From an archaeon (GTDB lineage: Archaea; Thermoproteota; Nitrososphaeria; Nitrososphaerales; Gagatemarchaeaceae), in contig CP066694.1 in assembly GCA_016432545.1 (NCBI GenBank), positions 1,116,001 through 1,180,000 on the forward strand: a stretch of 64,000 nucleotides of DNA, in the 5' to 3' direction. The notes below the pieces were generated by a model. The model was not told the origin of the DNA, did no database searches, and worked only from the letters and a program-made list of their open reading frames with translations. Each line of letters begins with the position of its first letter. Position 1 is the stretch's first letter. The position numbers and the translations under genes are program-made. Of the stretch, positions 1-64,000 are shown piece by piece.

Positions 1-538
1 GGACGCCCTTGAACCGCGGGCTACTCGTGGAAGTCCCAGATTCATCGACGAGCTCCACGGCGGCGCCTGGGACCTCGATGGCGAGCACCTCGGCGATCCT
101 CTGGGCGAGGCTGGGGTTCCCGCTCCCGACCCTCACCACGAACCTCTGCGCCTTGATCCCCTTCCAGAAGGCCTGAATCCTCGCGGAGACGCTCTTCACC
201 GAGTTGTAGGTCCCGAAGGCCAGTGGCGTCTCGCCGTAGAAGACCGCCATCCCTGTGCGCGTCCCGGGGTCGACCCCCACGAGGACGGGGAGACCCGCGC
301 CGTCCATGCTCGACAGGAGTTGGCCCTTGAAGACGCCGGGGTTCTCGTCGAGGTCCTCCAAGGAGAGGGCCTTGTCCCCGAAGCGCGAAGCTTCGGACGT
401 CGTGGTGAGAATGAGGGAACAGGCCTTGTAGTCGGAGTCGGGCAGCATGCTCGTGAATGGAAGGCCCGCCCTCCTGAGCCGCGAGACCAGCGCGTAGTAC
501 TCATGCCCCTTCTCGGTGACCACGCAGATCCGGTTCAT
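1..538 (-). CDS. RuvC/RNase H-fold protein, 3' end outside window
   Basis: An open frame begins at ATG 538 and runs leftward off the window, giving at least 179 residues without a stop. About 85 residues in there is a clear RNase H-fold first strand, VGVDPGTRTGMAVFYGE, of the kind seen in RuvC and RuvX-type resolvases, where the Asp binds metal. A second block, VVRVGSGNPSLAQRIAE, follows as expected for this fold. The N-terminal 80 residues match nothing I recognise. It is divergent from the RecA-like gene across 39 bp. I infer a nucleic-acid nuclease or a non-catalytic relative; the C-terminal acidic residues lie outside the window. Confidence 0.75.
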   Translation of the reverse strand, partial: MNRICVVTEKGHEYYALVSRLRRAGLPFTSMLPDSDYKACSLILTTTSEASRFGDKALSLEDLDENPGVFKGQLLSSMDGAGLPVLVGVDPGTRTGMAVFYGETPLAFGTYNSVKSVSARIQAFWKGIKAQRFVVRVGSGNPSLAQRIAEVLAIEVPGAAVELVDESGTSTSSPRFKGV

Positions 539-577
539 TTTGAAATACTGTCAGACGAGAGACGGACTGGTGGACTA

Positions 578-1180
578 TTGAGCTTTGGCGCGGTGGAGGC
601 CGACTCCTTCCTCGGACCGCTCAGGGGGAAGGCTACGACCCTTCTCGTGGAGGACCGCGGGTCGAACCTTGCCCTCGCTGCTGCAATACTGGCTGCTGCT
701 TCCTACACGAGTCGCGGGTGCTCAGTCCTCGACCTTGACGCCCTCTACGCTTCGAACGCGGACCGAGTCACGGGCGGCCTCTCTCCGAGGGCCGCGAGGG
801 CGACAAGGCTCCTCGTCCCCAATCCGGGAGCCAGGGTAGAGCGGGCGTTCGCCACTCTCTGCTCGGCGGAGTCGGACGTGCTCGTCGTGGACAGCCTGAA
901 CAGTCTCTACCATCTTCTTTCGGCCGGCGAAGCGGGCTCGAGGACCAGGAGGATAGGATTCGCGGCCGAGGCTCTTTCCTTCGCCGCCAGGACCGGAGGC
1001 GCCGTCTCTCTGACCACGATGTACAGGCGCGAGGGTCCCCCGCGAGCGGGAGGGGGCAGGCCCATCTCCCATCTCGTGGAGGTGGTCGCTTCCGTCAGCG
1101 TCAGGGGCGGAAACCTAGAGCTGACCTGCGAAAAGGGCGACGCCTGGCCTGGCAGGAAGCTGACTGTCAGTATCCCTTGA
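578..1180 (+). CDS. RecA/KaiC-like protein with degenerate P-loop
   Basis: I place the start at TTG 578, preceded by a TATA-like GAAATAC about 28 nt upstream. The product is about 200 residues. The body resembles RecA/RadA/KaiC-superfamily ATPases: a Walker-B-like strand DVLVVDSLNSLYHLL near residue 105 and a later strand ending SLTTMYRREG. At the Walker A position the sequence is LLVEDRGSNLALAAA, with no GKT/S, so ATP binding is doubtful. The frame stays open upstream to 320 but that part is antisense to the RuvC-like gene and is probably a shadow. It could be an inactive partner of RadA or of the divergent gene. Its 3' end overlaps the convergent membrane gene by 14 nt. Confidence 0.7.
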   Translation: MSFGAVEADSFLGPLRGKATTLLVEDRGSNLALAAAILAAASYTSRGCSVLDLDALYASNADRVTGGLSPRAARATRLLVPNPGARVERAFATLCSAESDVLVVDSLNSLYHLLSAGEAGSRTRRIGFAAEALSFAARTGGAVSLTTMYRREGPPRAGGGRPISHLVEVVASVSVRGGNLELTCEKGDAWPGRKLTVSIP

Positions 1181-1571
1181 TTATCGCTACTTGCAGGCCT
1201 GTCAGGATTGAAACGATGATTAGCAGCAGAGACAGTCCGAGGTACAAGTTGACTGTCCTGGTCCTTGTCGTCTGCTTTCCGCTCAGGTAGGCCAGGTATA
1301 TGCCCGCGCCGCCGACCACGATTACGAACGCGTTGATGATCGCCTCGGCCACACTCTGAGCGCCGCCGCTCGGGTAGATGATGAAACCCTGGCTGGGGAC
1401 CGGGAAGACGATCGCGTTGATGAAGCCCGCCATGAGGCCCACTATCACGAGGACGTAGAGGACTTGGAGGAGGCCCCCTCGCCCTGTGGAGGAGTCTACG
1501 AAGCCCCAGAGCCATCCTTTTGCCGCGCCTACCGTCTTGGCATACCCCGAAGCCAGCACGCGTCTAATCAA
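1167..1571 (-). CDS. Small integral membrane protein
   Basis: 134 residues starting at TTG 1571, overlapping the stop of the preceding zinc-protein gene by 8 nt, so it is probably the last gene of the topA operon. Three hydrophobic segments are evident: LLQVLYVLVIVGLMAGFINA (about residues 34-53), a second around IINAFVIVVGGAGIYLAYL (about 78-96) and a third, LGLSLLLIIVSILTGLQVAI (about 111-130). Between them lies a short Pro/Gly-rich extracellular or lumenal loop. I do not recognise the family; the topology is vaguely like small OST3/6-type membrane subunits but there is no motif to prove it. Confidence 0.7.
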   Translation of the reverse strand: MIRRVLASGYAKTVGAAKGWLWGFVDSSTGRGGLLQVLYVLVIVGLMAGFINAIVFPVPSQGFIIYPSGGAQSVAEAIINAFVIVVGGAGIYLAYLSGKQTTRTRTVNLYLGLSLLLIIVSILTGLQVAIIKGY

Positions 1572-1773
1572 CTGATTCCAACCTCTCAGCTACCTCTTTT
1601 ACCCACTGCCCCGTTTGTGCGCTGCGTTTAACGTTATCCAAATAATCTTTCCAACCCATCTTCCCATAGGCTTCGACCCACTCTTTGTAGGCAGCCTTGA
1701 GTCTCGACTTTGCCTCTTCGTGATACTGGCAGAGGTCGGACTCTGCCTCCCTGCTGCAGAGGGAGCACTTCAT
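1564..1773 (-). CDS. Small zinc-binding protein downstream of topA
   Basis: A 69-residue protein starting at ATG 1773, whose start overlaps the topA stop (ATGA), so translation is coupled. It opens with MKCSLCSREAESDLCQYH, giving C-x2-C and C-x2-H, a treble-clef-like zinc site. The rest is a predicted helical stretch (EEAKSRLKAAYKEWVEAYGK) ending VAERLESVD. The longer frame to 1824 lies inside topA and is rejected as the start. The function is unknown; tight coupling to topA suggests an accessory to the topoisomerase or simply co-transcription. Confidence 0.7.
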   Translation of the reverse strand: MKCSLCSREAESDLCQYHEEAKSRLKAAYKEWVEAYGKMGWKDYLDNVKRSAQTGQWVKEVAERLESVD

Positions 1774-3926
1774 TTCTTGGCCCTCTTCCGCCCTGGGCAA
1801 TCGATGTTGACGCAGAGCCTCCACGGGGTCCTTCCCCCTGAGACATAGACTTCAGGCCACGAGCAGTGCCTACAGGCCTTGCCGGCCCGCCTGATTGCGC
1901 CGCGCTGGGGCAGAGGCGAGGAGGCTATACATCCAGTCCTGTAGTTAGAGCATCCCACGAACCGCTTCTTCGTCTTGGCCGACCTGATGATCTTCAGTGT
2001 CCCGGTCTTGCAGACAGGGCAGGGTCCGAGGCCGTCCGCGACAGCCTCCGAGGACCGGAGGGCCCGGTCGAGTTCGTCTCCGACCTGGGAGCCATTGGCG
2101 GTGAGGCCGATCAGCTGCTCGGCGATGGTCCTGATCGCGTCCCTCAGAATGTCTGCTTCGCCAGAGCCAGAAGCCTCTATGCGCCCGAGTTCCTCCTCGA
2201 TCTCCTTGGTGAGGGAGGGGCTTACTATCTGAGGGGCGTACTTCCTCATCGCCTCGACCACGGAGAACCCTAGCTCTGTGACTTCCATCTTCTCCCCTCC
2301 GACGTAGCCCCTCTGCACCAGGGTCGAGATGATCTCCGCCCGGGTGGCTTTAGTCCCAATGCCGTCCCTCTCCATCCTTTCGAGGAGAGAGGCCTGGTCG
2401 TACCTCCGCGGCGCCTGCTCTGTCTTCTCCTCGACGTCGACGCTTTCGACCTTGACGCTGTCCCCCTTGTTCGCCGACGGAAGTTCGGCCTCCCTGGACC
2501 TTGCGTATCTGCCGTACGACGCCTGCCAACCCGGTTCGAGGGTCCTGCCTCCGCTCAGTCTGAAGCGGTGCTCCCCGACTGATACCTCCACCTCGAGGAC
2601 CTCCCTCTTCGCCGCTGGTCCGAAGGCGGCCAGGAAGCGCCTGACCACGAGGTCGTATACTTGCCCGTCCGGGAAGCGCAGGGCCCTGCCCGGCTCTCCC
2701 CCGGTTGGATAGATTGCAGGATGGGCGGGGTCGTACCTCTGTCCCTGCGCAGGCCTGAGGGGACTGCGCGTCAGCTCTGCGACGAGCTTGGAGTATTCAG
2801 GAGACCGGCCGAGGCCTTTGAGGATGCCCGGGTAGCCTATCGAAGGCGGGAGTCGCTGGCTCTCAGTCCTGGGGTACGAAATCAGCGCCGCCAGGTAGAG
2901 GCGTTCGGCTGCCTGCGAGGTCCTGCTCGGCGGCAGGCGGAGGTGCCGATAGGCCTCCTTCTGAAGGTCTCCCAGGTTGAAGGCGGGAGGAGCAGGGACG
3001 AGGACAGTTCCCCGCGAAGCCTTCGTCACGGTCCCCTCCCTGCCAGCGCAGGCGGCCTGGACTTCCTCGGCCCCGGCCAGCGTCGGAACCCCCTCCCTGG
3101 AGTACTGGCCTTCGAAGCTGACGTCGCCCCTTCTGAAGGTCGCTGCGACCTTCCAGAACGGGACCGGGACGAACTGGCGTACCTCGACCTCGCGTTCGTG
3201 CAGGAAGCCCAGGGTCGGGCCCTGGACGCGACCCATGCTGATGGTCGCGTACCTCCGCCCCGGCCTGAGGGCGGAGCGGGAGAGGACTCGCGACAGGTTG
3301 ACCCCCCACGCGAAGTCGATGACGTGCCTCGCCCTCCCCGCGGCCGCCAGCCCCTGGTGCCTCTGGGCTTCTGCACCATCGAAGGCCGCCACTATGTCGT
3401 CCACGGTGAGCGTGGAGAACTTGGCCCTGAGGGCGTCCTCCTCCCTGCCCTCGCACGCATACCTCAACACGTTGAACCCTATGGTCTCGCCCTCTACGTC
3501 GAAGTCGCAGGCATTGATCAGTTTCTTGGCGCCGGCAGCGAGGCTCCTGATCGCTGCGACCCTCCGCGCCAGACCTTTCGAACCCTCCTCGACCAGGTCC
3601 GAGGGGTACCACTCGGTGTCAAAGACTGGGAAGACGACCCTTTCATCAAAGGGGTCGGAGACGGAGTAGACGTGCCCCAGGGCCGAGCAGACGACGAATT
3701 CCTCCACTCCGCGCCTCAGGCGGTACGCGGTAGTCCCTAGCACTACAAAGGGCCTGGCGCGGCCTCCCGACAGGGCGTCCGCGACCCTCCTCGCGGCGTC
3801 GGGCTTTTCGCAGACTACGAGGGTGTGCCCCTCGCGCGTCTTCCCGTCTACGAAAAGGAGCCGTCTATCTTCCTGACTTCCACCACATACTTCGCGGTCG
3901 AGAGCTTGGTCCCGCACTTCTTGCAC
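1770..3926 (-). CDS. topA: DNA topoisomerase I, type IA (archaeal TopA)
   Basis: Relaxes negative supercoils by transient cleavage of one DNA strand. The TOPRIM domain starts with LVVCEKPDAARRVADAL and carries the metal-binding ACDFDVEGETIGFNV; the catalytic tyrosine is in ALISYPRTES, with the expected RxQ-like GRVQGPTLG before it. The C-terminus has zinc-ribbon cysteines, CPVCKTGTL with GCSNYRTGC, then CRHC and NIDCPGRK. Near 700 residues is normal for the family. The start is unclear: no ATG, GTG or TTG lies close to the TOPRIM domain, and the nearest in-frame starts are GTGs at 3926 and 3917, inside the upstream zinc-ribbon gene. The last codons overlap the next gene's ATG. Confidence 0.95.
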   Translation of the reverse strand: MQEVRDQALDREVCGGSQEDRRLLFVDGKTREGHTLVVCEKPDAARRVADALSGGRARPFVVLGTTAYRLRRGVEEFVVCSALGHVYSVSDPFDERVVFPVFDTEWYPSDLVEEGSKGLARRVAAIRSLAAGAKKLINACDFDVEGETIGFNVLRYACEGREEDALRAKFSTLTVDDIVAAFDGAEAQRHQGLAAAGRARHVIDFAWGVNLSRVLSRSALRPGRRYATISMGRVQGPTLGFLHEREVEVRQFVPVPFWKVAATFRRGDVSFEGQYSREGVPTLAGAEEVQAACAGREGTVTKASRGTVLVPAPPAFNLGDLQKEAYRHLRLPPSRTSQAAERLYLAALISYPRTESQRLPPSIGYPGILKGLGRSPEYSKLVAELTRSPLRPAQGQRYDPAHPAIYPTGGEPGRALRFPDGQVYDLVVRRFLAAFGPAAKREVLEVEVSVGEHRFRLSGGRTLEPGWQASYGRYARSREAELPSANKGDSVKVESVDVEEKTEQAPRRYDQASLLERMERDGIGTKATRAEIISTLVQRGYVGGEKMEVTELGFSVVEAMRKYAPQIVSPSLTKEIEEELGRIEASGSGEADILRDAIRTIAEQLIGLTANGSQVGDELDRALRSSEAVADGLGPCPVCKTGTLKIIRSAKTKKRFVGCSNYRTGCIASSPLPQRGAIRRAGKACRHCSWPEVYVSGGRTPWRLCVNIDCPGRKRAKK

Positions 3927-4024
3927 CTATAGTCGGACGCCTTCATGACGTCGGCGGGGGACCTCAGGTCGAAGCCCGAGTAAAGAGCGGTCCCGCACGA
4001 CATGCAGGCTATCTCGTAAGTCAG
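3848..4024 (-). CDS. Small zinc-ribbon protein between cofE and topA
   Basis: About 58 residues in a different frame from the topA N-terminus. Visible cysteine pairs are CMSCG near the start and CKKCG about 25 residues later, a compact zinc ribbon; the tail reads KYVVEVRKIDGSFS. The first Cys precedes the only in-frame ATG, so that ATG cannot be the start. The best candidate is CTG 4024, preceded by GGTG 5 nt upstream as a short Shine-Dalgarno. It sits 43 nt after the cofE stop, on the same strand. Family unknown, but such short ribbons are frequent in archaeal operons. An alternative is that a frameshift joins it to topA. Confidence 0.6.
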   Translation of the reverse strand: MTYEIACMSCGTALYSGFDLRSPADVMKASDYRCKKCGTKLSTAKYVVEVRKIDGSFS

Positions 4025-4067
4025 CGTCGCACCGGCGTACCCTTGGCGTGGAGGGTGTATGAAGATT

Positions 4068-4838
4068 TCACGACGTGGGACCTGAGTAACCGAGGCTCCG
4101 CATGTAGACGCAGTCGCTCATTGCGATGGCGAATCTCCTCGCGGGGTACTCGGCCTTGCGGAGGAGGCTCTTCTTCAGCCCCCTGACCAGCACGATGGGT
4201 GCGCCTTCGTCCGACTCTCCCATCAGGACCTCGGCGGCGGAGCTCAGGTCGTCGGCGACGGCCTGCGTGGTGACCTTGAGCACGTTCCCGAAGAGGTCCA
4301 GCTTCCCTCTCATGTCCACTATCCCCTCGATTCCCGAGGCAGAAACAGCGACGCCCACGGTTCCCCTCCTGGTCGGCGCCAGCCTGCTGTCGCAGATTAC
4401 GACCCCTATGGATATGCCCAAGGAGAGCTGGATGGCTTCGCGGAGCCTCCAGGCCGAGGCCTCAGGCCGTCTCGGATAGAGCACGACGGTGCCGTGCCCA
4501 ATGTTGGACTTGTCGATCCCCGCGTTGGGCGTGAGCAGCCCCTCCTTGGTGGCCATCAGGAAGCCCGGAAGTCCTCCGATGACGAGGTCGGACTCCCTGA
4601 GCACGAGTTCGCAGAGCCGAGGGTCGAGCCGATGGATCCTTGCCAGCTCTCTTGCCCTGGCGCCCGGCCTGACTCGGCTCAGGCGCACGACGCGCCCCTC
4701 AGAAATCGCGACAAACTTGCTAGAGATCACAAGGACGTCGCCGTCCTTCAGGATCCCTCCGAGGGACTCCTCCACGAGGCTGAGAAGGTCAAAGCCGGAA
4801 CTCTTGGTCCCGGTCCTTACCGCCTGGAGTGTAAGCAA
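4068..4838 (-). CDS. cofE: Coenzyme F420:L-glutamate ligase (CofE)
   Basis: Adds glutamates to F420-0 using GTP, the last step of F420 biosynthesis in the cytoplasm. Family hallmarks are present: VISSKFVAISEGRVV near the N-terminus, LLTPNAGIDKSNI in the middle, and VVICDSRLAPTRRGTVGVAVS followed by GIEGIVDMRGKLDLFG. Start TTG 4838 gives 256 residues, the usual length; the frame open to 5042 is antisense to gcvT. A TATA-like TATTTAAG lies 26-32 nt upstream, so the mRNA is probably leaderless and shares its promoter with gcvT. No other F420 genes are seen in the window. Confidence 0.9.
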   Translation of the reverse strand: MLTLQAVRTGTKSSGFDLLSLVEESLGGILKDGDVLVISSKFVAISEGRVVRLSRVRPGARARELARIHRLDPRLCELVLRESDLVIGGLPGFLMATKEGLLTPNAGIDKSNIGHGTVVLYPRRPEASAWRLREAIQLSLGISIGVVICDSRLAPTRRGTVGVAVSASGIEGIVDMRGKLDLFGNVLKVTTQAVADDLSSAAEVLMGESDEGAPIVLVRGLKKSLLRKAEYPARRFAIAMSDCVYMRSLGYSGPTS

Positions 4839-4863
4839 CGGGCAACGAAAGTCACTTCGGCTC

Positions 4864-4870
4864 TTAAATA
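4864..4870. promoter_or_regulatory. Shared bidirectional TATA box for cofE and gcvT
   Basis: TTAAATA (TATTTAA on the other strand) is the only AT-rich element between the divergent starts. Its centre is 26 nt from gcvT ATG 4893 and 29 nt from cofE TTG 4838, the spacing expected between an archaeal TATA box and the start of a leaderless transcript, in both directions. I infer that one TBP site serves both genes, with orientation set by flanking BRE sequence. Confidence 0.6.
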
Positions 4871-4892
4871 GACTAAAGTCTCGCACGGTCCC

Positions 4893-6008
4893 ATGCCGCT
4901 GGAGACCCAGCTCCACTCCTACCACGCAGCCCATGCCAAGATGACCGAGTTTGCCGGATACGACATGCCGCTCTGGTACACAACCACGACGGAGGAGCAC
5001 ATGGCGGTCCGCAATGGCTCTGGAATCTTCGACGTCTCCCACATGGGGCGCTTCTCGCTCAAGGGGCGCGGCTCCACCGCCTACCTCGAGGGGATGGTCC
5101 CGACCGGGGTCGCGCGCCAGCAGGCGGGGAGGGCGTTCTACACGATGCTTCTGAACGAGAGAGGGGGGATCATAGACGACCTAATCATCGCGAAGCTGGG
5201 CCTTGAGGAGTACCTGCTCGTCGTAAACGCGGCCAACGCCTCGAAGGACCTTGAGCACCTCAAGGGCCGCCTGCCCAAAGAGGGGGCCCAGGTCGAGGAC
5301 CTGACGTCAGGCTCTGCCATGGTCGCCATCCAGGGGCCGCAGGCCCAGGCCTCTCTGCAGCCACTGACCGACATCGACCTTGCGCAGCTGAAGAAGTTCA
5401 GGAGCTCGAGGGCCAGGGTCCTCGGAGAGGAGGCCCTCATATCGAGGACGGGGTACACGGGCGAGGACGGGTTCGAGGTGATAGTGTATGGGCCTACGAA
5501 CGAGAACCCGCAGGCGGCGGTCAACTTCTGGGAGAGGCTGGCGGCGACGTCTGCCCCGTGCGGACTCGGGGCAAGGGACTCCCTGCGGCTGGAGGCAGGC
5601 CTGCCCCTCCACGGGTCCGACATCGACGAAGCAACGGACCCCTACCAGGCAGACCTCGCGTGGGTCATATCACCCGACAAGGGGGCCTACGTAGGGTCGG
5701 AGGCGATAGAGAGCCTGGCCGCGCAGGGGCCATCATCCGTCCGGAGGGGGCTTGTGCTGGAGCAGGGGATTCCGCGTCACGGGTTCGAAGTCGTGGACGG
5801 TTCGGGGAAAGTGGGGACAATCACGAGCGGAGGATTCTCTCCGATACTCAGGAAGGGAATCGCCCTGTCCTATCTCTCTCCCGCTTCGGACGTCGGCTCC
5901 GAGGTCGGCGTCGTGGTCAGGGGCTCTAGGCAGGAAGGGAAGGTCGTGAAGCCGCCATTCTACGACCAAGACGTCTACGGTTGGAAGCGCCGGAGCAACG
6001 GTAAATAG
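4893..6008 (+). CDS. gcvT: Glycine cleavage system T protein (aminomethyltransferase)
   Basis: Transfers the methylene group from the aminomethyl-lipoyl H protein to tetrahydrofolate (or the archaeal analogue) and releases ammonia. The 371 residues match the family: TEFAGYDMPLWY, GIFDVSHMGRFSLKG, then GGIIDDLIIAKL, the region of the catalytic Asp, and GLGARDSLRLEAGLPLHGSD. ATG 4893 lies about 26 nt from the TATA box, so it is likely leaderless. gcvH follows 23 nt downstream. The P protein subunits and the L protein are not in the window. Confidence 0.96.
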   Translation: MPLETQLHSYHAAHAKMTEFAGYDMPLWYTTTTEEHMAVRNGSGIFDVSHMGRFSLKGRGSTAYLEGMVPTGVARQQAGRAFYTMLLNERGGIIDDLIIAKLGLEEYLLVVNAANASKDLEHLKGRLPKEGAQVEDLTSGSAMVAIQGPQAQASLQPLTDIDLAQLKKFRSSRARVLGEEALISRTGYTGEDGFEVIVYGPTNENPQAAVNFWERLAATSAPCGLGARDSLRLEAGLPLHGSDIDEATDPYQADLAWVISPDKGAYVGSEAIESLAAQGPSSVRRGLVLEQGIPRHGFEVVDGSGKVGTITSGGFSPILRKGIALSYLSPASDVGSEVGVVVRGSRQEGKVVKPPFYDQDVYGWKRRSNGK

Positions 6009-6031
6009 CCCGCCGCTCGCGGGCGCCTCGG

Positions 6032-6439
6032 ATGCAAGTCGGGGGGTACTCCGTCCCGGACGACCTCCTGTACACCAAGGAGCACGAATGGGCGAAGGCA
6101 GACGGCGCGTCTGTCACGGTCGGGATCACTGATTACGCAGCCAAGACGCTCAACGACGTCGTGTACGTGACCTCCCCCAAGGCCGGGGAGAAGCTCATCC
6201 AGTTCAAGGTCATGGGGACGGTGGAGTCGATCAAGGCGGTCTCCGAGCTCTACTCCCCCCTCTCCGGGACAGTCGTCAAGGTCAACTCGAAGCTGGACAT
6301 GAGCCCGGAGCTGGTCAACAAGTCCCCCTATGGAGAGGGCTGGCTGGTAGTCGTCGAGGCCCCGGACTTCGACTCCGAGCGGGGGAACCTCCTCGACGCG
6401 AAGGCCTACTCGGCGTATCTTTCCTCTCTATTGAAGTGA
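6032..6439 (+). CDS. gcvH: Glycine cleavage system H protein
   Basis: Lipoyl carrier shuttling the aminomethyl intermediate between P, T and L proteins. The 135 residues include LLYTKEHEWAKADG at the N-terminus and the lipoylation motif GTVESIKAVSELYSPLSG, with the modified Lys about residue 68; the C-terminus has GEGWLVVVEAPDF. A TATA-like GTAAATAG at 6001-6008 overlaps the gcvT stop codon and is about 27 nt from the ATG, so gcvH may have its own leaderless promoter as well as read-through from gcvT. Confidence 0.96.
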   Translation: MQVGGYSVPDDLLYTKEHEWAKADGASVTVGITDYAAKTLNDVVYVTSPKAGEKLIQFKVMGTVESIKAVSELYSPLSGTVVKVNSKLDMSPELVNKSPYGEGWLVVVEAPDFDSERGNLLDAKAYSAYLSSLLK

Positions 6440-6482
6440 GAGAGGGCCACTTTTAATACCCCAGCGCCGTCCGCCGCCCGAT

Positions 6483-8870
6483 TTGCGATTCTCCCTCGGC
6501 GGTCTCAGGTCCCTCGTCAAGAGGCCTGAGGTCTCGCGCAGGTCGATCATGCTCGCGATGGTCCTCTCCATCGTCTTCACAGTGGCGGTGACTATCAGGG
6601 CCTACTCCGCCAGGTACGGGTTCTATCTGGGCGAGTTCGACCCCTACTACGACTACTACGCTGCCTCGCACATCGCGACGCTGGCCCAGCAGCACGGGCT
6701 CTTCTACGCGCTCTTCAACAACCCGGCCGACTGCGGCTCAACAATCTACACCGCATGCCACGCACAGCAGGGCTACTTTTACTGGCACGACATAGCCACC
6801 TGGTATCCCTACGGCCGGGACGTCGCCGGGACCTCGCAGGGAGGCCTCCAGCTGGCGGGCGCGATGATCTTCCTGCTGGTCCACAACGTCTTCGGGGTCC
6901 AGATTACGCTGTACGACCTCCTGGTCCTCCTCCCAGTCATCTTCGGAGCCGTGACCTCGATCGTCTTCTTCTTCCTGGTGAGGAAGATCGCGGGCGACGC
7001 GGCCGGTCTCTTCTCCGCGCTCGTCTTCGCAGTCTCGCCGCCTCTGATCGAGAGAGGGAACCTCGGATGGTTCAAGTCTGAGCCTCTCGCGATACTGCTC
7101 TTCGTCTCGGCCAGCTACATCGTGCTTACAGTCTTCGACAAGGAGAGGCTCCTCAGGAGCAGGGTCCTCAGGGCCGTCGCTGCGGGACTCCTGGTCGGCT
7201 ACGCGAACGCGGCATGGGGAGGCGGCGACTTCTTCTCAGCGGCTTTCGGCATCATGTTCCTGATTCTTCCGTTCATGAACATCGACCTGAAGGAACTGAG
7301 CCCTGCTATCGTCTCCTTCACCGCAGCTACGATCTTCGTCAGCTCCATCTTCCCGCGCCCCGGCCCTGCCATCGTGACCAACCCTGTCGGCTTGGCGCTG
7401 ATCGGTGGGACGGTCTTCGTCCTCGCGGCGCAGTGGGCCAAGACCTGGTCCGACCCGAAGGAGTACAGGCGGACCCTCGGCAAGCTCCTCTTCGCCTTCA
7501 TAATCGCAGGACTCTCGCTCGTCAGCTTCGGGCTCGTGGGCGGGCTCTCGCTGAGGTACATCTCGGCGATCGCACCGTGGGCCAGGAGCGGCAACGCGCT
7601 CGTCCAGTCGGTCGCGGAGCACTTCGTCCCGACGGGCGCAGACTACTTCACCTCTTACGCGATCCTCCTCTCCTTCGGAATGGTGGGGGCGCTGATCGCC
7701 CTCAGGCGGAGGAGCGTCCCGATGACCTACGCGCTCGTCTTCGGCCTGACGGGGCTGTACTTCTCGTCGGCTTTCTCCAGGCTCCTCGTTTACTCTTCCA
7801 TTGCTCTGGGGCTCCTCGCCGGCATCGGCTTCGCGGAGCTGGCCTTCGCATTGGTAAAGCCAGGGACCACTCCCCTGGTAAAGAAGAGGCAGCTCGCCTC
7901 ATCCTCGAGGAGCGAGATGAAGGTAGTCTTCTCGCTGGCCATAGTAGTCCTGATCGTCCTCCCGGCCGGCGCCTATTGGATCCCGAACCCGATAGCATGC
8001 ACAGGCTCCAACATCCTCTCCTTCTGCGACAACAGTCCAGCCGACAGCGCGGTCAGCCTGGCCAACGGAGCCACGGTCTACTCCAGGGCCTCCTTCGGGG
8101 ATTGGGTCCAGACGCTGCACTGGGTCTCCTCTGATACCGCGACCAATTCTGTGGTGATCTCCTGGTGGGACTACGGCTACTGGTTCGCAATCATGGGCAA
8201 CAGGACCACGACCGCTGACAACGCGACCCTGAACAGCACGCGCATAGCGCTGATCGGCCAGATGTTCATGTCGAACGCCACGCAGGCCCACCTAATCGCA
8301 AAGAGCATAGGCGGTGACAGGCCGACCTACGTCGCCATATTCATCACCGGGAGCGTGGTCCCGCTCCAGTCCCAAACAGGGACGCAGCAGTCCTACTACG
8401 TCCTGCAGGTGCCCAACGGGGCTGGCTTCACGGCTGGCGGCGGCGACGAGAGCAAGAAGCAGTGGTTCATCCGGATCGGGAACCTGACCGAGTCCAAGTT
8501 CTTGGAGTGCCCGAACCTCAACACGCCAGGTTGCACGGCCATCGACGACTTCAACCTCACGCCTTACGCGCTGAACAACACGCTCTTCGGCCAGATGCTC
8601 CCGTTCAGGCTGGGCGGCTACCTCGTGGGCAGCACATCACAGACCACGGGCCAACCTACTATCACGATCTCGCAGACCTATCGGGTCGGCTCCAACGGGA
8701 ACCCCCCGATCGAGGCGTTCACCTACCCGGCCCACTACACCTACCCCTCGAACAGCACCAGCCTCTTCAGGCTCGCGTACGCTTCGCCGAGCATGGGCGC
8801 CCCGGTTCCCTGTCCTGGGAACCCGTCGCTGAACTGCTTTACGGCGATCCTGATCTATCAGGTACTCTGA
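6483..8870 (+). CDS. aglB: Oligosaccharyltransferase catalytic subunit AglB (STT3)
   Basis: Transfers lipid-linked oligosaccharide to Asn in N-x-S/T sequons of exported proteins. 795 residues: about 12-13 hydrophobic helices in the first 510, then a soluble C-terminal domain. The first external loop carries the metal-binding GEFDPYYDYY; WYPYGRD follows, and the sequon-reading motif SWWDYGYW lies near residue 560. Start TTG 6483 is about 26 nt after the TATA-like TTTTAATA at 6452-6459, so it is leaderless. Its own C-terminal domain contains several NxS/T sequons. Its last 13 nt overlap the convergent nop10 gene. Confidence 0.95.
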   Translation: MRFSLGGLRSLVKRPEVSRRSIMLAMVLSIVFTVAVTIRAYSARYGFYLGEFDPYYDYYAASHIATLAQQHGLFYALFNNPADCGSTIYTACHAQQGYFYWHDIATWYPYGRDVAGTSQGGLQLAGAMIFLLVHNVFGVQITLYDLLVLLPVIFGAVTSIVFFFLVRKIAGDAAGLFSALVFAVSPPLIERGNLGWFKSEPLAILLFVSASYIVLTVFDKERLLRSRVLRAVAAGLLVGYANAAWGGGDFFSAAFGIMFLILPFMNIDLKELSPAIVSFTAATIFVSSIFPRPGPAIVTNPVGLALIGGTVFVLAAQWAKTWSDPKEYRRTLGKLLFAFIIAGLSLVSFGLVGGLSLRYISAIAPWARSGNALVQSVAEHFVPTGADYFTSYAILLSFGMVGALIALRRRSVPMTYALVFGLTGLYFSSAFSRLLVYSSIALGLLAGIGFAELAFALVKPGTTPLVKKRQLASSSRSEMKVVFSLAIVVLIVLPAGAYWIPNPIACTGSNILSFCDNSPADSAVSLANGATVYSRASFGDWVQTLHWVSSDTATNSVVISWWDYGYWFAIMGNRTTTADNATLNSTRIALIGQMFMSNATQAHLIAKSIGGDRPTYVAIFITGSVVPLQSQTGTQQSYYVLQVPNGAGFTAGGGDESKKQWFIRIGNLTESKFLECPNLNTPGCTAIDDFNLTPYALNNTLFGQMLPFRLGGYLVGSTSQTTGQPTITISQTYRVGSNGNPPIEAFTYPAHYTYPSNSTSLFRLAYASPSMGAPVPCPGNPSLNCFTAILIYQVL

Positions 8871-9019
8871 GCGGCCTCTTCGTAGGCCATCGGGCTCCTG
8901 TACCTGGCGTACCTGTCGTCCGGAGAATATCTCGCCGGGTGGACCGTGATGGTCTTACCACCGCAGCTTGGGCACTTCTCGCTGAGGGTGTACCTCCCAC
9001 AGTCGACGCACTTCAGCAT
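8858..9019 (-). CDS. nop10: H/ACA RNP protein Nop10
   Basis: 53 residues from ATG 9019. Nop10 is the small core protein of H/ACA ribonucleoproteins, bridging Cbf5 and L7Ae for pseudouridylation. The sequence has the archaeal zinc ribbon (KCVDCGRYTLSEKCPSCGG) and the linear signature PARYSPDDRYARYR. It lies 8 nt downstream of aIF2-alpha, completing the widely conserved L44e-S27e-aIF2alpha-Nop10 operon. The 3' end overlaps that of aglB by 13 nt on the opposite strand. Confidence 0.95.
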   Translation of the reverse strand: MLKCVDCGRYTLSEKCPSCGGKTITVHPARYSPDDRYARYRSPMAYEEAAQST

Positions 9020-9027
9020 GAGGCCTT

Positions 9028-9831
9028 TCAAGACGCGCCGCCGTACTTCCTCGAAATCTCGCGCTTGAAGCTGAAAGCGTCGTGCTTCCCTACTCCGTCC
9101 TTGATCTTCTCGATGACGCTGTCCAGGGCCTTCTCGGCCTGCTTGTAGTCGTCTGCGGTTATCCTGACCCTGTACCTCGGGGCTCCGGCGTAGGTGATGT
9201 GCACGTCTGCTGATGGCGCTTGGGACGCGGCCATCAGGTTCTTCTTGACCTCCTCGATCCCTTTGGGGGACCTCGAAGAGACTTCTACAAGGGCGCCCAC
9301 TTCGTACCTCGGGGGCGTAATCTTCTCGGACGCAAGCTCCGCGACCGCCTTCGCAGTCTTGTCCGGGAGTTCTGCGGCCGCGAGGCCCTTCTCGCCCTTC
9401 TTGGACGCGGTCTCGAGCGCCTCGTAGAGGGTCCCGAACTGCTCCTCGAGCTTTACCCGCAGGGCCCGCTCCTGCGCTTCATCTAATCCTAGCTTCTTTC
9501 CGATCCCGCCGAGTATCGCGAGCGCTCTCTCCTCCCTCTTCCACTCTATTACCTTGGCCCGCCTCTCCTCGTTGGTGACCTGCCGGAGCGAGAGGTCGAT
9601 CTCCCTCCTCGCCCTGTTGGCCCTGATGACCTTCAGGACCAGTTTCTGCGAGACCTTGGCGACGCGTTCGATGTTCCTGACCCAGCCGGTCGAAATCTCA
9701 GAGACGTGGAGGAAGCCGTTGGTCCCCTCGTACTGGTCGAGGCTCACGTAGATCCCGTGCGAAGTAATCTCCTTCACCGTGCAGACGACGATTTCGCCTG
9801 ACTCGGGGAGCTGCTTCTCAGTGCTCATCAT
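9028..9831 (-). CDS. eif2a: Translation initiation factor aIF2 subunit alpha
   Basis: Part of the aIF2 heterotrimer that delivers initiator Met-tRNA to the small ribosomal subunit. The N-terminal S1 domain reads EIVVCTVKEITSHGIYVSLDQY with GFLHVSEIS; a helical domain and a C-terminal alpha-beta domain (YRVRITADDYKQAEKALDSV) follow. The 267 residues are normal. It starts ATG 9831 or the next Met. It is third in the L44e operon, 36 nt after S27e and 8 nt before nop10. Confidence 0.96.
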   Translation of the reverse strand: MMSTEKQLPESGEIVVCTVKEITSHGIYVSLDQYEGTNGFLHVSEISTGWVRNIERVAKVSQKLVLKVIRANRARREIDLSLRQVTNEERRAKVIEWKREERALAILGGIGKKLGLDEAQERALRVKLEEQFGTLYEALETASKKGEKGLAAAELPDKTAKAVAELASEKITPPRYEVGALVEVSSRSPKGIEEVKKNLMAASQAPSADVHITYAGAPRYRVRITADDYKQAEKALDSVIEKIKDGVGKHDAFSFKREISRKYGGAS

Positions 9832-9867
9832 GACTGGTCACGCTCGAAGTCGTATTAGTTGTTTGGC

Positions 9868-10071
9868 CTAGCCCAGGTGCTTGACCACAGTAACGTTGGC
9901 GAGCAGGACCGCCTTGCCTCCCCTGTTCTCTGCGAGGGTCCTACCGCAACCACTGCAGTTCACGATCTTTGTCGCGTTGGAGAACATTATCTTCTCCGCT
10001 TTGCACTCGTCGTCCCTTATCATCAGAAACTCGCTCTTCATCTTGGGAATCGGCTCTCGTTCGCGCTTCAT
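9868..10071 (-). CDS. rps27e: 30S ribosomal protein S27e
   Basis: 67 residues starting at ATG 10071, overlapping the L44e stop (ATGA). It is a zinc-ribbon ribosomal protein of the small subunit: RDDECKAEKIMFSNA, then IVNCSGCGRTLAENRGGKA, matches archaeal S27e closely. In this copy the first cysteine pair is not a clean C-x2-C (only one Cys before NCSGC), a common variation among archaea. The longer open frame upstream is antisense noise. Confidence 0.95.
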   Translation of the reverse strand: MKREREPIPKMKSEFLMIRDDECKAEKIMFSNATKIVNCSGCGRTLAENRGGKAVLLANVTVVKHLG

Positions 10072-10346
10072 GCCGCTATCTCCGCCTTCCTGAGCCTGAT
10101 TCCGTCTCTCATCATCTCCCTGTTGCACTCCTTGCACTTCAGCCGGATAGTCGCCTTCTTGGTCGTCTTTGCGGTCCTGATCAGCTCCGGGAACTTCTGG
10201 CCGCCGTACCCTCTCTTCCTGCCAGCCTGCCTTCTGGCGCCCCAAGAACCGGCCCTCTCCTTTCCTCTCTTGTATAGGGCGACCGAGTGTGGCGTGTGCT
10301 TCTTGCACCAGGGACAGTGTGTCCTGATTTCTTTTGGAAACTTCAT
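10068..10346 (-). CDS. rpl44e: 50S ribosomal protein L44e
   Basis: 92 residues, zinc-binding protein of the large subunit near the E site. CPWCKKHTPHSV at the N-terminus and LKCKECNREMMRDGIRL at the C-terminus form the zinc site; GGQKFPELIRTAKTTKK is the basic rRNA-binding region. It is first in the operon; a TATA-like TTTTAAGG lies at about 10385-10392, giving a leader of roughly 10-15 nt. Confidence 0.97.
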   Translation of the reverse strand: MKFPKEIRTHCPWCKKHTPHSVALYKRGKERAGSWGARRQAGRKRGYGGQKFPELIRTAKTTKKATIRLKCKECNREMMRDGIRLRKAEIAA

Positions 10347-10431
10347 TGTCTCAGCGGGGTTTTGGCCGTCCGCGCCCCTCCCCTTAAAAGCCTTGGTCGG
10401 TTCAGTCCTACTTGGGCCCGGTCGGGCCTCT

Positions 10432-11031
10432 CTAATCTTCTTCGTGGTCGTCGGGAGCAGACCTCCACCATCCGCCCATCCCGTCCTTCATGATGGCGAG
10501 CATCTTGTCGGATGCTTCCCCGCTGACGCTCAATGAGGCCCTGGGCCCCGGGAGGCTCGCCGACTGGACGGAGTGGACGTTGGCCAGGTAGTACATCAGC
10601 GTGGGCGGGTCGCGCCTCCACCTCGACTCGACGAGCGCGATCTCGCGCCTCTTGTGGTAGGCGGGCGGGTTGTCGAGGATGCACCCCAAGGTGGTCCTGG
10701 CCCGGACGTCGTCGTTGCAGAGGATTCCTATGACGAAGTTCTCATCGTCCCTGCCGTTCCCTATGACCGCATCCAGGTTGAGGGTCAGGTGCATGAAGAT
10801 CAAGACTCCCGTCTCCTTGTCGAGCTTCCTCACAGTGAAGTTGCAGAGGGGCTTGTCGTTGCGGCCCTCGATCTGCGGGATGAACCAGACTCTGAACCTG
10901 TCCCTCAGTGCGTCCCATTCGCCCCTCGCGAGACGGCCGACGTCGATGTCGACCGGCGTGAAGGGAACTTTGGCGACGAGGGAGAAGACCTTGCTGTCCG
11001 GACCCGGATAACTGGAGAGGGAGACTCTCAA
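10432..11031 (-). CDS. Conserved-looking hypothetical protein, 199 residues
   Basis: A soluble protein starting at ATG 11031. No family recognised. Notable segments are KVPFTPVDIDVGRLARGEWD, a strand-rich core (CNFTVRKLDKETGVLIFMHL, FVIGILCNDD), NPPAYHKRREIALVESRW and an acidic tail ending DDHEED. Codon use matches the neighbouring core genes and the frame is undisrupted, supporting a real gene. It lies upstream of the L44e operon, on the same strand, but a separate promoter sits in between. Confidence 0.65.
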   Translation of the reverse strand: MRVSLSSYPGPDSKVFSLVAKVPFTPVDIDVGRLARGEWDALRDRFRVWFIPQIEGRNDKPLCNFTVRKLDKETGVLIFMHLTLNLDAVIGNGRDDENFVIGILCNDDVRARTTLGCILDNPPAYHKRREIALVESRWRRDPPTLMYYLANVHSVQSASLPGPRASLSVSGEASDKMLAIMKDGMGGWWRSAPDDHEED

Positions 11032-11116
11032 GATGCGTACGGCCGTCGAGCGGCGTGGAGGACTTAACCAGCAAGGAGGGTTGTATAATCGATAAATCGA
11101 AGGGACCGCTCGGAGG

Positions 11117-11977
11117 GTGCCGTTGCCGGTCTACAGCCTTGTGGGTTCGGTGAGGGCCGAGTACATCATCGCGGAGGGAAAGCCCGTCCTCAGGCTCAGG
11201 ACCGACGGGCCGCTGAGGCACCGGGCCGTCTACGCGGGGGTCGGGGAGATGCTCTTCCATTGGGTGCAGGAGGGGAAGACTCAGGTCTGGAAGTTTGACC
11301 CTTCGATGCTCGAGTCGCGCGAGGTCGGGGCACAGGAGTCGACCTCCGAGGAGGGGGCTTCAATCCTTACCATCGAGCTGGGCGAAATCATCCCTTCCGC
11401 AGGAATCCTGAAGGGGAGGATGGAGGGCGTAATCACGGCGACCGCGCTCCACGTCGACGTCCCCCTCGGGCAGGACGTCTGGGCCTTCTTCATACGGTCC
11501 CCATGGTTCCAGCTGAGGCCTACCTTCGGGAAGCCGCTCCTCTCTGTGCAGCACGACTCTTCCCAGGCGAGCGCGACAGCCGGGCCCACTGCGGTCGGAG
11601 GGATCGAGGCCAAGGTCACCCTCTCGGGCTCCCAGATGAAGGGAGCGTCGCTCACTCTCAAGAGGCGCCTTCAGTCAGCCAGTTGCGATGAGACCATCGG
11701 CCAGGCCAAGACCGGGACTCAGGAGTTCACCTGGACGCCGGTCATGAGGAACTTCGACCTCTGCCTCGTGACCCACGGGTCGATGAACCAGAACCAACTG
11801 GTGGACGTCATGACGGGCCTGGGGGCCGCCATCGACGGGGGGCTCTTCGGAGGAGGCGTCGAAGGCACCTTCGTCCTCTGCGACGGCCCTTCGATCGAAT
11901 ACACCCTGCTCCTCAAAGGGGATGCCGGCTTCCTGCGCCACCCGGAGGACCAGACGGAGGTGAAGCTCAGCTGGTAG
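11117..11977 (+). CDS. Hypothetical protein, 286 residues, beta-rich
   Basis: Starts at GTG 11117, about 25 nt after an AT-rich GATAAATC. The sequence alternates short hydrophobic strands and glycines (VYSLVGSVRAEYIIAEG, GVITATALHVDVPLGQDVWA) and near the end has LGAAIDGGLFGGGVEGTFVLC. It has no signal peptide, transmembrane helix or catalytic motif I can name. The next gene begins 8 nt after its stop, so the two are probably co-transcribed. Confidence 0.65.
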   Translation: MPLPVYSLVGSVRAEYIIAEGKPVLRLRTDGPLRHRAVYAGVGEMLFHWVQEGKTQVWKFDPSMLESREVGAQESTSEEGASILTIELGEIIPSAGILKGRMEGVITATALHVDVPLGQDVWAFFIRSPWFQLRPTFGKPLLSVQHDSSQASATAGPTAVGGIEAKVTLSGSQMKGASLTLKRRLQSASCDETIGQAKTGTQEFTWTPVMRNFDLCLVTHGSMNQNQLVDVMTGLGAAIDGGLFGGGVEGTFVLCDGPSIEYTLLLKGDAGFLRHPEDQTEVKLSW

Positions 11978-11985
11978 GCCCCGCC

Positions 11986-12261
11986 TTGCTCTCTTCCGCC
12001 CCTTGGCTCCAGGCCGGGCCCGGGCCGTTCGGCCTGATTCTCACCTTCTTTGTCATCATAATCATCGTAGTGGCCGTGGCCAGAGGGCTGGGCGGTTCCT
12101 CTCGGGTCCAGCGCCCTATTTCCGATCAGACGGCCTTCCCGCCTCCTCCCCCGCCCGACTCGGTCATGGTCAAGTGCCAGTACTGCGGGACTTCGCAGCG
12201 CTTCAGCAAGGCGTGCATGAATTGCGGGGCCCCTCTGCCCAAGCCCGTCTTCCCCAGCTAG
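11986..12261 (+). CDS. Membrane-anchored zinc-ribbon protein
   Basis: 91 residues from TTG 11986. One N-terminal transmembrane helix, FGLILTFFVIIIIVVAVARG, is followed by a Pro-rich linker (FPPPPPPDS) and a C-terminal zinc ribbon, CQYCGTSQRF and CMNCGAPLP. The design is a membrane anchor with a cytoplasmic ribbon. It is probably co-transcribed with the preceding gene. Function unknown. Confidence 0.75.
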   Translation: MLSSAPWLQAGPGPFGLILTFFVIIIIVVAVARGLGGSSRVQRPISDQTAFPPPPPPDSVMVKCQYCGTSQRFSKACMNCGAPLPKPVFPS

Positions 12262-12300
12262 GCTCGCTGCCCGTTAAATCCCAGGCGACCCTACTACCCG

Positions 12301-12405
12301 GTGCAACAGTACTCACGCTACTGCCGCGAACACAACTTCTGGTATTGGCGGTCGCAGGGGTGCTACATGTGCAAGGCCGATTCAATTTCGGCGTCCCCTT
12401 CGTAA
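12301..12405 (+). CDS. 34-residue Cys/His microprotein
   Basis: GTG 12301 opens a 35-codon frame ending TAA 12403-12405. It contains YCREHNFWYW and GCYMCKAD, giving C-x2-H and C-x2-C spaced for one zinc ion. A TATA-like GTTAAATC at 12273-12280 lies about 25 nt upstream, matching the leaderless promoters elsewhere in the window. The combination of promoter, start and two metal pairs argues that this is a gene rather than chance, though codon statistics on 34 codons are weak. Confidence 0.5.
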   Translation: MQQYSRYCREHNFWYWRSQGCYMCKADSISASPS

Positions 12406-12460
12406 AAGTGGGCCAGAGGGAAAACAGGTTAATTACGGGCCAGGTCTGGCCCTGACCGAA

Positions 12461-13213
12461 TTGTTCTTCGCGAAGACCGCGACCAGCCAAGAGTGGAAGG
12501 CAGTCGCCGCAGCCGTGAAGACCCTGGTGGAGGAAGCGACCTTCGAAGCGACCAGCGAAGCCCTCACCTTCAGGGCCATGGACCCGTCACACGTCGCCCT
12601 CGTGGACCTCACGCTGCCAAACGTCAGCTTCGAAAAGTACGAAGTAGACAAGCCCTTCAAGTTCAGCCTCCGGGTCGAGGACCTGGTCAAGCTGGTCGGG
12701 CGCTCCGACGGGAAGGACAGCGTTGAGATCATGTCGACGGAGGAGGACGCGATAATGATGAAGTTCATGAACGGTTACAAGCGTGAGTTCACCATACATC
12801 TCATCGAGAGCACGGGCGGCGCTGCTCCCCTGCCCAAACTGGAGTTCGACACGAAGACCACGCTGACAAAGACCATCTTCGAGAAGGTCCTGAGCGACAT
12901 CTCCGTCGTCTCCGACCAGGTAACAATCTCGGCCTCCAAAGACAAGCTCTCCTTCTCAGGCAAGTCAGACGTGGGCCAGGCCTCGATCCAACTGGAGAAG
13001 AACGACGCCGACGTCCTCGACCTGCAGGTGGGAGCGGAGAGCAAGGCCACGTACTCGATCGACTATCTGATTGGAATCACGAAGGCGGTCGGCGGCGTAT
13101 CCGACACGCTTGTGGCCGAGTTCTCCACCAAGAAGCCGATCAGACTAGAGTTCAAGCTCAACGACCAGGGGGCGAGGCTCCACTACTTCCTCGCTCCGAG
13201 AGTCAGCGACTAA
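12461..13213 (+). CDS. pcn: DNA polymerase sliding clamp (PCNA)
   Basis: Trimeric clamp for replicative polymerase, ligase and FEN1. The 250 residues begin MFFAKTATSQEWK from TTG 12461, with FRAMDPSHVALVDLTLP (the conserved loop), VEDLVKLVGRSDGKDSVEI and C-terminal IRLEFKLNDQGARLHYFLAPR. A TATA-like GTTAATTA lies about 27 nt upstream. It is followed by a small membrane protein gene, priS and a GINS gene, forming a replication cluster on one strand. Confidence 0.97.
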   Translation: MFFAKTATSQEWKAVAAAVKTLVEEATFEATSEALTFRAMDPSHVALVDLTLPNVSFEKYEVDKPFKFSLRVEDLVKLVGRSDGKDSVEIMSTEEDAIMMKFMNGYKREFTIHLIESTGGAAPLPKLEFDTKTTLTKTIFEKVLSDISVVSDQVTISASKDKLSFSGKSDVGQASIQLEKNDADVLDLQVGAESKATYSIDYLIGITKAVGGVSDTLVAEFSTKKPIRLEFKLNDQGARLHYFLAPRVSD

Positions 13214-13261
13214 CCACTCTGGGCAGAACCTAGATTAGACGACAACCCCACGGCCGGTCGA

Positions 13262-13801
13262 TTGATACCCCAGAGGTACGAGCTCTTGATGGAGTCCCTG
13301 AGGGCCAACGTCTCACAGCTTCTGGGCATCGACCTGCTCTCCGATGCCAAGCTCGACAGCAAAGGTCGCTTCGAGGGCAGGCTCTACATGGAGAACCCTC
13401 ACTTCAATGTCCAGTACGCCTTCCTTCGGGTCAGGCAAAGCGCCAGCGCCCCCGGGACGTACGAGGTCGAGTTGAAGACGGAGATGTTCCCGGGGATCAA
13501 CGAATTTTCAAAGTACTTCCCGAGGACGAAGTCCAACGTGCTGGTCAGGAGGGTCGCGTCCGCGACCCGAGCGGGCATCGCCAAGTTCGAGGGCAAACCG
13601 GCCAACGTGCTCATCGAGAGGGACATCGCGGTCAACGCAGCCTACCTCGTGGCAGCCGAGGGAGGGGCAGGAGTCGCTCTCGGCGCCTTTCTGGGCTTCC
13701 TGCTGACCCTTACGTCGAGGGGCACGCTGTACGGCGGGGCGATCGGAGGGGCGATTGGGGCCTCGGCGATGCTCTTTCTGATCTTCAGGATGTTCGACTA
13801 G
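13262..13801 (+). CDS. Hypothetical protein with C-terminal membrane hairpin
   Basis: 179 residues from TTG 13262. The first 130 residues are soluble and basic-acidic (FEGRLYMENPHFNVQYAFLR, EMFPGINEFSKYFPRTKSN). The last 50 form two Gly/Ala-rich hydrophobic segments, GAGVALGAFLGFLLTLTS and IGGAIGASAMLFLIFRMF, likely a membrane hairpin. It lies between pcn and priS on the same strand. I do not recognise the family. Confidence 0.65.
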   Translation: MIPQRYELLMESLRANVSQLLGIDLLSDAKLDSKGRFEGRLYMENPHFNVQYAFLRVRQSASAPGTYEVELKTEMFPGINEFSKYFPRTKSNVLVRRVASATRAGIAKFEGKPANVLIERDIAVNAAYLVAAEGGAGVALGAFLGFLLTLTSRGTLYGGAIGGAIGASAMLFLIFRMFD

Positions 13802-13850
13802 GCTGCGAGGGGCGACAGCTTATCTGCCTCCGGAGGCGGCTCAGACCAGC

Positions 13851-14936
13851 TTGAACGCCGCGACGCTCTCATTCCTCAGGCAGGCCTACAAAGAATACTA
13901 CTTCCGGGCCCCAGACTCCGTAGAGTTCCCTGAAGAGGTGGAGTCCAGGGAGTTCGGCTACATCCCCTTCGGAGGGGGGATGGTCCGCCACCTCTCGTTC
14001 AGGAGCGCAGGCGAGGCCCTGGCCGAGTTCCTAAAGCAGTCTCCCTCCTCCGTATACTGCTCAAACGCGAAGTACGACTCTCCCACGCTGCCGATCGAGG
14101 AGAAAGGATGGCGCGGCGCCGAGCTGATCTTCGACATCGACGCGACCGACATCCCCACCCCCTGCAAGCGCGGACACGACCTGTGGTACTGCGAGAAGTG
14201 CCACCACTCAGCCAAGCTCCCACGCCCCCCGAAGTGCACGAAGTGCGGGGGTCCGACCGAAGAGTACCACGGGACCTGCGACGTCTGCCTCGGGGCGGCG
14301 AAGGAACATGCGGGCCGTGTCGCAACGCTGCTCGAGGAGGACTTCGGGGTCGAGCCGGGGCTGATCACGACATACTTCTCGGGGAACAGGGGCTACCACC
14401 TGTACGTGATGGACCCGCGCTTCTTCCAACTCGATCAGCAGGCCAGGGCCGAGGTCGCAGAGTATGTCAGGGGATCTTCGCTCCCTCCGAGCCAATCGAT
14501 GGCCGCGGGCCTGAGGAGGCGGCCGACGGGGGCGCCTCTGGGGGAGGGCTGGACCAGGAGGATAACGGGCTACGTTGACGAGCGCCGTTCCCAGTACCAG
14601 GGGACTCTCCAGAAGCTCGTCTCAGAGGCGGTGAACACTCAGAGGGCCCTCGTGGACTCCTCCGTGACGACCGACGTACACAGGGTCTTCAGGCTCGCCG
14701 GGACCCTCCACGGAAACACTGGCATGGCCAAGGCCAGGGTGAAGTCCCTCGACGCCTTCGACCCGCAGAAGGACCCGGTCGTCCTCGGGGCCAAGGAGGT
14801 CCGCCTCAAGGTCGACTTCTTCCCCCACTTCAGGATCGGCGGGAAAGACTTTGGGCCCTTCCTCTCGGAGAGCGTCGAGCTCCCGACCTACGCCGCGGTC
14901 TCAATCCTTACCAGGGGGCTCGCGGAGGTCTCGTAG
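13851..14936 (+). CDS. priS: DNA primase small catalytic subunit PriS
   Basis: Synthesises RNA/DNA primers with PriL. 361 residues from TTG 13851. The active-site strand is AELIFDIDATDIP, with the two metal Asp residues; upstream is REFGYIPFGGGMVRH. A cysteine-rich insert (CEKCHHSAKLP, KCTKCGG, CDVCLG) provides zinc binding, as in archaeal PriS. TYFSGNRGYHLYVMD holds the conserved SGxRGxH. The C-terminus includes DVHRVFRLAGTLHG. The stop abuts the GINS start directly, so they are co-translated. Confidence 0.96.
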   Translation: MNAATLSFLRQAYKEYYFRAPDSVEFPEEVESREFGYIPFGGGMVRHLSFRSAGEALAEFLKQSPSSVYCSNAKYDSPTLPIEEKGWRGAELIFDIDATDIPTPCKRGHDLWYCEKCHHSAKLPRPPKCTKCGGPTEEYHGTCDVCLGAAKEHAGRVATLLEEDFGVEPGLITTYFSGNRGYHLYVMDPRFFQLDQQARAEVAEYVRGSSLPPSQSMAAGLRRRPTGAPLGEGWTRRITGYVDERRSQYQGTLQKLVSEAVNTQRALVDSSVTTDVHRVFRLAGTLHGNTGMAKARVKSLDAFDPQKDPVVLGAKEVRLKVDFFPHFRIGGKDFGPFLSESVELPTYAAVSILTRGLAEVS

Positions 14937-15494
14937 TTGGCAGAACAGGTTCTCGAGTATCTCAAGAGGCAGCTCGACTCGGAGCTCCAGTCGTCCCATC
15001 TCGTCCCACTACCGAGCGACTTCTACTCCAAGATCTCCTCCTACAGCCAGAAGCTCAAGCGCTCCGCAGGGGGCGGCGCCAGCGATGCGGCGGTGAGGCT
15101 CATCGGAATCCAGGCAGGCATGCTCGAGTCGATGGCAAAAGAGCTCCTGGAGGCAAGAATCCGCAAGGCGGTCCTCCAGAAGCAGTACCTCCAACTCCTC
15201 CCGGAAGAGCGGTACGTGGCCTCCGCGCGCCAGAAGTTCGAGAGCCGCTTCAAGGGATTCGTGGAGGCAGTCTCGAAGGGGCAGCCCTCCTTCATCGACA
15301 TGGCACACAGAAACGAGGTGGGCAGGAGCGTCACTGTCAGGTTCACGAAACAGGTGAGCGAGCTTGTCGGACTTGACCTGAAGCGATACGGCCCCTTCGA
15401 GGTCGACGACGTGGCTTCGATTCCAGCTGCGAACGCCGGCATCCTGGTAGCGAACGGGGACGCGGTGGAAATCAGCACTCGGGACGAAGCCTAG
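14937..15494 (+). CDS. GINS complex subunit, A-B domain order (Gins51-like)
   Basis: 185 residues starting at TTG 14937 immediately after the priS stop. GINS bridges MCM and Cdc45/GAN in the replicative helicase. The N-terminal two thirds is helical (A domain); the C-terminal 40 residues form the small beta domain, YGPFEVDDVASIPAANAGIL followed by VANGDAVEI, which is the B-domain signature of archaeal Gins51/Gins15. A before B identifies the Sld5/Psf1-like type. Neighbouring priS and pcn support this. Confidence 0.85.
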   Translation: MAEQVLEYLKRQLDSELQSSHLVPLPSDFYSKISSYSQKLKRSAGGGASDAAVRLIGIQAGMLESMAKELLEARIRKAVLQKQYLQLLPEERYVASARQKFESRFKGFVEAVSKGQPSFIDMAHRNEVGRSVTVRFTKQVSELVGLDLKRYGPFEVDDVASIPAANAGILVANGDAVEISTRDEA

Positions 15495-15544
15495 GAACAG
15501 CTACGCCAGGAGGCTGATACGGGGACAATCTTGTTCCCAACCTC

Positions 15545-15892
15545 TCAAGAGTATGACCTCCAGGTGTGGTTGCACTTCACGCACCTGTAGAACTGGGTCG
15601 GCGGCTCGTCGCCGCTCCTCGTCTGCAGGAACCACCACATCGCCTCGCCGTTGCCGCACTTCGGGCACTCGATCTTCGTGGTTGGAAGCGAGCTGAGCTT
15701 GGCCTCCTTCTCCCCGACTATCTTGATCTGGTCGTTTGTGCTGACCAACTCCTCCTCGGTGGCCTGCATGACCGTCTTGCCCGCCTTGTTGGAGTACCCG
15801 CAGTTGTCGCAAAGATAGGTGATCGCGACCTCGCGCGGACCCTTCACCTGCTTTAGCTTGAGACGGGTTCCGCACTTTGGGCAGAACTTCAG
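15545..15892 (-). CDS. tfs: Transcription cleavage factor TFS
   Basis: Stimulates RNA cleavage by backtracked archaeal RNA polymerase. The N-terminal ribbon reads KFCPKCGTRLKLK then YLCDNCGYSN; the C-terminal TFIIS-like ribbon is IECPKCGNGEAMWWFLQTRS, with the catalytic acidic pair normally DE appearing as GDEPPTQFYRCVKCNHTW. To include KFCPKCG the start must be CTG 15892, overlapping the rpoL stop as CTGA, with GGTGG just upstream. Starting at GTG 15847 would delete half the N-terminal ribbon. 115 residues is slightly longer than usual. Confidence 0.92.
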   Translation of the reverse strand: MKFCPKCGTRLKLKQVKGPREVAITYLCDNCGYSNKAGKTVMQATEEELVSTNDQIKIVGEKEAKLSSLPTTKIECPKCGNGEAMWWFLQTRSGDEPPTQFYRCVKCNHTWRSYS

Positions 15893-16176
15893 GAAGACCC
15901 ACCGCCGAGGGCCTTCTTCACGCCCTCGAAGAGCTCCTTGGTGGTTTCGGACGCCCTCTCGACGCCGTTCGAGAAGGCCTTCTCTGGCTTTATCCTCTGG
16001 GCCCTCACCTTGAGGACCAGCTTCTTGATGAGAGGATGAGGAGGCAGGACTCCTGCGAAGGTGACGTTCTTCTCCTCGAGGAGCTCGTGGTGGACTATCT
16101 CGCCGAGGGAGTAGTCCTCTCCCGTTATCTCGACTGTAAGCCCCTTCTCATCTTCGCTGGTAGTCTGGACCTGCAT
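15889..16176 (-). CDS. rpoL: RNA polymerase subunit Rpo11 (RpoL)
   Basis: 95 residues, homologous to eukaryotic Rpb11 and the alpha N-terminal dimerisation domain; pairs with Rpo3 in polymerase assembly. The hallmark region is EEKNVTFAGVLPPHPLIKKL, followed by the amphipathic C-terminal helix. It starts at ATG 16176, 36 nt after csl4, and its stop overlaps the TFS start. Confidence 0.93.
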   Translation of the reverse strand: MQVQTTSEDEKGLTVEITGEDYSLGEIVHHELLEEKNVTFAGVLPPHPLIKKLVLKVRAQRIKPEKAFSNGVERASETTKELFEGVKKALGGGSS

Positions 16177-16212
16177 CTCGTTTGGCTCGCCCGAGGTTTC
16201 TCGTTAATAAGC

Positions 16213-16788
16213 TCACGGTTGAATTGGGGCGTTGCCGAAGTCTGCGGCCAGCTTCCTCTCTTCCACGTTGCCGCACTCGACGCACTTTGCCCTGGACTCG
16301 TTCCCTCTCGAGAGTTGCTTCCCGCAGTTGCTGCACTGGGCCGCCACGACTCCCATGTCGGGCTCGTCGATCGTCAGGTGGATTATGTTGTTCGTCAGGC
16401 TGAAGACCCTGCACCTGACTATGTCGCCCTGCTTGACTGGGGTCCCCCTCCTGGCTCCCCTCTCCCTGCCGCCTCCCAGTCCTCTGAGGGTGAGCATCCC
16501 TGCGAAGTCCTTGTAGGTGGGGTTCCCGTTGTGGTAGTACAGCTTCACTGTGGCCGAGCTCGCATTGCCCCCTTCGACCTGGCCGGTCACCCAGTCGTCG
16601 ATCTTGATGCTCGCGCGCTCGACGGACGGGGAGACAGAGATCTCCATCTTCTGCCCGTCCTTCTGTAGGCTGCCCACCCGGAGCGCCCTGATCTTGCCCT
16701 CTTTCTCATAGGTCATTGGCCCTGGCAGGAACTCTTCAGTGATGGCCAGCTTGTCCCCAGGGAAGACCGCTCCTTCCTTCTTCGTCAC
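16213..16788 (-). CDS. csl4: Exosome RNA-binding subunit Csl4
   Basis: Cap subunit of the archaeal RNA exosome. Start GTG 16788 overlaps the dph2 stop (GTGA), giving 191 residues; the longer frame to 17061 is inside dph2. The N-terminal strand-rich domain has the typical FPGDKLAITEEFLPGPMTYE; the S1 domain includes DIVRCRVFSLTNNIIHLTI; the C-terminal zinc ribbon is CSNCGKQLSRG and CVECGNVEERK. Co-transcription with dph2 and RNA polymerase genes is typical of archaea. Confidence 0.93.
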   Translation of the reverse strand: MTKKEGAVFPGDKLAITEEFLPGPMTYEKEGKIRALRVGSLQKDGQKMEISVSPSVERASIKIDDWVTGQVEGGNASSATVKLYYHNGNPTYKDFAGMLTLRGLGGGRERGARRGTPVKQGDIVRCRVFSLTNNIIHLTIDEPDMGVVAAQCSNCGKQLSRGNESRAKCVECGNVEERKLAADFGNAPIQP

Positions 16789-17816
16789 TTCTTGATCAAC
16801 CCCACCGTCAGCTCTATCCACTTCGGCCTCTCCAGGAACTCCCCGATATCCCTTCCCTCCATGAGCGCCACGAGGGCGTCCGCCTGGGGAATCGACAGGA
16901 CAGGCCTGTCGAACGTGAACCCGTCGATTGAAATCCTCGGGCAGGCCGTCTGAACGAAGGCCTCTATCTCCCTGTGAGGCGCGAGCCTCTCGGCGGTCAC
17001 GTCCCTGAGCGCAAGCTGGATTACCTTCCTCCCGTTCATTTCGAGCCTCTTCGAGATCCACTTGCTCCTTCCGAGCATCTTCTGGCCCTCCTTCAGCCCC
17101 GTGATCACGCCGAAGACACGGGCGTCGAGGGCCTTGTACACCCCCAGTATCGCCCTCTTCCTCCTCTCCTCGGCGGCCTCCCTCATGTCTGTCACCTCGT
17201 TCATGTACGGGTCGAGCATGTAGGTCGGCTTGCCTGTCGCCAGCGCCAGGCCCACCGCATGGAATTCACTCTCCCCAAGGAAGACGTAGGCCTCCACGCC
17301 GTCCCGCGTCGGGAACGCGGTTGAGAAGTCGCAGCCGAAGACTTGCCCTTCGAGCATCAGGTTGTTTCCCCTGCCCACAGTGACGTCGAACCCCTTCTCC
17401 TCGAGCTTCTGTCGGACGGGGGCGAGCTGGTGCAGGTGCTGGCTGAATGTCACGAGTCCCACCTTCTTGTAAGGGGCCAGGACAGGAAGCGCTGTCTCCA
17501 CGACCTCGTCGAAGTGGACGTCGTCGACCGCGTCGATCAGGTAGCTGTAGTCTCCGACCATGTTCACCGCCGCGTTGTGTCCGATGTGGAGGGCAAGGTC
17601 CGCGTGGAGCTTCTCGACCTCGTCGTCCACTGTGTCGCAGATCCCATAGCAGCTGTCCCCGGCGAGGATGCACGTCACTCCATACTTCTCTCGGACCCTC
17701 TCCATCAGGCCCTTGGTCTGCCTGAGTAGACCGCCTGGGGCGTTCACAAGGACTACAGAGGGCCTCTTGGCTTCGATTATCTCGAAGACCTTGGCCTCGT
17801 CGATTCTGATCGTCAA
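16785..17816 (-). CDS. dph2: Diphthamide synthase Dph2 (4Fe-4S radical enzyme)
   Basis: Transfers the 3-amino-3-carboxypropyl group of SAM to the target His of EF-2, the first step of diphthamide synthesis. The three cysteines that bind the 4Fe-4S cluster are visible in LAGDSCYGICD, QVFGCDFSTAF and VQTACPRISID, one in each of the three domains. 343 residues is normal. ATG 17816 overlaps the L10e stop. The last step, Dph6, is encoded at 24.9 kb. Confidence 0.95.
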   Translation of the reverse strand: MTIRIDEAKVFEIIEAKRPSVVLVNAPGGLLRQTKGLMERVREKYGVTCILAGDSCYGICDTVDDEVEKLHADLALHIGHNAAVNMVGDYSYLIDAVDDVHFDEVVETALPVLAPYKKVGLVTFSQHLHQLAPVRQKLEEKGFDVTVGRGNNLMLEGQVFGCDFSTAFPTRDGVEAYVFLGESEFHAVGLALATGKPTYMLDPYMNEVTDMREAAEERRKRAILGVYKALDARVFGVITGLKEGQKMLGRSKWISKRLEMNGRKVIQLALRDVTAERLAPHREIEAFVQTACPRISIDGFTFDRPVLSIPQADALVALMEGRDIGEFLERPKWIELTVGLIKK

Positions 17817-18322
17817 GCCGCTATCTTCTTCTGGAGCTGAAGGATATCGGTATGGGTCTTCATCGGGAGCTTGGTAGAGGCGGCCTTCATGGCATCCCTC
17901 CCCTTCTCCAAGTTCTCCGCCTTGAGGCTCAGCTCGAGGATCGTGTCCCCGATCTTGACCCGCGCCGCCAGGCCGATCGGCTTGCCGAAGGCCTTGCGCA
18001 TGCCCTCCTGGAGCCTGTCCGCGCCCGCGGTCGCGATCATCTTGTTCTCCCTGAGTATCAGGTGCGGGTAGGTCTTGACCAGCAGGAAGTAGCTTTCCTC
18101 CCCTATCAGGGCCATCTTCTTGTTGGCCGCCACCCTCGCCGCCTCGAGCGCGTTGTGCCTTATCTGGACGCGTCCCTCTGAGATTAGCTTCAGCATGAAG
18201 TCGTAGTCTGGGTTGGCCTTCCCAGTAGTGAACCTGGCCACCTTCGGATTGGGCGCACCAGGGGCGAACTTCTTGCTGGTGTACGCCATGCCTTTGACCT
18301 GACGATAGTTCTTACCGTGCAA
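17813..18322 (-). CDS. rpl10e: 50S ribosomal protein L10e (uL16 family)
   Basis: 169 residues from TTG 18322. The family pattern is visible: NYRQVKGMAYTSKKFAPGAP, IRHNALEAARVAANKKM and YPHLILRENKMIATAGADRL, then QEGMRKAFGKPIG. It sits in the large subunit at the A-site finger. It is first of the L10e-dph2-csl4-rpoL-tfs operon, with ATGA/GTGA/CTGA overlaps throughout. An AT-rich CTAATTAATC at about 18361-18370 is the likely promoter. Confidence 0.95.
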   Translation of the reverse strand: MHGKNYRQVKGMAYTSKKFAPGAPNPKVARFTTGKANPDYDFMLKLISEGRVQIRHNALEAARVAANKKMALIGEESYFLLVKTYPHLILRENKMIATAGADRLQEGMRKAFGKPIGLAARVKIGDTILELSLKAENLEKGRDAMKAASTKLPMKTHTDILQLQKKIAA

Positions 18323-18445
18323 CCTCTCACAGCTCGGAATTGGCCAGCCGACCTCGACCCCTAATTAATCTTCACGCTGGGGTGGCCTCCACGACCCTCC
18401 TCCGGCCGGAAAGAGTTTAGACCTCCAGTCGGGGCTCGCCCCCGA

Positions 18446-19624
18446 TTGCCCTACCTCCTCCCCAGCACGCCGAAGTCTGGCCGCTTCGCGCTCGTCCTCG
18501 CCCACGGAAAGCTCTCGATTCTCGAGGCATGCTCGGTCCTCGGGGATGCAGTCCGGAAGGCCGAGTCCCCAACCGAGAGGGTCGCAGTCCTCCACCTCGG
18601 CGCCCTCGACAAGGGCCTGGTCGACTCGCTCGCCGGGTCCCACAAGATAGTCCCCCTCGAAGCCTTTCCCGACTCGCCCTCCTCTGACATCGGAAGCTTC
18701 GTAGAGGGTCTGACCGCTCTCCTCGACGACAAGTCCAACCTCTCTCTGAGCGGCTACGACCTCCCCGAGGACGACTACGACACGCTCGTCAGGTCGATCC
18801 TTGACGGGGTCCGGAGCCATGGTCTGCGCAAGGTCCGCCTCCTGAGGCCGGACGGAAACGAGCTGGTCGCAGAGCAGGTCCTCTCCAGGGCGGCGGTGGA
18901 CGTGGTCGCCTTCCCCTATCAGGGGGGACTCGCGATGGGGACCACGGCCTGGGTCCCGGACTCGGCCTCCATCAGGGCGAGGGGGACGCGCAAGCCGACC
19001 CCTCACTCGGACATCTCGCTCTCCCCCCGACTCGCATCCGTCCTCGTCAACCTCTCGGGCCTAGGCCCCGGAGGCGTTGTCCTCGACCCCTTCTGCGGCT
19101 CCGGGACGATACTGATGGAAGCCTCCCTCAAGGGGCTGCGCTGCCTAGGGCTAGACGCGAGGGCCAGCAGGGTACAGGACGCGAGGCAGAACCTCCAGTG
19201 GACTGTCGGCGGCGGCAGGAACCTAGGATACGACATCAGGAAGGGGGACGCAAGGGACCTGGCCCGCATGCTCAGAGGGACCAAGGTCGACGGAGTAGTC
19301 TCCGAACCAGTTCTCCTCCCGAGGCTCGAGGCCAGGCCAAGGACGGCGACCGCCCGGGAGATGATCAGGTCTGCGAGCGAGACCTACACGAGCGCTCTCG
19401 CTTCGATGGCGAACGTCCTCCAGCGCAGCGGAAGGATAGTGATAGTCGTGCCAGTCATCCAGACCATGGACGGCGAGGAGGTCTCGATGGCCCTCGACGG
19501 CCGGAAGCTCGGGCTCCACCTCTACCAGCCTGGTCCCGTCGGCTTCGAGTACCCGGTCCGCCTCTCTTTCGAAAGCACCAGGTGGGTCAGGCGGGGGGTC
19601 TACGTCTTCGAGTCAGAATCCTGA
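18446..19624 (+). CDS. Trm11-like RNA guanine-N2 methyltransferase
   Basis: 392 residues. The C-terminal Rossmann domain has a textbook SAM motif I, VVLDPFCGSGTILMEASLKG, preceded by SDISLSPRLASVLVNLSGL as in Trm11/Trm14 enzymes. The N-terminal 190 residues resemble the Trm11 N-terminal/THUMP-type region in layout (LLPSTPKSGRFALVLAHGKL). The motif IV position reads GVVSEPVLLPR, with SEP instead of the usual D/N-PPYG, a variant also seen in some archaeal relatives. Likely target is tRNA, possibly G10. Start TTG 18446 lies about 29 nt from AGTTTAGA. Confidence 0.8.
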   Translation: MPYLLPSTPKSGRFALVLAHGKLSILEACSVLGDAVRKAESPTERVAVLHLGALDKGLVDSLAGSHKIVPLEAFPDSPSSDIGSFVEGLTALLDDKSNLSLSGYDLPEDDYDTLVRSILDGVRSHGLRKVRLLRPDGNELVAEQVLSRAAVDVVAFPYQGGLAMGTTAWVPDSASIRARGTRKPTPHSDISLSPRLASVLVNLSGLGPGGVVLDPFCGSGTILMEASLKGLRCLGLDARASRVQDARQNLQWTVGGGRNLGYDIRKGDARDLARMLRGTKVDGVVSEPVLLPRLEARPRTATAREMIRSASETYTSALASMANVLQRSGRIVIVVPVIQTMDGEEVSMALDGRKLGLHLYQPGPVGFEYPVRLSFESTRWVRRGVYVFESES

Positions 19625-20316
19625 AGCGAATCTATCGTGCTGAGGGCCTTCCCAAGGACCCCCGACAGCAAGTTGAGCTGCTTGTCGGTCAGCCTGGAGG
19701 TGCTCGCGATCCTCTTTCCAGCCTCGAAGAGGCCCTCGGCCTTGTGCTTCGGGAGCCTCGAGGCCCCGCCAAGTTCCTGCAGACTCTTCGCGAAGACCTC
19801 CCTCGCGCGCCGGCTCTGGGCGGAGCGGGGCCCGGACTTTCCCCTCGACGCCGCGTAGAGGACTATCGCAGCCGCGTGCCCCAGGTTCAGGGCCCTGTAC
19901 CTCGCCGAGGTCTCGATAGTGGTCGTCGCATCGCAGAGCTTGATCTCTTCGTTGCGCAGGCCTGTCGAGTCCCTCCCGAAGACCAGCGAGGAGGTCCTCG
20001 CCGAAGAGAGGACCTCGTGGAGCCTGTCCGGGCCCACCGTCCTCCTGATGATGTTGGACTTGCTGGCAGCCCTGACAGCCGTCGTCGCGATCATCAGCTC
20101 GTTCTCTTCCCTGACCCTGTCCAGAGAGGCCACGACCGCGTCGTCGAGGACCTTGGAAGCGTGCGAAGCGTAGACCCCGGCCATCGACATGTCGACCTTG
20201 GGCTTCACGAGGTAGAGCCTCTCTACGCCGAAGTTCATGACGAGCCTGGCCACGTGTCCTACGTTGACCGGATACTGGGGCTCGACAAGGGTCACCGAGA
20301 CCCCGCGGGGGAGCAT
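19600..20316 (-). CDS. SPOUT RNA 2'-O-methyltransferase (TrmJ-like)
   Basis: 238 residues. The trefoil-knot fold of the SpoU/TrmJ family is clear: VTLVEPQYPVNVGHVARLV with NFGVERLYLV at the start, SSLVFGRDSTGLRNEEIKLC in the middle and SARYRALNLGHAAAIVLYAA at the end. TrmJ methylates the ribose of tRNA position 32; a rRNA target cannot be excluded. The last 65 residues are a helical extension. It is convergent with the Trm11-like gene, the two 3' ends overlapping by 25 nt. Confidence 0.88.
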   Translation of the reverse strand: MLPRGVSVTLVEPQYPVNVGHVARLVMNFGVERLYLVKPKVDMSMAGVYASHASKVLDDAVVASLDRVREENELMIATTAVRAASKSNIIRRTVGPDRLHEVLSSARTSSLVFGRDSTGLRNEEIKLCDATTTIETSARYRALNLGHAAAIVLYAASRGKSGPRSAQSRRAREVFAKSLQELGGASRLPKHKAEGLFEAGKRIASTSRLTDKQLNLLSGVLGKALSTIDSLQDSDSKT

Positions 20317-20347
20317 GGGTCGGCCGCCGCGCGCGGGGATAAATCTC

Positions 20348-21046
20348 TCACGCCGAGCAGAGATCGCGGACCTCGAGAGGAGTCAGCGAGTACACCCTCC
20401 TCCGGCCGAACCCCGGGCCCCGCATCCCCAGCTCGGCGAGCGCGGAGCGGACCTCCCTCCTCCTGAGGGAGAAGAGCTTCTTGATCCTCAATGCCTCTTC
20501 CTTCCCGACCTCCGACCTGGGCCTGAACCTGACTAGGACAGAGCTGACCCTCGGAGGCGGGCTGAAGGCCGACCTGCGCACCTTCGAGAGGGTCTCTGAC
20601 TCCGTGGAGAGCTGCGAAATCACAGAGACAGCCCTGTAGTCCCTCGACCCGGGCGGCGCCCTGATCTTTCCGACAAAGTCCTCTTGAAGGAGGACCAGAG
20701 CCCTATCGTAGGCCATCCCCGCGAGCCACTCCACGAATGTCGCCGACTCCGAGTAGGGAAGGCTTGAGACGAGGACCTCGAATCTCGGCCCGCCCTTGAA
20801 CGCATCTCCGAAGTGCAGTCCGGGACATGAGCCCCCGAGGGCCTCGAGAGTCGCACCGTAGTTCCCCCGGTCTATCTCGTACCCCTCGAACGAGGACCCC
20901 GCCCTGGCCAGCTCCTTGGTGAGGACCCCCCGCCCCGTCCCGATCTCGAGGACGCGCTCCCCGGGGCTGATGTCCGCGGCCTCGAGAATCCTCCGCACGA
21001 CCTCTGGGTCGGTCAGGTAGTGCTGCCCGAGCCTGCGCCGCTTCAT
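20348..21046 (-). CDS. ksgA: rRNA adenine dimethyltransferase KsgA/Dim1
   Basis: Dimethylates two adjacent adenines in the small-subunit rRNA 3' hairpin. 232 residues: KRRRLGQHYLTDPEVV, motif I VLEIGTGRGVLTKELA, then GYEIDR and the helical C-terminal domain. The catalytic motif, normally N-L/I-P-Y, reads VSSLPYS, so Ser replaces the Asn. The protein is also short for the family (about 250-280). ATG 21046 overlaps the DUF655 stop, a coupling common in archaea. Confidence 0.92.
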   Translation of the reverse strand: MKRRRLGQHYLTDPEVVRRILEAADISPGERVLEIGTGRGVLTKELARAGSSFEGYEIDRGNYGATLEALGGSCPGLHFGDAFKGGPRFEVLVSSLPYSESATFVEWLAGMAYDRALVLLQEDFVGKIRAPPGSRDYRAVSVISQLSTESETLSKVRRSAFSPPPRVSSVLVRFRPRSEVGKEEALRIKKLFSLRRREVRSALAELGMRGPGFGRRRVYSLTPLEVRDLCSA

Positions 21047-21600
21047 CTCTTGACGAAGATGCTGACCCTCGAGTCGCCCGAGAGCTCCTCCTCGACCCGC
21101 TTCGCAATCATCTTGGCCGGCTCCCTGAGCCCGACCCGCTTCTGGATGTCTTCGAAGCTCGCGAAGGGCTCCTTCTCTCTCATTTCCACGATCTCCTTCA
21201 TGAATGTCTTACCGATTCCGGGTATAAGCTCCAGGCCGTGCAGGCGGGGAGTCAGCGGCTGGAGGTCGTTGAAGTACGCCACATACTTCTGCTCGTTGGC
21301 CCTGACTATCCCTTCCACCACTCCCGACAGGGAGCCCCTGGACTCCGGCGTCAGCTCTTCGTAGGCCAGCTTCCCCAGGACGCTGACCACCTTATCGCGC
21401 CCCTCCTTCCCGATCTTGACCTTCTCTCCGACCTCGAAGTCCTTGTTCTCCATCGCGAGGAGCTCCAGCAGGGTCAGCCTGTCCTCCCCTATCGCCTGGA
21501 CCATCGGGCCCTCCCTCCCCTTGATGACCACCGACTTGCCGCGCGGCATGTAGTCTAGGACATAGGCGAATTCCTCATACTTCTTGTCTACGGTGATCAA
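21043..21600 (-). CDS. DUF655 RNA-binding protein
   Basis: 185 residues from TTG 21600. DUF655 proteins lie between rpoF and ksgA in many archaea, as here. An S1-like N-terminal half (EEFAYVLDYMPRGKSVVIKG) is followed by a helix-hairpin-helix region, LELIPGIGKTFMKEIVEMRE with FASFEDIQKRVG. Co-translation with ksgA suggests a role in ribosome maturation, but no reaction is established. Confidence 0.92.
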   Translation of the reverse strand: MITVDKKYEEFAYVLDYMPRGKSVVIKGREGPMVQAIGEDRLTLLELLAMENKDFEVGEKVKIGKEGRDKVVSVLGKLAYEELTPESRGSLSGVVEGIVRANEQKYVAYFNDLQPLTPRLHGLELIPGIGKTFMKEIVEMREKEPFASFEDIQKRVGLREPAKMIAKRVEEELSGDSRVSIFVKR

Positions 21601-21742
21601 TTCCCAGAACCGGCACCCCTCGCGGCAGGCCTAGTTGGGGCGGGGGCCCTCTACGCGGAAGAAACCTTGGATCTTCAACTTCTCTCCCTTCGTACCCTTA
21701 GTGGAGAAAATGGGCTCGTTCCTATTTAACGATTGGGCGTCG
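21601..21742 (-). promoter_or_regulatory. Leader/promoter of DUF655-ksgA, possible tiny ORF
   Basis: A TATA box GTTAAATA lies at 21723-21730 on the minus strand, just after the rpoF stop, so DUF655-ksgA probably has its own promoter with a leader near 100 nt. Within the leader a frame ending TAG at 21631-21633 reads KIQGFFRVEGPRPN from a TTG preceded by GGGAG; it is too short to call a gene. Confidence 0.35.
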
Positions 21743-22066
21743 CTACTTCGAGTGGAGGATCTTCAGGATCTTCTCGAGCGTTTCGGTCGAGAGCAGCTTC
21801 CTCCACCCTGACGTGAAGGTCCTCAGCTCTTCGATCGACTTTGGCATTATGTTGATCAGCTCCACAGACTCCTCTTCGCTGAGCCCGCAGTCTGTCTCCA
21901 GCTCTTTGCGGAGCTTCTTGACGCCGTCGAACTCGACCTTGGAGAACTTGCTCGTGTAGTCCAGTGTCCTCTTCTGGATCTGGTCTGCCTTCTCGACATC
22001 GACCTTCTGGAGCATCTGGTTGGCCTCCGGGATCGTCAGGAGCTTCTTGACAGCCTTCTCGGACAT
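21743..22066 (-). CDS. rpoF: RNA polymerase subunit Rpo4 (RpoF)
   Basis: 107 residues, homologous to eukaryotic Rpb4; forms the polymerase stalk with Rpo7. VKKLLTIPEANQMLQKV at the N-terminus and LRKELETDCGLSEEESVELI, then NIMPKSIEELRTF, are typical. Its ATG shares one base with the L21e stop (TGATG), so the two are coupled. Gene order L21e-rpoF-DUF655-ksgA is conserved in archaea. Confidence 0.95.
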   Translation of the reverse strand: MSEKAVKKLLTIPEANQMLQKVDVEKADQIQKRTLDYTSKFSKVEFDGVKKLRKELETDCGLSEEESVELINIMPKSIEELRTFTSGWRKLLSTETLEKILKILHSK

Positions 22067-22350
22067 CAGCTCGCCTCCATCCGGACGACGTGCTCTTTCC
22101 TAGCTGTGAGCTCCTTCACCTTGTTCCCCACCGGCACTTCGAGGGTCACGGCCCGCCTGCCCACCCGCTTGACGGTCCCAACCAATCCGTTGAACCTCCT
22201 GTGCGGCATCCCCTTGACCTGTGCCGGGTCGATCTTGATGACCACCCTGTCCTTCGGCGAGTACTCTACGAGGAGGTTGCTCAGGCCCCTCTTGCCCGAG
22301 GACTTCAGCAGAGACCTAGTCCTCCTGCGGTACCCGTGGGACTTTGGCAT
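22066..22350 (-). CDS. rpl21e: 50S ribosomal protein L21e
   Basis: 94 residues: PKSHGYRRRTRSLLKSSGKR at the N-terminus, VIKIDPAQVKGMPHRRFNGL in the middle and GNKVKELTARKEHVVR at the end, all diagnostic. It is a KOW-like fold protein of the large subunit. First gene of the rpoF operon; the upstream pus10 stop is 70 nt away. Confidence 0.97.
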   Translation of the reverse strand: MPKSHGYRRRTRSLLKSSGKRGLSNLLVEYSPKDRVVIKIDPAQVKGMPHRRFNGLVGTVKRVGRRAVTLEVPVGNKVKELTARKEHVVRMEAS

Positions 22351-22419
22351 ACGAAACCTCCCCTTGCCCCTCTGTTCTTAACCTCTCCGCATGGAAAGGG
22401 CCTCCTTGCCCTCGTCTCA

Positions 22420-23532
22420 TCAGAACTTGAGGGCCCCAATCTGAGTGACGCGCAGGATGTCGAAATTCTTGCAGAAGACCCTCACGCCCAGAACCTCAGA
22501 GACCGACGGCGAGACGAGCTCTCCGCTCACGAACCTCTTGACCGGGAGCCCTCCGTCCATCTCTGCCTCGACTACCAGGCTCCTTCCCTCCGCCTGCCCC
22601 TTTGCCCTGTAGACCCTCTTCACGGTCGGACGGTCGTGGGGTCTGTCGAACTCCACCTCGGCCCTCCTGAAGGCCCTCCTGAGCTCAGAGACACGCTCGG
22701 GCTCCAGCTTGGAGGAGGCCCTGCACCAGATCCTGGTCACGAACCTGAACTTGGGGAGCCCGACGGGCTTGGACTTCAGCATCCTCCCCGAGGAGACCGC
22801 GACCTGCCCGCCCCTGAACCTCGCCGTGAACTTCCTGGGCACCTTCCTCTTGACCGGGTTCTTCACTTCGGCGACGAAGGGGCGCCCAGGGGAAAGGACC
22901 TTGCTCTCCCTGTCCTCGCTCCCCAGCCAGGTGAAGACTACCTTCTCGCTCCCACAATACCCGCCCAGCTTCTTCCCGACCTCTCCCTCCACGCTGGGCC
23001 TCTTCTGAAGCCCCGTCATCCTGCACTTCGGACATCCGGCCCCCGAGCAGTGGCGGCAGAGCTCCCTCCTCTGGGAGACCTTGGCCGGCTTCGAGTACCG
23101 CCCGTAGAAGTAGACCGGCCTTGAGGTGGCCGAGGGCTCGCCCGAGCCAAAATCGGCAAGCACCGTCACGTCGGGGCGCATCTTCTCTACCCGCCTCCGG
23201 GTCGCCGAGGCCAGGATGCGCGCTATCTCGTTCGAGGCCTGGGTCTTGATCGTCTCCGTCCCCTTGAGCTTGAGGTCTGACCTCAGCTCGTCCTCCCTCT
23301 CCTGGACCCCCTCGGGCATCGAGACCCCGACCGCGAAGGTCCGGAAGTCGTGGCGCTTCACCAGACGAGCGGCTTTCTTCCCCATCCCGGGTATCAGGTC
23401 GAGCAGCCCGCCGCACACGTAGCACGCTCCCCCCTCCACGACCTCGAAGGCCTCCGGCCTCAGAGGCTGCCTCAGCGCGCACCGCTCGCAGAGCTTGTAG
23501 ACCTGCAGCGCTCCGGGCAGGCTACTGGTCAC
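22420..23532 (-). CDS. pus10: tRNA pseudouridine synthase Pus10
   Basis: Makes pseudouridine 54 and 55 in archaeal tRNA. 370 residues. The N-terminal THUMP-like domain has two zinc pairs (LCERCALRQP, CYVCGG); more cysteines follow in LCRHCSGAGCPKCRMTG. The catalytic Asp is in TWLGSEDRESKVL, with RPFVAEVKNPVKRK next, as in the family. LVVEAEMDGGLPVKRFVSGE forms the core. Its start lies 11 nt inside srp54, indicating co-translation. Confidence 0.95.
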   Translation of the reverse strand: MTSSLPGALQVYKLCERCALRQPLRPEAFEVVEGGACYVCGGLLDLIPGMGKKAARLVKRHDFRTFAVGVSMPEGVQEREDELRSDLKLKGTETIKTQASNEIARILASATRRRVEKMRPDVTVLADFGSGEPSATSRPVYFYGRYSKPAKVSQRRELCRHCSGAGCPKCRMTGLQKRPSVEGEVGKKLGGYCGSEKVVFTWLGSEDRESKVLSPGRPFVAEVKNPVKRKVPRKFTARFRGGQVAVSSGRMLKSKPVGLPKFRFVTRIWCRASSKLEPERVSELRRAFRRAEVEFDRPHDRPTVKRVYRAKGQAEGRSLVVEAEMDGGLPVKRFVSGELVSPSVSEVLGVRVFCKNFDILRVTQIGALKF

Positions 23533-24844
23533 CCATCCGGCGCATCAGCTGCCTGAACTCGCGGCCCTTGCTCGTCTTGACCAGGGACTTCATCTGCTTG
23601 TACCTGGAGAGCAGCTCGCGGACGTCCTTCTCACTCCTCCCCGAGCCCCTAGCTATCCTCTTGAGCCTGGCCGAGTTGATGCTGTCCGGGTCCCCCTTCT
23701 CGTCGCCAGTCATCGATTGTATGATCGACCGGTAGACCTTGACCCTGTCCTCGGCCTTGTCCAAGTCCTCCGACTTGACAGTCCCCGAGATCCCCGGGAT
23801 GTGCTCCAGGACTTTCTTGAGCGACCCGAACTTCTTCATCTGGTCGAACTGGTACATCAGGTCGTCCATCGTCAACTTCCCGGACATCATCCTCTGGACC
23901 CTCTTCTCGTCGACGTCCACCTCGGCCTGCTTGACGAGGTCCATCAGGGCCCTCAGGTCGCCCATCCCCAGCAGCCTCCCCACGAACCTCGTGGGCGCGA
24001 ACTCCTCGAGGTCGTCCATTCTCTCCCCTGTCCCGATGAAGAAGACTTTGGCCCCAGTCGCCGCGGCTGCGGCCAGTGCCCCCCCGCCCTTCGCGGCCCC
24101 GTCCAGCTTGGTCACGACGATCCCTCCCACCGGAGCTGCCTGGTGGAAGGCCGAGGCCTGACTGAGGGCCTGCTGCCCGATCGTCCCGTCTATCACAAGG
24201 ATGGTCGCGTCCGGCTTGACCGCGCCCACGACCTCCTTCATCTCCTGGAGGAGGGCCTTCTCCTCCTTGTGCCTCCCCGCCGTGTCGATGATCACCAGGT
24301 TCTTGGTGCCCTCGAAGTGCTTCTTGCCCTCCTTCGCGACCTTGACCGAGTCCTTCTGCTTCTCGTCGCTGAAGACCTCTGCCCCTGCGGCCGTCGCGAT
24401 GGTCTTCAGCTGCGCGACCGCGCCTGGCCTGAAGGTGTCGGCAGCGACAACCCCGACCTTGAATCCCCTCTTCGTGTAGAGGCGAGCCAGCTTCGCCGTG
24501 GTCGTCGTCTTCCCAGAGCCCTGGACCCCGAGCATCACTATGACGCTCGCCTTCGCCTTGTCCAGCTGGAGGCCCCCTTCTCCCCCGAGCAGGCGCGCGA
24601 GCTCCTCGTAGAGCACGGAGACGACCTGGTCCTTCTTGGTGACCCCGGCCGGCGGCTTCTCCTCGAGGGCCCTCTTCTGGACCCTCTCCGTCACCTCGAG
24701 GGCCATCCTCACGTTGACGTCCGACTGGATGAGCGCCCTCTGGAGGTCGCGGATGAATTCCTTGACGGACTTCTCGTCCACAGCGTTGGCGCCGACCAGC
24801 TTCTTGACCGCGGCCTGGAGGCCCTCTCTCAGCGAATCCAGCAT
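23522..24844 (-). CDS. srp54: Signal recognition particle protein SRP54
   Basis: GTPase that binds signal peptides and SRP RNA. 440 residues with N domain, G domain and M domain. GVQGSGKTTTTAKLARLY is the P-loop, DTAGRHKEE the G3 motif, and TKLDGAAKGGGAL the G4 motif. The M domain has INSARLKRIARGSGRSEKDV, the RNA-binding helix, and ends QLMRRMGDQ. ATG 24844 is about 29 nt from a TATA element shared with dph6. Confidence 0.97.
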   Translation of the reverse strand: MLDSLREGLQAAVKKLVGANAVDEKSVKEFIRDLQRALIQSDVNVRMALEVTERVQKRALEEKPPAGVTKKDQVVSVLYEELARLLGGEGGLQLDKAKASVIVMLGVQGSGKTTTTAKLARLYTKRGFKVGVVAADTFRPGAVAQLKTIATAAGAEVFSDEKQKDSVKVAKEGKKHFEGTKNLVIIDTAGRHKEEKALLQEMKEVVGAVKPDATILVIDGTIGQQALSQASAFHQAAPVGGIVVTKLDGAAKGGGALAAAAATGAKVFFIGTGERMDDLEEFAPTRFVGRLLGMGDLRALMDLVKQAEVDVDEKRVQRMMSGKLTMDDLMYQFDQMKKFGSLKKVLEHIPGISGTVKSEDLDKAEDRVKVYRSIIQSMTGDEKGDPDSINSARLKRIARGSGRSEKDVRELLSRYKQMKSLVKTSKGREFRQLMRRMGDQ

Positions 24845-24868
24845 CTCAAACTTTTCCGAGCCTTCGGG

Positions 24869-24878
24869 TATTTATTAT
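24869..24878. promoter_or_regulatory. Shared bidirectional TATA box for srp54 and dph6
   Basis: TATTTATTAT (ATAATAAATA on the opposite strand) is the only AT-rich stretch in the 57 bp between the divergent ATGs at 24844 and 24902. Its centre is about 29 nt from both starts, so both transcripts would have almost no leader. This repeats the arrangement at cofE/gcvT. Confidence 0.55.
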
Positions 24879-24901
24879 CTTGAGGCGGACGGCGTCCTCT
24901 C

Positions 24902-25585
24902 ATGAAGGTCGGGGCGCTCTTCTCCGGCGGCAAGGACTCGACCTACGCGGCCTGGCTCGCCTCGAGGAGCGACCAACTCGCCTGTCTGATCACCATCTTC
25001 CCAAAGTCCGATTCCTCCTACATGTTCCACTACCCCGACCTCCAGTGGACTTCGCTGCAGGCCGAGTCCATGGGAGTGCCGCAGGTCGTCGACGAGACCC
25101 CCGGGGTCAAGGAGGAGGAGCTCTCTGATCTAAGGAGGGCCCTTGCGACCGCCAAGGGGAGGTTCCGACTGGAAGGGATCTGCACCGGGGCCCTCGCGAG
25201 CGTCTACCAGAAGAGCAGGGTGGAAAAGATCTGCGCCGACCTGGGCCTTCAGTGCATCTCCCCGCTCTGGGGGGTCGACCCCGAGGCGCACCTCCGGCGC
25301 CTGGTCAGGGACGGCTTCGAGGCGATGCTCGTCGGGGTCTCGGCGCTCGGCCTGGACGAAAGCTGGCTGGGGAGGGTCATCGACGATGCCGCCATCGAGG
25401 AGCTCGTCGCGCTGGGAAGGAAGTACAGGTTCAACGTGGGCCTCGAGGGCGGGGAAGGGGAGACCTTCGTCCTCGACTGTCCTCTGTTCAAGCGCAAGGT
25501 CGTAGTCGAGGAGTCCTCCAAGGACTGGAGGGGAGACGGGGGATGGCTGAGGATATCAAAGGCCCGCCTGGCCGACAAGGCATGA
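24902..25585 (+). CDS. dph6: Diphthine-ammonia ligase (Dph6)
   Basis: Uses ATP to amidate diphthine on EF-2, the last step of diphthamide synthesis. 227 residues; the PP-loop KVGALFSGGKDSTYAAWLA is at the N-terminus, and GICTGALASVYQKSRVEKIC then ISPLWGVDPEAHLRRLV are family motifs, followed by GLEGGEGETFVLDCPLFKR. ATG 24902 is 29 nt from the shared TATA box. Pairs functionally with Dph2 at 16.8 kb. Confidence 0.93.
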   Translation: MKVGALFSGGKDSTYAAWLASRSDQLACLITIFPKSDSSYMFHYPDLQWTSLQAESMGVPQVVDETPGVKEEELSDLRRALATAKGRFRLEGICTGALASVYQKSRVEKICADLGLQCISPLWGVDPEAHLRRLVRDGFEAMLVGVSALGLDESWLGRVIDDAAIEELVALGRKYRFNVGLEGGEGETFVLDCPLFKRKVVVEESSKDWRGDGGWLRISKARLADKA

Positions 25586-25873
25586 CGCAAGGGCTAAATC
25601 TGAACCGGCCGGCGTCTGCCTGCTCTAGATGAAGCGGATTTAGGGAAGAGCCGTCTGAGTCGATCGATGAAGAGCCAAACCACCGATAGAGCGCTCAAGG
25701 GCATGGAAGTCTTTGTCAGACCTCCCATGGGTTTGAAGAGAAGACTCTAGTGGAAGCCGGGAGTCAAACCTGAGGAGGATTAAGTGGTCGACTTTGAAAG
25801 TCGGCCATCGATGGGAGTTTGACGACGGCCTCTCGTCTGTCTGCCTCCTCTTGGAAGACCTTGACTCATTGAT
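25586..25873. other. Intergenic gap with possible C/D-box-like elements
   Basis: No convincing ORF. A TATA-like GCTAAATC at 25592-25600 is followed about 27 nt later by AGATGAA (25627-25633), CTGA (25655-25658) and CGATGA (25665-25670), in the order C, D', C' of an archaeal C/D guide RNA. No clean CTGA box D follows at guide spacing, so I call this only a possibility. The right part marks the move into AT-richer sequence. Confidence 0.3.
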
Positions 25874-28717
25874 TTGGACATTCCCTCCCAACTCATTCAA
25901 TCAAAATTAGGAGGGAAGGAAGAAACCCACTCAGGCATTCCTCTATGTACTCCAGAATCGCATCAAGGCGGGGGGATATCACTGGCAACACTCAAACCCG
26001 TAACCATCTTGATAATCTCGCTAATTGTGGTTGGGGGACTACCGATCATCATCCCTGTGAGAATGGTGGAGGCCGCTACAACGGTTTCCCTCTCAGTGCC
26101 CGGATTCTCACCTGTTGCCGCCGCTCTTGCTTGGACGGGGACACAGGACTTCTGTTTCACCTCCTACAAGGTTCAATACTCCACAGACGGCGTAAACTGG
26201 ATCCTTGCTTCTACGATTTCCCAGACGTCTCAAGTGAGTTTCTTCCAGAATGGTAGAACTCCCAACACTTTCCAGTACTATCGAATAGTTGACACCGATT
26301 GCCTTGGATCACAGAACTCAAACACTGTCGGGGTGACCTTCCCGAGAACTGCTACCCTCTCGTATAGTCTGTCTGGATCCAATATCCAACTGTCGTGGAC
26401 CAATAACGCTCACTACGGTGGTATTCTCGCTTTCTCGTCCTACGCAGTATACATGTCAGTGAATGGAGGCGGCTATTCTCTAATCTGGTCTAGTTCCACC
26501 GTGTCCCAGCTTGGAGTCACTGTGTCAGGCGTGCCAGGCAGCACCTACAGCTTCTATGTGGTCACCACTGACGTTTGTTCAAGTTGCGGTGGGCCGTCGT
26601 ATCCCTCTTCTTCAAATTCGAACACAGTCTCCTTGACTGTGCCCCCGTCCTCCTCTTCAGTCACATTCACCGAGTCGGGGCTCGCTTCGGGGACCTCCTG
26701 GGGTGTCACCTTCAACGGCCAGACCCAGTTCCAGACGACTAGCACAATCACCTTCACAAGTGTGTCTAATGGCCAATACGCATGGTCTCTCGCTTCGCCG
26801 ATTCCAGGCGGGTACACTGGGTCCCCTTCGACAGGGACAGTAACCGTCAATGGCGCTAACGTCAACCAACCGATAACGTTCACGCGGGTGTACACGGTTA
26901 CTTTCACAGAAAGCGGGTTGCCATCAGGCACCCAGTGGCAAGTGACCTTCAACGGGATTACACAAGGGGGGACGGCGAACAGCGTATCGTTCTACACGAT
27001 GCCCAACGGACAGTATTCCTTCACCGTAGGAAGTGTGGCCGGCTACATCCCATCCCCTTCGACAGGAACAGTAACCGTCAATGGCGCTAATGTCAATCAG
27101 CCGATAACATTCGATTCTGCTCAATTGAGCAACTGGATGCTTGACAGCCGAATAACGGTGACACAGAACACTCTGAGCACTGTTACGCTAGGGTCTACAT
27201 CTATCACCGACGCATTCACACAGAACCCCGTCACCGTATACATGCTCCAACCGTCCTCGTCTTCGGGCGTAGGGTTTGATCAGGCGTTGTCGGACTACTT
27301 CTCAGTGTCTATTCCCGCTCAGTACAAACCATCTTACGCGATGCTGATTCACATCCCTATGGTGGGCATCGTCGACACGATGTTCGGGACCAATTACCCA
27401 CAACAGACATACGAGTTTGGATTCCCATCTAACCTCTCTCCCGCACTCTTCGGGGGGAATGCGATGATCCGGACGACGCAGGACGGAAGCATCAACTTGC
27501 TGATTACGTCAAGCATACCGATCGGGGAGGCCTTGACGCCCCAGCACGTTGGTGACGTAGTTGGCGCGGCCCTTTCGACCCTCGAATTTGCACTAAAGCA
27601 CAATCCATCCGAGCTGATTTCTGCGCTCAAGGATGCCTTGAACGCGGCGGTTGCCACCGGAGATACGACCTTCACTATCGTGACGTCGAGTTTGTCATCC
27701 ATCGGCAGTCTCTCTGCCTATGCCTTGTTAGACATCTATCACTTGGCCCAAACGATAGGGACTGTTCTGGAAGCTTCTGGCATGCTGCTGGCCCTTCTTA
27801 ACATCTACAAAGACTATCAAGAGTTGTCCGCGTATCTCCTCCTTCTGATAGCTTCTCAGGGAATACCGGTAATCGACTTTGTTGGGTTCGTAGTATTCGG
27901 AGCCCTAGCAATCGCAAAATTCGTCCAACTCGCGTTTTCCGTCTTCGACTTCATCATAGATCTTCTTGGAGACGTATTCACAGACCTAAACAACAATTGG
28001 TTCTATGTTCTCCTTCGAACTTCACTTGACTTCGTCACAGCCAAAATCGACCCGGATAACACCATCATAGTGCCGACGTATTACGACTCTGCCCACAAAA
28101 TCGTCCTCGGGTACAACGAGTCCTCTGGAGCTACGGTGTTCAACAGTCCTTCAGGAACACTTGTCGAGCTCGCAGACTCCTACTACGCTTATCTGGCTGA
28201 GAACGCTGCGGCACCCACGGCATACTCTAGCCGACTGATGACTGTGGGCGGTAATGGGACAGTTCCATATCTCGTCACAGTGCGGAGCTATGTCGATACT
28301 GCGGGGGTCCTGAATTATGCAGGGTTGGTGCCCGGGGGAGGGGCGACAACATTGGAGGTGCCGGTCGGAACTGACGGTTCGCTGGTCCCACAAAGCTACT
28401 TGGTTCCGAGAGTAAACGTGACGAACTCGGGAGACAACTACGTGATAACGGCCCTTCCATTCTTCAGTAACGGGACGGAAACCACCGCTACGGAAGGGTT
28501 CATTGTCATTGAAGGCATTAGCTACAGGATGTTCAAGAGCGCCTCAACATTCACAATCTCGGTGCCTAAGAGCCTGATTACTAGTGATTCGACTTCTCTC
28601 TATCTCGTCAAGCCCGGGATTGTGGGTGGGTACGTCGCTTTGCACTTGCCCTCATACAGCGGCCCCGCTAGCACCTCGGGCGCTGGCGGGAGGGCGTGGA
28701 TGAAGTGCCTGATCTGA
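25874..28717 (+). CDS. Large secreted protein with FN3-like and ESGL repeats
   Basis: A surface protein of about 910-947 residues. The signal peptide is LATLKPVTILIISLIVVGGL followed by PIIIPVRMVEA. After it come two FN3-like domains (about residues 70-260), then two tandem modules opening VTFTESGLASGTSW and VTFTESGLPSGTQW and closing NGANVNQPITF, a module common on archaeal cell-surface proteins. A long C-terminal region has hydrophobic helices (LLALLNIYKDYQELSAYLLL). The only canonical in-frame start, TTG 25874, puts 36 residues ahead of the signal peptide; CTG 25982 fits better. Lower GC than its neighbours suggests acquisition. Many N-x-S/T sequons would be AglB targets. Confidence 0.8.
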   Translation: MDIPSQLIQSKLGGKEETHSGIPLCTPESHQGGGISLATLKPVTILIISLIVVGGLPIIIPVRMVEAATTVSLSVPGFSPVAAALAWTGTQDFCFTSYKVQYSTDGVNWILASTISQTSQVSFFQNGRTPNTFQYYRIVDTDCLGSQNSNTVGVTFPRTATLSYSLSGSNIQLSWTNNAHYGGILAFSSYAVYMSVNGGGYSLIWSSSTVSQLGVTVSGVPGSTYSFYVVTTDVCSSCGGPSYPSSSNSNTVSLTVPPSSSSVTFTESGLASGTSWGVTFNGQTQFQTTSTITFTSVSNGQYAWSLASPIPGGYTGSPSTGTVTVNGANVNQPITFTRVYTVTFTESGLPSGTQWQVTFNGITQGGTANSVSFYTMPNGQYSFTVGSVAGYIPSPSTGTVTVNGANVNQPITFDSAQLSNWMLDSRITVTQNTLSTVTLGSTSITDAFTQNPVTVYMLQPSSSSGVGFDQALSDYFSVSIPAQYKPSYAMLIHIPMVGIVDTMFGTNYPQQTYEFGFPSNLSPALFGGNAMIRTTQDGSINLLITSSIPIGEALTPQHVGDVVGAALSTLEFALKHNPSELISALKDALNAAVATGDTTFTIVTSSLSSIGSLSAYALLDIYHLAQTIGTVLEASGMLLALLNIYKDYQELSAYLLLLIASQGIPVIDFVGFVVFGALAIAKFVQLAFSVFDFIIDLLGDVFTDLNNNWFYVLLRTSLDFVTAKIDPDNTIIVPTYYDSAHKIVLGYNESSGATVFNSPSGTLVELADSYYAYLAENAAAPTAYSSRLMTVGGNGTVPYLVTVRSYVDTAGVLNYAGLVPGGGATTLEVPVGTDGSLVPQSYLVPRVNVTNSGDNYVITALPFFSNGTETTATEGFIVIEGISYRMFKSASTFTISVPKSLITSDSTSLYLVKPGIVGGYVALHLPSYSGPASTSGAGGRAWMKCLI
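26823..26881 (+). repeat. 59-bp direct repeat, copy 1
   Basis: Encodes the closing part of the first ESGL module. It matches 27054-27112 with about five mismatches, mostly synonymous, so the two modules look like a recent duplication or have been homogenised. Confidence 0.85.
27054..27112 (+). repeat. 59-bp direct repeat, copy 2
   Basis: Second copy, 231 bp downstream of the first, closing the second ESGL module. The module openings (26655 onward and 26895 onward) are more diverged than these tails. Confidence 0.85.
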
Positions 28718-28854
28718 CGAGTTGGACCCAACTACGTGGTTGAAAAATTTCGATAGAGCGCTTTCAGTCCCGGGGCCTTCTGCGGCGTTCGGGCACCCAG
28801 AACGCCCCGTTCGCCGCCCTGGCCTTTAATCACCTGTCCTCCTACCTACCTTCC

Positions 28855-30813
28855 ATGCAGACGGGCCAGGCGCAAGACATGGGACGCAGGGAAGCCGCGA
28901 TTTTCACCCTCGCAGTCCTGACGATGGCCGCCTGGGTCGCCGTAGTATCACTCTCAACTTCGCAGAGGATTATGCTCAGTGGGACTACCCCCGATGCGGT
29001 CCCTCAGGGCCTCGGCACTTTCACGAGTCAAGCCCAACTCCAGGCCTTCGTCGCGGCCAACGCCAAGAGCGCCCACGACTACAGCGTGCGCGGGACCTGG
29101 CTCGGAGGCCCAGTCTGGGGCCGTGCCGTCCCAATCTTCGTCGCGCTTTCAGGCACTGCCACCCTCGCCGCCACACAGTCTGTCTCGTTCACCGGGACCA
29201 ACGTCCAAGTCCAGGGCGTCGACGAGCCTGACAGGGTGAAGACGGACGGCGCACACCTGTTCGTCTCCAACGGCACGGCGGTGGTAATCATGGACGCGTA
29301 TCCTCCCTCGTCGGCCGCCGTGGTCTCCAAGATCACCCTCCACTCGGCGTCGATCATCGGGCTTGAGGTGGCTGACGGCCGCCTCCTCGTCATCGAGCAG
29401 TCCCAGTCCAGTTACTACTACGCGGCCGGCAGCGTGGGCCTCCTCCTCTACAACGTGACCGACCTGGCTTCGCCCAGGCTGATCGAGAACATGTCCATCT
29501 CCGGGAGCTATGTCGCCGCGCGCATGGCCCAGGGTTACGCGTACGCTGTAATACAGCAGCCCTCGTACCAGTTCGACAACGGCGGCAACTCCACCGGGGT
29601 CCTCCCCGGGGTAATCGAGAACGGGACCAAGTCGACCCTCTCCCCGAGCTCCGTCTACTACACCCCGAACAGGGCCCAGATCAGCTACTACACCTTCATC
29701 GTAAGCATGAGCATGGCCACGGGCGCGACCACGAAGGTCTCAGTCCTGACCGGGCCCTCCTCCACGATCTACGTATCGACATCAGACATCTACGTGGTCT
29801 ACACCAACTACCAGGAGTGGTACGCTGACAACATCCCAGGCGACGTCTACACCGGAGGCGTCATCTCCCCAGGGAACGTCGAAAACGGACAGAACAGCAC
29901 CATAGTGAGGGCCTCCTACTCCAACGGGACCATCGCGGTCAAGGCGGCGGGCGCGATCCCGGGGACAGTCCTCAACCAGTTCTCCCTCGACGAGTACTCT
30001 GGCTACCTGCGAGTGGCGACCGGGAGGTTCGCCGTTGTCGACGGCGCCTACACCCGTAGCAACGATGTCTATGTGCTCACCAAGAACATGACCCAAGTCT
30101 CGGCCGTCAGGAACCTCGCGCCAGGGGAGAACATCTATGCGGTCCGCTTCGTCGGCGACATGGGGTACGTGGTCACCTTCGAACAGATAGACCCGCTCTT
30201 CGCGATATCCTTCAAGACCCCCACGAGCCCCGTGGTCCTGAGCGCCCTCAAGGTCAGCGGCTACTCGGACTACTTGCACCCGCTCCCCGGAGGCTACCTA
30301 ATCGGAGTCGGGAAGGACGCCGTCCCCTCTTCGACTGGCAGCTTCGCATGGTACCTCGGGCTCAAGCTCTCGCTCTTCAGGGTCCTGGACAACGGGACCT
30401 CGACCCAGGTCCAGAAGTACCTTATCGGCGACCGCGGGACAGAGTCGCCGGTCCTCAACGACCACCTCGCTTTCACCTTCGACAACTCGAGGAACATCAC
30501 GATCCTGCCTGTCCTCCTGTACCAGGTCCCGAGCAACGCGAACGTGACCAGCTACCCAGGCAGCCCGCCCCCCTACGGCGACCCGGTCTGGCAGGGAGTC
30601 TACGTGCTCAAGGTGACCCACTCGGGCTTCACCCTCCTGGGGAGGGTCTCTCAATACTCGTCCGGCCAGAGCTACGCCACCTCGCCCGACTACGGCCTCG
30701 TCGTTGACAGGACCCTTGTCATCGGAGGATACCTCTACACGTTCTCCCAGGAGGAAGTGATGGTCAGCGACCTCACTACGTTCGCGACGGTGGCGACTGT
30801 CGGCCTGAAATAG
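28855..30813 (+). CDS. Secreted beta-propeller protein (Beta_propel family)
   Basis: 652 residues from ATG 28855. A signal anchor, AAIFTLAVLTMAAWVAVVSL, is followed by an extracellular beta-propeller. The family marker is TGTNVQVQGVDEPDRVKTDG with HLFVSNGTAVVIMDAYP, typical of archaeal and bacterial proteins annotated as secreted with C-terminal beta-propeller. Repeated strands such as YVVTFEQIDPLFAISF and GYLIGVGKDAV follow. Many N-x-S/T sites suggest glycosylation by AglB. GC matches the core genome, unlike the preceding gene. Function unknown; probably binding or cell-surface. Confidence 0.85.
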   Translation: MQTGQAQDMGRREAAIFTLAVLTMAAWVAVVSLSTSQRIMLSGTTPDAVPQGLGTFTSQAQLQAFVAANAKSAHDYSVRGTWLGGPVWGRAVPIFVALSGTATLAATQSVSFTGTNVQVQGVDEPDRVKTDGAHLFVSNGTAVVIMDAYPPSSAAVVSKITLHSASIIGLEVADGRLLVIEQSQSSYYYAAGSVGLLLYNVTDLASPRLIENMSISGSYVAARMAQGYAYAVIQQPSYQFDNGGNSTGVLPGVIENGTKSTLSPSSVYYTPNRAQISYYTFIVSMSMATGATTKVSVLTGPSSTIYVSTSDIYVVYTNYQEWYADNIPGDVYTGGVISPGNVENGQNSTIVRASYSNGTIAVKAAGAIPGTVLNQFSLDEYSGYLRVATGRFAVVDGAYTRSNDVYVLTKNMTQVSAVRNLAPGENIYAVRFVGDMGYVVTFEQIDPLFAISFKTPTSPVVLSALKVSGYSDYLHPLPGGYLIGVGKDAVPSSTGSFAWYLGLKLSLFRVLDNGTSTQVQKYLIGDRGTESPVLNDHLAFTFDNSRNITILPVLLYQVPSNANVTSYPGSPPPYGDPVWQGVYVLKVTHSGFTLLGRVSQYSSGQSYATSPDYGLVVDRTLVIGGYLYTFSQEEVMVSDLTTFATVATVGLK

Positions 30814-30837
30814 AGATCTTCGAACGGTCGGCTAGAT

Positions 30838-31251
30838 TCAGCTTCCGCCCTTGACCCGCATGATCTTGTTGCGGCCCATCATCTGCCAGTATTCTACTTC
30901 CATCCCCGCCGAGAGGTTGCCTCCGAGCTCTGTCATCTCTTCGCCGACCGGCTTTGGGGTCTCGAAGACCTCGAATGTCTCCAAGTCCATAAGTTGGACT
31001 GAATTATTCAAGACCGAGGTGACCTGCCCGGACCTCTTGTCGATCATCGGGATGTCGACCCTCGACTCGGCGGGTGAGACGTAGCTCTTCTTGGAGCCGG
31101 TGAAGATGGAAATCGCGACGAGTCGGACCTTGGCGCTCCCGTGCTTCCCAGGCTTGAAGTGCTCGCGACTCACGACCTTGCACGGTTCGCCGTCGATGAC
31201 GATGTAGCTTCCTTCCTTGACGCTTCCGAGGTCAGCAGGGCGAGTGCTCAA
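30838..31251 (-). CDS. eif5a: Translation factor aIF5A
   Basis: 137 residues. Relieves ribosome stalling. The hypusine/deoxyhypusine site is the Lys of HFKPGKHGSAKVRLVA; IVIDGEPCKVVSRE precedes it. The C-terminal OB fold has VTSVLNNSVQLMDLETFEVF. GTG or ATG near 31251 follows a TATA-like AATTTAATTAG at about 31282-31292. It is convergent with the beta-propeller gene, with 24 nt between stops. Confidence 0.96.
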   Translation of the reverse strand: MSTRPADLGSVKEGSYIVIDGEPCKVVSREHFKPGKHGSAKVRLVAISIFTGSKKSYVSPAESRVDIPMIDKRSGQVTSVLNNSVQLMDLETFEVFETPKPVGEEMTELGGNLSAGMEVEYWQMMGRNKIMRVKGGS

Positions 31252-31334
31252 AATACGGACGCGCGTGGCTCTTTGTGTAAACTAATTAAATTCATTCACG
31301 TCCGATTCTGAATCGCATCTCCATACGCCGGGGG

Positions 31335-33170
31335 CTACGCTGGGACCTTGGACATCGCGCCCATGACATCGTACATCCATCGCAGCATGGTCTCGTGGTG
31401 TGCAATCGCGAGTTCCACGTCCACCCCGGAGCCTGCGTGGCCGGTGCCGAACCAGACCACCTTCACGTCCTTGCCAAGCTTCTTGGCCTTCGCTTCGTAG
31501 AGCTCCACCTGCCGCGGCGGGTCGCGCACGTCGTTCTTCCCTTGGATTATCAGGAGAGGGGCCGCGAGCCTGTCCAGGTAGGTTATTGGGGAGGCCTTCA
31601 CGTACGCCTCCATCTTCTCTGAAGGGGTTCCGCCGTGCAGGGCTACATCGTAGCCTCTCATCGCCTCCGGCTCGTCCTCGAACTCGCTGACCCAGTCGGC
31701 AACCACGACTCCCCCCATCCCTCCCGCCCAGAGCTCCGGTCGCAAGCCCATCGCATGCAGAGTCAGGTAGCCTCCATACGACCAGCCGGTGAGGAAGACC
31801 CTGTCCGCCATAGCGATGCCGTTGTCGACGAGCCACTGCCGCGCCGCGACCATGTCCTCTACCTCCCAGTGTCCGAGGTCGCCGTTGATCTTCTTCTCGA
31901 ACTCCTTTCCGAAGGTCGTGGAGCCCCTGTAGTTGGTTGTCGCGAAGGCGAACCCATGGTCGAGCCAGATTTGGCTCCTTGGAGAGAAAATGTTGAACTG
32001 GGCTCCCGTCGGGCCTCCGTGAGTGTCGAAGATCGTAGGGAATGGCCCTTTCCCTGGCGGCGTGGCGTACCAGAGCTGTATCTCCTGACCGTCCGAAGAC
32101 CTGCAGGTTGCGTTGCGCCATTGGCTAGAAGCAGGGACGTCCTGAGGCACGAGAAACTGTTTGGGGCCCGAGCCGGAGGAAGCCAGGTCGACCCTGAGGA
32201 TCCTCGTGGGGCTCGTCGAGTCCTGCCAGGTGAGCAGGACGCTGTCGTCTCCCCTAAAGCAGGCCGCGGCAATCGTCCCCTCAGGATGCACGACCTTTTC
32301 CACCTTCGCCGACTCAAGGTCGCTAATCCACAGGCGGGTCGTCGCCTTCTCCGTCTGCAATAGTAGGACCCTCTTGGCGTCAGGCGACCACCCCATCGCC
32401 CGAAAGTCGCCGCCGAGGTCTCCGAGGTCGACCTCGGTCCTCTTGCCGCTCAGGGCGTCCCAGACGAGGGGGCGCATCGTCCCGCTCACGTTGCTCGTCG
32501 CCAGGACCCTTGCGTCGCCCGGGATGGGAGAGAACTCTGACGCATCGATCCGGCTCGAGTCGTCGGCGAGCTCAAGACGCTTGTCGCCCGTCGCCGTGTC
32601 GTAGGAGATGAGGTTGAAGTCCAGGCCGCCGAACTTCTCAGAAGACGTGATCAGGGACACCGTTCCGTCGTGCGAGAACGTCGGGCCATAGGAAGCCTTC
32701 TTGCTCCTGTTGATCATCCTCGGCTTCTGACCCGCTCCTCCGATGGGGACGATGTACGAATCAAAGCCGTCGGGGCCGGGTATCGTGACTCCGAGGTGCG
32801 AACCCACTCCGTCAACAGATGGGTCGACCAGTGTATAGTCCGGGAGGCTGGGTGTGAGGTCGACAACATCCCCGCCCTCGAAGGGCACGCGGACTGTGTG
32901 TCCGGTCTCGTTCCCCATCTTGTCGTCCATGTAGTAGATGTGCCGCCCGTCGGGGGAGATCATCCCGTAGACGGTGCCTGACGGCCTGCGCGTCGCCTGT
33001 CTGAGGACGTCGGCCGAGAGGTCGTAGGCATAGAGTTCGTAGATCCCAGTCTGGTTGCTAGTCACCAGCGCACGGTCCGGGTTCCCATGCGCGAACTGGA
33101 CGCCGATCCTCGGCAGCCTGAACCTCCTCTTCCAGGCCTCCTCCTTTCCCAGCAGTGGTGCGGGTAACAA
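31335..33170 (-). CDS. S9-family serine peptidase (acylaminoacyl peptidase type)
   Basis: 611 residues. The N-terminal beta-propeller (residues to about 340) carries repeats such as GTVYGMISPDGRHIYYMDD and FRAMGWSPDAKRVLLL. The alpha/beta-hydrolase domain has the nucleophile in LTGWSYGGYLTLHAMG, the Asp near IIQGKNDVRDPPRQVELYE and the His in VVWFGTGHAGSGVD. It removes N-terminal acyl amino acids or cleaves short peptides in the cytoplasm; no signal peptide is evident. It lies directly upstream of aIF5A on the same strand, but aIF5A has its own promoter. Confidence 0.93.
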   Translation of the reverse strand: MLPAPLLGKEEAWKRRFRLPRIGVQFAHGNPDRALVTSNQTGIYELYAYDLSADVLRQATRRPSGTVYGMISPDGRHIYYMDDKMGNETGHTVRVPFEGGDVVDLTPSLPDYTLVDPSVDGVGSHLGVTIPGPDGFDSYIVPIGGAGQKPRMINRSKKASYGPTFSHDGTVSLITSSEKFGGLDFNLISYDTATGDKRLELADDSSRIDASEFSPIPGDARVLATSNVSGTMRPLVWDALSGKRTEVDLGDLGGDFRAMGWSPDAKRVLLLQTEKATTRLWISDLESAKVEKVVHPEGTIAAACFRGDDSVLLTWQDSTSPTRILRVDLASSGSGPKQFLVPQDVPASSQWRNATCRSSDGQEIQLWYATPPGKGPFPTIFDTHGGPTGAQFNIFSPRSQIWLDHGFAFATTNYRGSTTFGKEFEKKINGDLGHWEVEDMVAARQWLVDNGIAMADRVFLTGWSYGGYLTLHAMGLRPELWAGGMGGVVVADWVSEFEDEPEAMRGYDVALHGGTPSEKMEAYVKASPITYLDRLAAPLLIIQGKNDVRDPPRQVELYEAKAKKLGKDVKVVWFGTGHAGSGVDVELAIAHHETMLRWMYDVMGAMSKVPA

Positions 33171-33321
33171 ATTCTAACCTAGGTCGTTCGGACAGGGCCC
33201 GAACAGCCGTTCGGACGCAGACAACTAAATAAATGTCTCATACTCACACCATTCCCACAGAAGACTCGATGTCGGACCCAGCTGATTCTCCAGAACCCTG
33301 AGCGATTGATGATCCTACTAC

Positions 33322-33816
33322 TTGTCTGATCCTGCGTACGTCCTCGACTCCACTGCGTTCTATGCCGGCATTCCCTACCAGGGTAACGGCCGATACTTCA
33401 CGACCTACCTCGTCCTCGAGGAGGTAAGGCACCACAACGTGGGTTCGTCGCTCATCCATTCGCGCGTACAGGTCACAGAGCCCTCGCCCGAGTCGCTCGC
33501 CCGGGTCAAGTCGACTGCCGCCAAGACCGGGGACATCGGCGCCCTCTCGCAGACTGACGTCTCCCTCCTCGCTCTTGCCCTCGACATGGTCCATGCGGAC
33601 GGTGGCGCCAGCCTCGTGACCGACGACTTCGCAGTCCGCAACGTTGCCGAGGTCCTCTCGATACCCCTTGCCCAGACCTCTCTCAAGGGCGGCGAGTGGA
33701 AGAACATCACCTGGAAGATCTACTGTCGCGGCTGCGGCAGGGAGTACACCAACCCCAAGCTGACCGTCTGTCCGGTCTGCGGGACGCAGCTCGCCCGCAA
33801 GGCCGCGAGCGGATGA
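33322..33816 (+). CDS. nob1: rRNA maturation endonuclease Nob1
   Basis: 164 residues from TTG 33322. Cleaves the 3' end of small-subunit rRNA. The PIN domain has acidic residues in YVLDSTAFYAG, LVLEEVRHHNV, ALSQTDVSLLALAL and LVTDDFAVRNVAEVL, the four expected metal ligands. The C-terminal zinc ribbon is IYCRGCGREY and CPVCGTQL. Upstream, AAATAAATG near 33227 may act as promoter, about 90 nt away. Confidence 0.94.
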   Translation: MSDPAYVLDSTAFYAGIPYQGNGRYFTTYLVLEEVRHHNVGSSLIHSRVQVTEPSPESLARVKSTAAKTGDIGALSQTDVSLLALALDMVHADGGASLVTDDFAVRNVAEVLSIPLAQTSLKGGEWKNITWKIYCRGCGREYTNPKLTVCPVCGTQLARKAASG

Positions 33817-33831
33817 TTCATCTCCCACAAG

Positions 33832-34497
33832 TCAACCCGCAACCAGCAGGTAGACTCCCACCGCCGCGATAGTCAGACCCACGAGCGCGTCATTGTACTT
33901 CGGCGGAACCCTCGCGAGGGCCTTCGAGAGTCCCGCTGATCCTGCAGATACCAAGACCAAGAGAGTAGCAATCGAAAAGAAGGCGAAGACTACCGAGACC
34001 TCCACCGCAAGGCCCAGCCCTACCGGGACCGCGACGAGGAAGATCGGAAGTGCGCTGAGGTCAGGGGACAGAGCGGCGCCCAGCACAGCGAAGTATCTGA
34101 CGCTGCTGCCGATCGAACCCCCAATCCTCCGGGCCTCGTCCTTTGCCAGCTTCTCGTAGTCGACTGGCCTTCCCGTCCTCAGGGCGAAGGCCGCATAACC
34201 AAGTCCGGCAATCACCATGATCAGGCCTGTCCCCTCGGCCAGGTAGGAAGCGGCACTCCCGGACAGTGTCAGCCCAAAGATCACTATGCCCAACCCCAAG
34301 AGAATCGAGAGCGAGATGTGCCCGACTGCGGTGGCAAGGGCGACCAAGAGCAACCTGCCCCGGCTCCACCCTGAGGTCCTTCCAAGGACGATCAAGGTGA
34401 CCCAGTGGTCGGGGGCTGACATGTGGATAGTACCCACCAATGCGGCTCCAAGAAGCAGGGGGCTAAAGTCAGGCAAGGCCGGGCTCACTCCTGGCAC
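33832..34497 (-). CDS. NicO/RcnA-like membrane transporter
   Basis: 221 residues, about six transmembrane helices. The first carries GTIHMSAPDHWVTLIVLGR, an H-x5-DH motif like that of nickel/cobalt transporters of the NicO/RcnA and HupE/UreJ group, and the second TAVGHISLSILLGLGIVI, with another His. A charged central loop (DYEKLAKDEARRIGG) separates two halves. I infer a divalent-metal exporter or importer; substrate unknown. It is convergent with nob1, 15 nt between stops. Confidence 0.7.
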   Translation of the reverse strand: MPGVSPALPDFSPLLLGAALVGTIHMSAPDHWVTLIVLGRTSGWSRGRLLLVALATAVGHISLSILLGLGIVIFGLTLSGSAASYLAEGTGLIMVIAGLGYAAFALRTGRPVDYEKLAKDEARRIGGSIGSSVRYFAVLGAALSPDLSALPIFLVAVPVGLGLAVEVSVVFAFFSIATLLVLVSAGSAGLSKALARVPPKYNDALVGLTIAAVGVYLLVAG

Positions 34498-34584
34498 GAG
34501 GGCTGGAAAAGCCTTCCAAGTGAGAGGGCAGTAACGTGAATGGGTTAGTACGACGATCGTTGTCTTCCCCAGAAGGACAATAGG

Positions 34585-34890
34585 ATGGGTTGGTATCTCT
34601 CAATGGGAATCGATCACGAGGAGATCGAGTTCATCAGCATCTCTTACGGCAATGTCCTTGAAGCCGAGATGCTACAAGAGGTTTTCCCATCACATTTCTG
34701 GCCTCAAGAGAGTTCCATGACTAGCTCGAGTAGTGACGAAGGTGGGGAGTTCGACTTCATAGCAAGTGAAGCGAAAGCGAAGGCTGCCTTTCTGGCATAC
34801 GAGAGCAAGGTAAAAAAATCCGCTTCCTCTGACTTGGCCAATTCCCGGCTGGGGCACTCAATTCTGGAGCTTTTACAATGTAGGACTTGA
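34585..34890 (+). CDS. Hypothetical protein, doubtful
   Basis: An ATG frame of 101 residues, Ser- and Glu-rich (SSMTSSSSDEGGEFDFIAS), with AT-richer codon use than neighbours. No motif, promoter or homologue is recognised. It may be a recently acquired small gene or noise. The sequence from 34890 to 35050 has nothing I can name. Confidence 0.35.
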   Translation: MGWYLSMGIDHEEIEFISISYGNVLEAEMLQEVFPSHFWPQESSMTSSSSDEGGEFDFIASEAKAKAAFLAYESKVKKSASSDLANSRLGHSILELLQCRT

Positions 34891-35082
34891 GCTCCAAAAG
34901 AAGGGCGAGAGGCCTAGAATTAGCATAGGATGACTGTTCTCCTATGCGACGCTAAAGCCAGTCGTAACCCGGAGGCCCCCTACGTAAGGCGCAGGCGCTT
35001 CATCGAAGGTAAAGTCACCAGAACTTAGTTAGTCAGGAATTACTACTATCTTTAAATATGGTTGTAGCCCTTTGGTTGTATA

Positions 35083-36054
35083 GTGGACAAGATGAACAAA
35101 CTCAGAACTTCAGTACTACAGGTTTCCGATAAGTGCCCGAACTGCGGCATGCGCAGGCTCGTCGAGGATGCCAACACCGGCGAGATGACTTGCGCCAACT
35201 GCGGCTTCGTGGTCAGCGAGCGCGCTGTGGACCAGGGCCCCGAATGGAGGTCCTTCTCCGACGGGAAGGGCGAGGACAAGGCGCGCACGGGTGCGCCCAT
35301 ATCAATCACCTACAGGGACATGGGCCTTTCGACGATGATCGGCAAGTCGAACCGCGACCACTCCGGCAGGGCCTTCGCCTCCCCGATGCGCAGCTCAATC
35401 GACAGGCTCCGCAAGTGGGACAACAGGTCTCCGGCCTTCGGCAACCACGAGAAGAACCTCAGTGTCGCCCTCCGCGAGCTCGATAAGATGAGCGACAAGC
35501 TCGCAGTCTCGCAGGCGGTCAAGGAGCGCGCAGCCTACATCTACAGGAAGGCACTCGACAGAGGCCTCCTCAGGGGCCGCTCGATAGTCGGGATCTCAGC
35601 TGCCTCGCTCTACGCCGCATTCCGCGACACCGAGACTCCGAGGACCCTGAAGGACATCGCCGCTGTCAACAACCTCGACAAGAAGGCAGTCGCCAGGGAC
35701 TACCGCATCCTCCTCAGGGAGATGGACATGACGATGCCGGTCGCAGACGCGGCCAAGAACGTGCACCGCATCGCCTCGAAAGTGGGCCTCTCCGAGAGGG
35801 TCGCCCGCAAGGCGATAGAGATCGTCCGCCTCACTGAGAAGAAGGAGATCTCCGCGGGCAAGGCCCCCATGGGCCTGGCGGCCAGCTCACTCTACCTCGC
35901 CGGGGTCATCGAGGGCGAGGTCAAGACGCAGAAGGAGATCGCAGAGGCGGCGGGCGTGACCGAGGTCACGGTCCGCAATAGGTACAAGGGCCTGAGGGCA
36001 GACCTAGGCGCCGAGCTCGGAATGGACGCCGAGCCGAAGATAGTCGCCAGTTAG
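35083..36054 (+). CDS. tfb: Transcription initiation factor TFB
   Basis: Bridges TBP-DNA and RNA polymerase; recognises BRE. 323 residues: N-terminal zinc ribbon KCPNCGMRRLVED with MTCANCGFVVSE, B-reader/linker GPEWRSFSDG, and two cyclin folds (GISAASLYAAFRDTETPRTL; MGLAASSLYLAGVIEGEVKT) with the C-terminal helix-turn-helix EAAGVTEVTVRNRYKGL. Start GTG 35083 is 28 nt from a strong TATA box TTTAAATA at 35051-35058, so it is leaderless. Confidence 0.97.
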   Translation: MDKMNKLRTSVLQVSDKCPNCGMRRLVEDANTGEMTCANCGFVVSERAVDQGPEWRSFSDGKGEDKARTGAPISITYRDMGLSTMIGKSNRDHSGRAFASPMRSSIDRLRKWDNRSPAFGNHEKNLSVALRELDKMSDKLAVSQAVKERAAYIYRKALDRGLLRGRSIVGISAASLYAAFRDTETPRTLKDIAAVNNLDKKAVARDYRILLREMDMTMPVADAAKNVHRIASKVGLSERVARKAIEIVRLTEKKEISAGKAPMGLAASSLYLAGVIEGEVKTQKEIAEAAGVTEVTVRNRYKGLRADLGAELGMDAEPKIVAS

Positions 36055-36117
36055 TCGGCCCCTCCCTTTCTCTTATCTATCCATCAAGTCGCACCCGGGA
36101 CTGGGTAGTCCACACCT

Positions 36118-37398
36118 GTGCAGACTCAGCCCGAGTCGACGACGCCCCAGAAGTCTCCAAGCTACCGGACCCTGTTCGGCAACAGGTCCTTCTCCACCCT
36201 CTGGCTGGCCCAGATAGTCTCCCAATCGGGAGACGCAGTCTTCGACGTCGCGCTGCTTCTCTTCGTCTACAACATCACCCACTCTATCTTCCTGGTGGGC
36301 TTGACCCAGGCGGTCGTCCTCCTCCCGGGGGTCTTCGCCGGGCCAATCGCAGGGGTCTACGCGGACAAGCTCAACCGGAGGGACATCATGATCGTAAGCA
36401 ACGTCGTCCAGGGAGCAATCACCACGGTGGTCGCCGCCCTGTACGTAACGGCCAACCTGGGATACTCCATCATCCTAGTCCTTGTCCTGCTACTCTACAC
36501 CGCGGCCCAGTTCTACCTCGCGGCCAACGGCGCAATCATACCAAAGATCGTGAGCAAGGAGAACCTCGGAGCGGCCAACAGTCTCTTCACCCTCAGCACC
36601 TCCACCAACCAGCTAATCGGATACAGCGTCGGAGGAGTGGTGGTGGCTTCCTTCGGGTACGCAATCCCGATCACCTACGACGCTCTGACTTTCCTCTTCG
36701 CTGCCGGGCTGCTAGGGCTCATCGCGAGGTCCTACGGGCAGTCTCGCCAGGTTGAGGCTGCGGTCCCTGCCGCAACTCCGAGCGGGCCCAGCTTCTGGAC
36801 CAACTTTCGTGAAGGCCTGGCCTACGTCCGGCAGGACAAGCTCTTCCTGCAGCTCATAGTCTTCGGCCTCTTGGTAAATGGCTTCGGGGGAGCGACCTTC
36901 GCCCTACTCGTTCCGTATGCGAAGCAGCATCTGCAGGGCGGCACAGACTCCACCTACGGCTTCCTGCTCTCTGCCTTCCTCTTGGGCACCATCATAGGTT
37001 CGATCGTTGTGGGCAAGGTGAACTTCAGGAACTATGTGGGCAAGTTCCTCTTCTCCGGGATAATCATCTTCGGCGTCCTTCTGAGCATCCTCGGCCTGGT
37101 CACCACGATCCCCATCGCACTCGTCGTCTTCTTCACGATAGGGTCCTTCATCGCAATCGTGAATGTGCCCATCTCGACTCTCATCCAGACGCACATACCC
37201 GGAGAGCTTCTCGGAAGGACAACGACCGTGCTGCGCGCCCTGCTCTCCGCTTCCCAGCCTATCGCGGCCGTTCTCGCTGGCACCATAGCTAGTCTGCTCT
37301 CAATCACGACCGTCTTCATCGGCTCCGGCCTGGTCGTCGCGATAGGCACCGGCGTCCTTTACCTCGTCTTTGCCGAACTGAGAAGCGCAAAGTATTGA
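36118..37398 (+). CDS. Major facilitator superfamily exporter
   Basis: 426 residues with 12 predicted helices. The N-terminal half starts FGNRSFSTLWLAQIVSQSGD and includes the MFS loop 2-3 motif GVYADKLNRRDIMI. A cytoplasmic loop (QSRQVEAAVPAATPSGP) splits the halves. The pattern is that of the EntS-type/MFS_3 exporters, which expel siderophores or drugs. Start GTG 36118 follows the tfb stop by 63 nt. Confidence 0.88.
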   Translation: MQTQPESTTPQKSPSYRTLFGNRSFSTLWLAQIVSQSGDAVFDVALLLFVYNITHSIFLVGLTQAVVLLPGVFAGPIAGVYADKLNRRDIMIVSNVVQGAITTVVAALYVTANLGYSIILVLVLLLYTAAQFYLAANGAIIPKIVSKENLGAANSLFTLSTSTNQLIGYSVGGVVVASFGYAIPITYDALTFLFAAGLLGLIARSYGQSRQVEAAVPAATPSGPSFWTNFREGLAYVRQDKLFLQLIVFGLLVNGFGGATFALLVPYAKQHLQGGTDSTYGFLLSAFLLGTIIGSIVVGKVNFRNYVGKFLFSGIIIFGVLLSILGLVTTIPIALVVFFTIGSFIAIVNVPISTLIQTHIPGELLGRTTTVLRALLSASQPIAAVLAGTIASLLSITTVFIGSGLVVAIGTGVLYLVFAELRSAKY

Positions 37399-37411
37399 GT
37401 AACAAGAAAGA

Positions 37412-37504
37412 TGGACCGGGGGGGAATCGAACCCCCGACCTCGGGACCCTCCTGGGGTTATCCCGCGTGCGAGGCGGGCATTCATACCGCTGAACTACCG
37501 GCCC
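37412..37504 (-). tRNA. tRNA-Ala(CGC) with 20-nt insertion in variable region
   Basis: Read on the minus strand: acceptor GGGCCGG pairs with CCGGTCC and has G3-U70, the alanine identity pair. D arm GTTC...GAAT, anticodon stem CCCGC/GCGGG around loop CTCGCAC (anticodon CGC), and T arm GGGGG-TTCGATT-CCCCC are complete. Between the anticodon stem and variable AGGTC lie 20 extra bases (plus-strand 37442-37461), leaving 73 nt when removed. CCA is not encoded. A TATA-like GTTAAATAA sits 25-33 nt upstream. Confidence 0.93.
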
Positions 37505-37603
37505 TCGAACCGCTTCCGATGCCTGCCTTATTTAACAACGAAGACGGTTTTCTGTTTCGTCCCTCCGAGACCGCTTAAATTCGCCCGGCCTCAGACTGGA
37601 CCG

Positions 37604-38098
37604 TTGGCACTCTACGAGTGGCTCGTCTGGGGACACATAATCAGCATCTTCGGGTTCCTCGTCTCCCACGGCGGATCGTCCATGGCCGTCTTCCGGATCA
37701 AGAAGACCGCAGAGCCTGAGAAGCTGAAGGCCCTCCTCGAGCTCTCGCGCTTCTCCATCGCGTTTTCCTACGTCTTCATCCTGTTGGTCCTGGGCACCGG
37801 GATCAGCCTGGCCTTTCTTGGCGGCTATTGGGGCCAGCTCTGGGTCTGGACCGCGATCGGGGTAGGCTTCCTCACGATGGGACTCATGTATCCGCTCGGC
37901 ACCGGACCTTTCACCAAACTGAGGAGCGCCCTGGGGCTGCCCACCAACCAACGCGGGAAGAAACAAGAGCCTGGGCCTGTCGCTGATCCCCAGCAGATCG
38001 AGGCCCTCGCACGCTCGACCCGCCCGGTGGAGCTTTCCATTGTCGGGGCCGTCGGCATCACCGTCATCGCGTGGCTGATGGTCTTCAAGCCCTTCTAG
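37604..38098 (+). CDS. Four-helix membrane protein
   Basis: 164 residues from TTG 37604, about 24 nt after the TATA-like CTTAAATT. Four hydrophobic segments: WGHIISIFGFLVSHGGSSMA, IAFSYVFILLVLGTGISLAF, VWTAIGVGFLTMGLMYPLG and a C-terminal VELSIVGAVGITVIAWLMVF. The His in the first helix and the overall layout recall DUF2269/CopD-like proteins, similar to the gene at 40012. Function unknown. Confidence 0.75.
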   Translation: MALYEWLVWGHIISIFGFLVSHGGSSMAVFRIKKTAEPEKLKALLELSRFSIAFSYVFILLVLGTGISLAFLGGYWGQLWVWTAIGVGFLTMGLMYPLGTGPFTKLRSALGLPTNQRGKKQEPGPVADPQQIEALARSTRPVELSIVGAVGITVIAWLMVFKPF

Positions 38099-38170
38099 GG
38101 CATCCATCTCATCCGGCCGCCTGGCTCGGGGAAACCCTTTTCCTGTGCACGCCCCGAAGGCCCTCTCAAG

Positions 38171-39391
38171 ATGCCGAACCCCGACCTGGAGGACCGACTC
38201 TTCTGGCTCGCCTCAGAGAAGGAGATCCGGACCGCACAGACGACAGACGCCTACTTCCTGCACTCCAAGAAGGTCCTCCAAAGAAACAACATCGACTCGA
38301 AGGTCGTCATGGAGGTCTACGCACGTGATGTCCCCTACGCGGACAACTGGGGGATCCTCACGGGGGTCTACGAGGCCGCCAAGCTCCTCGAGGGCCTGCC
38401 AATCGACGTCTGGTCCTTCGACGAGGGCTCCGTCTTCGTAGCCGACCGGACGACCGCCATCTATGAGCCCCTCATGGTGATCGAGGGGAAGTACTCCGAC
38501 TTCGTAGAGTACGAGAACCCTCTGCTGGGCCTGCTCTCCTCTTCGACAAGCGTTTCTAGCAGGGCCGCCAGGTTCAGGATCGCCGCCGGCTCCAGACTGC
38601 TCATCAGCTTCGGGACGCGCAGGGTCCACCCCGCCCTCGCCCCAATGGTGGAGCGGGCCTGCTACGTCGCCGGCTTCGACGGCGTCTCCAACGTACTCGG
38701 CGCGAAGCTGCTCAAGTTGGAACCCACAGGCACCATGCCCCACGCACTGGTGCAGATCCTCGGGAGCCAGGAGAGGGCCTGGCGCCTCTTCGACGAGACA
38801 ATCCCCAAGGGGGTCCCCAGGGTCGCGCTCGTCGACACCTTCTGGGACGAGAAGGCAGAGTCGATCAGGGCCTTCGAAGTGCTCGGCACAAGGCTCTGGG
38901 GGGTCCGCCTCGACACCCCGGCTTCGCGCCGCGGGGACTTCCTGAAGATCGCCGAGGAGGTGAGGTGGGAGCTGGACATCCGGGGCGGGAAGAAGGTCAA
39001 GATCATCGCGTCCGGGCGCCTCGACGAAGAGGCCATCTCGAAGCTCAACCCAGTGGTGGACGGGTACGGGGTCGGCACGGCAGTCGCCTATCCCCCTGTG
39101 ATCGACCTCAGCGCCAAGATAGTGGAGGTGACCGAGGGCACCAAGACCGAGTTCAGGGCCAAGCGCGGCGGGCTCGGGGGCCGCAAGACGGTCCAGCGCT
39201 CCCCTGGGTTCAGGGACTTTGTGGCCCAAGGCGGTCCTCCCAAGGCCATCCGCCCTAATGACATGCTGAAGCCCCTCCTCAAGAACGGCAAGATCGTAGG
39301 CAAGATGGACTCGACCGAGGCGGTCCGCTCAAGGGTCCTTTCCGACCTGGAGGCCCTGAAGGGGACGCAGCCCTCCCTTTCCTGGAGGTGA
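38171..39391 (+). CDS. pncB: Nicotinate phosphoribosyltransferase
   Basis: Joins nicotinate and PRPP to nicotinate mononucleotide in NAD salvage. 406 residues: REIRTAQTTDAYFLHSKKVL-type N-terminus, LLGLLSSSTSVSSRAARFRI, FGTRRVHPALAPMVERACYV with the substrate-binding FDGVSNVLGAKL, and DTFWDEKAESIRAF. ATG 38171. The last codons, with TGA 39389-39391, carry a perfect GGAGGTGA that can serve the next gene, pncA. Confidence 0.94.
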   Translation: MPNPDLEDRLFWLASEKEIRTAQTTDAYFLHSKKVLQRNNIDSKVVMEVYARDVPYADNWGILTGVYEAAKLLEGLPIDVWSFDEGSVFVADRTTAIYEPLMVIEGKYSDFVEYENPLLGLLSSSTSVSSRAARFRIAAGSRLLISFGTRRVHPALAPMVERACYVAGFDGVSNVLGAKLLKLEPTGTMPHALVQILGSQERAWRLFDETIPKGVPRVALVDTFWDEKAESIRAFEVLGTRLWGVRLDTPASRRGDFLKIAEEVRWELDIRGGKKVKIIASGRLDEEAISKLNPVVDGYGVGTAVAYPPVIDLSAKIVEVTEGTKTEFRAKRGGLGGRKTVQRSPGFRDFVAQGGPPKAIRPNDMLKPLLKNGKIVGKMDSTEAVRSRVLSDLEALKGTQPSLSWR

Positions 39392-39410
39392 CGCCGGGAC
39401 GCGCCCTGCC

Positions 39411-39983
39411 CTGATCGTTGTGGATATACAGAACGACTTCTGCCCCGGTGGTGCGCTCCCCGTCAAGGGCGGCGACAGAATCATCCCACCACTGAACAAG
39501 GTGATAACGGAGTTTTCACGATCTAACCTTCCCGTTTTCTTCACGCGCGACTGGCATCCGCCCGACCACACCTCGTTCAAGGCCAGAGGAGGCCCCTGGC
39601 CTCCGCACTGCGTACAAGGCACCTGGGGGGCCGAGCTACGCCCAGACCTCAACATTCCTCCTGAGAGTGAGGTCGTCAGCAAGGGGCAAAAGCCAGGCTT
39701 CGAGGCATACTCCGGCTTTCAGGGGACCAACCTGGAGGAGAGGCTCAAGGAGCTCGTAGTCGACGAGGTCTTTGTGTGCGGCCTTGCGACCGACTACTGC
39801 GTCAAGCAGACTACTCTCGACGCCCTCAAGTCTGGGTTCAAAGTCGACGTCCTTGAGGACTGCACCATGGGGGTCAACTTGAAGCCCGACGACTCGCGCC
39901 GAGCGCTCAACGAAGTTTCCTCAAAGGGGGCCCGCCTGCTCGACTCAGCCCGCGTTGCCGAGCTTCTCACCTCCGAGGCTTAA
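39411..39983 (+). CDS. pncA: Nicotinamidase PncA
   Basis: Hydrolyses nicotinamide to nicotinate, feeding pncB. LIVVDIQNDFCPGGAL carries the catalytic Asp; TRDWHPPDHTSFK holds metal-binding His and Asp; EVFVCGLATDYCVKQTTLDA holds the nucleophilic Cys of the DYCV motif. The GTG at 39420 would leave only one residue before the catalytic Asp and lose the first strand. No ATG, GTG or TTG lies upstream in frame; candidates are CTG 39411 or ACG 39399, the latter 7 nt after GGAGGTGA. A single missing C near 39410 would restore a GTG start at 39388. Confidence 0.92.
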   Translation: MIVVDIQNDFCPGGALPVKGGDRIIPPLNKVITEFSRSNLPVFFTRDWHPPDHTSFKARGGPWPPHCVQGTWGAELRPDLNIPPESEVVSKGQKPGFEAYSGFQGTNLEERLKELVVDEVFVCGLATDYCVKQTTLDALKSGFKVDVLEDCTMGVNLKPDDSRRALNEVSSKGARLLDSARVAELLTSEA

Positions 39984-40011
39984 ATAACGAACCTCAGAAA
40001 CCAGGCACTCG

Positions 40012-40524
40012 ATGGTCGCTCCTGTCGTAATCACCATCTTCGCCTACCTGCACATTCTCGCCGGCATCAGCTGGCTAGGTGCGTCGATATTCTTCGTGAT
40101 GGTCCTCGCCCCCGGGCTCCAGAGGTTGAGCCCCCCGACCTCGCTCGAGTTCCTCGCCAAGGTCGGAAGGAAGGCCACCAGATACTTCATGGTCGCTGCC
40201 TCGGCGACGATTCTCTTCGGTCTGATACTCCTCTACTTTGTGATTGACGGCAACTTCTCCTCCCTCACCACGTCGAACTTCGGAATCACGATTACGATCG
40301 GTTTCACGCTAGGGCTGATCGCCTTCCTGGAGTCGGCCCTCCTGATCGTCCCCACGTTCAACAAGGCATACGACGTCGCAGACGAGCTGATCAAGAACCC
40401 GCCCCAGGGCCCGCCGACCGAACTTCAGGCGCTGATGGCCAAGGGAGGGAAGGAAGCGGTCGTAGACCTGGGCCTGCTGCTCGCGGCCGTCGCGTTCATG
40501 GTCGCCTCAGGCTTTCCAATCTAG
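40012..40524 (+). CDS. Four-helix membrane protein (DUF2269/CopD-like)
   Basis: 170 residues from ATG 40012, about 26-30 nt after a TATA box CTTAAATAA. Helices: FAYLHILAGISWLGASIFFV, YFMVAASATILFGLILLYFV, ITIGFTLGLIAFLESALLIV and LGLLLAAVAFMVASGFPI. The first has the H-x6-W pattern of CopD/DUF2269 proteins. A paralogue-like gene is at 37604. Possibly metal- or haem-related; no proof in the sequence. Confidence 0.75.
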   Translation: MVAPVVITIFAYLHILAGISWLGASIFFVMVLAPGLQRLSPPTSLEFLAKVGRKATRYFMVAASATILFGLILLYFVIDGNFSSLTTSNFGITITIGFTLGLIAFLESALLIVPTFNKAYDVADELIKNPPQGPPTELQALMAKGGKEAVVDLGLLLAAVAFMVASGFPI

Positions 40525-40713
40525 AACGAATTGGGCTGGACACGCAGCAGTAGAGTCATCATCCCGGCCCTTTCGGACCAGTCCTGATCGCCCGTCGAAG
40601 CACGCTGCGTGCCAGACCGGAAGCTTTCGGGCGGTTTTTGATATTTATCCGTTCCCAGGACACCAGTCATCCAGTCAGGCTTTTATCCGAAACAATCGGC
40701 CGAGAACCCGGAC

Positions 40714-41157
40714 TTGCAGGAAGACACGGAGTACGTGAACTGGTGGCAGGCGCTCGCGCGCGACCCGGAGTACTACACCCGCACCGAGCAGGGCCAGAAG
40801 GAACTCGCGGAGATGATCCGCAAGGAGTCCGAGCGCCTCATCGAGGACATCGGCAAGAACGTCAAGCACACCAAGGAAGTGATATGGCTCTCGCGGTTCT
40901 GCCCGAAGTGCCAATTCTTCTCCGAGAAGGGGACCAGGGCGAACTGCACCAAGTGGGGGGTCAGGATTGTCAAGCCCTTCCAAGGGCGGGCGATCTGGAA
41001 CCACACCCCTTCGATGTCTGGGTCTAATGAGGGCGAACTCGTCGTAGAGGGAATAGACTGGGACTCACGCTGGAGGGAAATCTCGGACAGGGTCGTTGAG
41101 ATGGCGGTCGACATGGTCAACGGCGGCTTCCCGTACTACTGCTACAAGGGCAAGTAG
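40714..41157 (+). CDS. Cys-containing hypothetical protein
   Basis: 147 residues from TTG 40714, leaderless by its spacing to CTTTTATCC at 40680-40688. The N-terminal half is helical and charged (EMIRKESERLIEDIGKN). The C-terminal half has FCPKCQFFSEKGTRANCTKW and a last Cys in FPYYCYKG, four cysteines that could bind zinc or an Fe-S cluster. No family recognised. A second, similar AT element (ATATTTATCC) lies 40 nt further upstream. Confidence 0.7.
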   Translation: MQEDTEYVNWWQALARDPEYYTRTEQGQKELAEMIRKESERLIEDIGKNVKHTKEVIWLSRFCPKCQFFSEKGTRANCTKWGVRIVKPFQGRAIWNHTPSMSGSNEGELVVEGIDWDSRWREISDRVVEMAVDMVNGGFPYYCYKGK

Positions 41158-41211
41158 CCGTTCAATTCTGTAGGTTCTAAGCCCTGGCGGGCATACTACC
41201 TTCGAAGAAAA

Positions 41212-41478
41212 ATGAGAGCTTGGAAGTGGATAGCACTAATCGCCATAGTGGCGGTGGTGGCGCTCTTCGTCCCCTTCATACCCATGACCAATGGCCAAGG
41301 CCAGTTCTTGGGCGCGCACTACCAGTCGACTTCGACCGTCTCGCCAGCCTACTACGCCTTCCGCTGCGGCTCCTACGTCAACTCCGGAGTCTCAGCGCAG
41401 CTTGCCTCAGGTTACCAGGCCTTCTACCAATACTCCAAGGGCTACACGTTTTCCTGCGTCTACACCAGCGCGGGCTGA
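41212..41478 (+). CDS. Small secreted or membrane-anchored protein
   Basis: 88 residues. A clear signal sequence, MRAWKWIALIAIVAVVALFV, is followed by about 60 extracellular residues rich in Tyr, Ser and Gly with two Cys (FRCGSYVNSG; YTFSCVYTSAG) that could form one disulfide. Function unknown. Nothing else is seen between 41478 and the tRNA at 41603. Confidence 0.65.
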   Translation: MRAWKWIALIAIVAVVALFVPFIPMTNGQGQFLGAHYQSTSTVSPAYYAFRCGSYVNSGVSAQLASGYQAFYQYSKGYTFSCVYTSAG

Positions 41479-41602
41479 GTAGCTCAAACTCCTTACTTTG
41501 ACGCGGGAGGGGGAAACTGCCCCTCCTCCTCCCGCCGCCCCTAGGTGGCAGCGGAACAGTCATGCAATGTCAGGCTTACCTTGAACGGCTTCTGAATCGA
41601 GG

Positions 41603-41677
41603 GGCCGCGAGTGGGATTTGAGCCCACGTCAAGAGGTCCACAGCCTCCTATGCTTACCAAGCTACACTATCGCGGCC
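41603..41677 (-). tRNA. tRNA-His(GTG) with encoded G-1
   Basis: On the minus strand, acceptor GCCGCGA/TCGCGGC is preceded by an encoded G(-1) opposite C73, the histidine identity pair. D arm GTGT/GCAT, anticodon stem GGAGG/CCTCT with loop CTGTGGA (anticodon GTG), and T arm GTGGG-CTCAAAT-CCCAC. No intron and no CCA. A TATA-like AATTTAAGG lies about 27-36 nt upstream of the 5' end. Confidence 0.95.
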
Positions 41678-41775
41678 ACGGAATCGGACCTTCGGACGAA
41701 GACGCCTTAAATTGTTAGGTCCAAGATTGGCTGCCTGCTTTCATACGATCCCACCGGGAAAATAATGATGGAGGG

Positions 41776-41798
41776 TGGTTGACTCTAAGAATCAACCA
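41776..41798. terminator. Inverted repeat after the TRAM gene
   Basis: TGGTTGA and TCAACCA form a 7-bp stem with a 9-nt loop, 29 nt beyond the TRAM-protein stop and upstream of the tRNA-His promoter. There is no long T run, so the terminator assignment is tentative. Confidence 0.35.
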
Positions 41799-41826
41799 TC
41801 TTCACAACTGAGGACTAGCCCAGCTA

Positions 41827-42117
41827 TCAGCTCGAGGCTTGTCCACTAGATTCGGAGGCTGGTGCGCTTTCTACGACTTGTCCAGATGCGAATCGCTCGG
41901 ATACCTGCGTGACCTTTATCCTCACATTCTGGCCGACCTTAGTGCCAGGGACAAAGACGATAAATCCGTCGACCTTGGCAATTCCCTCTCCACGCCTGCT
42001 GGTGTCGGAGATACTCACGTTGTATTCCTTACCGACCTCAACCGGCTTGTTGAATGACCCGGAGCCTCTTCCGAAGCCTCCCCGGTTGCCATATCCTCCT
42101 CGTTGACCGAAACTCAA
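41827..42117 (-). CDS. TRAM-domain RNA-binding protein
   Basis: 96 residues from TTG 42117. An arginine/glycine tail (FGQRGGYGNRGGFGRGSG) precedes a single TRAM domain: VGKEYNVSISDTSRRGEGIA with KVDGFIVFVPGTKVGQNVRI. Archaeal single-TRAM proteins act as RNA chaperones comparable to bacterial cold-shock proteins. A TATA-like TTAATAAC lies about 60 nt upstream. Confidence 0.9.
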   Translation of the reverse strand: MSFGQRGGYGNRGGFGRGSGSFNKPVEVGKEYNVSISDTSRRGEGIAKVDGFIVFVPGTKVGQNVRIKVTQVSERFASGQVVESAPASESSGQASS

Positions 42118-42261
42118 TTTACTTCACACATCCTACCGTTATTCCGTCCGATAACTAGAAGCCCCGTGAGCGGGTTATTAAGTGAGACTGACCCTTCCGG
42201 CCATCCTGAGCTTCATTCCGCAACTCGCCTTCGTTGATTGACTACAGATTCAGCCGTGCAG

Positions 42262-42429
42262 CTACTGGGTGTACCTGAAGCCCAGACCGGAGGAGTCCAT
42301 GTTCCTCACACAGCTCGCGCACCTGAGACCTCTGGGGGTCCTGTACAGGTGCCCCACGATGCCGCACTTCGGACAGGCCTGCGGGAGCTTTGAAGGAAGC
42401 TTCTGCGACTGCTGGACCGCCACTCTCAT
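42262..42429 (-). CDS. 55-residue zinc-ribbon protein
   Basis: ATG 42429 to TAG 42262-42264. Two cysteine pairs, QACPKCGIVGHLYR and RCASCVRNMDSSG, are spaced as a zinc ribbon. The remaining sequence is basic. The opposite-strand open frame at 42269-42565 has no such signature and is treated as a shadow. Function unknown. The 140 bp between it and the TRAM gene hold that gene's promoter. Confidence 0.6.
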   Translation of the reverse strand: MRVAVQQSQKLPSKLPQACPKCGIVGHLYRTPRGLRCASCVRNMDSSGLGFRYTQ

Positions 42430-42648
42430 TTGGCTAGCGCCTTCTAGATCGTCTTCGGAGCGAGTCTTGAACGTTCAACTGTGTGCAGACCGGGCAGGCC
42501 AACTGGGAGGAGCTGTCGAGCGGCTGGAGCCTGATTCGATGAGTCACGCACAGCTCTGGCTGTAGCTGATTCACGGTCCACACCGCTTTGCGTGCCTATT
42601 AAACAAGGGTAGCAACTCTATTAGCGGGGTTTCCTCGTCGTCGTCGCA

Positions 42649-43056
42649 GTGGACCCCACAAAAGAGGCGCGAGACGCGAAGCTGAAGGAGATTTTCGCCG
42701 CATTCAACGTCGCATGGGTGAAGTACTGGGATTCCTACGTCAAGCTTCAGGATGAGCTCTATGAGACGCTCCGGGCAGGAAGGGAGGTCTCCTGGCTCGC
42801 CGCGACCGATGAAAGGAAGATGAGCGAGATCAACCAGGTCCAGCGCGAGCTCTTCTCGGAAATGCCGCGGAGGCTCGACTATTCTCCCCTCGGACAGGTC
42901 ACGCGCGACCTCGACAGTGCGCCGAACAAGATCTCCGACCTCGAAGCTCAACTCCTCCTGGCTGAGGAGGGGTGCAAGCAGCTCGAGACTGCGATAGCAC
43001 TGATGAAGGAGAAGGTCGACGCGATGAAGGAAGCCCTGAAAGACGCCGGTCCCTAG
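42649..43056 (+). CDS. Coiled-coil hypothetical protein
   Basis: 135 residues from GTG 42649. Almost entirely helical and charged, with heptad-like segments KYWDSYVKLQDELYETLRAG and LAEEGCKQLETAIALMKEKV. No catalytic motif. A TATA-like CTATTAG lies about 30 nt upstream. Family not recognised; the antisense frame 42571-43086 is a shadow. Confidence 0.65.
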   Translation: MDPTKEARDAKLKEIFAAFNVAWVKYWDSYVKLQDELYETLRAGREVSWLAATDERKMSEINQVQRELFSEMPRRLDYSPLGQVTRDLDSAPNKISDLEAQLLLAEEGCKQLETAIALMKEKVDAMKEALKDAGP

Positions 43057-43142
43057 TGAAGTGTGGAAGGACCGAAGTCCGGTCACTCCTGCCTTAGCAG
43101 GTAGCGCCGGGTTAATATTGGGGCAGCCGCGGATGCGGATTC

Positions 43143-43340
43143 ATGGGCAAATTCGCAGATGAGTTGGGCCACCTAAAGTCACACGTGCCATACCCTGCCT
43201 CTAAGGCGCAAGTCGTCGCAGCGTGCAACAACAACGTGCATGCAGACAGGGATGACGCCGACTGGATGTCAAAGGCCCTTCCTGAAGGAACGTACAAGAA
43301 CGCGAACGAAGTTCTTGGCGCGCTCCTGACCAAACTCTAG
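43143..43340 (+). CDS. Small DUF2795-like protein
   Basis: 65 residues from ATG 43143. The sequence HLKSHVPYPASKAQVVAACN followed by DADWMSKALPEGTYKNANEV resembles DUF2795 proteins, small helical domains with a conserved YPASKxxLV-type core and unknown function. A TATA-like GTTAATATT lies about 30 nt upstream. Confidence 0.7.
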   Translation: MGKFADELGHLKSHVPYPASKAQVVAACNNNVHADRDDADWMSKALPEGTYKNANEVLGALLTKL

Positions 43341-43417
43341 AGTCCGCGCTCCAAGCGAGCTGCGGCACTCTCCCCTTTTGTCCAGTTCCCAGAAATCAGG
43401 TTCTTCCTTGCTCAGGC

Positions 43418-43885
43418 CTACTGCAGGGCCTTCTTGACCGCTTCAAAGTCGGGGAGGGTCCCCGGATTGGGCGCGACCCACTTGAAGAGGACCTTGGCCG
43501 CATCATCCACGATGAATATCGCCCTGTTCGCGCACACGTAACCCTGGACTCCGGCTAGGTTGTTCCATACGACTCCATAGTTCTGGATCGTCTCCTTCTT
43601 GAAGTCGGAGAGCAGGGGGAAAGTCAGGCTGTACTTCTCTGCGAAGGCCTTGTTGGAGAAGGGCGCATCGACCGATATCCCGACGACGTTGCCGTGGAGG
43701 CCCTCGAGGTCCCCGTACATGTCCCTGAAGGTGCACATCTCCTTGTCGCAGACTCCCGTGAAGGCTCCAGGGAAGAAAGCGAGGATCGTCCTCCTGTCCT
43801 TGGCAAGGAACTCCGACATCTGCCGCAGCTTGCGGTCGTGGTCGTAGAGCGTAAAGTCCGGTGCCTTGTCTCCCACTTCAGGCAT
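43418..43885 (-). CDS. Peroxiredoxin (AhpC/TSA superfamily)
   Basis: Reduces peroxides with a thiol. 155 residues: GDKAPDFTLYDHDRKLRQMS, then the active site LAFFPGAFTGVCDKEMCTFR, with peroxidatic Cys in TGVC and a second Cys five residues on, as in PrxQ/BCP types. VVGISVDAPFSNKAFAEKYS follows. Cytoplasmic. The 5' end is near the ABC-transporter operon, on the same strand. Confidence 0.94.
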   Translation of the reverse strand: MPEVGDKAPDFTLYDHDRKLRQMSEFLAKDRRTILAFFPGAFTGVCDKEMCTFRDMYGDLEGLHGNVVGISVDAPFSNKAFAEKYSLTFPLLSDFKKETIQNYGVVWNNLAGVQGYVCANRAIFIVDDAAKVLFKWVAPNPGTLPDFEAVKKALQ

Positions 43886-43919
43886 TTCGAGCGACCGCGA
43901 CGAGGCTCCCGTTTAAGCG

Positions 43920-44612
43920 CTACGGGAGGAGCTTCTCTCTGCGGACCACCCTTCCGAGGGAGAGGAGGAAGCCGACAGCGAGCACGAGGAGCGTCAGAGC
44001 CACTCCGACCTCCAGGTACACCGCCGCCGTCCTGAGGAGAGAAACCAGGAAGATCTCCGGCATGATGAAGAAGACACCCACCGTAATCCCCAGTGGCGAG
44101 TTCATGCCCGTCGGCCTCCTCTGCATGGAGCTGAACGTCGTCATCAGGACCGTGACCAGAGCCACGTCAGAGACTCCGGTCGCAAGAGCCAGGCCCGACC
44201 CAAAGAGCGTTCCCCAGAGCCCGCTCGACATGAAAGCCGTGTGAATTAATAGGACCGGGACCAGCGCGACCAGGGACAGCGCCACGCTAGCCTTCAGGTA
44301 GCCCAGGAAGATCTCCCTCTGGTCCATCCCGACCGCGAGCAGGTACTCGAGGACCCCCGAATTCTTGTCGTTTACGAAGAGCAGGTAGACCGGTGTCGTG
44401 ATCACCAATCCAATCAGGGCAGCCAGGGGGACCACGATGCCGCTGAGGATGCCACCGACAGGCACCAGGTTTCCGTTAGGTCCCACCACGTTGCCGGCGG
44501 CGGCGCCGACGTTGAGCCCCACGCTGAGGAAGATTCCCATGACGAGGCTCAGGACGACGTAGCCGAGGCCCATCCGCGCGCTCCGCCTGAAGACCTGCCT
44601 CCAGATCTCCAT
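43920..44612 (-). CDS. ABC-2 exporter permease
   Basis: 230 residues, six hydrophobic segments such as GYVVLSLVMGIFLSVGLNVG and LVALVPVLLIHTAFMSSGLW. The layout of NDKNSGVLEYLLAVGMDQRE between helices 2 and 3 is typical of ABC-2 permeases, where a charged coupling helix contacts the ATPase. Its start shares the last base of the upstream ATPase stop, so it is coupled to the ATPase at 44612. Confidence 0.85.
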   Translation of the reverse strand: MEIWRQVFRRSARMGLGYVVLSLVMGIFLSVGLNVGAAAGNVVGPNGNLVPVGGILSGIVVPLAALIGLVITTPVYLLFVNDKNSGVLEYLLAVGMDQREIFLGYLKASVALSLVALVPVLLIHTAFMSSGLWGTLFGSGLALATGVSDVALVTVLMTTFSSMQRRPTGMNSPLGITVGVFFIMPEIFLVSLLRTAAVYLEVGVALTLLVLAVGFLLSLGRVVRREKLLP

Positions 44613-45460
44613 CAGCTGAGTCCTCCGGTGAAGAGGTCCTCAAGCGGGTTTCCCATCTCCTTGACTTCGTAGACCGATATCCCGGCCTCGACTACTCTCT
44701 TGACGATCTCCCCGACCTCCTGAGGTCCCGTGACCATGACTACAAAGTACTCCTTCTCCTTCCGCCCGTTGGCTATGACCCCTCCCAGGTCGGCCGAGGC
44801 CCTGATCCCGACATGGTATCCTTTCGACCTCAGCTCGTCCTTCCTCCCGAAGAAAGCCACCGCCCCTTCCTTGATCAGAACGATATACTCCCCGATCTCC
44901 TGCGCCTCGTAGAGGTTGTGCGATGAGTAGAGGACGAACCTCTCCTTGCTCAGCTCGAGGAGCAGGTCCCTGACCTCCTTTGCCACAACCGGGTCCAGGG
45001 ACGAGGTAGGCTCGTCCAGCAGGTACAGCTTCCTCTCTCGCAGGAAGAGCTTGGCGATCGAGGCCCTCTTCTTCTGCCCCTGGCTCAGATCCCCGACCTT
45101 CTTCATCGCTATGTCCCTCAGCCCGATTCGGTCCATGGCCTCCTGGGCCTTGCCCTCCTCGATCTTCCCATAGAACCCCAGCGCACCTGCCACTGTCATC
45201 TCCTCCGGCAGAGCATGAAGGTGCGAAAGGTACCCGATCTCGTGCCTGAGCTTGTTGTCTGCGTAGAGGTCGTTCCCGCCCAGCCTGACTTCACCAGAGA
45301 ACGGCCGGAGGACTCCCGCCACTGTCCTGAAGAGTGTCGTCTTCCCCACTCCGTTCGGGCCCAGGACCACGTACACCGCCGGCTTCGAGATCTCAAGGTC
45401 GACCGAGTGAAGGATCTCGGTCTTCCCGTACCCCGAGCTCACCTTCGAGAGCTCCAGCAA
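44612..45460 (-). CDS. ABC transporter ATP-binding protein
   Basis: 282 residues. Walker A VLGPNGVGKTTLFRTVAG, Q-loop region YLSHLHALPEEMT, signature LSQGQKKRASIAKLFL, Walker B KLYLLDEPTSSLDPV, and H-switch YSSHNLYEAQEI. The C-terminal 80 residues are the extension seen in exporter ATPases (CcmA/DrrA/Nat type). It energises the adjoining ABC-2 permeases; substrate unknown. Confidence 0.93.
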   Translation of the reverse strand: MLELSKVSSGYGKTEILHSVDLEISKPAVYVVLGPNGVGKTTLFRTVAGVLRPFSGEVRLGGNDLYADNKLRHEIGYLSHLHALPEEMTVAGALGFYGKIEEGKAQEAMDRIGLRDIAMKKVGDLSQGQKKRASIAKLFLRERKLYLLDEPTSSLDPVVAKEVRDLLLELSKERFVLYSSHNLYEAQEIGEYIVLIKEGAVAFFGRKDELRSKGYHVGIRASADLGGVIANGRKEKEYFVVMVTGPQEVGEIVKRVVEAGISVYEVKEMGNPLEDLFTGGLS

Positions 45461-45461
45461 G

Positions 45462-46223
45462 CTAGCCCTCTCTCCACCGGGCCTTGAACAGCGCCACCAG
45501 CAGGAATGCGACTGTGAATCCGAGGAGCGTGACCCAGCTCACCAAGACCGAGGAGCCAGCGACATTGAGGCCGACCGCGTCCTGGACGAGGATCGAGGAG
45601 TGGGTCGTCGGGACCAGCTCCGCAATCCACCTGAACCCTTCAGGTATGACCGTAAGGGGGTAGAAGACCGGAGGGAGGACCGACAGCAGTATCGAGATGA
45701 ACGAGACCGTGAGGAACGCGGTCCTCGTGTTCAGCAGGTAGGTCGACAGGAAGAACCCTATCGAGCTAGTGGTGACCCAGGTCATGATGATCACCGCAAG
45801 GATCTCTAAGATCGCGACCGCGCTGACGCTCGAACTCAGGACGACCACCGTCAGGAGAATCGCCACCGCCGGCGCCGCGAAGACCAGCTCAGCCAGCGCC
45901 ACTGCGAACATGTAGACCGCCGGGGTCACGGGCGACGCGACAACGATCGACTGGAACTTGTGCTCGATCTTCAGGTTGGTCAGGTCCGCCCCGAGGAAGA
46001 GTCCCTGCTGGGAGACCGACATCGTGATCGCTCCAGCCACCCCGAACTTGAACGCCGAAGGGTTCCCCGTCACGTACAGGATGAAGAGGATGGTGAAGGG
46101 CGTCGCGAACACGAACGGAAGGAGCGTCGGTATCCTGAACATCGGCACGATTCCGAGGTAGTAGCACAGCGCTCCGATCGTCCGAAGCCTGCTCCAGACC
46201 CGCTGCATGAGGCTCTCGCTCAT
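45462..46223 (-). CDS. ABC-2 exporter permease
   Basis: 253 residues, six transmembrane segments; LPFVFATPFTILFILYVTGN and FLTVSFISILLSVLPPVFYP are examples. KFQSIVVASPVTPAVYMFAVA is the typical intracellular coupling region of ABC-2 permeases. The ATG region overlaps the stop of the ATPase at 46220 (ATGA). One nt separates it from the ATPase at 44612, so all four ABC genes form one transcript. Confidence 0.85.
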   Translation of the reverse strand: MSESLMQRVWSRLRTIGALCYYLGIVPMFRIPTLLPFVFATPFTILFILYVTGNPSAFKFGVAGAITMSVSQQGLFLGADLTNLKIEHKFQSIVVASPVTPAVYMFAVALAELVFAAPAVAILLTVVVLSSSVSAVAILEILAVIIMTWVTTSSIGFFLSTYLLNTRTAFLTVSFISILLSVLPPVFYPLTVIPEGFRWIAELVPTTHSSILVQDAVGLNVAGSSVLVSWVTLLGFTVAFLLVALFKARWREG

Positions 46224-47191
46224 CTCACTATCCCTCCTCCGCCCTGGCCTACCCCTCCCGCCTTCTTCTCGACCGTGTCCTCCTCGATGCTCGTCCCCAC
46301 GATGTCCACGAAGACGTCGTCCAGCGTCACCGGCGCTATGGTCACAGCCACCTTCCGCTTGAGCGCCTCTCTGCTGATCTCTTCGGCCACGGCCTGGTCC
46401 ACGAAGAGTCGTAGCAGGTTGCCTGCCTCGATGACCCTCCCGTACGACCCGAGCTCTGACTCTGCGAACCCGCCAGCGACGTCGATCCTCACCTTCCCTT
46501 TCAGATGCCCCGCCCTTACGTCAGAGGGCCTCCCCTGGACGAGGACCTTTCCCTTCTCGATTATCACCAGCTCGTCAGACAGCGCCTCTGCCTCGTCCAT
46601 GTAGTGGGTGGTTAGCACGACCGACCTTCCCTCCTCTTCCTTGAGCCTGATCAGCTCACTCCAGACCTTCCTCCTCCCGAGAGGGTCAAGGCCTATCGTC
46701 GGCTCGTCGAGGAAGAGCAGCTCAGCGTCGCAGGCCATCGTCATCGCGACCATGATCCTCTGCCTCATCCCGCCCGAGAGATCCTCCGAGTGGACCTTCT
46801 CCACCTCCTTCAGCTCGACCGCCTCGATGACCTCCTTCGCCTTCTTGGAGGCCTTCTCCCTGCTCTGCCCCCTCATCATCAGCGCCAGCAGGACGTGGTC
46901 GTAGGCGTTGAGCGTCCACAGGGGCTTCGCCTCCTGCGGCGAGATCGCGATCCTCGACCGGACCTGGCGCGGGTGCTTTAGCGCGTCCACCCCGAAGACG
47001 CTCACCGAGCCTGAGGTCGGCATGAGCTGGGTGCTCGCTATCCGAAGGAACGTCGTCTTCCCAGCCCCGTTCCTGCCCAGTAAGGTGAAGATCTTCTTCT
47101 CGGGAATCTTCAGCTCCAGGCCGTCTAGGGCCGGCCCCTTCGCTTTGTCGTAGACCTTGACCAGGCCTTGCGCTTCGATGATCGAAGACAT
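46220..47191 (-). CDS. ABC transporter ATP-binding protein (DrrA/CcmA type)
   Basis: 323 residues. Walker A TLLGRNGAGKTTFLRIAS, signature EDLSGGMRQRIMVAMTMACD, Walker B ELLFLDEPTIGLDPLGRR and H-switch VVLTTHYMDEAEALSD. The C-terminus has the domain found in drug-export ATPases and ends in a Gly-rich GGVGQGGGGIVR. First gene of the operon; ATG 47191 is divergent from the E1-like gene 92 nt away. Confidence 0.93.
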   Translation of the reverse strand: MSSIIEAQGLVKVYDKAKGPALDGLELKIPEKKIFTLLGRNGAGKTTFLRIASTQLMPTSGSVSVFGVDALKHPRQVRSRIAISPQEAKPLWTLNAYDHVLLALMMRGQSREKASKKAKEVIEAVELKEVEKVHSEDLSGGMRQRIMVAMTMACDAELLFLDEPTIGLDPLGRRKVWSELIRLKEEEGRSVVLTTHYMDEAEALSDELVIIEKGKVLVQGRPSDVRAGHLKGKVRIDVAGGFAESELGSYGRVIEAGNLLRLFVDQAVAEEISREALKRKVAVTIAPVTLDDVFVDIVGTSIEEDTVEKKAGGVGQGGGGIVR

Positions 47192-47283
47192 TGAACTCGG
47201 GCACTCCGCCCCCCCGCGCGTTATTTAGAGGGAAAGCACGGCGCACTACGCTTAAGCGAGGGCCTTCCACCGCGCTCTGAAGA

Positions 47284-48432
47284 ATGTCGTCCGACCCTGC
47301 TGCCCTCTCCCCCGCCGAGGGGCAGCGCTACAGCAGGCACCTCGTCCTCCCCGAGGTCGGCAGGGACGGACAGAGGAAGCTCAAGGTCTCTTCTGCGCTC
47401 GTGGTCGGGGTCGGAGGCCTGGGGTCTCCCGCGGCGGTGTACCTGGCATCCGCCGGAGTGGGAAGGATTGGACTAGTGGACGACGACGTCGTATCCCTGC
47501 CCAACCTCCAGAGGCAGTTCCTCTTCAGCGAGGCCGACGTAGGAAGGAAGAAGGTCGAAGCGGCGGCGAAGCGCCTCGCCCTGACCAACCCCTACGTCAA
47601 GGTCGAGCCTCACGACATCCACCTGAATTCCGACAACGCCCTCGAGGTCATCAAGAAGTACGACCTTGTCATCGACGCCACTGACAACCTTCCCAGCCGC
47701 TACCTGGTCAACGACGCCTGCGTCCTTCTTGGGAAGCCGGACGTCTACGCGAGCGTCCTAGGCTTCGACGGGCAGGCCTCGGTCTTCTGGGCTCCGCAGG
47801 GGCCCTGCTACAGGTGCCTCTTCCCCAGGCCTCCGCCACCAGGCGAGGTGAAGTCCTGCGAAGACGCCGGTGTCCTCGGGATGCTGCCAGGTGTGATGGG
47901 GAGCCTACAGGCGGTCCAGGCCATCCAGTTGCTCCTGGGCAAGGGCTCGCCCCTGGTCGGCAGGCTCCTCGTCTTCAACGGCCTCGAGACCAGCTTCGAC
48001 GAAGTCAGGACAAAGAAGGGCCCTGCGTGCCCGGTCTGTGGCCCCAGCCCCTCGATCACCAAACTGATCGACTACGAGGAGTTCTGCGGCACCAAGGCCA
48101 AGGCCGCCCCGGTCGAGTTCAACATCTCCCCGAAGGAGCTCAAGGCTGTCCTTGACGGGGGCAGGCAGTTGGTCCTGGTGGACGTCCGCGAGCCCTTCGA
48201 ATATGACATCTGCCACATCGAGGGCTCGACCCTTGTGCCCCTGGGGCAGCTCGTCAAGAGGAAGGGCGAGCTCGACTCCAACAAAGAGACAGTCGTCTAC
48301 TGCCACGTCGGGGTAAGGAGCACGCAGGCGGTCGGCTTCCTGAGAAGGGAGGGCTTCAAGAACGTCCGGAACCTCTCAGGCGGGATCGACGCGTGGTCCA
48401 CCCAGGTAGACCCCAAGACTCCCAGATACTGA
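47284..48432 (+). CDS. moeB: E1-like adenylyltransferase with rhodanese domain (MoeB/ThiF type)
   Basis: 382 residues. The N-terminal E1 domain has ALVVGVGGLGSPAAVYLASA, the nucleotide-binding motif, RIGLVDDDVVSLPNLQRQFL and DLVIDATDNLPSRYLVND. Two zinc pairs are CYRCLF and CPVCGPS. The C-terminal rhodanese domain, from about residue 280, ends in VVYCHVGVRSTQAVGFL, with the sulfur-carrying Cys. It activates a ubiquitin-like sulfur carrier for molybdopterin, thiamin or tRNA thiolation. No carrier gene is nearby. Confidence 0.9.
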   Translation: MSSDPAALSPAEGQRYSRHLVLPEVGRDGQRKLKVSSALVVGVGGLGSPAAVYLASAGVGRIGLVDDDVVSLPNLQRQFLFSEADVGRKKVEAAAKRLALTNPYVKVEPHDIHLNSDNALEVIKKYDLVIDATDNLPSRYLVNDACVLLGKPDVYASVLGFDGQASVFWAPQGPCYRCLFPRPPPPGEVKSCEDAGVLGMLPGVMGSLQAVQAIQLLLGKGSPLVGRLLVFNGLETSFDEVRTKKGPACPVCGPSPSITKLIDYEEFCGTKAKAAPVEFNISPKELKAVLDGGRQLVLVDVREPFEYDICHIEGSTLVPLGQLVKRKGELDSNKETVVYCHVGVRSTQAVGFLRREGFKNVRNLSGGIDAWSTQVDPKTPRY

Positions 48433-48469
48433 CGCCTACCAATCTTTTAACCCAAGGCAGTTCTGAGTC

Positions 48470-50407
48470 GTGCGTACCTTGAGCGAACTCAGACGGCTGG
48501 CCGCCATAATGTTCACGGACATGGTGGGCTATACGGCGCTTGGGCAGAAGAACGAATCGCTCTCACTCGCCCTCGCCGAAGAACAGAGGAAGTTGATCAG
48601 ACCGGTCCTCGCCAAGCACAGGGGAAGAGAGGTGAAGACCATGGGGGACGCTTTCCTGGTAGAGTTCTCTAGTGCTCTCGACGCCGTAAGGTGCGCCTAT
48701 GACATCCAGCGAACAACCAGAGAATTCAACTTCTCAATGCCTGAAGACCGAAGAGTTCACCTGCGGGTGGGCATCCACCTTGGTGACGTGGTAGAGTCGG
48801 CGGGCGACATTTCGGGCGACGCGGTGAACATAGCGTCGAGACTCCAACCGCTGGCGGATGATGGCGGCGTCTGCCTGAGTCAACAGGTCTACGACCATGT
48901 CCAAAACAAGTTCGACCTCCCTTTGTCGAGCATCGGGAGCAAAGCGCTGAAAAACGTCACAGTCCCCCTGATGGTATACAAGATCGTTATGCCGTGGGAG
49001 AGAGAAGTAGACGACCGAGCCCCGACGTTGAATACGAGCAGAATCGCCGTACTCCCGTTCGCAAACATGAGTCCTGACCCCGATGATTGGTACTTTGCCG
49101 ACGGCATCACTGAGGAGATCATCTCGACACTTTCGGGCGTGAAGGGGCTGAGCGTCATTTCCCGTACTTCGGTGATGGGTTACAAGGGAACTACCAAGAA
49201 ATTGCGGGAGATCGGGCTGGAACTGGAGGCCGGGTCGGTTCTAGAAGGCAGCTTCAGGAAGGCCGGGAACAAGATCAGGATAACCACGCAGCTAATCAAT
49301 ACGACCGACGACAAGCATCTTTGGGCGCAAAGGTACGACCGCGAACTTGACGATGTGTTCAGGGTTCAGACTGACATCGCAACCCAGGTCGCCGACGCTC
49401 TGAGAATCAGGATCCTCCCTGATGAGAAAGAGAGAATTGAGAGGGCCCTCACGAAGAGCACCGAAGCATTCTCCCTCTATCTGAAGGGAAGGTACTACTG
49501 GAACGAGAGGACGGAGGAGGGCACGAAGATGGCGATGCAATGTTTTGACGAAGCCGCAAGGCTTGACCCTGCCCTCGCGATGGCGTATACTGGAATCTCT
49601 GACTGCTACAACATCCTTTCGGACTACGGATGGATGGCCCCCTCCAAGGCTCGACCACTGGCGAGGGCCAATGCCCTCAAGGCCCTCGAGCTGGATGAAT
49701 CGCTGGCAGAAGCCCACGCGTCACTCGCTTTGAGCTCGGAGGACCTCACTTCGGGCGAGAGAGAGCTCAAAAGTGCGATTGGACTCAAGCCAAACTATGC
49801 GCCTGCACACCACTGGTACGCCCTAATGCTTTCCTCGCTCCGGCGGTACGAAGAGGCCTACGAGAAGGAAAGACGGGCGCTCGAACTCGACCCTCACTCC
49901 CGAGTCTATCAAATGGGAGTTGCACGAGGTCTCACGTATCTCGGCAAATTCGAAGAAGGGATCAGACAATACGAGCGGGTAATTGAAGAACACCCAGAGT
50001 TTGCGGCGGCCCGAGGTGAGTTTGCAGCGGCTCTAGCGTATCAGTCAAGATTTGAGAGAGCGATAGAAGAAGGAAGGAAGGCGGCTGAGATGGATAGAGG
50101 GTCATCGGGTTGGCTGCTGAACCTGGCTTGGATTTACGCAGTCGCGGGACAGACTGAGGATGCCGAGAAAACAGTGGAAAAGGTTCTTTCGGCAGGAGAC
50201 AGAATTTTCTTTTCCTCGACCTTAGTAGCGATGGCAAAGCTGGCCATGGGGCAGAAGCAGGACGGATACAGATGGCTCGAGAGAGCCTACGCAGAACATG
50301 ACCCGTATCTATTTTACTTCAGCGGTTTTCCCTGGTGTAATGAATACAGGTCGGATCCAAGGTGGACAGAGATAGCGCGAAAGTTGGGCCTCCCGACTGA
50401 TACCTAA
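48470..50407 (+). CDS. Class III nucleotide cyclase with TolB-like and TPR regions
   Basis: 645 residues. The N-terminal cyclase has LAAIMFTDMVGYTALGQ (metal Asp), VKTMGDAFLVEFSSAL (Lys and second Asp) and GDISGDAVNIASRLQ (transition-state Asn and Arg), so it is probably catalytically competent. Residues 185-310 form the TolB-N-like region, IAVLPFANMSPDPDDWYFAD with EIISTLSGVKGLSVISRTS. The rest is TPR repeats (DPALAMAYTGISDCYNIL and similar). This architecture is common in bacteria and unusual in archaea. AT-richer codons than the second copy suggest a separate origin. Confidence 0.9.
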   Translation: MRTLSELRRLAAIMFTDMVGYTALGQKNESLSLALAEEQRKLIRPVLAKHRGREVKTMGDAFLVEFSSALDAVRCAYDIQRTTREFNFSMPEDRRVHLRVGIHLGDVVESAGDISGDAVNIASRLQPLADDGGVCLSQQVYDHVQNKFDLPLSSIGSKALKNVTVPLMVYKIVMPWEREVDDRAPTLNTSRIAVLPFANMSPDPDDWYFADGITEEIISTLSGVKGLSVISRTSVMGYKGTTKKLREIGLELEAGSVLEGSFRKAGNKIRITTQLINTTDDKHLWAQRYDRELDDVFRVQTDIATQVADALRIRILPDEKERIERALTKSTEAFSLYLKGRYYWNERTEEGTKMAMQCFDEAARLDPALAMAYTGISDCYNILSDYGWMAPSKARPLARANALKALELDESLAEAHASLALSSEDLTSGERELKSAIGLKPNYAPAHHWYALMLSSLRRYEEAYEKERRALELDPHSRVYQMGVARGLTYLGKFEEGIRQYERVIEEHPEFAAARGEFAAALAYQSRFERAIEEGRKAAEMDRGSSGWLLNLAWIYAVAGQTEDAEKTVEKVLSAGDRIFFSSTLVAMAKLAMGQKQDGYRWLERAYAEHDPYLFYFSGFPWCNEYRSDPRWTEIARKLGLPTDT

Positions 50408-50890
50408 GGGAACGCCAGACAAGCCACGCTAACTCTCTCATTCCTGCAGTCGCCAGGGGTTCGACGGAGCCAATTCCTGCGATCGCCGAGACTAACTCAA
50501 GTTTGGCATGATTTCTGTGAGGAACGTGGATCTGAGCCAACCTAGGGGTAGTCCATAGCCTGACCTTTGAGTCGGGGTGTCCGACCCGCGGCATCGATTC
50601 CTCCGATGGGCTCGAAAATCGGATCCCCTGAATTTGAGCATGCACAGATTGACTCAAATCCTCAGTGAGTGCCGTGGGTAATCGCGCTGGAGTGCGCACC
50701 AAATGAAGGTAAAGAGTCACACGTGATGAGCGGCCGCCAGGACTACCACCCAGCGAGATGAGTGGAACCGGCCTCTGCTCCACGGGTTCCTGGCGAACTG
50801 ACCATCAAAAGTTCCTGTCCGACCAGTCAAGGGACACGAACGATTGCATAACGGCTTTAACTTCTGAGAGACGTCATCTGGCGCCTGGAG
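50408..50890. other. 483-bp gap between the two cyclase genes
   Basis: Unusually long for this genome. It contains a small hairpin GTCGG-GGTGT-CCGAC near 50573-50587. A minus-strand frame (50319-50783) is open for 154 codons but begins inside the gap and ends inside the first cyclase; parts such as LVSAIAGIGSVEPLATAGM look protein-like, but nothing is recognised. AACGGCTTTAAC near 50850-50861 is the likely promoter of the next gene. It may hold a decayed gene. Confidence 0.3.
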
Positions 50891-52834
50891 ATGCCCCAAG
50901 ACCAGAGACGGCTGGCTGCGATTATGTTCACCGACATGGCTGATTACACCTCTCTCAGCCAGCGCGACGAGAAGCTGGCCCTCCGCCTCCTCGAGTCACA
51001 AGATGCCGTCCTGAAGCGTGCCTTTGGCGCTCACAACGGCCGGGTCGTGAAGGGGACAGGCGATGGCTACCTCGTGGAGTTCGGCAGCGCCCTCGAGGCG
51101 ATGGAGTCGGCCGTGGACGCACAGAAGGGCCTCTCCCTGCAGAACGCAGCCGGCAAGCCAGAAGCCATCCTGAGGGTCCGCATTGGAATCCACGTCGGCG
51201 ACGTCGTCGAGAAGGGAGAGGACATCTTCGGAGACGCGGTCAACATCGCCTCCCGGACCTTCCCCATGGCCGAGCCAGGCGGGGTCTGCATCACGGAAGA
51301 GGTTTACTCGCAAGTCAGGAACAAGATCCCCCTCAAGATGGAGAAACTCGCCCCCCAGCAGCTCAAGCACGTCGACTTCCCCGTGAATCTATACAAGGTA
51401 GTCCTCCGAGAGGAGGCCAAACCAGGCGAATCCAAGATGGCTCCCAAAAACAGACTCGCAGTCCTCCCTCTGACGAACATCAGCCCTGACGCGAAGGACA
51501 GCTACCTCGCCGATGGCATGACCGAGGAGCTGATCACAGTCCTCTCCAAGGTCCAGGGCCTCAGGGTCATAGCCCGCACCTCCTCCGACAGGTATCGCGG
51601 CAGCGAGAAGCGCATCTCCAGCATCGGGGACGAACTTGAGGTAGGAGTGGTCATGGAGGGAAGCATACGCAGGGCAGGCGAGAAAATCCGGGTGACAGTC
51701 CAGCTCATCGACGCCCAGACGGAGGAGCACCTCTGGGCGGAGACCTACGACCGCGAGCTGACCGACGTCTTTTCGATTCAGTCTGAGATAGCAAGGGACG
51801 TGGCGGACGCCCTGAAGCTCCAGCTCCTGCAGGCCCAGGAAAAGCAGATCGAGAAGCGGGCGACCTCCAACCTCGACGCCTACATGGCATACCTGAAGGG
51901 CCGGGCCGCGATGCCAGGGAGGACGAAGGAGGGCCTTGCCGAGGCCATAGTAGAGTTCGAGAGGGCGGCCAAGCTCGACCCAACCTACGCCCCGGCCTAC
52001 GCGGGCCTTTCGGACGCCGTCTTCCTTCAGGCTGACTACAAGTACGTGCCGCTAGGGGATTCCGTCGAAAGGGCCACTGAATACGCGAAAAAGGCCCTAG
52101 CCCTAGACCCCGACAACTCAGAGGCCCACGCCTCCATGGGGCTCCTCCTTGTCCGCGAATATCGCTTCGCCGACGCTGAGCGCGAATACAAGAGAGCAAT
52201 CGAACTCAACCCAAGCTACGCACCAGCGCATCACTGGTACGGAATGGACCTCGCTGAATTGGGAAAGCTGAACGAAGGCCTCGAGGAGGCCCTCCTCGCT
52301 GAAAGACAGGACCCGCTCTCGCTCATCATCGTCATGAACGCATGTGGAATGCTGTTCTTCTCCGGCCGGATAGAGGAGGCACGGAAGCTCATGGATAAGG
52401 CAAGGCACCTCTCTCCCGGGAACCAGCTCGTGGCGCAGTACGAGGCCGACTTGGACATGGCTCGGAATGACTACGCGGCCGCGGCGCTCAAGCTCGAAGC
52501 TCTCTCGGGAATCGCTCACAACAGGGTTGGGGCCATCTCCGACCTGGCCTACTGCTACGCTCAGCTCGGCCAGCGAGACAAGATCGTCAAACTAGAGGAG
52601 AGCATGAGGAATGTTGCCCTAGATGAGGACGACCGCCTCGGCATCGACTCAGGCATAGCGTACGCCTTGGGAGACATGGACAAGACCTTCGACCTGCTCT
52701 CGAAGGCAATAGACAGAAAGGCAGTCAGCTGGATCCCTCTGAGGTACCTGCCCCAGCTCGAGGGCATCCGCAAGGACCCCCGCTGGGCGGAGATGCTGAA
52801 GAAATACAACTTTCCATTGAATGCGTCAGGTTGA
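50891..52834 (+). CDS. Class III nucleotide cyclase with TolB-like and TPR regions, second copy
   Basis: 647 residues, the same order of domains as the previous cyclase: LAAIMFTDMADYTSLSQRDE and VKGTGDGYLVEFGSALEAM hold the metal Asp residues, GEDIFGDAVNIASRTF the Asn/Arg. TolB-N-like NRLAVLPLTNISPDAKDSYL follows, then TPRs (YAPAHHWYGMDLAELGKL). Codon use matches core genes, unlike copy one. Likely makes cAMP or cGMP under TPR-mediated control; no cyclic-nucleotide receptor is in the window. Confidence 0.92.
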   Translation: MPQDQRRLAAIMFTDMADYTSLSQRDEKLALRLLESQDAVLKRAFGAHNGRVVKGTGDGYLVEFGSALEAMESAVDAQKGLSLQNAAGKPEAILRVRIGIHVGDVVEKGEDIFGDAVNIASRTFPMAEPGGVCITEEVYSQVRNKIPLKMEKLAPQQLKHVDFPVNLYKVVLREEAKPGESKMAPKNRLAVLPLTNISPDAKDSYLADGMTEELITVLSKVQGLRVIARTSSDRYRGSEKRISSIGDELEVGVVMEGSIRRAGEKIRVTVQLIDAQTEEHLWAETYDRELTDVFSIQSEIARDVADALKLQLLQAQEKQIEKRATSNLDAYMAYLKGRAAMPGRTKEGLAEAIVEFERAAKLDPTYAPAYAGLSDAVFLQADYKYVPLGDSVERATEYAKKALALDPDNSEAHASMGLLLVREYRFADAEREYKRAIELNPSYAPAHHWYGMDLAELGKLNEGLEEALLAERQDPLSLIIVMNACGMLFFSGRIEEARKLMDKARHLSPGNQLVAQYEADLDMARNDYAAAALKLEALSGIAHNRVGAISDLAYCYAQLGQRDKIVKLEESMRNVALDEDDRLGIDSGIAYALGDMDKTFDLLSKAIDRKAVSWIPLRYLPQLEGIRKDPRWAEMLKKYNFPLNASG

Positions 52835-52877
52835 CTTTGCCTAGGCGAGTGGGCAGAAGGACCGGGAGAGGCAATCG

Positions 52878-53837
52878 TTGAGAATCCTGGGGCACGACGA
52901 GCTCCCGTCCGAGCTCAAACCTGAAGCCCACTTACTCGACTTCTCTGCAGGTTGGGGCCCGATGGACTTCCGCAGGATCGAGGCGGCAAGGAGAGTCGGA
53001 TACCCTGCGCCGAAGTACTTCGGCGTCTACGCGGTCGAAGGAAACAAGATCCTCTCGACGGTCAGGGTCATCAGGTTCCCCTTTACACTCCCAGACGACA
53101 GCGTGGAGACTGCCACCGGAATACAGGGGGTCGCCTCCAGGAGGGACAAGCGGAGGAAGGGGCTCGCCGGGAGGCTCTTGGAGGAAGTCCATGCCCGGGA
53201 GGCAGGCGAAGGAATCAGGCTTTCATTCCTCTGGACAAGCCGGACCAACTCCGCGCACCACCTGTACGAGAAACTCGGGTATCGGGACATCTACACCCCA
53301 GACCTTGCGTTCAGGAGTTCCCCAAGGGCCAAGCCGAAGACTCCCTACTTCCTGACGCCAGCAAAGAAGTCCGACGTGGCCCTACTCGAGCGCCTGTACG
53401 CCTCCTCGACCCGCCGAAGAACGGGCTTCGTCCCCAGGCCTCGCGGTCTCCTCAGATCGCTCATGGAACTTGGGTTCGTCAAGCTAGACTCGATCATGAT
53501 GGTGAACCGGGGCAAGGAGAAGGTCGGATACGTCGAAATGCAGGCCTCGCCCAGCTGGGTCAAGGTGTCAGAGCTGGTGACCACTGAGGCCCGACCAGAC
53601 GGAGACGGCCTGATCTCGGCCGTGGAGCTGGCTGCAAGCGACAAGTTGCTTGCCTTCTGGAACACCCTCGTCCGAGACTTCAGGGCCGCGCTCTTGAAAC
53701 GCAGGTATTCGGTCTCCGACCTCGCCTACTACGGGCTGATGGCCACTCAGCTGAAGGGTCGGAAGGACAATTACCTCGCCCGGACGCTCGGGACAGCCAG
53801 CCTCCGATTCTCCTGCCAAGGCTACGACTACTTCTGA
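52878..53837 (+). CDS. GNAT-family N-acetyltransferase
   Basis: 319 residues from TTG 52878. The acetyl-CoA-binding site is in TGIQGVASRRDKRRKGLAGR with RLLEEVHAREAGEGI, followed by FLWTSRTNSAHHLYEKLGYR, the usual final helix and strand. After residue 155 comes a second GNAT-like half without the R/Q-x-x-G-x-G/A loop (SELVTTEARPDGDGLISAVE). The Eis-like double layout suggests an N-acetyltransferase of small molecules or protein N-termini; substrate unknown. Confidence 0.85.
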   Translation: MRILGHDELPSELKPEAHLLDFSAGWGPMDFRRIEAARRVGYPAPKYFGVYAVEGNKILSTVRVIRFPFTLPDDSVETATGIQGVASRRDKRRKGLAGRLLEEVHAREAGEGIRLSFLWTSRTNSAHHLYEKLGYRDIYTPDLAFRSSPRAKPKTPYFLTPAKKSDVALLERLYASSTRRRTGFVPRPRGLLRSLMELGFVKLDSIMMVNRGKEKVGYVEMQASPSWVKVSELVTTEARPDGDGLISAVELAASDKLLAFWNTLVRDFRAALLKRRYSVSDLAYYGLMATQLKGRKDNYLARTLGTASLRFSCQGYDYF

Positions 53838-53899
53838 AGTGCTGCCGCGCCCGCACGCTTATCTCATCCCCCAAAGGCCGCCCCCTTGGGGACTCTGAA

Positions 53900-56320
53900 C
53901 TGGAGATCCTGTCCTACGACCTCGGCCTCGAAGTAGACTTCAAGCGCTCGGTTCTCGACGGGACTGAATCGATCAAAGTCAGGTCCGCGAGGGAGCCGCT
54001 CCACCTGAACGCGACCAAGATGGAGATAATGGGCGTCGAAGTGAACGGCAAGAAGGCTCCTTTCTCACACTCGAAGTCCAAAGGGATCCTTTCAATCAGA
54101 GGCGTCCCGAAGAAACTCTCCACCGTCGGAATTGCGTACAGAAAGGAGGTCTCGGACGATTCGATCTTCGGGCTCTACAAGTCGAAATACGGCAAGGACC
54201 ACCTCCTCGCCACCGACCTCGAGCCGGCCGAGGCCCGCTCAGTCTTCCCCTGCCTCGACGAACCGGCCTTCAAGGCGGTCTTCAGGCTCAAGGTGACCAC
54301 AGAGGACGGACTGAAGGTCATCTCGAACATGCCCGTTGCGTCGTCGAGCCGGACCAAGGACGGGCGAAGGGCCTCGGTCTTCCAGCCGACCCCGAAGATG
54401 TCCACTTACCTCTTCTTCCTTGGAGTCGGCAAGTTCGACGAGGCCACGACCACAGCAGGCCGCTCAAAGGTGATAGTCGCATCCCGGCCGGGCCAGGCCG
54501 ACAACACCCGCTTCATCGGCAAAGTCTGCGCGGACGTTCTCGAGGACTTCGGGAAGTACTTCGGAATCCCCTACCCGCTCCCCAAGCTCCACCTCGTCGC
54601 CCTCCCAGAATACCACACCGGGGCCATGGAGAACTGGGGCGCCATCGCCTCCCGCGAGTCGCTAGTCCTTGTCAGGCCCGACTCCAGCCTCTCCGACCAC
54701 CGCTCCGCCGCCCGGGTCCAGGCCCACGAGATCGCCCACATGTGGTTCGGCGACCTCGTCACAATGAAGTGGTGGGACGACTTGTGGCTCAACGAGAGCT
54801 TTGCGACCTTCATGTCTGCCAAGGTACTCAGCCGCCTCCACCCCGACTGGGACCCCTGGCGCGACTTCCTTCGCGCCGAGACGTTCAGGGCTCTGAACGT
54901 GGACGCCCTCTCGTCCACCCATCCGATCCAGGTCCAGGTCAACAGCGTAGAGGAGATCAACGGGCTCTTCGACACGATCAGCTACGGCAAGGGGGCGGCC
55001 GTCCTCAGGATGCTCGAGGCCTACGTCGGCGACGAGCCGTTCAGGAAGGGGATCTCGGCCTACCTCAAGAAGTTCCGCTACTCCAACGCCGCAGGGTCGG
55101 ACCTCTGGAACGCCCTGGGCAGGGCCTCGGGACTTCCCGTCTCGCGCGTAGCGAAGGCCTGGCTCACAATCGCGGGGTTCCCCGTCGTCCGGGCGAAGGC
55201 CTCGAAGGGCAAGCTGAGCCTCACCCAGAGCAAGTTCAAGCTGACCGGGAAGGAGTCCAAGGAGGTCTGGCCGATTCCGCTCACCTTCGACGACGGGGGC
55301 CGCCAGCAGCGTGTCCTCTTCGACCATCCCTCGACCACGGTCAAGGCCGCCAGGCCCGAGCGCCTCGTCCTCAACTCGCGCCGGACAGGGTTCTACAGCG
55401 TACTCTACGACGAAGCCATGTACCGCCAGCTCGCCAAGGGCTTCTCCTCCCTCCACTCGCACGACAGGGCGGGGATCATCAACGACCTCTATCTCTTCAT
55501 CCAGGCCGGGATCGCCGAGCCCGCCCAGTACTTCCGCTTCGTGGCCCTCGCCTCCAAGCTCAAGGACCCGCTCATCAGCCTCGCGATCAGCGACCAGCTC
55601 CACGGCCTCCGGGCCATCGCGAGCGACGCCGAGACTGTGCGCAAAGCCTACCACGGGTTCTTCGAGTCGCAGCTTCGCCTCGTGGGCCTGACGCCGAAGC
55701 CGAAGGAGGAGGAGAGCGCGGGTATCGTGAGGGAGGCAGTCGCCATGCTCCTGGCAAAGGCGAGCCCGTCCCTGGCCGCGAAGCTGGCGCAGAAGTTCGA
55801 CGACTTTGAATCGGTGGACCCCAACCTCAAGGAAGCGGTCGTGGTGGGCTATGCGATGCACCGCGGCCCCGCCGCCTTCGGCCCCCTCGTGGACCTCCTG
55901 GGGACTGTCAAGACCGAGGTGGACAGGGGCAAGGTCTACGGCGCCCTGACCTCGCTCCAACCCAGCCTCGTAGAGAAGACGCTCGACATGACCCTCGACG
56001 GTGAAGTGAGCCGCTCCGACTCGGGCCCGGCCTTCCGCGGAGCCTACAACAACCCGGCCTCGGTCCCGACCCTGTGGGGCTGGGTCGCGAAGAACTACGA
56101 GAAGTTCCGCGACGTCTACGGAGGGACCCAGCAGTTCTATCTCTACATGGGCGCGGCGATCCCGCGGATAGGGATTGGACACGAAGCCGAGGTCAGGAGC
56201 TTCATCTCCGGCAAGAGGTACAAGGGGAACGAGATGACCTTCCGCAGGGCCTTCGAACAGCTCGAGGTCAACGCCCGGCTCCGCCGCGCGCTCCTCGCAG
56301 CCCAGGCCCGCAAGGCATAA
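53900..56320 (+). CDS. M1-family zinc aminopeptidase
   Basis: About 806 residues. Removes N-terminal residues from peptides. The exopeptidase motif is GAMENWGAIASR and the zinc site is QAHEIAHMWFGDLVTMKWWD, then NESFATFMS with the third ligand; SYGKGAAVLRMLEAY follows. The N-terminal domain starts LSYDLGLEVDFKRSVLDGTE, upstream of the first ATG (54020), so the true start lies earlier. No ATG, GTG or TTG is in frame there; CTG 53900 (or 53909) sits where relatives begin. A TTG at 53886, spaced properly from a TATA-like element, is one base out of frame, so a missing G in the GGGG run is the alternative. Confidence 0.92.
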   Translation: MEILSYDLGLEVDFKRSVLDGTESIKVRSAREPLHLNATKMEIMGVEVNGKKAPFSHSKSKGILSIRGVPKKLSTVGIAYRKEVSDDSIFGLYKSKYGKDHLLATDLEPAEARSVFPCLDEPAFKAVFRLKVTTEDGLKVISNMPVASSSRTKDGRRASVFQPTPKMSTYLFFLGVGKFDEATTTAGRSKVIVASRPGQADNTRFIGKVCADVLEDFGKYFGIPYPLPKLHLVALPEYHTGAMENWGAIASRESLVLVRPDSSLSDHRSAARVQAHEIAHMWFGDLVTMKWWDDLWLNESFATFMSAKVLSRLHPDWDPWRDFLRAETFRALNVDALSSTHPIQVQVNSVEEINGLFDTISYGKGAAVLRMLEAYVGDEPFRKGISAYLKKFRYSNAAGSDLWNALGRASGLPVSRVAKAWLTIAGFPVVRAKASKGKLSLTQSKFKLTGKESKEVWPIPLTFDDGGRQQRVLFDHPSTTVKAARPERLVLNSRRTGFYSVLYDEAMYRQLAKGFSSLHSHDRAGIINDLYLFIQAGIAEPAQYFRFVALASKLKDPLISLAISDQLHGLRAIASDAETVRKAYHGFFESQLRLVGLTPKPKEEESAGIVREAVAMLLAKASPSLAAKLAQKFDDFESVDPNLKEAVVVGYAMHRGPAAFGPLVDLLGTVKTEVDRGKVYGALTSLQPSLVEKTLDMTLDGEVSRSDSGPAFRGAYNNPASVPTLWGWVAKNYEKFRDVYGGTQQFYLYMGAAIPRIGIGHEAEVRSFISGKRYKGNEMTFRRAFEQLEVNARLRRALLAAQARKA

Positions 56321-56344
56321 CAAATCAGGCCCCGGACGCGGCTC

Positions 56345-57133
56345 GTGCTCGACTTCGCCACTAGCTTCCTCTATTTCGCCGTCGCGACCGCCCTGCCAGC
56401 CATCGCGGGCCTCGCGCTTGTCACATCAGCTTCATCGCTGGTCAGGCCTAGGTACCTGATTGCCCTCTCGTTTGGGATCTTCTTCTGGTTCTTCAGCGAC
56501 ACGATAGGAACGTCTTCCTACCTGGACGTCCAGGCGGGCTTCTCGGGGGGTGGCGTGCAGATTGCGATACTGGTTCTCTTCATCATAGGCGTGGTCCTGT
56601 TCTTCGCCGCCGACCGGGGGCTCTTCTCGTCCCTTCCTGCGGGGCCAGGCCTCGCGATCCCGATGCTCGTCGCTGTCGCCTTGGGGATTCACGGCTTCGG
56701 AGAGGGAACGGCCTTCGGGAGCACGGCGGCGGGTACTTCAGGCACAGACCTCCTCGAGACCTTCGGCGGGGTCTCAGGCGGGACGGCCTACGTCCTCCAC
56801 AAGCTCCTCGAGCCGATGATGGTCGGGGCAGTCTACGTCGCGGCGCGGGAAGGAGCGGTCGCGATGTCCCGACGCTTCAAGGACGTGCTGATACTCGCAG
56901 GGCTCTTCGTTGTCCCTTCGCTCATCGGGGCCGTGACCGGGTACTTCCTAGAATACGACGCGACCTACTTCTTCGCCCTCGGGACCGGGAGCGCGGTCTA
57001 CGTGGCCTTCAGGCTGGTCAGGCACCTGTTCGTCGGCGGCGAGGCGCAGGGCAGGTGGGAGTCCGCCAGGGTGGCGCTCTGGCTCCTCGCAGGGTTCCTC
57101 GCGATTTACATAGTCGCCCTCTTCCACTCGTAG
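56345..57133 (+). CDS. ZIP-like metal transporter
   Basis: 262 residues, about eight helices from GTG 56345. Helix 4/5 have ZIP-type metal motifs: ALGIHGFGEGTAFGST corresponds to HNxPEG and TAYVLHKLLEPMMVGAVYVA to HxxxE. The loop between helices 3 and 4 lacks the usual His-rich stretch. I infer divalent or copper-family metal transport into the cytoplasm. Ten nt separate it from the cupredoxin gene, so a linked metal role is likely. Confidence 0.8.
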   Translation: MLDFATSFLYFAVATALPAIAGLALVTSASSLVRPRYLIALSFGIFFWFFSDTIGTSSYLDVQAGFSGGGVQIAILVLFIIGVVLFFAADRGLFSSLPAGPGLAIPMLVAVALGIHGFGEGTAFGSTAAGTSGTDLLETFGGVSGGTAYVLHKLLEPMMVGAVYVAAREGAVAMSRRFKDVLILAGLFVVPSLIGAVTGYFLEYDATYFFALGTGSAVYVAFRLVRHLFVGGEAQGRWESARVALWLLAGFLAIYIVALFHS

Positions 57134-57142
57134 GGGGTCAGC

Positions 57143-57592
57143 TTGGGCCTCGGTCGTAGGGGAGCTGTCATCATCCTCGTCGGGCTGCTCGTAGCCGCTA
57201 GCGCAGCGGGCGCGTCATACTACTATCTCCGGGGGTCGGGTAGAGACGGGACGCTGCCCTCTTGGTGCACAAGGCCCGCGGGGGGGTTCCTGATCGTCGC
57301 CAGCGTGAACGGGTTCAACGACAGCATCCAGCATGGCGTCCCCGAAGCCAACTGGCCGAACATCAGCGTCCAGAACGGGACCATGGTCAACATCACGGTC
57401 TGCAACATCGACCACCAGGCCCACGGGTTCCAGGTCTCGCACTATCGGGACACGCCGATTCAGTCGGTGCCGCCGGGGCAGGCGCTGCACGTGCAGTTCC
57501 TCGCGAACAAGGTGGGGACGTTCAGATTATACTGTTCGATATTCTGCACTATTCACTGGGCGATGCTGAACGGGACCCTAGCGGTGAGTTAG
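57143..57592 (+). CDS. Membrane-anchored cupredoxin with CuA-like motif
   Basis: 149 residues from TTG 57143. Signal anchor AVIILVGLLVAASAAGASYY. The cupredoxin fold has DHQAHGFQVSHYRDTP (first His) and near the C-terminus LYCSIFCTIHWAMLNGTL: C-x3-C-x2-H-x2-M. CuA centres of cytochrome oxidase and N2O reductase use C-x3-C-x3-H-x2-M, so this is one residue shorter. It faces outside the cell. Probably electron transfer or copper handling alongside the ZIP-like gene. Confidence 0.85.
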   Translation: MGLGRRGAVIILVGLLVAASAAGASYYYLRGSGRDGTLPSWCTRPAGGFLIVASVNGFNDSIQHGVPEANWPNISVQNGTMVNITVCNIDHQAHGFQVSHYRDTPIQSVPPGQALHVQFLANKVGTFRLYCSIFCTIHWAMLNGTLAVS

Positions 57593-57846
57593 GCCAAGTG
57601 TCGCGCCGGAGGGATAGGGATTGTGGTTCCTGGCCGTTTCACAACCCTTCCCACCTTCCGTCAATCAGTTTGAAGAGGATTGGGAAACTAGTCGTCTGGA
57701 AACGGGCGTGCCTTCGAAAGCGTGGGAAACTGGCATCATGTCGATTCTGTCCACTTTCAAACGTCACTCATGGAAATTTCCAACAAGCTAAGCGAGAGTG
57801 TCTTTACACCTCCTACATGGAAGACGGGATGCCTGTTTTCAGGATC

Positions 57847-58755
57847 CTAGGCGCTCCTACTCCGAAGAAAACTTGAGACACTCCCCTTCAGGCCATCAAA
57901 ACCCCTCCAGCCCTTGCGTGGGTAGCCTTTGGTCATGGCACTAACGCTTCGAGAAGGCTCCAATCCTTGGAAGAAACACATCAGTGGAATGTTCTTGGAG
58001 TCAGCGCGCTCGACCTCAGCTAACCATCCATTAGGAACTGAAATCTCGAAGATTGCGTGACCGCACTTCTCAAGAAGTTCGAATGAATGCGTCTTTTCAT
58101 TGGCTCCTTCACGCGGTTTGAACCTGTCAGCAATTATCGGTATGAGTCCTTCCTCTATTACGATATTCTCTAGCATTTCAATCACCACGTAGTTCCCATA
58201 AGTACCTCCCACGAAAACACGTTGCTCTCTGTTACCGGGGATTTCATCCATACTCAACTGCCTAGTTATGACTCTAGGCTCTGCCCTCTGAAGCTTGACT
58301 AGCTTCGAATCATCCATTTGAACGCTTTCGACGAATTGACTTAGTATCGAGTTTGGATCAGTAGCTTCAGCCCCTCGTTTGCTGACCGCGAATTCCTCAA
58401 GCCCGCCCAGGAAATCCAATGGGATTCCATAAGACCCCCTCAGAATCGTACGAGCAAATGACTTCGCTCTGTCTCCACTTCCCTCTGACAAGCAGTCCTC
58501 GATAAACGAACTCAGAAAGACTGGCAAGGCAGGAGTCGGTTGACCTTTTGCGAGCAAACAGATACCAATCTGTGCAAGCGGACCTCCTTTGTGAAGTCTT
58601 CTACCCTCTCTACTTTGTCTTTCGACAATCAACCTGTAACTAACGTTATGAATTGCTATCGCATCGGAATAGTTTCCGCGCCTCCGGAGCGTCGTAGCTA
58701 TCGAGTCCAACGTTTCAATTTGCTCCTTGAACTCTTCGGGGAGCTGCCACGACAA
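57847..58755 (-). CDS. TPR-like protein with C-terminal TIR-like domain
   Basis: 302 residues from TTG 58755, 8 nt after the upstream stop and preceded by AGAGGA. The N-terminal 130 residues are helical repeats (SIATTLRRRGNYSDAIAIHN; LAKGQPTPALPVFLSSFIED). From about residue 180, QRVFVGGTYGNYVVIEMLEN, GLIPIIADRF and LLEKCGHAIFEISVPNGWLA with AEVERADSKNIPLMCFFQG form a Rossmann-like fold resembling TIR-like/nucleoside-2-deoxyribosyltransferase proteins; the Glu of AEVERA is a candidate catalytic residue. AT-rich codon use. A possible NAD-degrading immune effector, unproven. Confidence 0.6.
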   Translation of the reverse strand: MSWQLPEEFKEQIETLDSIATTLRRRGNYSDAIAIHNVSYRLIVERQSREGRRLHKGGPLAQIGICLLAKGQPTPALPVFLSSFIEDCLSEGSGDRAKSFARTILRGSYGIPLDFLGGLEEFAVSKRGAEATDPNSILSQFVESVQMDDSKLVKLQRAEPRVITRQLSMDEIPGNREQRVFVGGTYGNYVVIEMLENIVIEEGLIPIIADRFKPREGANEKTHSFELLEKCGHAIFEISVPNGWLAEVERADSKNIPLMCFFQGLEPSRSVSAMTKGYPRKGWRGFDGLKGSVSSFLRSRSA

Positions 58756-58763
58756 AGAGTCCT

Positions 58764-59018
58764 CTACCTGTAGGAGATTATCTTGCCGGTGCGGTCGTCG
58801 ATAACCAATGTCTTTTTGTCGGAGTGTAGCAACCCCACATCGATGACAACTCGCCATCTTCCTCCCTTTTTCTCTACGGAAGAGACGGCACTGCCAAAGA
58901 AACCCCTTCTCAATGCAAAGGTTCTGGCTATTTCCGCGACATCGTCGACTGTCAACTTTGGCACTGATTGCCCACTTCCTCTGGCGAGCCTATGGTTGAG
59001 ATAAGTGTTGGTCGTCAA
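58764..59018 (-). CDS. Small protein with PepSY-like strand pattern
   Basis: 84 residues from ATG 59018. The helix KLTVDDVAEIARTFALRRGF is followed by GGRWRVVIDVGLLHSDKKTL and VIDDRTGKIISYR, a helix-strand-strand layout like PepSY or cystatin-type domains, which often inhibit proteins. Eight nt upstream of the TIR-like gene, so the two probably form an operon. A regulator or antitoxin role is conceivable but not shown. Confidence 0.6.
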   Translation of the reverse strand: MTTNTYLNHRLARGSGQSVPKLTVDDVAEIARTFALRRGFFGSAVSSVEKKGGRWRVVIDVGLLHSDKKTLVIDDRTGKIISYR

Positions 59019-59090
59019 ACGATAACCAAGGACCTGCGTGGTCCCCAGCGCTTACCCGGACCTTCCATATACCTATTGACAAACTCCCTG

Positions 59091-60137
59091 TCATAATCGG
59101 ACAGGCTCCCCTAACCTCGTGACATTCTCGTGATTCCAAGTTGGAGGGAAACGTGCTTTGCTTACCTCCTCGTGGGCCATCGTTAGGTCATCATACGTCC
59201 AAACCTTGCATATCTTGGAAATAGGCGGACTTAGACTCTCGAATGTCGGACGTGTCATCTCCTCCTTGGCTTTTCCCCTACGTTCTTCAGGGACGACTAT
59301 GAACAAGGGGAAGCGAGTGTTCGGTTGAACTGCAATCAAGTCCGACATTCTCAAGAGACCACTGTATATTGACGTGGTGTGTTCAATCTCGAAGGCTGCG
59401 AGGATGAGGTTATTCCGCAACCACAAGACATCAATATTCTCGACAATTCTTTGGGTCTTTTCACCAAATCCAAGTTGGGGCAAGTTGTCAAGCGTCAAAC
59501 CAAGGAATTTCTCATCACTGTAGGAACGACTTCTGTCTGCTCGTGGAACCCAGACCTCGCAACCTCCATACTTACCAAGCTTGATCAGGCTGTACTGAAT
59601 TTCAGTGTGAGTTTGATCAGTCGTGGGGGGTTCGAATATCGTGGAGGATGTAGAGCCCTTCCGCCCGATCAGGGGGACTTCGACTTGTGCGAGGTGGGCT
59701 CCGACTGCCTGCATCTCCGATACAACAAGGTTGTAATCCGCTTCAGAAATTTCCCTTCGGAAGTTCGCGGGCGTGCCCATGAGGTAGACGTACCATGTGC
59801 TCTTGTTACCAACAAATGAAAGCCTAGATGCCACTTCCTTCGCGTTCACCCGTCCCGTCGCGAGCCATCTTGTCGCGGCACGCCAAGGCCAGTAGACCTC
59901 ATGATCTTCGACTTCCTCCTTCCAAACCATATCTTGCACTCTGGACCATTGTCCGCTGATTTCTACTGCTCCTTTGAATTCACCTGTTCCCTTGACATAG
60001 AACACAATCCTGTCTCCGTGAGAAACCAAATTTTTCTTTGAAACAGTATCAACAGCCCAAATCTTGTTCTCAAACGCTATCCTAAAGTTCTCCGGGGTGG
60101 TTGAGAAGACCCAGTATCTCAACGAACCTGGTGACAC
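59091..60137 (-). CDS. EVE-domain protein fused to a restriction-nuclease-like domain
   Basis: 348 residues from ATG 60137 or nearby. The N-terminus is an EVE/PUA-like domain: LRYWVFSTTPENFRIAFENK, then LVSHGDRIVFYVKGTGEFKG. EVE domains bind modified bases. From residue 180, HTEIQYSLIKLGKYGGCEVW and IDVLWLRNNLILAAFEIEHT, with TSIYSGLLRMSDL next, suggest a PD-(D/E)xK nuclease core, the Asp in IDVLW and the E-x-E of FEIEH being candidate catalytic residues. Such fusions are known as modification-dependent restriction enzymes. AT-rich codons. Confidence 0.7.
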   Translation of the reverse strand: MSPGSLRYWVFSTTPENFRIAFENKIWAVDTVSKKNLVSHGDRIVFYVKGTGEFKGAVEISGQWSRVQDMVWKEEVEDHEVYWPWRAATRWLATGRVNAKEVASRLSFVGNKSTWYVYLMGTPANFRREISEADYNLVVSEMQAVGAHLAQVEVPLIGRKGSTSSTIFEPPTTDQTHTEIQYSLIKLGKYGGCEVWVPRADRSRSYSDEKFLGLTLDNLPQLGFGEKTQRIVENIDVLWLRNNLILAAFEIEHTTSIYSGLLRMSDLIAVQPNTRFPLFIVVPEERRGKAKEEMTRPTFESLSPPISKICKVWTYDDLTMAHEEVSKARFPPTWNHENVTRLGEPVRL

Positions 60138-60263
60138 TGCCCATTATTTAGGCGCTTTCAAGAACTCCTTTGACCTCACCCATGCTGATGAGACTCTTGG
60201 CGGTCAAAGACGTGCTTGTTCTAACATTCCCTCCGAATACCTCTAGTTCTTAGTGGGCGTAAA

Positions 60264-60731
60264 ATGCCGGGGCAAGATATCGAGAACCAGTGGAACCAAG
60301 TGCGCAGTGGACCACCCCGAGAGCGAAGCGGAAGGAGGAAAGTTCTAAAGAGATATTGGCTAACTCCTCCTGAAGTCTACAATCAACTGAACGACGAGTT
60401 CCACTTTGATTTCGATCCTTGCCCGTCTCCGGGAGAATCGATTCTGCCGTTCGACGGGCTAGGAACTCAATGGGGCAAGATGAATTACGTAAACCCCCCC
60501 TTCAAGAGTGAACATGGCTCTCCCACTGCTTGGGCCAGGAAAGCCATTGAACAGAAAAATTTGGGAAGAGGCTCGGTACTGTTGCTTCCAACCCAGAGCT
60601 ATGTGAACCTGCTTCTCGAGGCAGGGGCCGAGCTAAGACCTTTGGGAAGAATTCGGTGGTTAGCTGTCGAGGATCATGAACCAACTCAGTCTCCCAGTCC
60701 GATTACTGCATTCATCCTGCGACCATCCTGA
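60264..60731 (+). CDS. Phage-type DNA N6-adenine methyltransferase
   Basis: 155 residues. The Dam-like small methyltransferases of phages and islands have this form: RYWLTPPEVYNQLNDEFHFD, DPCPSPGES and the catalytic WGKMNYVNPPFKSEHGSP (NPPF motif IV). GSVLLLPTQSYVNLLLEAGA and IRWLAV follow. A separate SAM-binding FxGxG motif is not obvious, usual for this family. It lies alone between the EVE gene and the nuclease pair, on the opposite strand to both. Likely marks host DNA or is a phage relic. Confidence 0.85.
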   Translation: MPGQDIENQWNQVRSGPPRERSGRRKVLKRYWLTPPEVYNQLNDEFHFDFDPCPSPGESILPFDGLGTQWGKMNYVNPPFKSEHGSPTAWARKAIEQKNLGRGSVLLLPTQSYVNLLLEAGAELRPLGRIRWLAVEDHEPTQSPSPITAFILRPS

Positions 60732-60812
60732 GTTCCCCTTGAGGACTTCTTAGTCTCCCTGGGGCCAAGTTAAGAGCCGTCGTTTGCGAGACTTGGTTTC
60801 GCCATTCAAGCT

Positions 60813-61328
60813 TCACTCCCGTGTTATCTTCCCGCTTTCATCTACTCTGAGAGTATACCAGTCGTACTTTTGATGCTCAACTGCATCAACGATGCTAGCT
60901 TGGATTTCGTTCCGGAGTCTACCACTCGCCTTACTTTCCAAGAGGACTATGCGTCGAAGGTTGCCGCTAGTGACTAGGCCGTCAAAGGCAACAAAATCGA
61001 CAGGATGAGAGATGAGTTTGATGTCTTCGGGCTGTACTTTGGGCTTTTCGAAGAGGGGAGAGACGGACTTTAGTCTCTTGGGAAGGAAGACTCGGCGGGC
61101 CCTTTCGATGGACTTGGCCCTGATTTCCGTTCTTCTCTCGTTCAACTCGCCAAGCTTTTCCTCCCAGACTACCACCTCGTCTTGCACCTTGTCAAACCAA
61201 TCCCTGACGTATTTTGCCCGATAAGAGATACGGATGTTAAGGAGCCTCGACATCTCTCTGCACTGGGGGTTGGGGCAAACTCCGAACAGGTGTCTTTGTT
61301 CCCTGAAGAGAGCGCCAAAGCTAGCCAA
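60813..61328 (-). CDS. Holliday-resolvase-like nuclease, copy B
   Basis: 171 residues. The N-terminus has HLFGVCPNPQCREMSRLLNI, a short zinc-like pair. A coiled-coil follows (VWEEKLGELNERRTEIRAKS). The C-terminal nuclease core is ISHPVDFVAFDGLVTSGNLR and RIVLLESKASGRLRNEIQAS, the D and E-x-K of the PD-(D/E)xK fold, then VDAVEHQKYDWYTLRV. This is the pattern of the Endonuc_Holl family (related to archaeal Holliday resolvases). It is 14 nt after copy A, so co-transcribed. Confidence 0.8.
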   Translation of the reverse strand: MASFGALFREQRHLFGVCPNPQCREMSRLLNIRISYRAKYVRDWFDKVQDEVVVWEEKLGELNERRTEIRAKSIERARRVFLPKRLKSVSPLFEKPKVQPEDIKLISHPVDFVAFDGLVTSGNLRRIVLLESKASGRLRNEIQASIVDAVEHQKYDWYTLRVDESGKITRE

Positions 61329-61342
61329 TTTTCACTTTATCT

Positions 61343-61834
61343 TCAGAACGACTTATACTCGACCCTATGCTTCTCGACGGCACGTCTTACTAACTTCTGA
61401 TTGTCGTTTAACTCGTTTGCTCCAGTCTTCAGCTCGGCGAAGTGTAGCTCCTTGACCCTCCCGCCCTCCGATAGTCCGTCGAAGATTATGTAATCGATTG
61501 GCTTGAGGAGGGTCCTACAATCCCCACCGTTGAAAGGGAACGTCGGAAGACCGGGAGCAACCTCTTCGACCACAAGCCCAACATTGACAGCCAACGATCT
61601 TTGGGCCGCCAATTTTGTCAGCTTGAGTTTCAGCCTTTCGTATCGTTGTTTCACCTCGGCAGGGGATTCTTTGACTAGGTCGATAACATCCTTCACTTCT
61701 CCTGGATAATTGTCAGCATAGAAGAGGCTCCAATCTGCCAGTGGACTATCTTGGCCGCAGGCAGGACACTCACCCTTTATCCTATCATCTGATGTAAGTT
61801 CCGAAATTACGGATCTGACCTGTTTTGGGGACAC
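61343..61834 (-). CDS. Holliday-resolvase-like nuclease, copy A
   Basis: 163 residues from GTG 61834. Same arrangement as copy B with clear divergence: GECPACGQDSPLADWSLFYA at the N-terminus, a helical middle, then KPIDYIIFDGLSEGGRVKEL and HFAELKTGANELNDNQKLVR, the D and E-x-K residues, ending AVEKHRVEYKSF. First gene of the leftward pair; divergent from the ParB-like gene across 66 bp. Two related nucleases could form a heterodimer. Confidence 0.8.
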   Translation of the reverse strand: MSPKQVRSVISELTSDDRIKGECPACGQDSPLADWSLFYADNYPGEVKDVIDLVKESPAEVKQRYERLKLKLTKLAAQRSLAVNVGLVVEEVAPGLPTFPFNGGDCRTLLKPIDYIIFDGLSEGGRVKELHFAELKTGANELNDNQKLVRRAVEKHRVEYKSF

Positions 61835-61870
61835 TCCTGGACAGCCGGCGCTTCAAATCTCCTTCGATTC

Positions 61871-61878
61871 TTATATAG
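61871..61878 (+). promoter_or_regulatory. TATA box of the ParB-SNF2 operon
   Basis: TTATATAG is centred about 26 nt before TTG 61901, giving a leaderless transcript. Its near-palindromic form (CTATATAA on the minus strand) may also serve the nuclease pair, about 40 nt from GTG 61834, which would then have a short leader. Confidence 0.55.
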
Positions 61879-61900
61879 AATTACTCTTGGGATAACGCCG

Positions 61901-63289
61901 TTGAGCATTGCAATAGACCACAGCCGCGCCCTAGCGATCGGAAACTGGGTATGCAATAGCTCAATTGCCGAAACTGGTTCTAAGTATGAAGGGTTTCAGT
62001 GGAAGTTCAGGGGGAAACTTCTCAAAGATCTTACCAACCGGATAGGCCCTTGCAACAAGGAGTACCCCGGCGACTGCGTCTTTCTCGTGGACATTAACTT
62101 GCTGCGTTACAACTTCGAAAACCGCAGAATCAAGATATACCTTAAGGAGAGAGTGCAAGAGAAGGCAGGTTCCAAATCGATATCTGGTTCCTTGACCGTC
62201 TCCGAAACGAACAAGGAAGACGTCGAGTGGCTAGAGAGCCTACTTCTCGGGAAGAAGGACATCATCGGGGTGGTTTCTAACGCTCCAGGTTTCGAGCAAG
62301 AGCTCATTACCAGCCACCAACTCGAACCCGCAGTAATCACGAGAGACGGTACGCTTCGGAACGGCAACAGGCGGAAGGCGATTTTCCACGAAATCCTCCG
62401 GAAGATTGCGGCCGGGGTCAAGACCGCTGAGATGAACTACGGCAAACTCGACCCTGAGAACTTCAAGTATCTGAAAGTGATCATTCTACCTCACGACATC
62501 ACCGACGACGATCTCTTCGACCTTGAGAACTTCCTTCAGACAAAGAAGGAGTGGAAGCAAGTTTACGACCCGATCTCAACCCTGATGATCATAAAGGAGG
62601 CCTACGAGGAAAGGCACTACACCTTCGAGGACATCAGACGGAAGTACCTGCATGACGTTAGCGCATCCAAGATTCAATCAGACTACAAAAAGATCATTGC
62701 CATCGACAAGTATCTCACATCAATCAATAAGCCGGGTCAGTATAGACTAATTCAAAACCAACAGGAGATGTTCGAGGACTACGTCAACTACGACTTCGCA
62801 AACACTGGGCTTGCATCCTTGCACAAGGAAAAGGCTGCTGAGAAACAGGCGATAACGAGGAAGAGGGACGAATTCTTCTACGACTTAGTGTCAGCTAACC
62901 ACTACAACCCTGAGGTCCTGAGACCTAGCGAGAAGGCAGTGAGGAGCATTGCTTCTGACGTATTCAAGAGTGTAGGAAAGAACCCCTCGAGCATCATCGC
63001 AAAATTCTACTCCGGCATAGATCGCAAGAAGCTCATCCGAGGCGAAGAGACCATGACACTCAGGTTCTCGACTAATGTAGCTTCAATAGTCGATGAATAC
63101 AAACTCAAGAAAGCCGACCTTGCTCCTCTGGAGAAGCTAAAACAGATTGCGCTGGACCTTAACAAATTCAGCACTTCGGCCAGGGGGCTCCTTGCTAGAA
63201 AGAGGGAGACTGGTAAGTATGTTAAGCTAGCCAAGGAGGGCTTATCAAAGATTGAACTAGAGGTCGCCAAACACAAGAAAGAGGATTGA
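61901..63289 (+). CDS. ParB-like domain protein
   Basis: 462 residues from TTG 61901. Residues 135-170 hold a ParB/Srx-like segment: QLEPAVITRDGTLRNGNRRK then AIFHEILRKIA, matching the basic loop and GHRR-like motif of ParB N-terminal domains. Next comes a possible helix-turn-helix region, YTFEDIRRKYLHDVSASKIQ. The rest is helical and lysine-rich, ending EVAKHKKED. Unlike plasmid ParB there is no ParA partner; instead a SNF2 helicase gene follows after 2 nt. Probable DNA binding, possibly CTP hydrolysis or nuclease activity. Confidence 0.75.
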   Translation: MSIAIDHSRALAIGNWVCNSSIAETGSKYEGFQWKFRGKLLKDLTNRIGPCNKEYPGDCVFLVDINLLRYNFENRRIKIYLKERVQEKAGSKSISGSLTVSETNKEDVEWLESLLLGKKDIIGVVSNAPGFEQELITSHQLEPAVITRDGTLRNGNRRKAIFHEILRKIAAGVKTAEMNYGKLDPENFKYLKVIILPHDITDDDLFDLENFLQTKKEWKQVYDPISTLMIIKEAYEERHYTFEDIRRKYLHDVSASKIQSDYKKIIAIDKYLTSINKPGQYRLIQNQQEMFEDYVNYDFANTGLASLHKEKAAEKQAITRKRDEFFYDLVSANHYNPEVLRPSEKAVRSIASDVFKSVGKNPSSIIAKFYSGIDRKKLIRGEETMTLRFSTNVASIVDEYKLKKADLAPLEKLKQIALDLNKFSTSARGLLARKRETGKYVKLAKEGLSKIELEVAKHKKED

Positions 63290-63291
63290 CC

Positions 63292-64000
63292 TTGGTCCGG
63301 CTTCACTTCCAAGGGACAGTGCTTGTATTGGCCCCAGAGGGCAATAGCTCCCTCTTGGGTGGTACGTTGAAATCTTCGTTAGTTTACGACGCTGGATTCG
63401 AATTTGATGAGGGATCCTCATCCTTCATCCTCAGGAGGGAAACAGATCTAAGGCCTGGTCTAGAATACGCCTTTAACTTGCTGAAGAGCGAGGGAATCGG
63501 TTTCACGCAGGATGAGAGCGTTAGGAAACTTCGCCTCACCATAGAGAACCAGGTGAAGGCCCTTGTCGAGTCCATTGGGGCTGGGGAGAGAATCAAGAAA
63601 GAGGCAGTTCAAAGCGAATCGTATCCTCACGGCTTCAAACTCCCACTACTCCCATCCCAGAGAAAGGCCGTCGCCTTGCATCTCGGCTTGCCTTATTCGG
63701 CCGATTTCAGCGTCCCTGGTGCTGGGAAAACATGGATTGGCTATGCGGTCTTTTCCACTCTGAGGAGAAGAAAACAGGTAAAGAAGCTCCTAGTGGTCGG
63801 ACCCATCAGCTCATTCAGACCTTGGGAGGAAGAGCACTTGCTGATATTTGGCAAGAAGGCAAACTTCAGGGAGATCAAAGGCTCAAGAGCAGAGAGGCAC
63901 TTGGCAATCAAGGAAGGAATCAAGAACGAGATTCTCCTTATATCCTACCACAGCATCAGCAATGATGAACAGAAGGTCGCTGAACTCCTTAGCCTTGATG
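63292..64000 (+). CDS. SNF2-type helicase, 3' end outside window
   Basis: TTG 63292 opens a frame that continues to the right edge, at least 236 codons. After an N-terminal region of about 115 residues, the helicase begins KLPLLPSQRKAVALHLGLPY, with Walker A FSVPGAGKTWIGYAVF (residues 139-154), motif Ia KLLVVGPISSFRPWEEEHLL and the strand LLISYHSISN, all in SNF2-family order. The DEAH box and second RecA lobe are beyond the window. Two nt after the ParB-like gene, so co-expressed. AT-rich codons. Likely a DNA translocase. Confidence 0.85.
   Translation, partial: MVRLHFQGTVLVLAPEGNSSLLGGTLKSSLVYDAGFEFDEGSSSFILRRETDLRPGLEYAFNLLKSEGIGFTQDESVRKLRLTIENQVKALVESIGAGERIKKEAVQSESYPHGFKLPLLPSQRKAVALHLGLPYSADFSVPGAGKTWIGYAVFSTLRRRKQVKKLLVVGPISSFRPWEEEHLLIFGKKANFREIKGSRAERHLAIKEGIKNEILLISYHSISNDEQKVAELLSLD

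Follow-up and report, generated by a model that had tools for sequence, protein, structure and literature searches.

Several conserved genes of a Group 1.1c, Gagatemarchaeaceae-like archaeon appear to be translated from the near-cognate codons CTG and ACG. It is probable (at roughly 0.85, judging from sequence comparison) that these codons are read by the ordinary initiator on ribosomes placed by Shine-Dalgarno (SD) pairing, in a clade of low start-codon stringency, with the overlap of stop and start codons at tfs possibly being of help. The window, the whole 64,000-nucleotide stretch of DNA that was analysed, comprises positions 1116001-1180000 of a complete single-contig Nitrososphaerales genome of 1,504,237 bases with a GC content of 60%. 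The Group 1.1c family has been described (PMC10640624), and relatives of the TFS protein were found in Nitrososphaerales MAGs, including Candidatus Gagatemarchaeum stordalenia, with some of the relatives used here being known from single MAGs. Near-cognate initiation as such is known, but a use of it that is conserved throughout an archaeal clade seems not to have been described, and no reports of CTG starts in Group 1.1c were found in the open-access literature. The clearest case is provided by tfs, for which the relevant features are the following:

15892-15890, minus strand: CTG start codon of tfs, from the sequence and 29 clade sequences; overlaps the rpoL stop as CTGA
15545..15892, minus strand: tfs coding sequence read from CTG, 115 aa, matching TIGR01384
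15898..15906, minus strand: SD-like GGCGGTGGG located 5' of the tfs CTG, from the sequence; duplex energy -9.8
15889..16176, minus strand: rpoL (RNA polymerase subunit L), from the ORF list and sequence; identity from the initial annotation and gene context
15891-15889, minus strand: rpoL stop codon TGA overlapping the tfs start, from the sequence

The initial annotation had singled out the CTG at 15892, in CTGA overlap with the rpoL stop, as the most convincing of a recurrent set of CTG starts, and this is borne out by the 29 distinct clade sequences, approximately 19 of which carry CTG at the exact start column. The codons following the CTG (AAG TTC TGC CCA AAG TGC) encode the conserved beginning of TFS, and profile searches gave a full-length match, N-terminal zinc ribbon included, to TIGR01384 (TFS residues 2-114, profile positions 1-100, 86.5 bits against a cut-off of 64.75), as well as a PF01096 match at the C-terminus. 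From the in-frame stop 85 codons upstream, the frame contains no ATG, GTG or TTG until a GTG at +15 (codon 16), initiation at which would deprive the protein of its first zinc-ribbon cysteines. CTG is present and a canonical codon is absent from the upstream stop to +8 in 18 of the 29 clade sequences, while in one further sequence with CTG a TTG 11 codons upstream is the sole canonical codon; ATG, GTG or TTG occupies the start column in eight sequences, and a GTG lies two codons upstream of the column in two. An in-frame stop is found only two codons ahead of the tfs CTG in two of the relatives (L042 and L049). The residues after the CTG are conserved in the approximately 19 sequences although no canonical codon precedes them, and a GGCGGTGG-type motif 5' of the start is kept in congeners. 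On the weakly resolved TFS tree, at least five interchanges between CTG and canonical codons can be counted, which is the behaviour of interchangeable start codons. TFS is also the gene for which the near-cognate comparison extended to the outgroup families, in all of which CTG is absent from the tfs start and ATG, GTG or TTG is found there, a few distant rows being imperfectly aligned.

Four further genes in the window had been proposed to start with CTG, and they are arranged as follows:

3848..4024, minus strand: zinc-ribbon gene, CTG start at 4024-4022, GGTG at 4033-4030
53900..56320, plus strand: M1 peptidase, CTG start at 53900-53902, from the congener column and PF17900
39399..39983, plus strand: nicotinamidase, ACG start at 39399-39401, from the congener column, PF00857 and PRK11609
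39384..39391, plus strand: SD GGAGGTGA of nicotinamidase, from the sequence and ORF list; duplex energy -15.0, kept in congeners
25982..28717, plus strand: secreted ESGL protein, CTG 25982 a possible start with a strong SD

Together with tfs, the zinc-ribbon and M1 genes retain their proposed CTG starts, at 4024 and 53900, respectively, whereas nicotinamidase proves to be an ACG case. The start column of the zinc-ribbon gene holds CTG here and TTG, ATG or GTG in approximately 20 congeners, the first canonical codon downstream being an ATG at +7 within the conserved block. For the M1 peptidase, the column contains CTG here and in two congeners, ACG in six and ATG, TTG or GTG in others, with a stop one codon ahead of the ACG in the M1 gene of G008; the next canonical codon occurs at +40, and PF17900 covers residues 5-171, starting at profile position 4. 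The absence of a canonical start had been correctly recognised for nicotinamidase, as had ACG 39399 as an alternative, while CTG 39411 was dropped as the start because the congener start column, with GTG, TTG, CTG or ACG, falls on ACG 39399. This ACG sits 7 nt after GGAGGTGA, and the TGA contained in the latter terminates the upstream gene (38171-39391). PF00857 covers nicotinamidase residues 4-184 from profile position 2, the PRK11609 match lies above its cut-off, and a canonical codon is present downstream at +7. Two relatives (L133 and L137) have ATC as the apparent nicotinamidase start. In G002 (L145), no canonical start and no evident near-cognate one was seen behind the GGAGATGA motif, and an indel is possible at this locus. 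For the ESGL protein, the part alignable with homologues begins at residue 138, and there is a TTG at +9. In the TFS, zinc-ribbon, M1 and nicotinamidase genes, no canonical in-frame start fits the conserved N-terminus and the near-cognate codon stands in the canonical start column of the orthologues; among the relatives, CTG and ACG exchange freely with canonical codons in this same column. A Pus10-like gene (window 23520-23532, minus strand) was dropped as a CTG case as a GTG lies four codons upstream. Its column holds GTG in four congeners and CTG here, and the upstream GTG may have taken over.

The comparison of starts covered 400 kb of the genome itself against 800 kb of G015, a large part of G002, sections of G003, G008 and G023, and others. 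The names of TFS, M1, nicotinamidase and LysX come from family searches and the remaining names from reading of the sequences. Approximately eight of the 190 coding genes having relatives in the 400 kb are without a usable canonical start, namely TFS, zinc-ribbon, M1, nicotinamidase, LysX, an HxlR-type regulator, a NuoM-like subunit and topoisomerase VI B, the resulting 4-5% being an estimate from a list curated by hand out of automatic scans. The ACG of LysX, for which the comparison used paralogues of 47-50% identity, occurs 4 nt after the upstream stop, the HxlR-type regulator and NuoM-like subunit have CTG starts, and the CTG start of topoisomerase VI B, again in a CTGA overlap, is conserved in G015. 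When topoisomerase VI B is read from this CTG, a single base relative to G015 breaks the frame after 18 codons (L226, G000:C1 approximately 1341575-1341650, plus strand), for which an assembly error, a pseudogene and frameshifting are all possible. Pcc1 and NuoJ are probable ACG-start cases. Sixty-one starts were placed by comparison, including 25 ATG, 23 TTG and 8 GTG. When three clade genomes were scanned automatically, 17 genes proved to have neither a canonical codon in the column where the relatives start nor a canonical alternative nearby. In nine of them the codon in this column is CTG or ACG, two codons that together make up 5.7% of coding codons (binomial p ~1e-7). Many ORFs flagged automatically were dropped as antisense or repeat artefacts. 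Near-cognate starts also occur in the relatives, with CTG in HpaB-like and thiolase-like genes and ACG in a YHS-domain gene, while one further family has ACG beside a stop in three species. RNase Z has ATA in G015 and G002 opposite an ATG in G008, directly behind a GGAGG-like motif (L244-L245 region, G015:C1:426767), and this may be an AUA start. The phenomenon is wider than CTG, encompassing ACG and probably AUA and AUC, and common to the clade rather than to this genome alone.

The near-cognate starts as a set carry a ribosome-binding signal at normal spacing. The median anti-SD duplex energy is -9.55 for 20 near-cognate starts, a set which was partly hand-picked (a few with the SD in view) and includes ESGL, against -4.1 for 245 canonical starts (p 1.5e-7) and -3.9 for 1603 internal CTG and ACG codons (p 1.9e-10), suggesting that a weak codon is accompanied by a strong SD. 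Taken individually, the SDs of the M1 and zinc-ribbon genes are indistinguishable from the control. The initiator tRNA is ordinary, with a CAT anticodon and GGG/CCC stem, and a single pattern search, blind to intron-split genes, gave no sign of an initiator-like tRNA carrying a different anticodon (CAG or CGU). The initiator tRNA-Met gene itself (L349, G000:C1 around 899179, plus strand) is apparently intron-split at the 37/38 site and probably also in the D and T arms, and comparable copies in relatives are missed by ARAGORN. We infer that methionine is encoded by the near-cognate codon. CUG and ACG, and in the relatives probably AUA and AUC too, would be read through a mismatch by the ordinary Met-tRNAi with its CAU anticodon, with strong SD pairing setting the small subunit on the near-cognate codon. 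At tfs, the CTGA overlap with the rpoL stop may permit termination-coupled re-initiation. Start-codon stringency in the clade would be low, with TTG nearly equalling ATG and a few percent of genes starting on CTG or ACG.

Coupling could also be given a larger role, in that translation of these genes is wholly dependent on the upstream gene and terminating ribosomes re-initiate at whatever near-cognate codon is next to the stop, stringency in general being unrelaxed. The start codon overlaps the upstream stop, or is found no more than ~20 nt from it, in TFS and topoisomerase VI B, with their CTGA overlaps, and in nicotinamidase and LysX, where ACG is a few nt from the stop, and Haloferax is known to couple translation across short distances (PMC10666635). 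However, there is no such arrangement at the M1 gene (CTG/ACG), or at the zinc-ribbon and HxlR-type genes in the stretches examined, and the unusually frequent TTG also speaks against coupling alone, making this explanation unlikely; re-initiation presumably contributes where stop and start touch. It is less likely still that the proteins start at the next downstream ATG, GTG or TTG and are merely shorter than their homologues. Such a codon is present in every case and the loss would be small for the zinc-ribbon and nicotinamidase genes, but TFS would forfeit its first zinc-ribbon cysteines, M1 40 residues and LysX 51. These codons lie downstream of the start column seen in the relatives and of the conserved block, and also of conserved residues in the approximately 19 TFS sequences. 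Editing of the mRNA is more improbable still. A single C-to-U conversion would turn CUG and ACG into the canonical starts UUG and AUG, respectively, as in the editing of plant organelles, but such a change cannot restore a canonical codon from the ATA of RNase Z or the ATC of nicotinamidase, and we know of no start-codon editing of mRNA in archaea. The conversion of ordinary starts to CTG or ACG by sequencing errors, which the frame break in topoisomerase VI B suggests may occur as single-base errors in this assembly, has a negligible probability. The comparison, over approximately 30 species, rules it out for TFS (the same CTG in approximately 19 clade sequences of separate assemblies) and for M1 (ACG in six congeners), and it is contradicted by the recurrence of the ACG of one family in three species.

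Returning to near-cognate reading by the ordinary initiator, the initiation factor aIF1 is a candidate for the source of the low stringency. In Sulfolobus, aIF1 favours discrimination against non-canonical starts, and an N-terminal zinc knuckle is present in 64% of archaeal aIF1 proteins (PMC6237735). Loss of aIF1 is ruled out, as the factor is present. The zinc knuckle is absent from all 14 clade loci examined and present in 14 of the 16 outgroup loci. The two knuckle-less outgroup exceptions, G032 and G039, have TFS starts of ATG and TTG, such that aIF1 can be regarded as a lead only and loss of the knuckle as the sole cause was set aside. The clade aIF1 also reads LATGGT where most outgroup families have LACGGT, with G032 and G039 being of the clade type (L212, L197-L211). 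A role of the altered aIF1 in relaxed stringency is weakly suggested by this correlation. The broader proposal, that Group 1.1c as a whole has lowered its start-codon stringency and, in several percent of its genes, routinely starts at CUG, ACG or AUA as interchangeable codons conserved over long times, compensated for by stronger SD pairing and caused by the knuckle-less aIF1, is tentative and in this full form rather doubtful.

Among prokaryotes with unusual non-canonical starts, Deinococcus deserti reportedly uses non-canonical initiation codons, with proof by N-terminal proteomics attributed to Baudet in 2010, a study cited in PMC3219674. It is a bacterium with peptide-based proof, whereas the starts of this clade are proposed from sequence comparison. 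In the archaeon Aeropyrum pernix, starts are strongly non-AUG (TTG 52%, ATG 28%, GTG 20%) on SD-led genes and the initiator is normal as far as is known (PMC5911459). Only ATG, GTG and TTG are reported there, however, while CTG, ACG and probably AUA occur in this clade and are conserved across species. The CTGA geometry at tfs and topoisomerase VI B corresponds to the ATGA pairs of archaeal termination-reinitiation at 4-nt overlaps (PMC10666635), with the difference that the reported pairs use canonical starts and the overlapping start here is CTG. Near-cognate initiation in eukaryotes likewise favours CUG and ACG and is policed by eIF1, with e/aIF1 guarding start-codon choice in both domains (PMC6237735), but eukaryotes locate the codon by scanning whereas here the ribosome would be placed through SD pairing.

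If this reading is true, gene callers limited to ATG, GTG and TTG probably mis-annotate TFS, LysX, topoisomerase VI B and further core proteins in this group of archaea, which is abundant in soil, and probably cut them short. The clade would further represent a natural experiment on the policing of start codons by archaeal and eukaryotic-type ribosomes, in which the codons that are leaky in eukaryotes, CUG and ACG, are conserved, with SD pairing compensating and aIF1 as the candidate factor.
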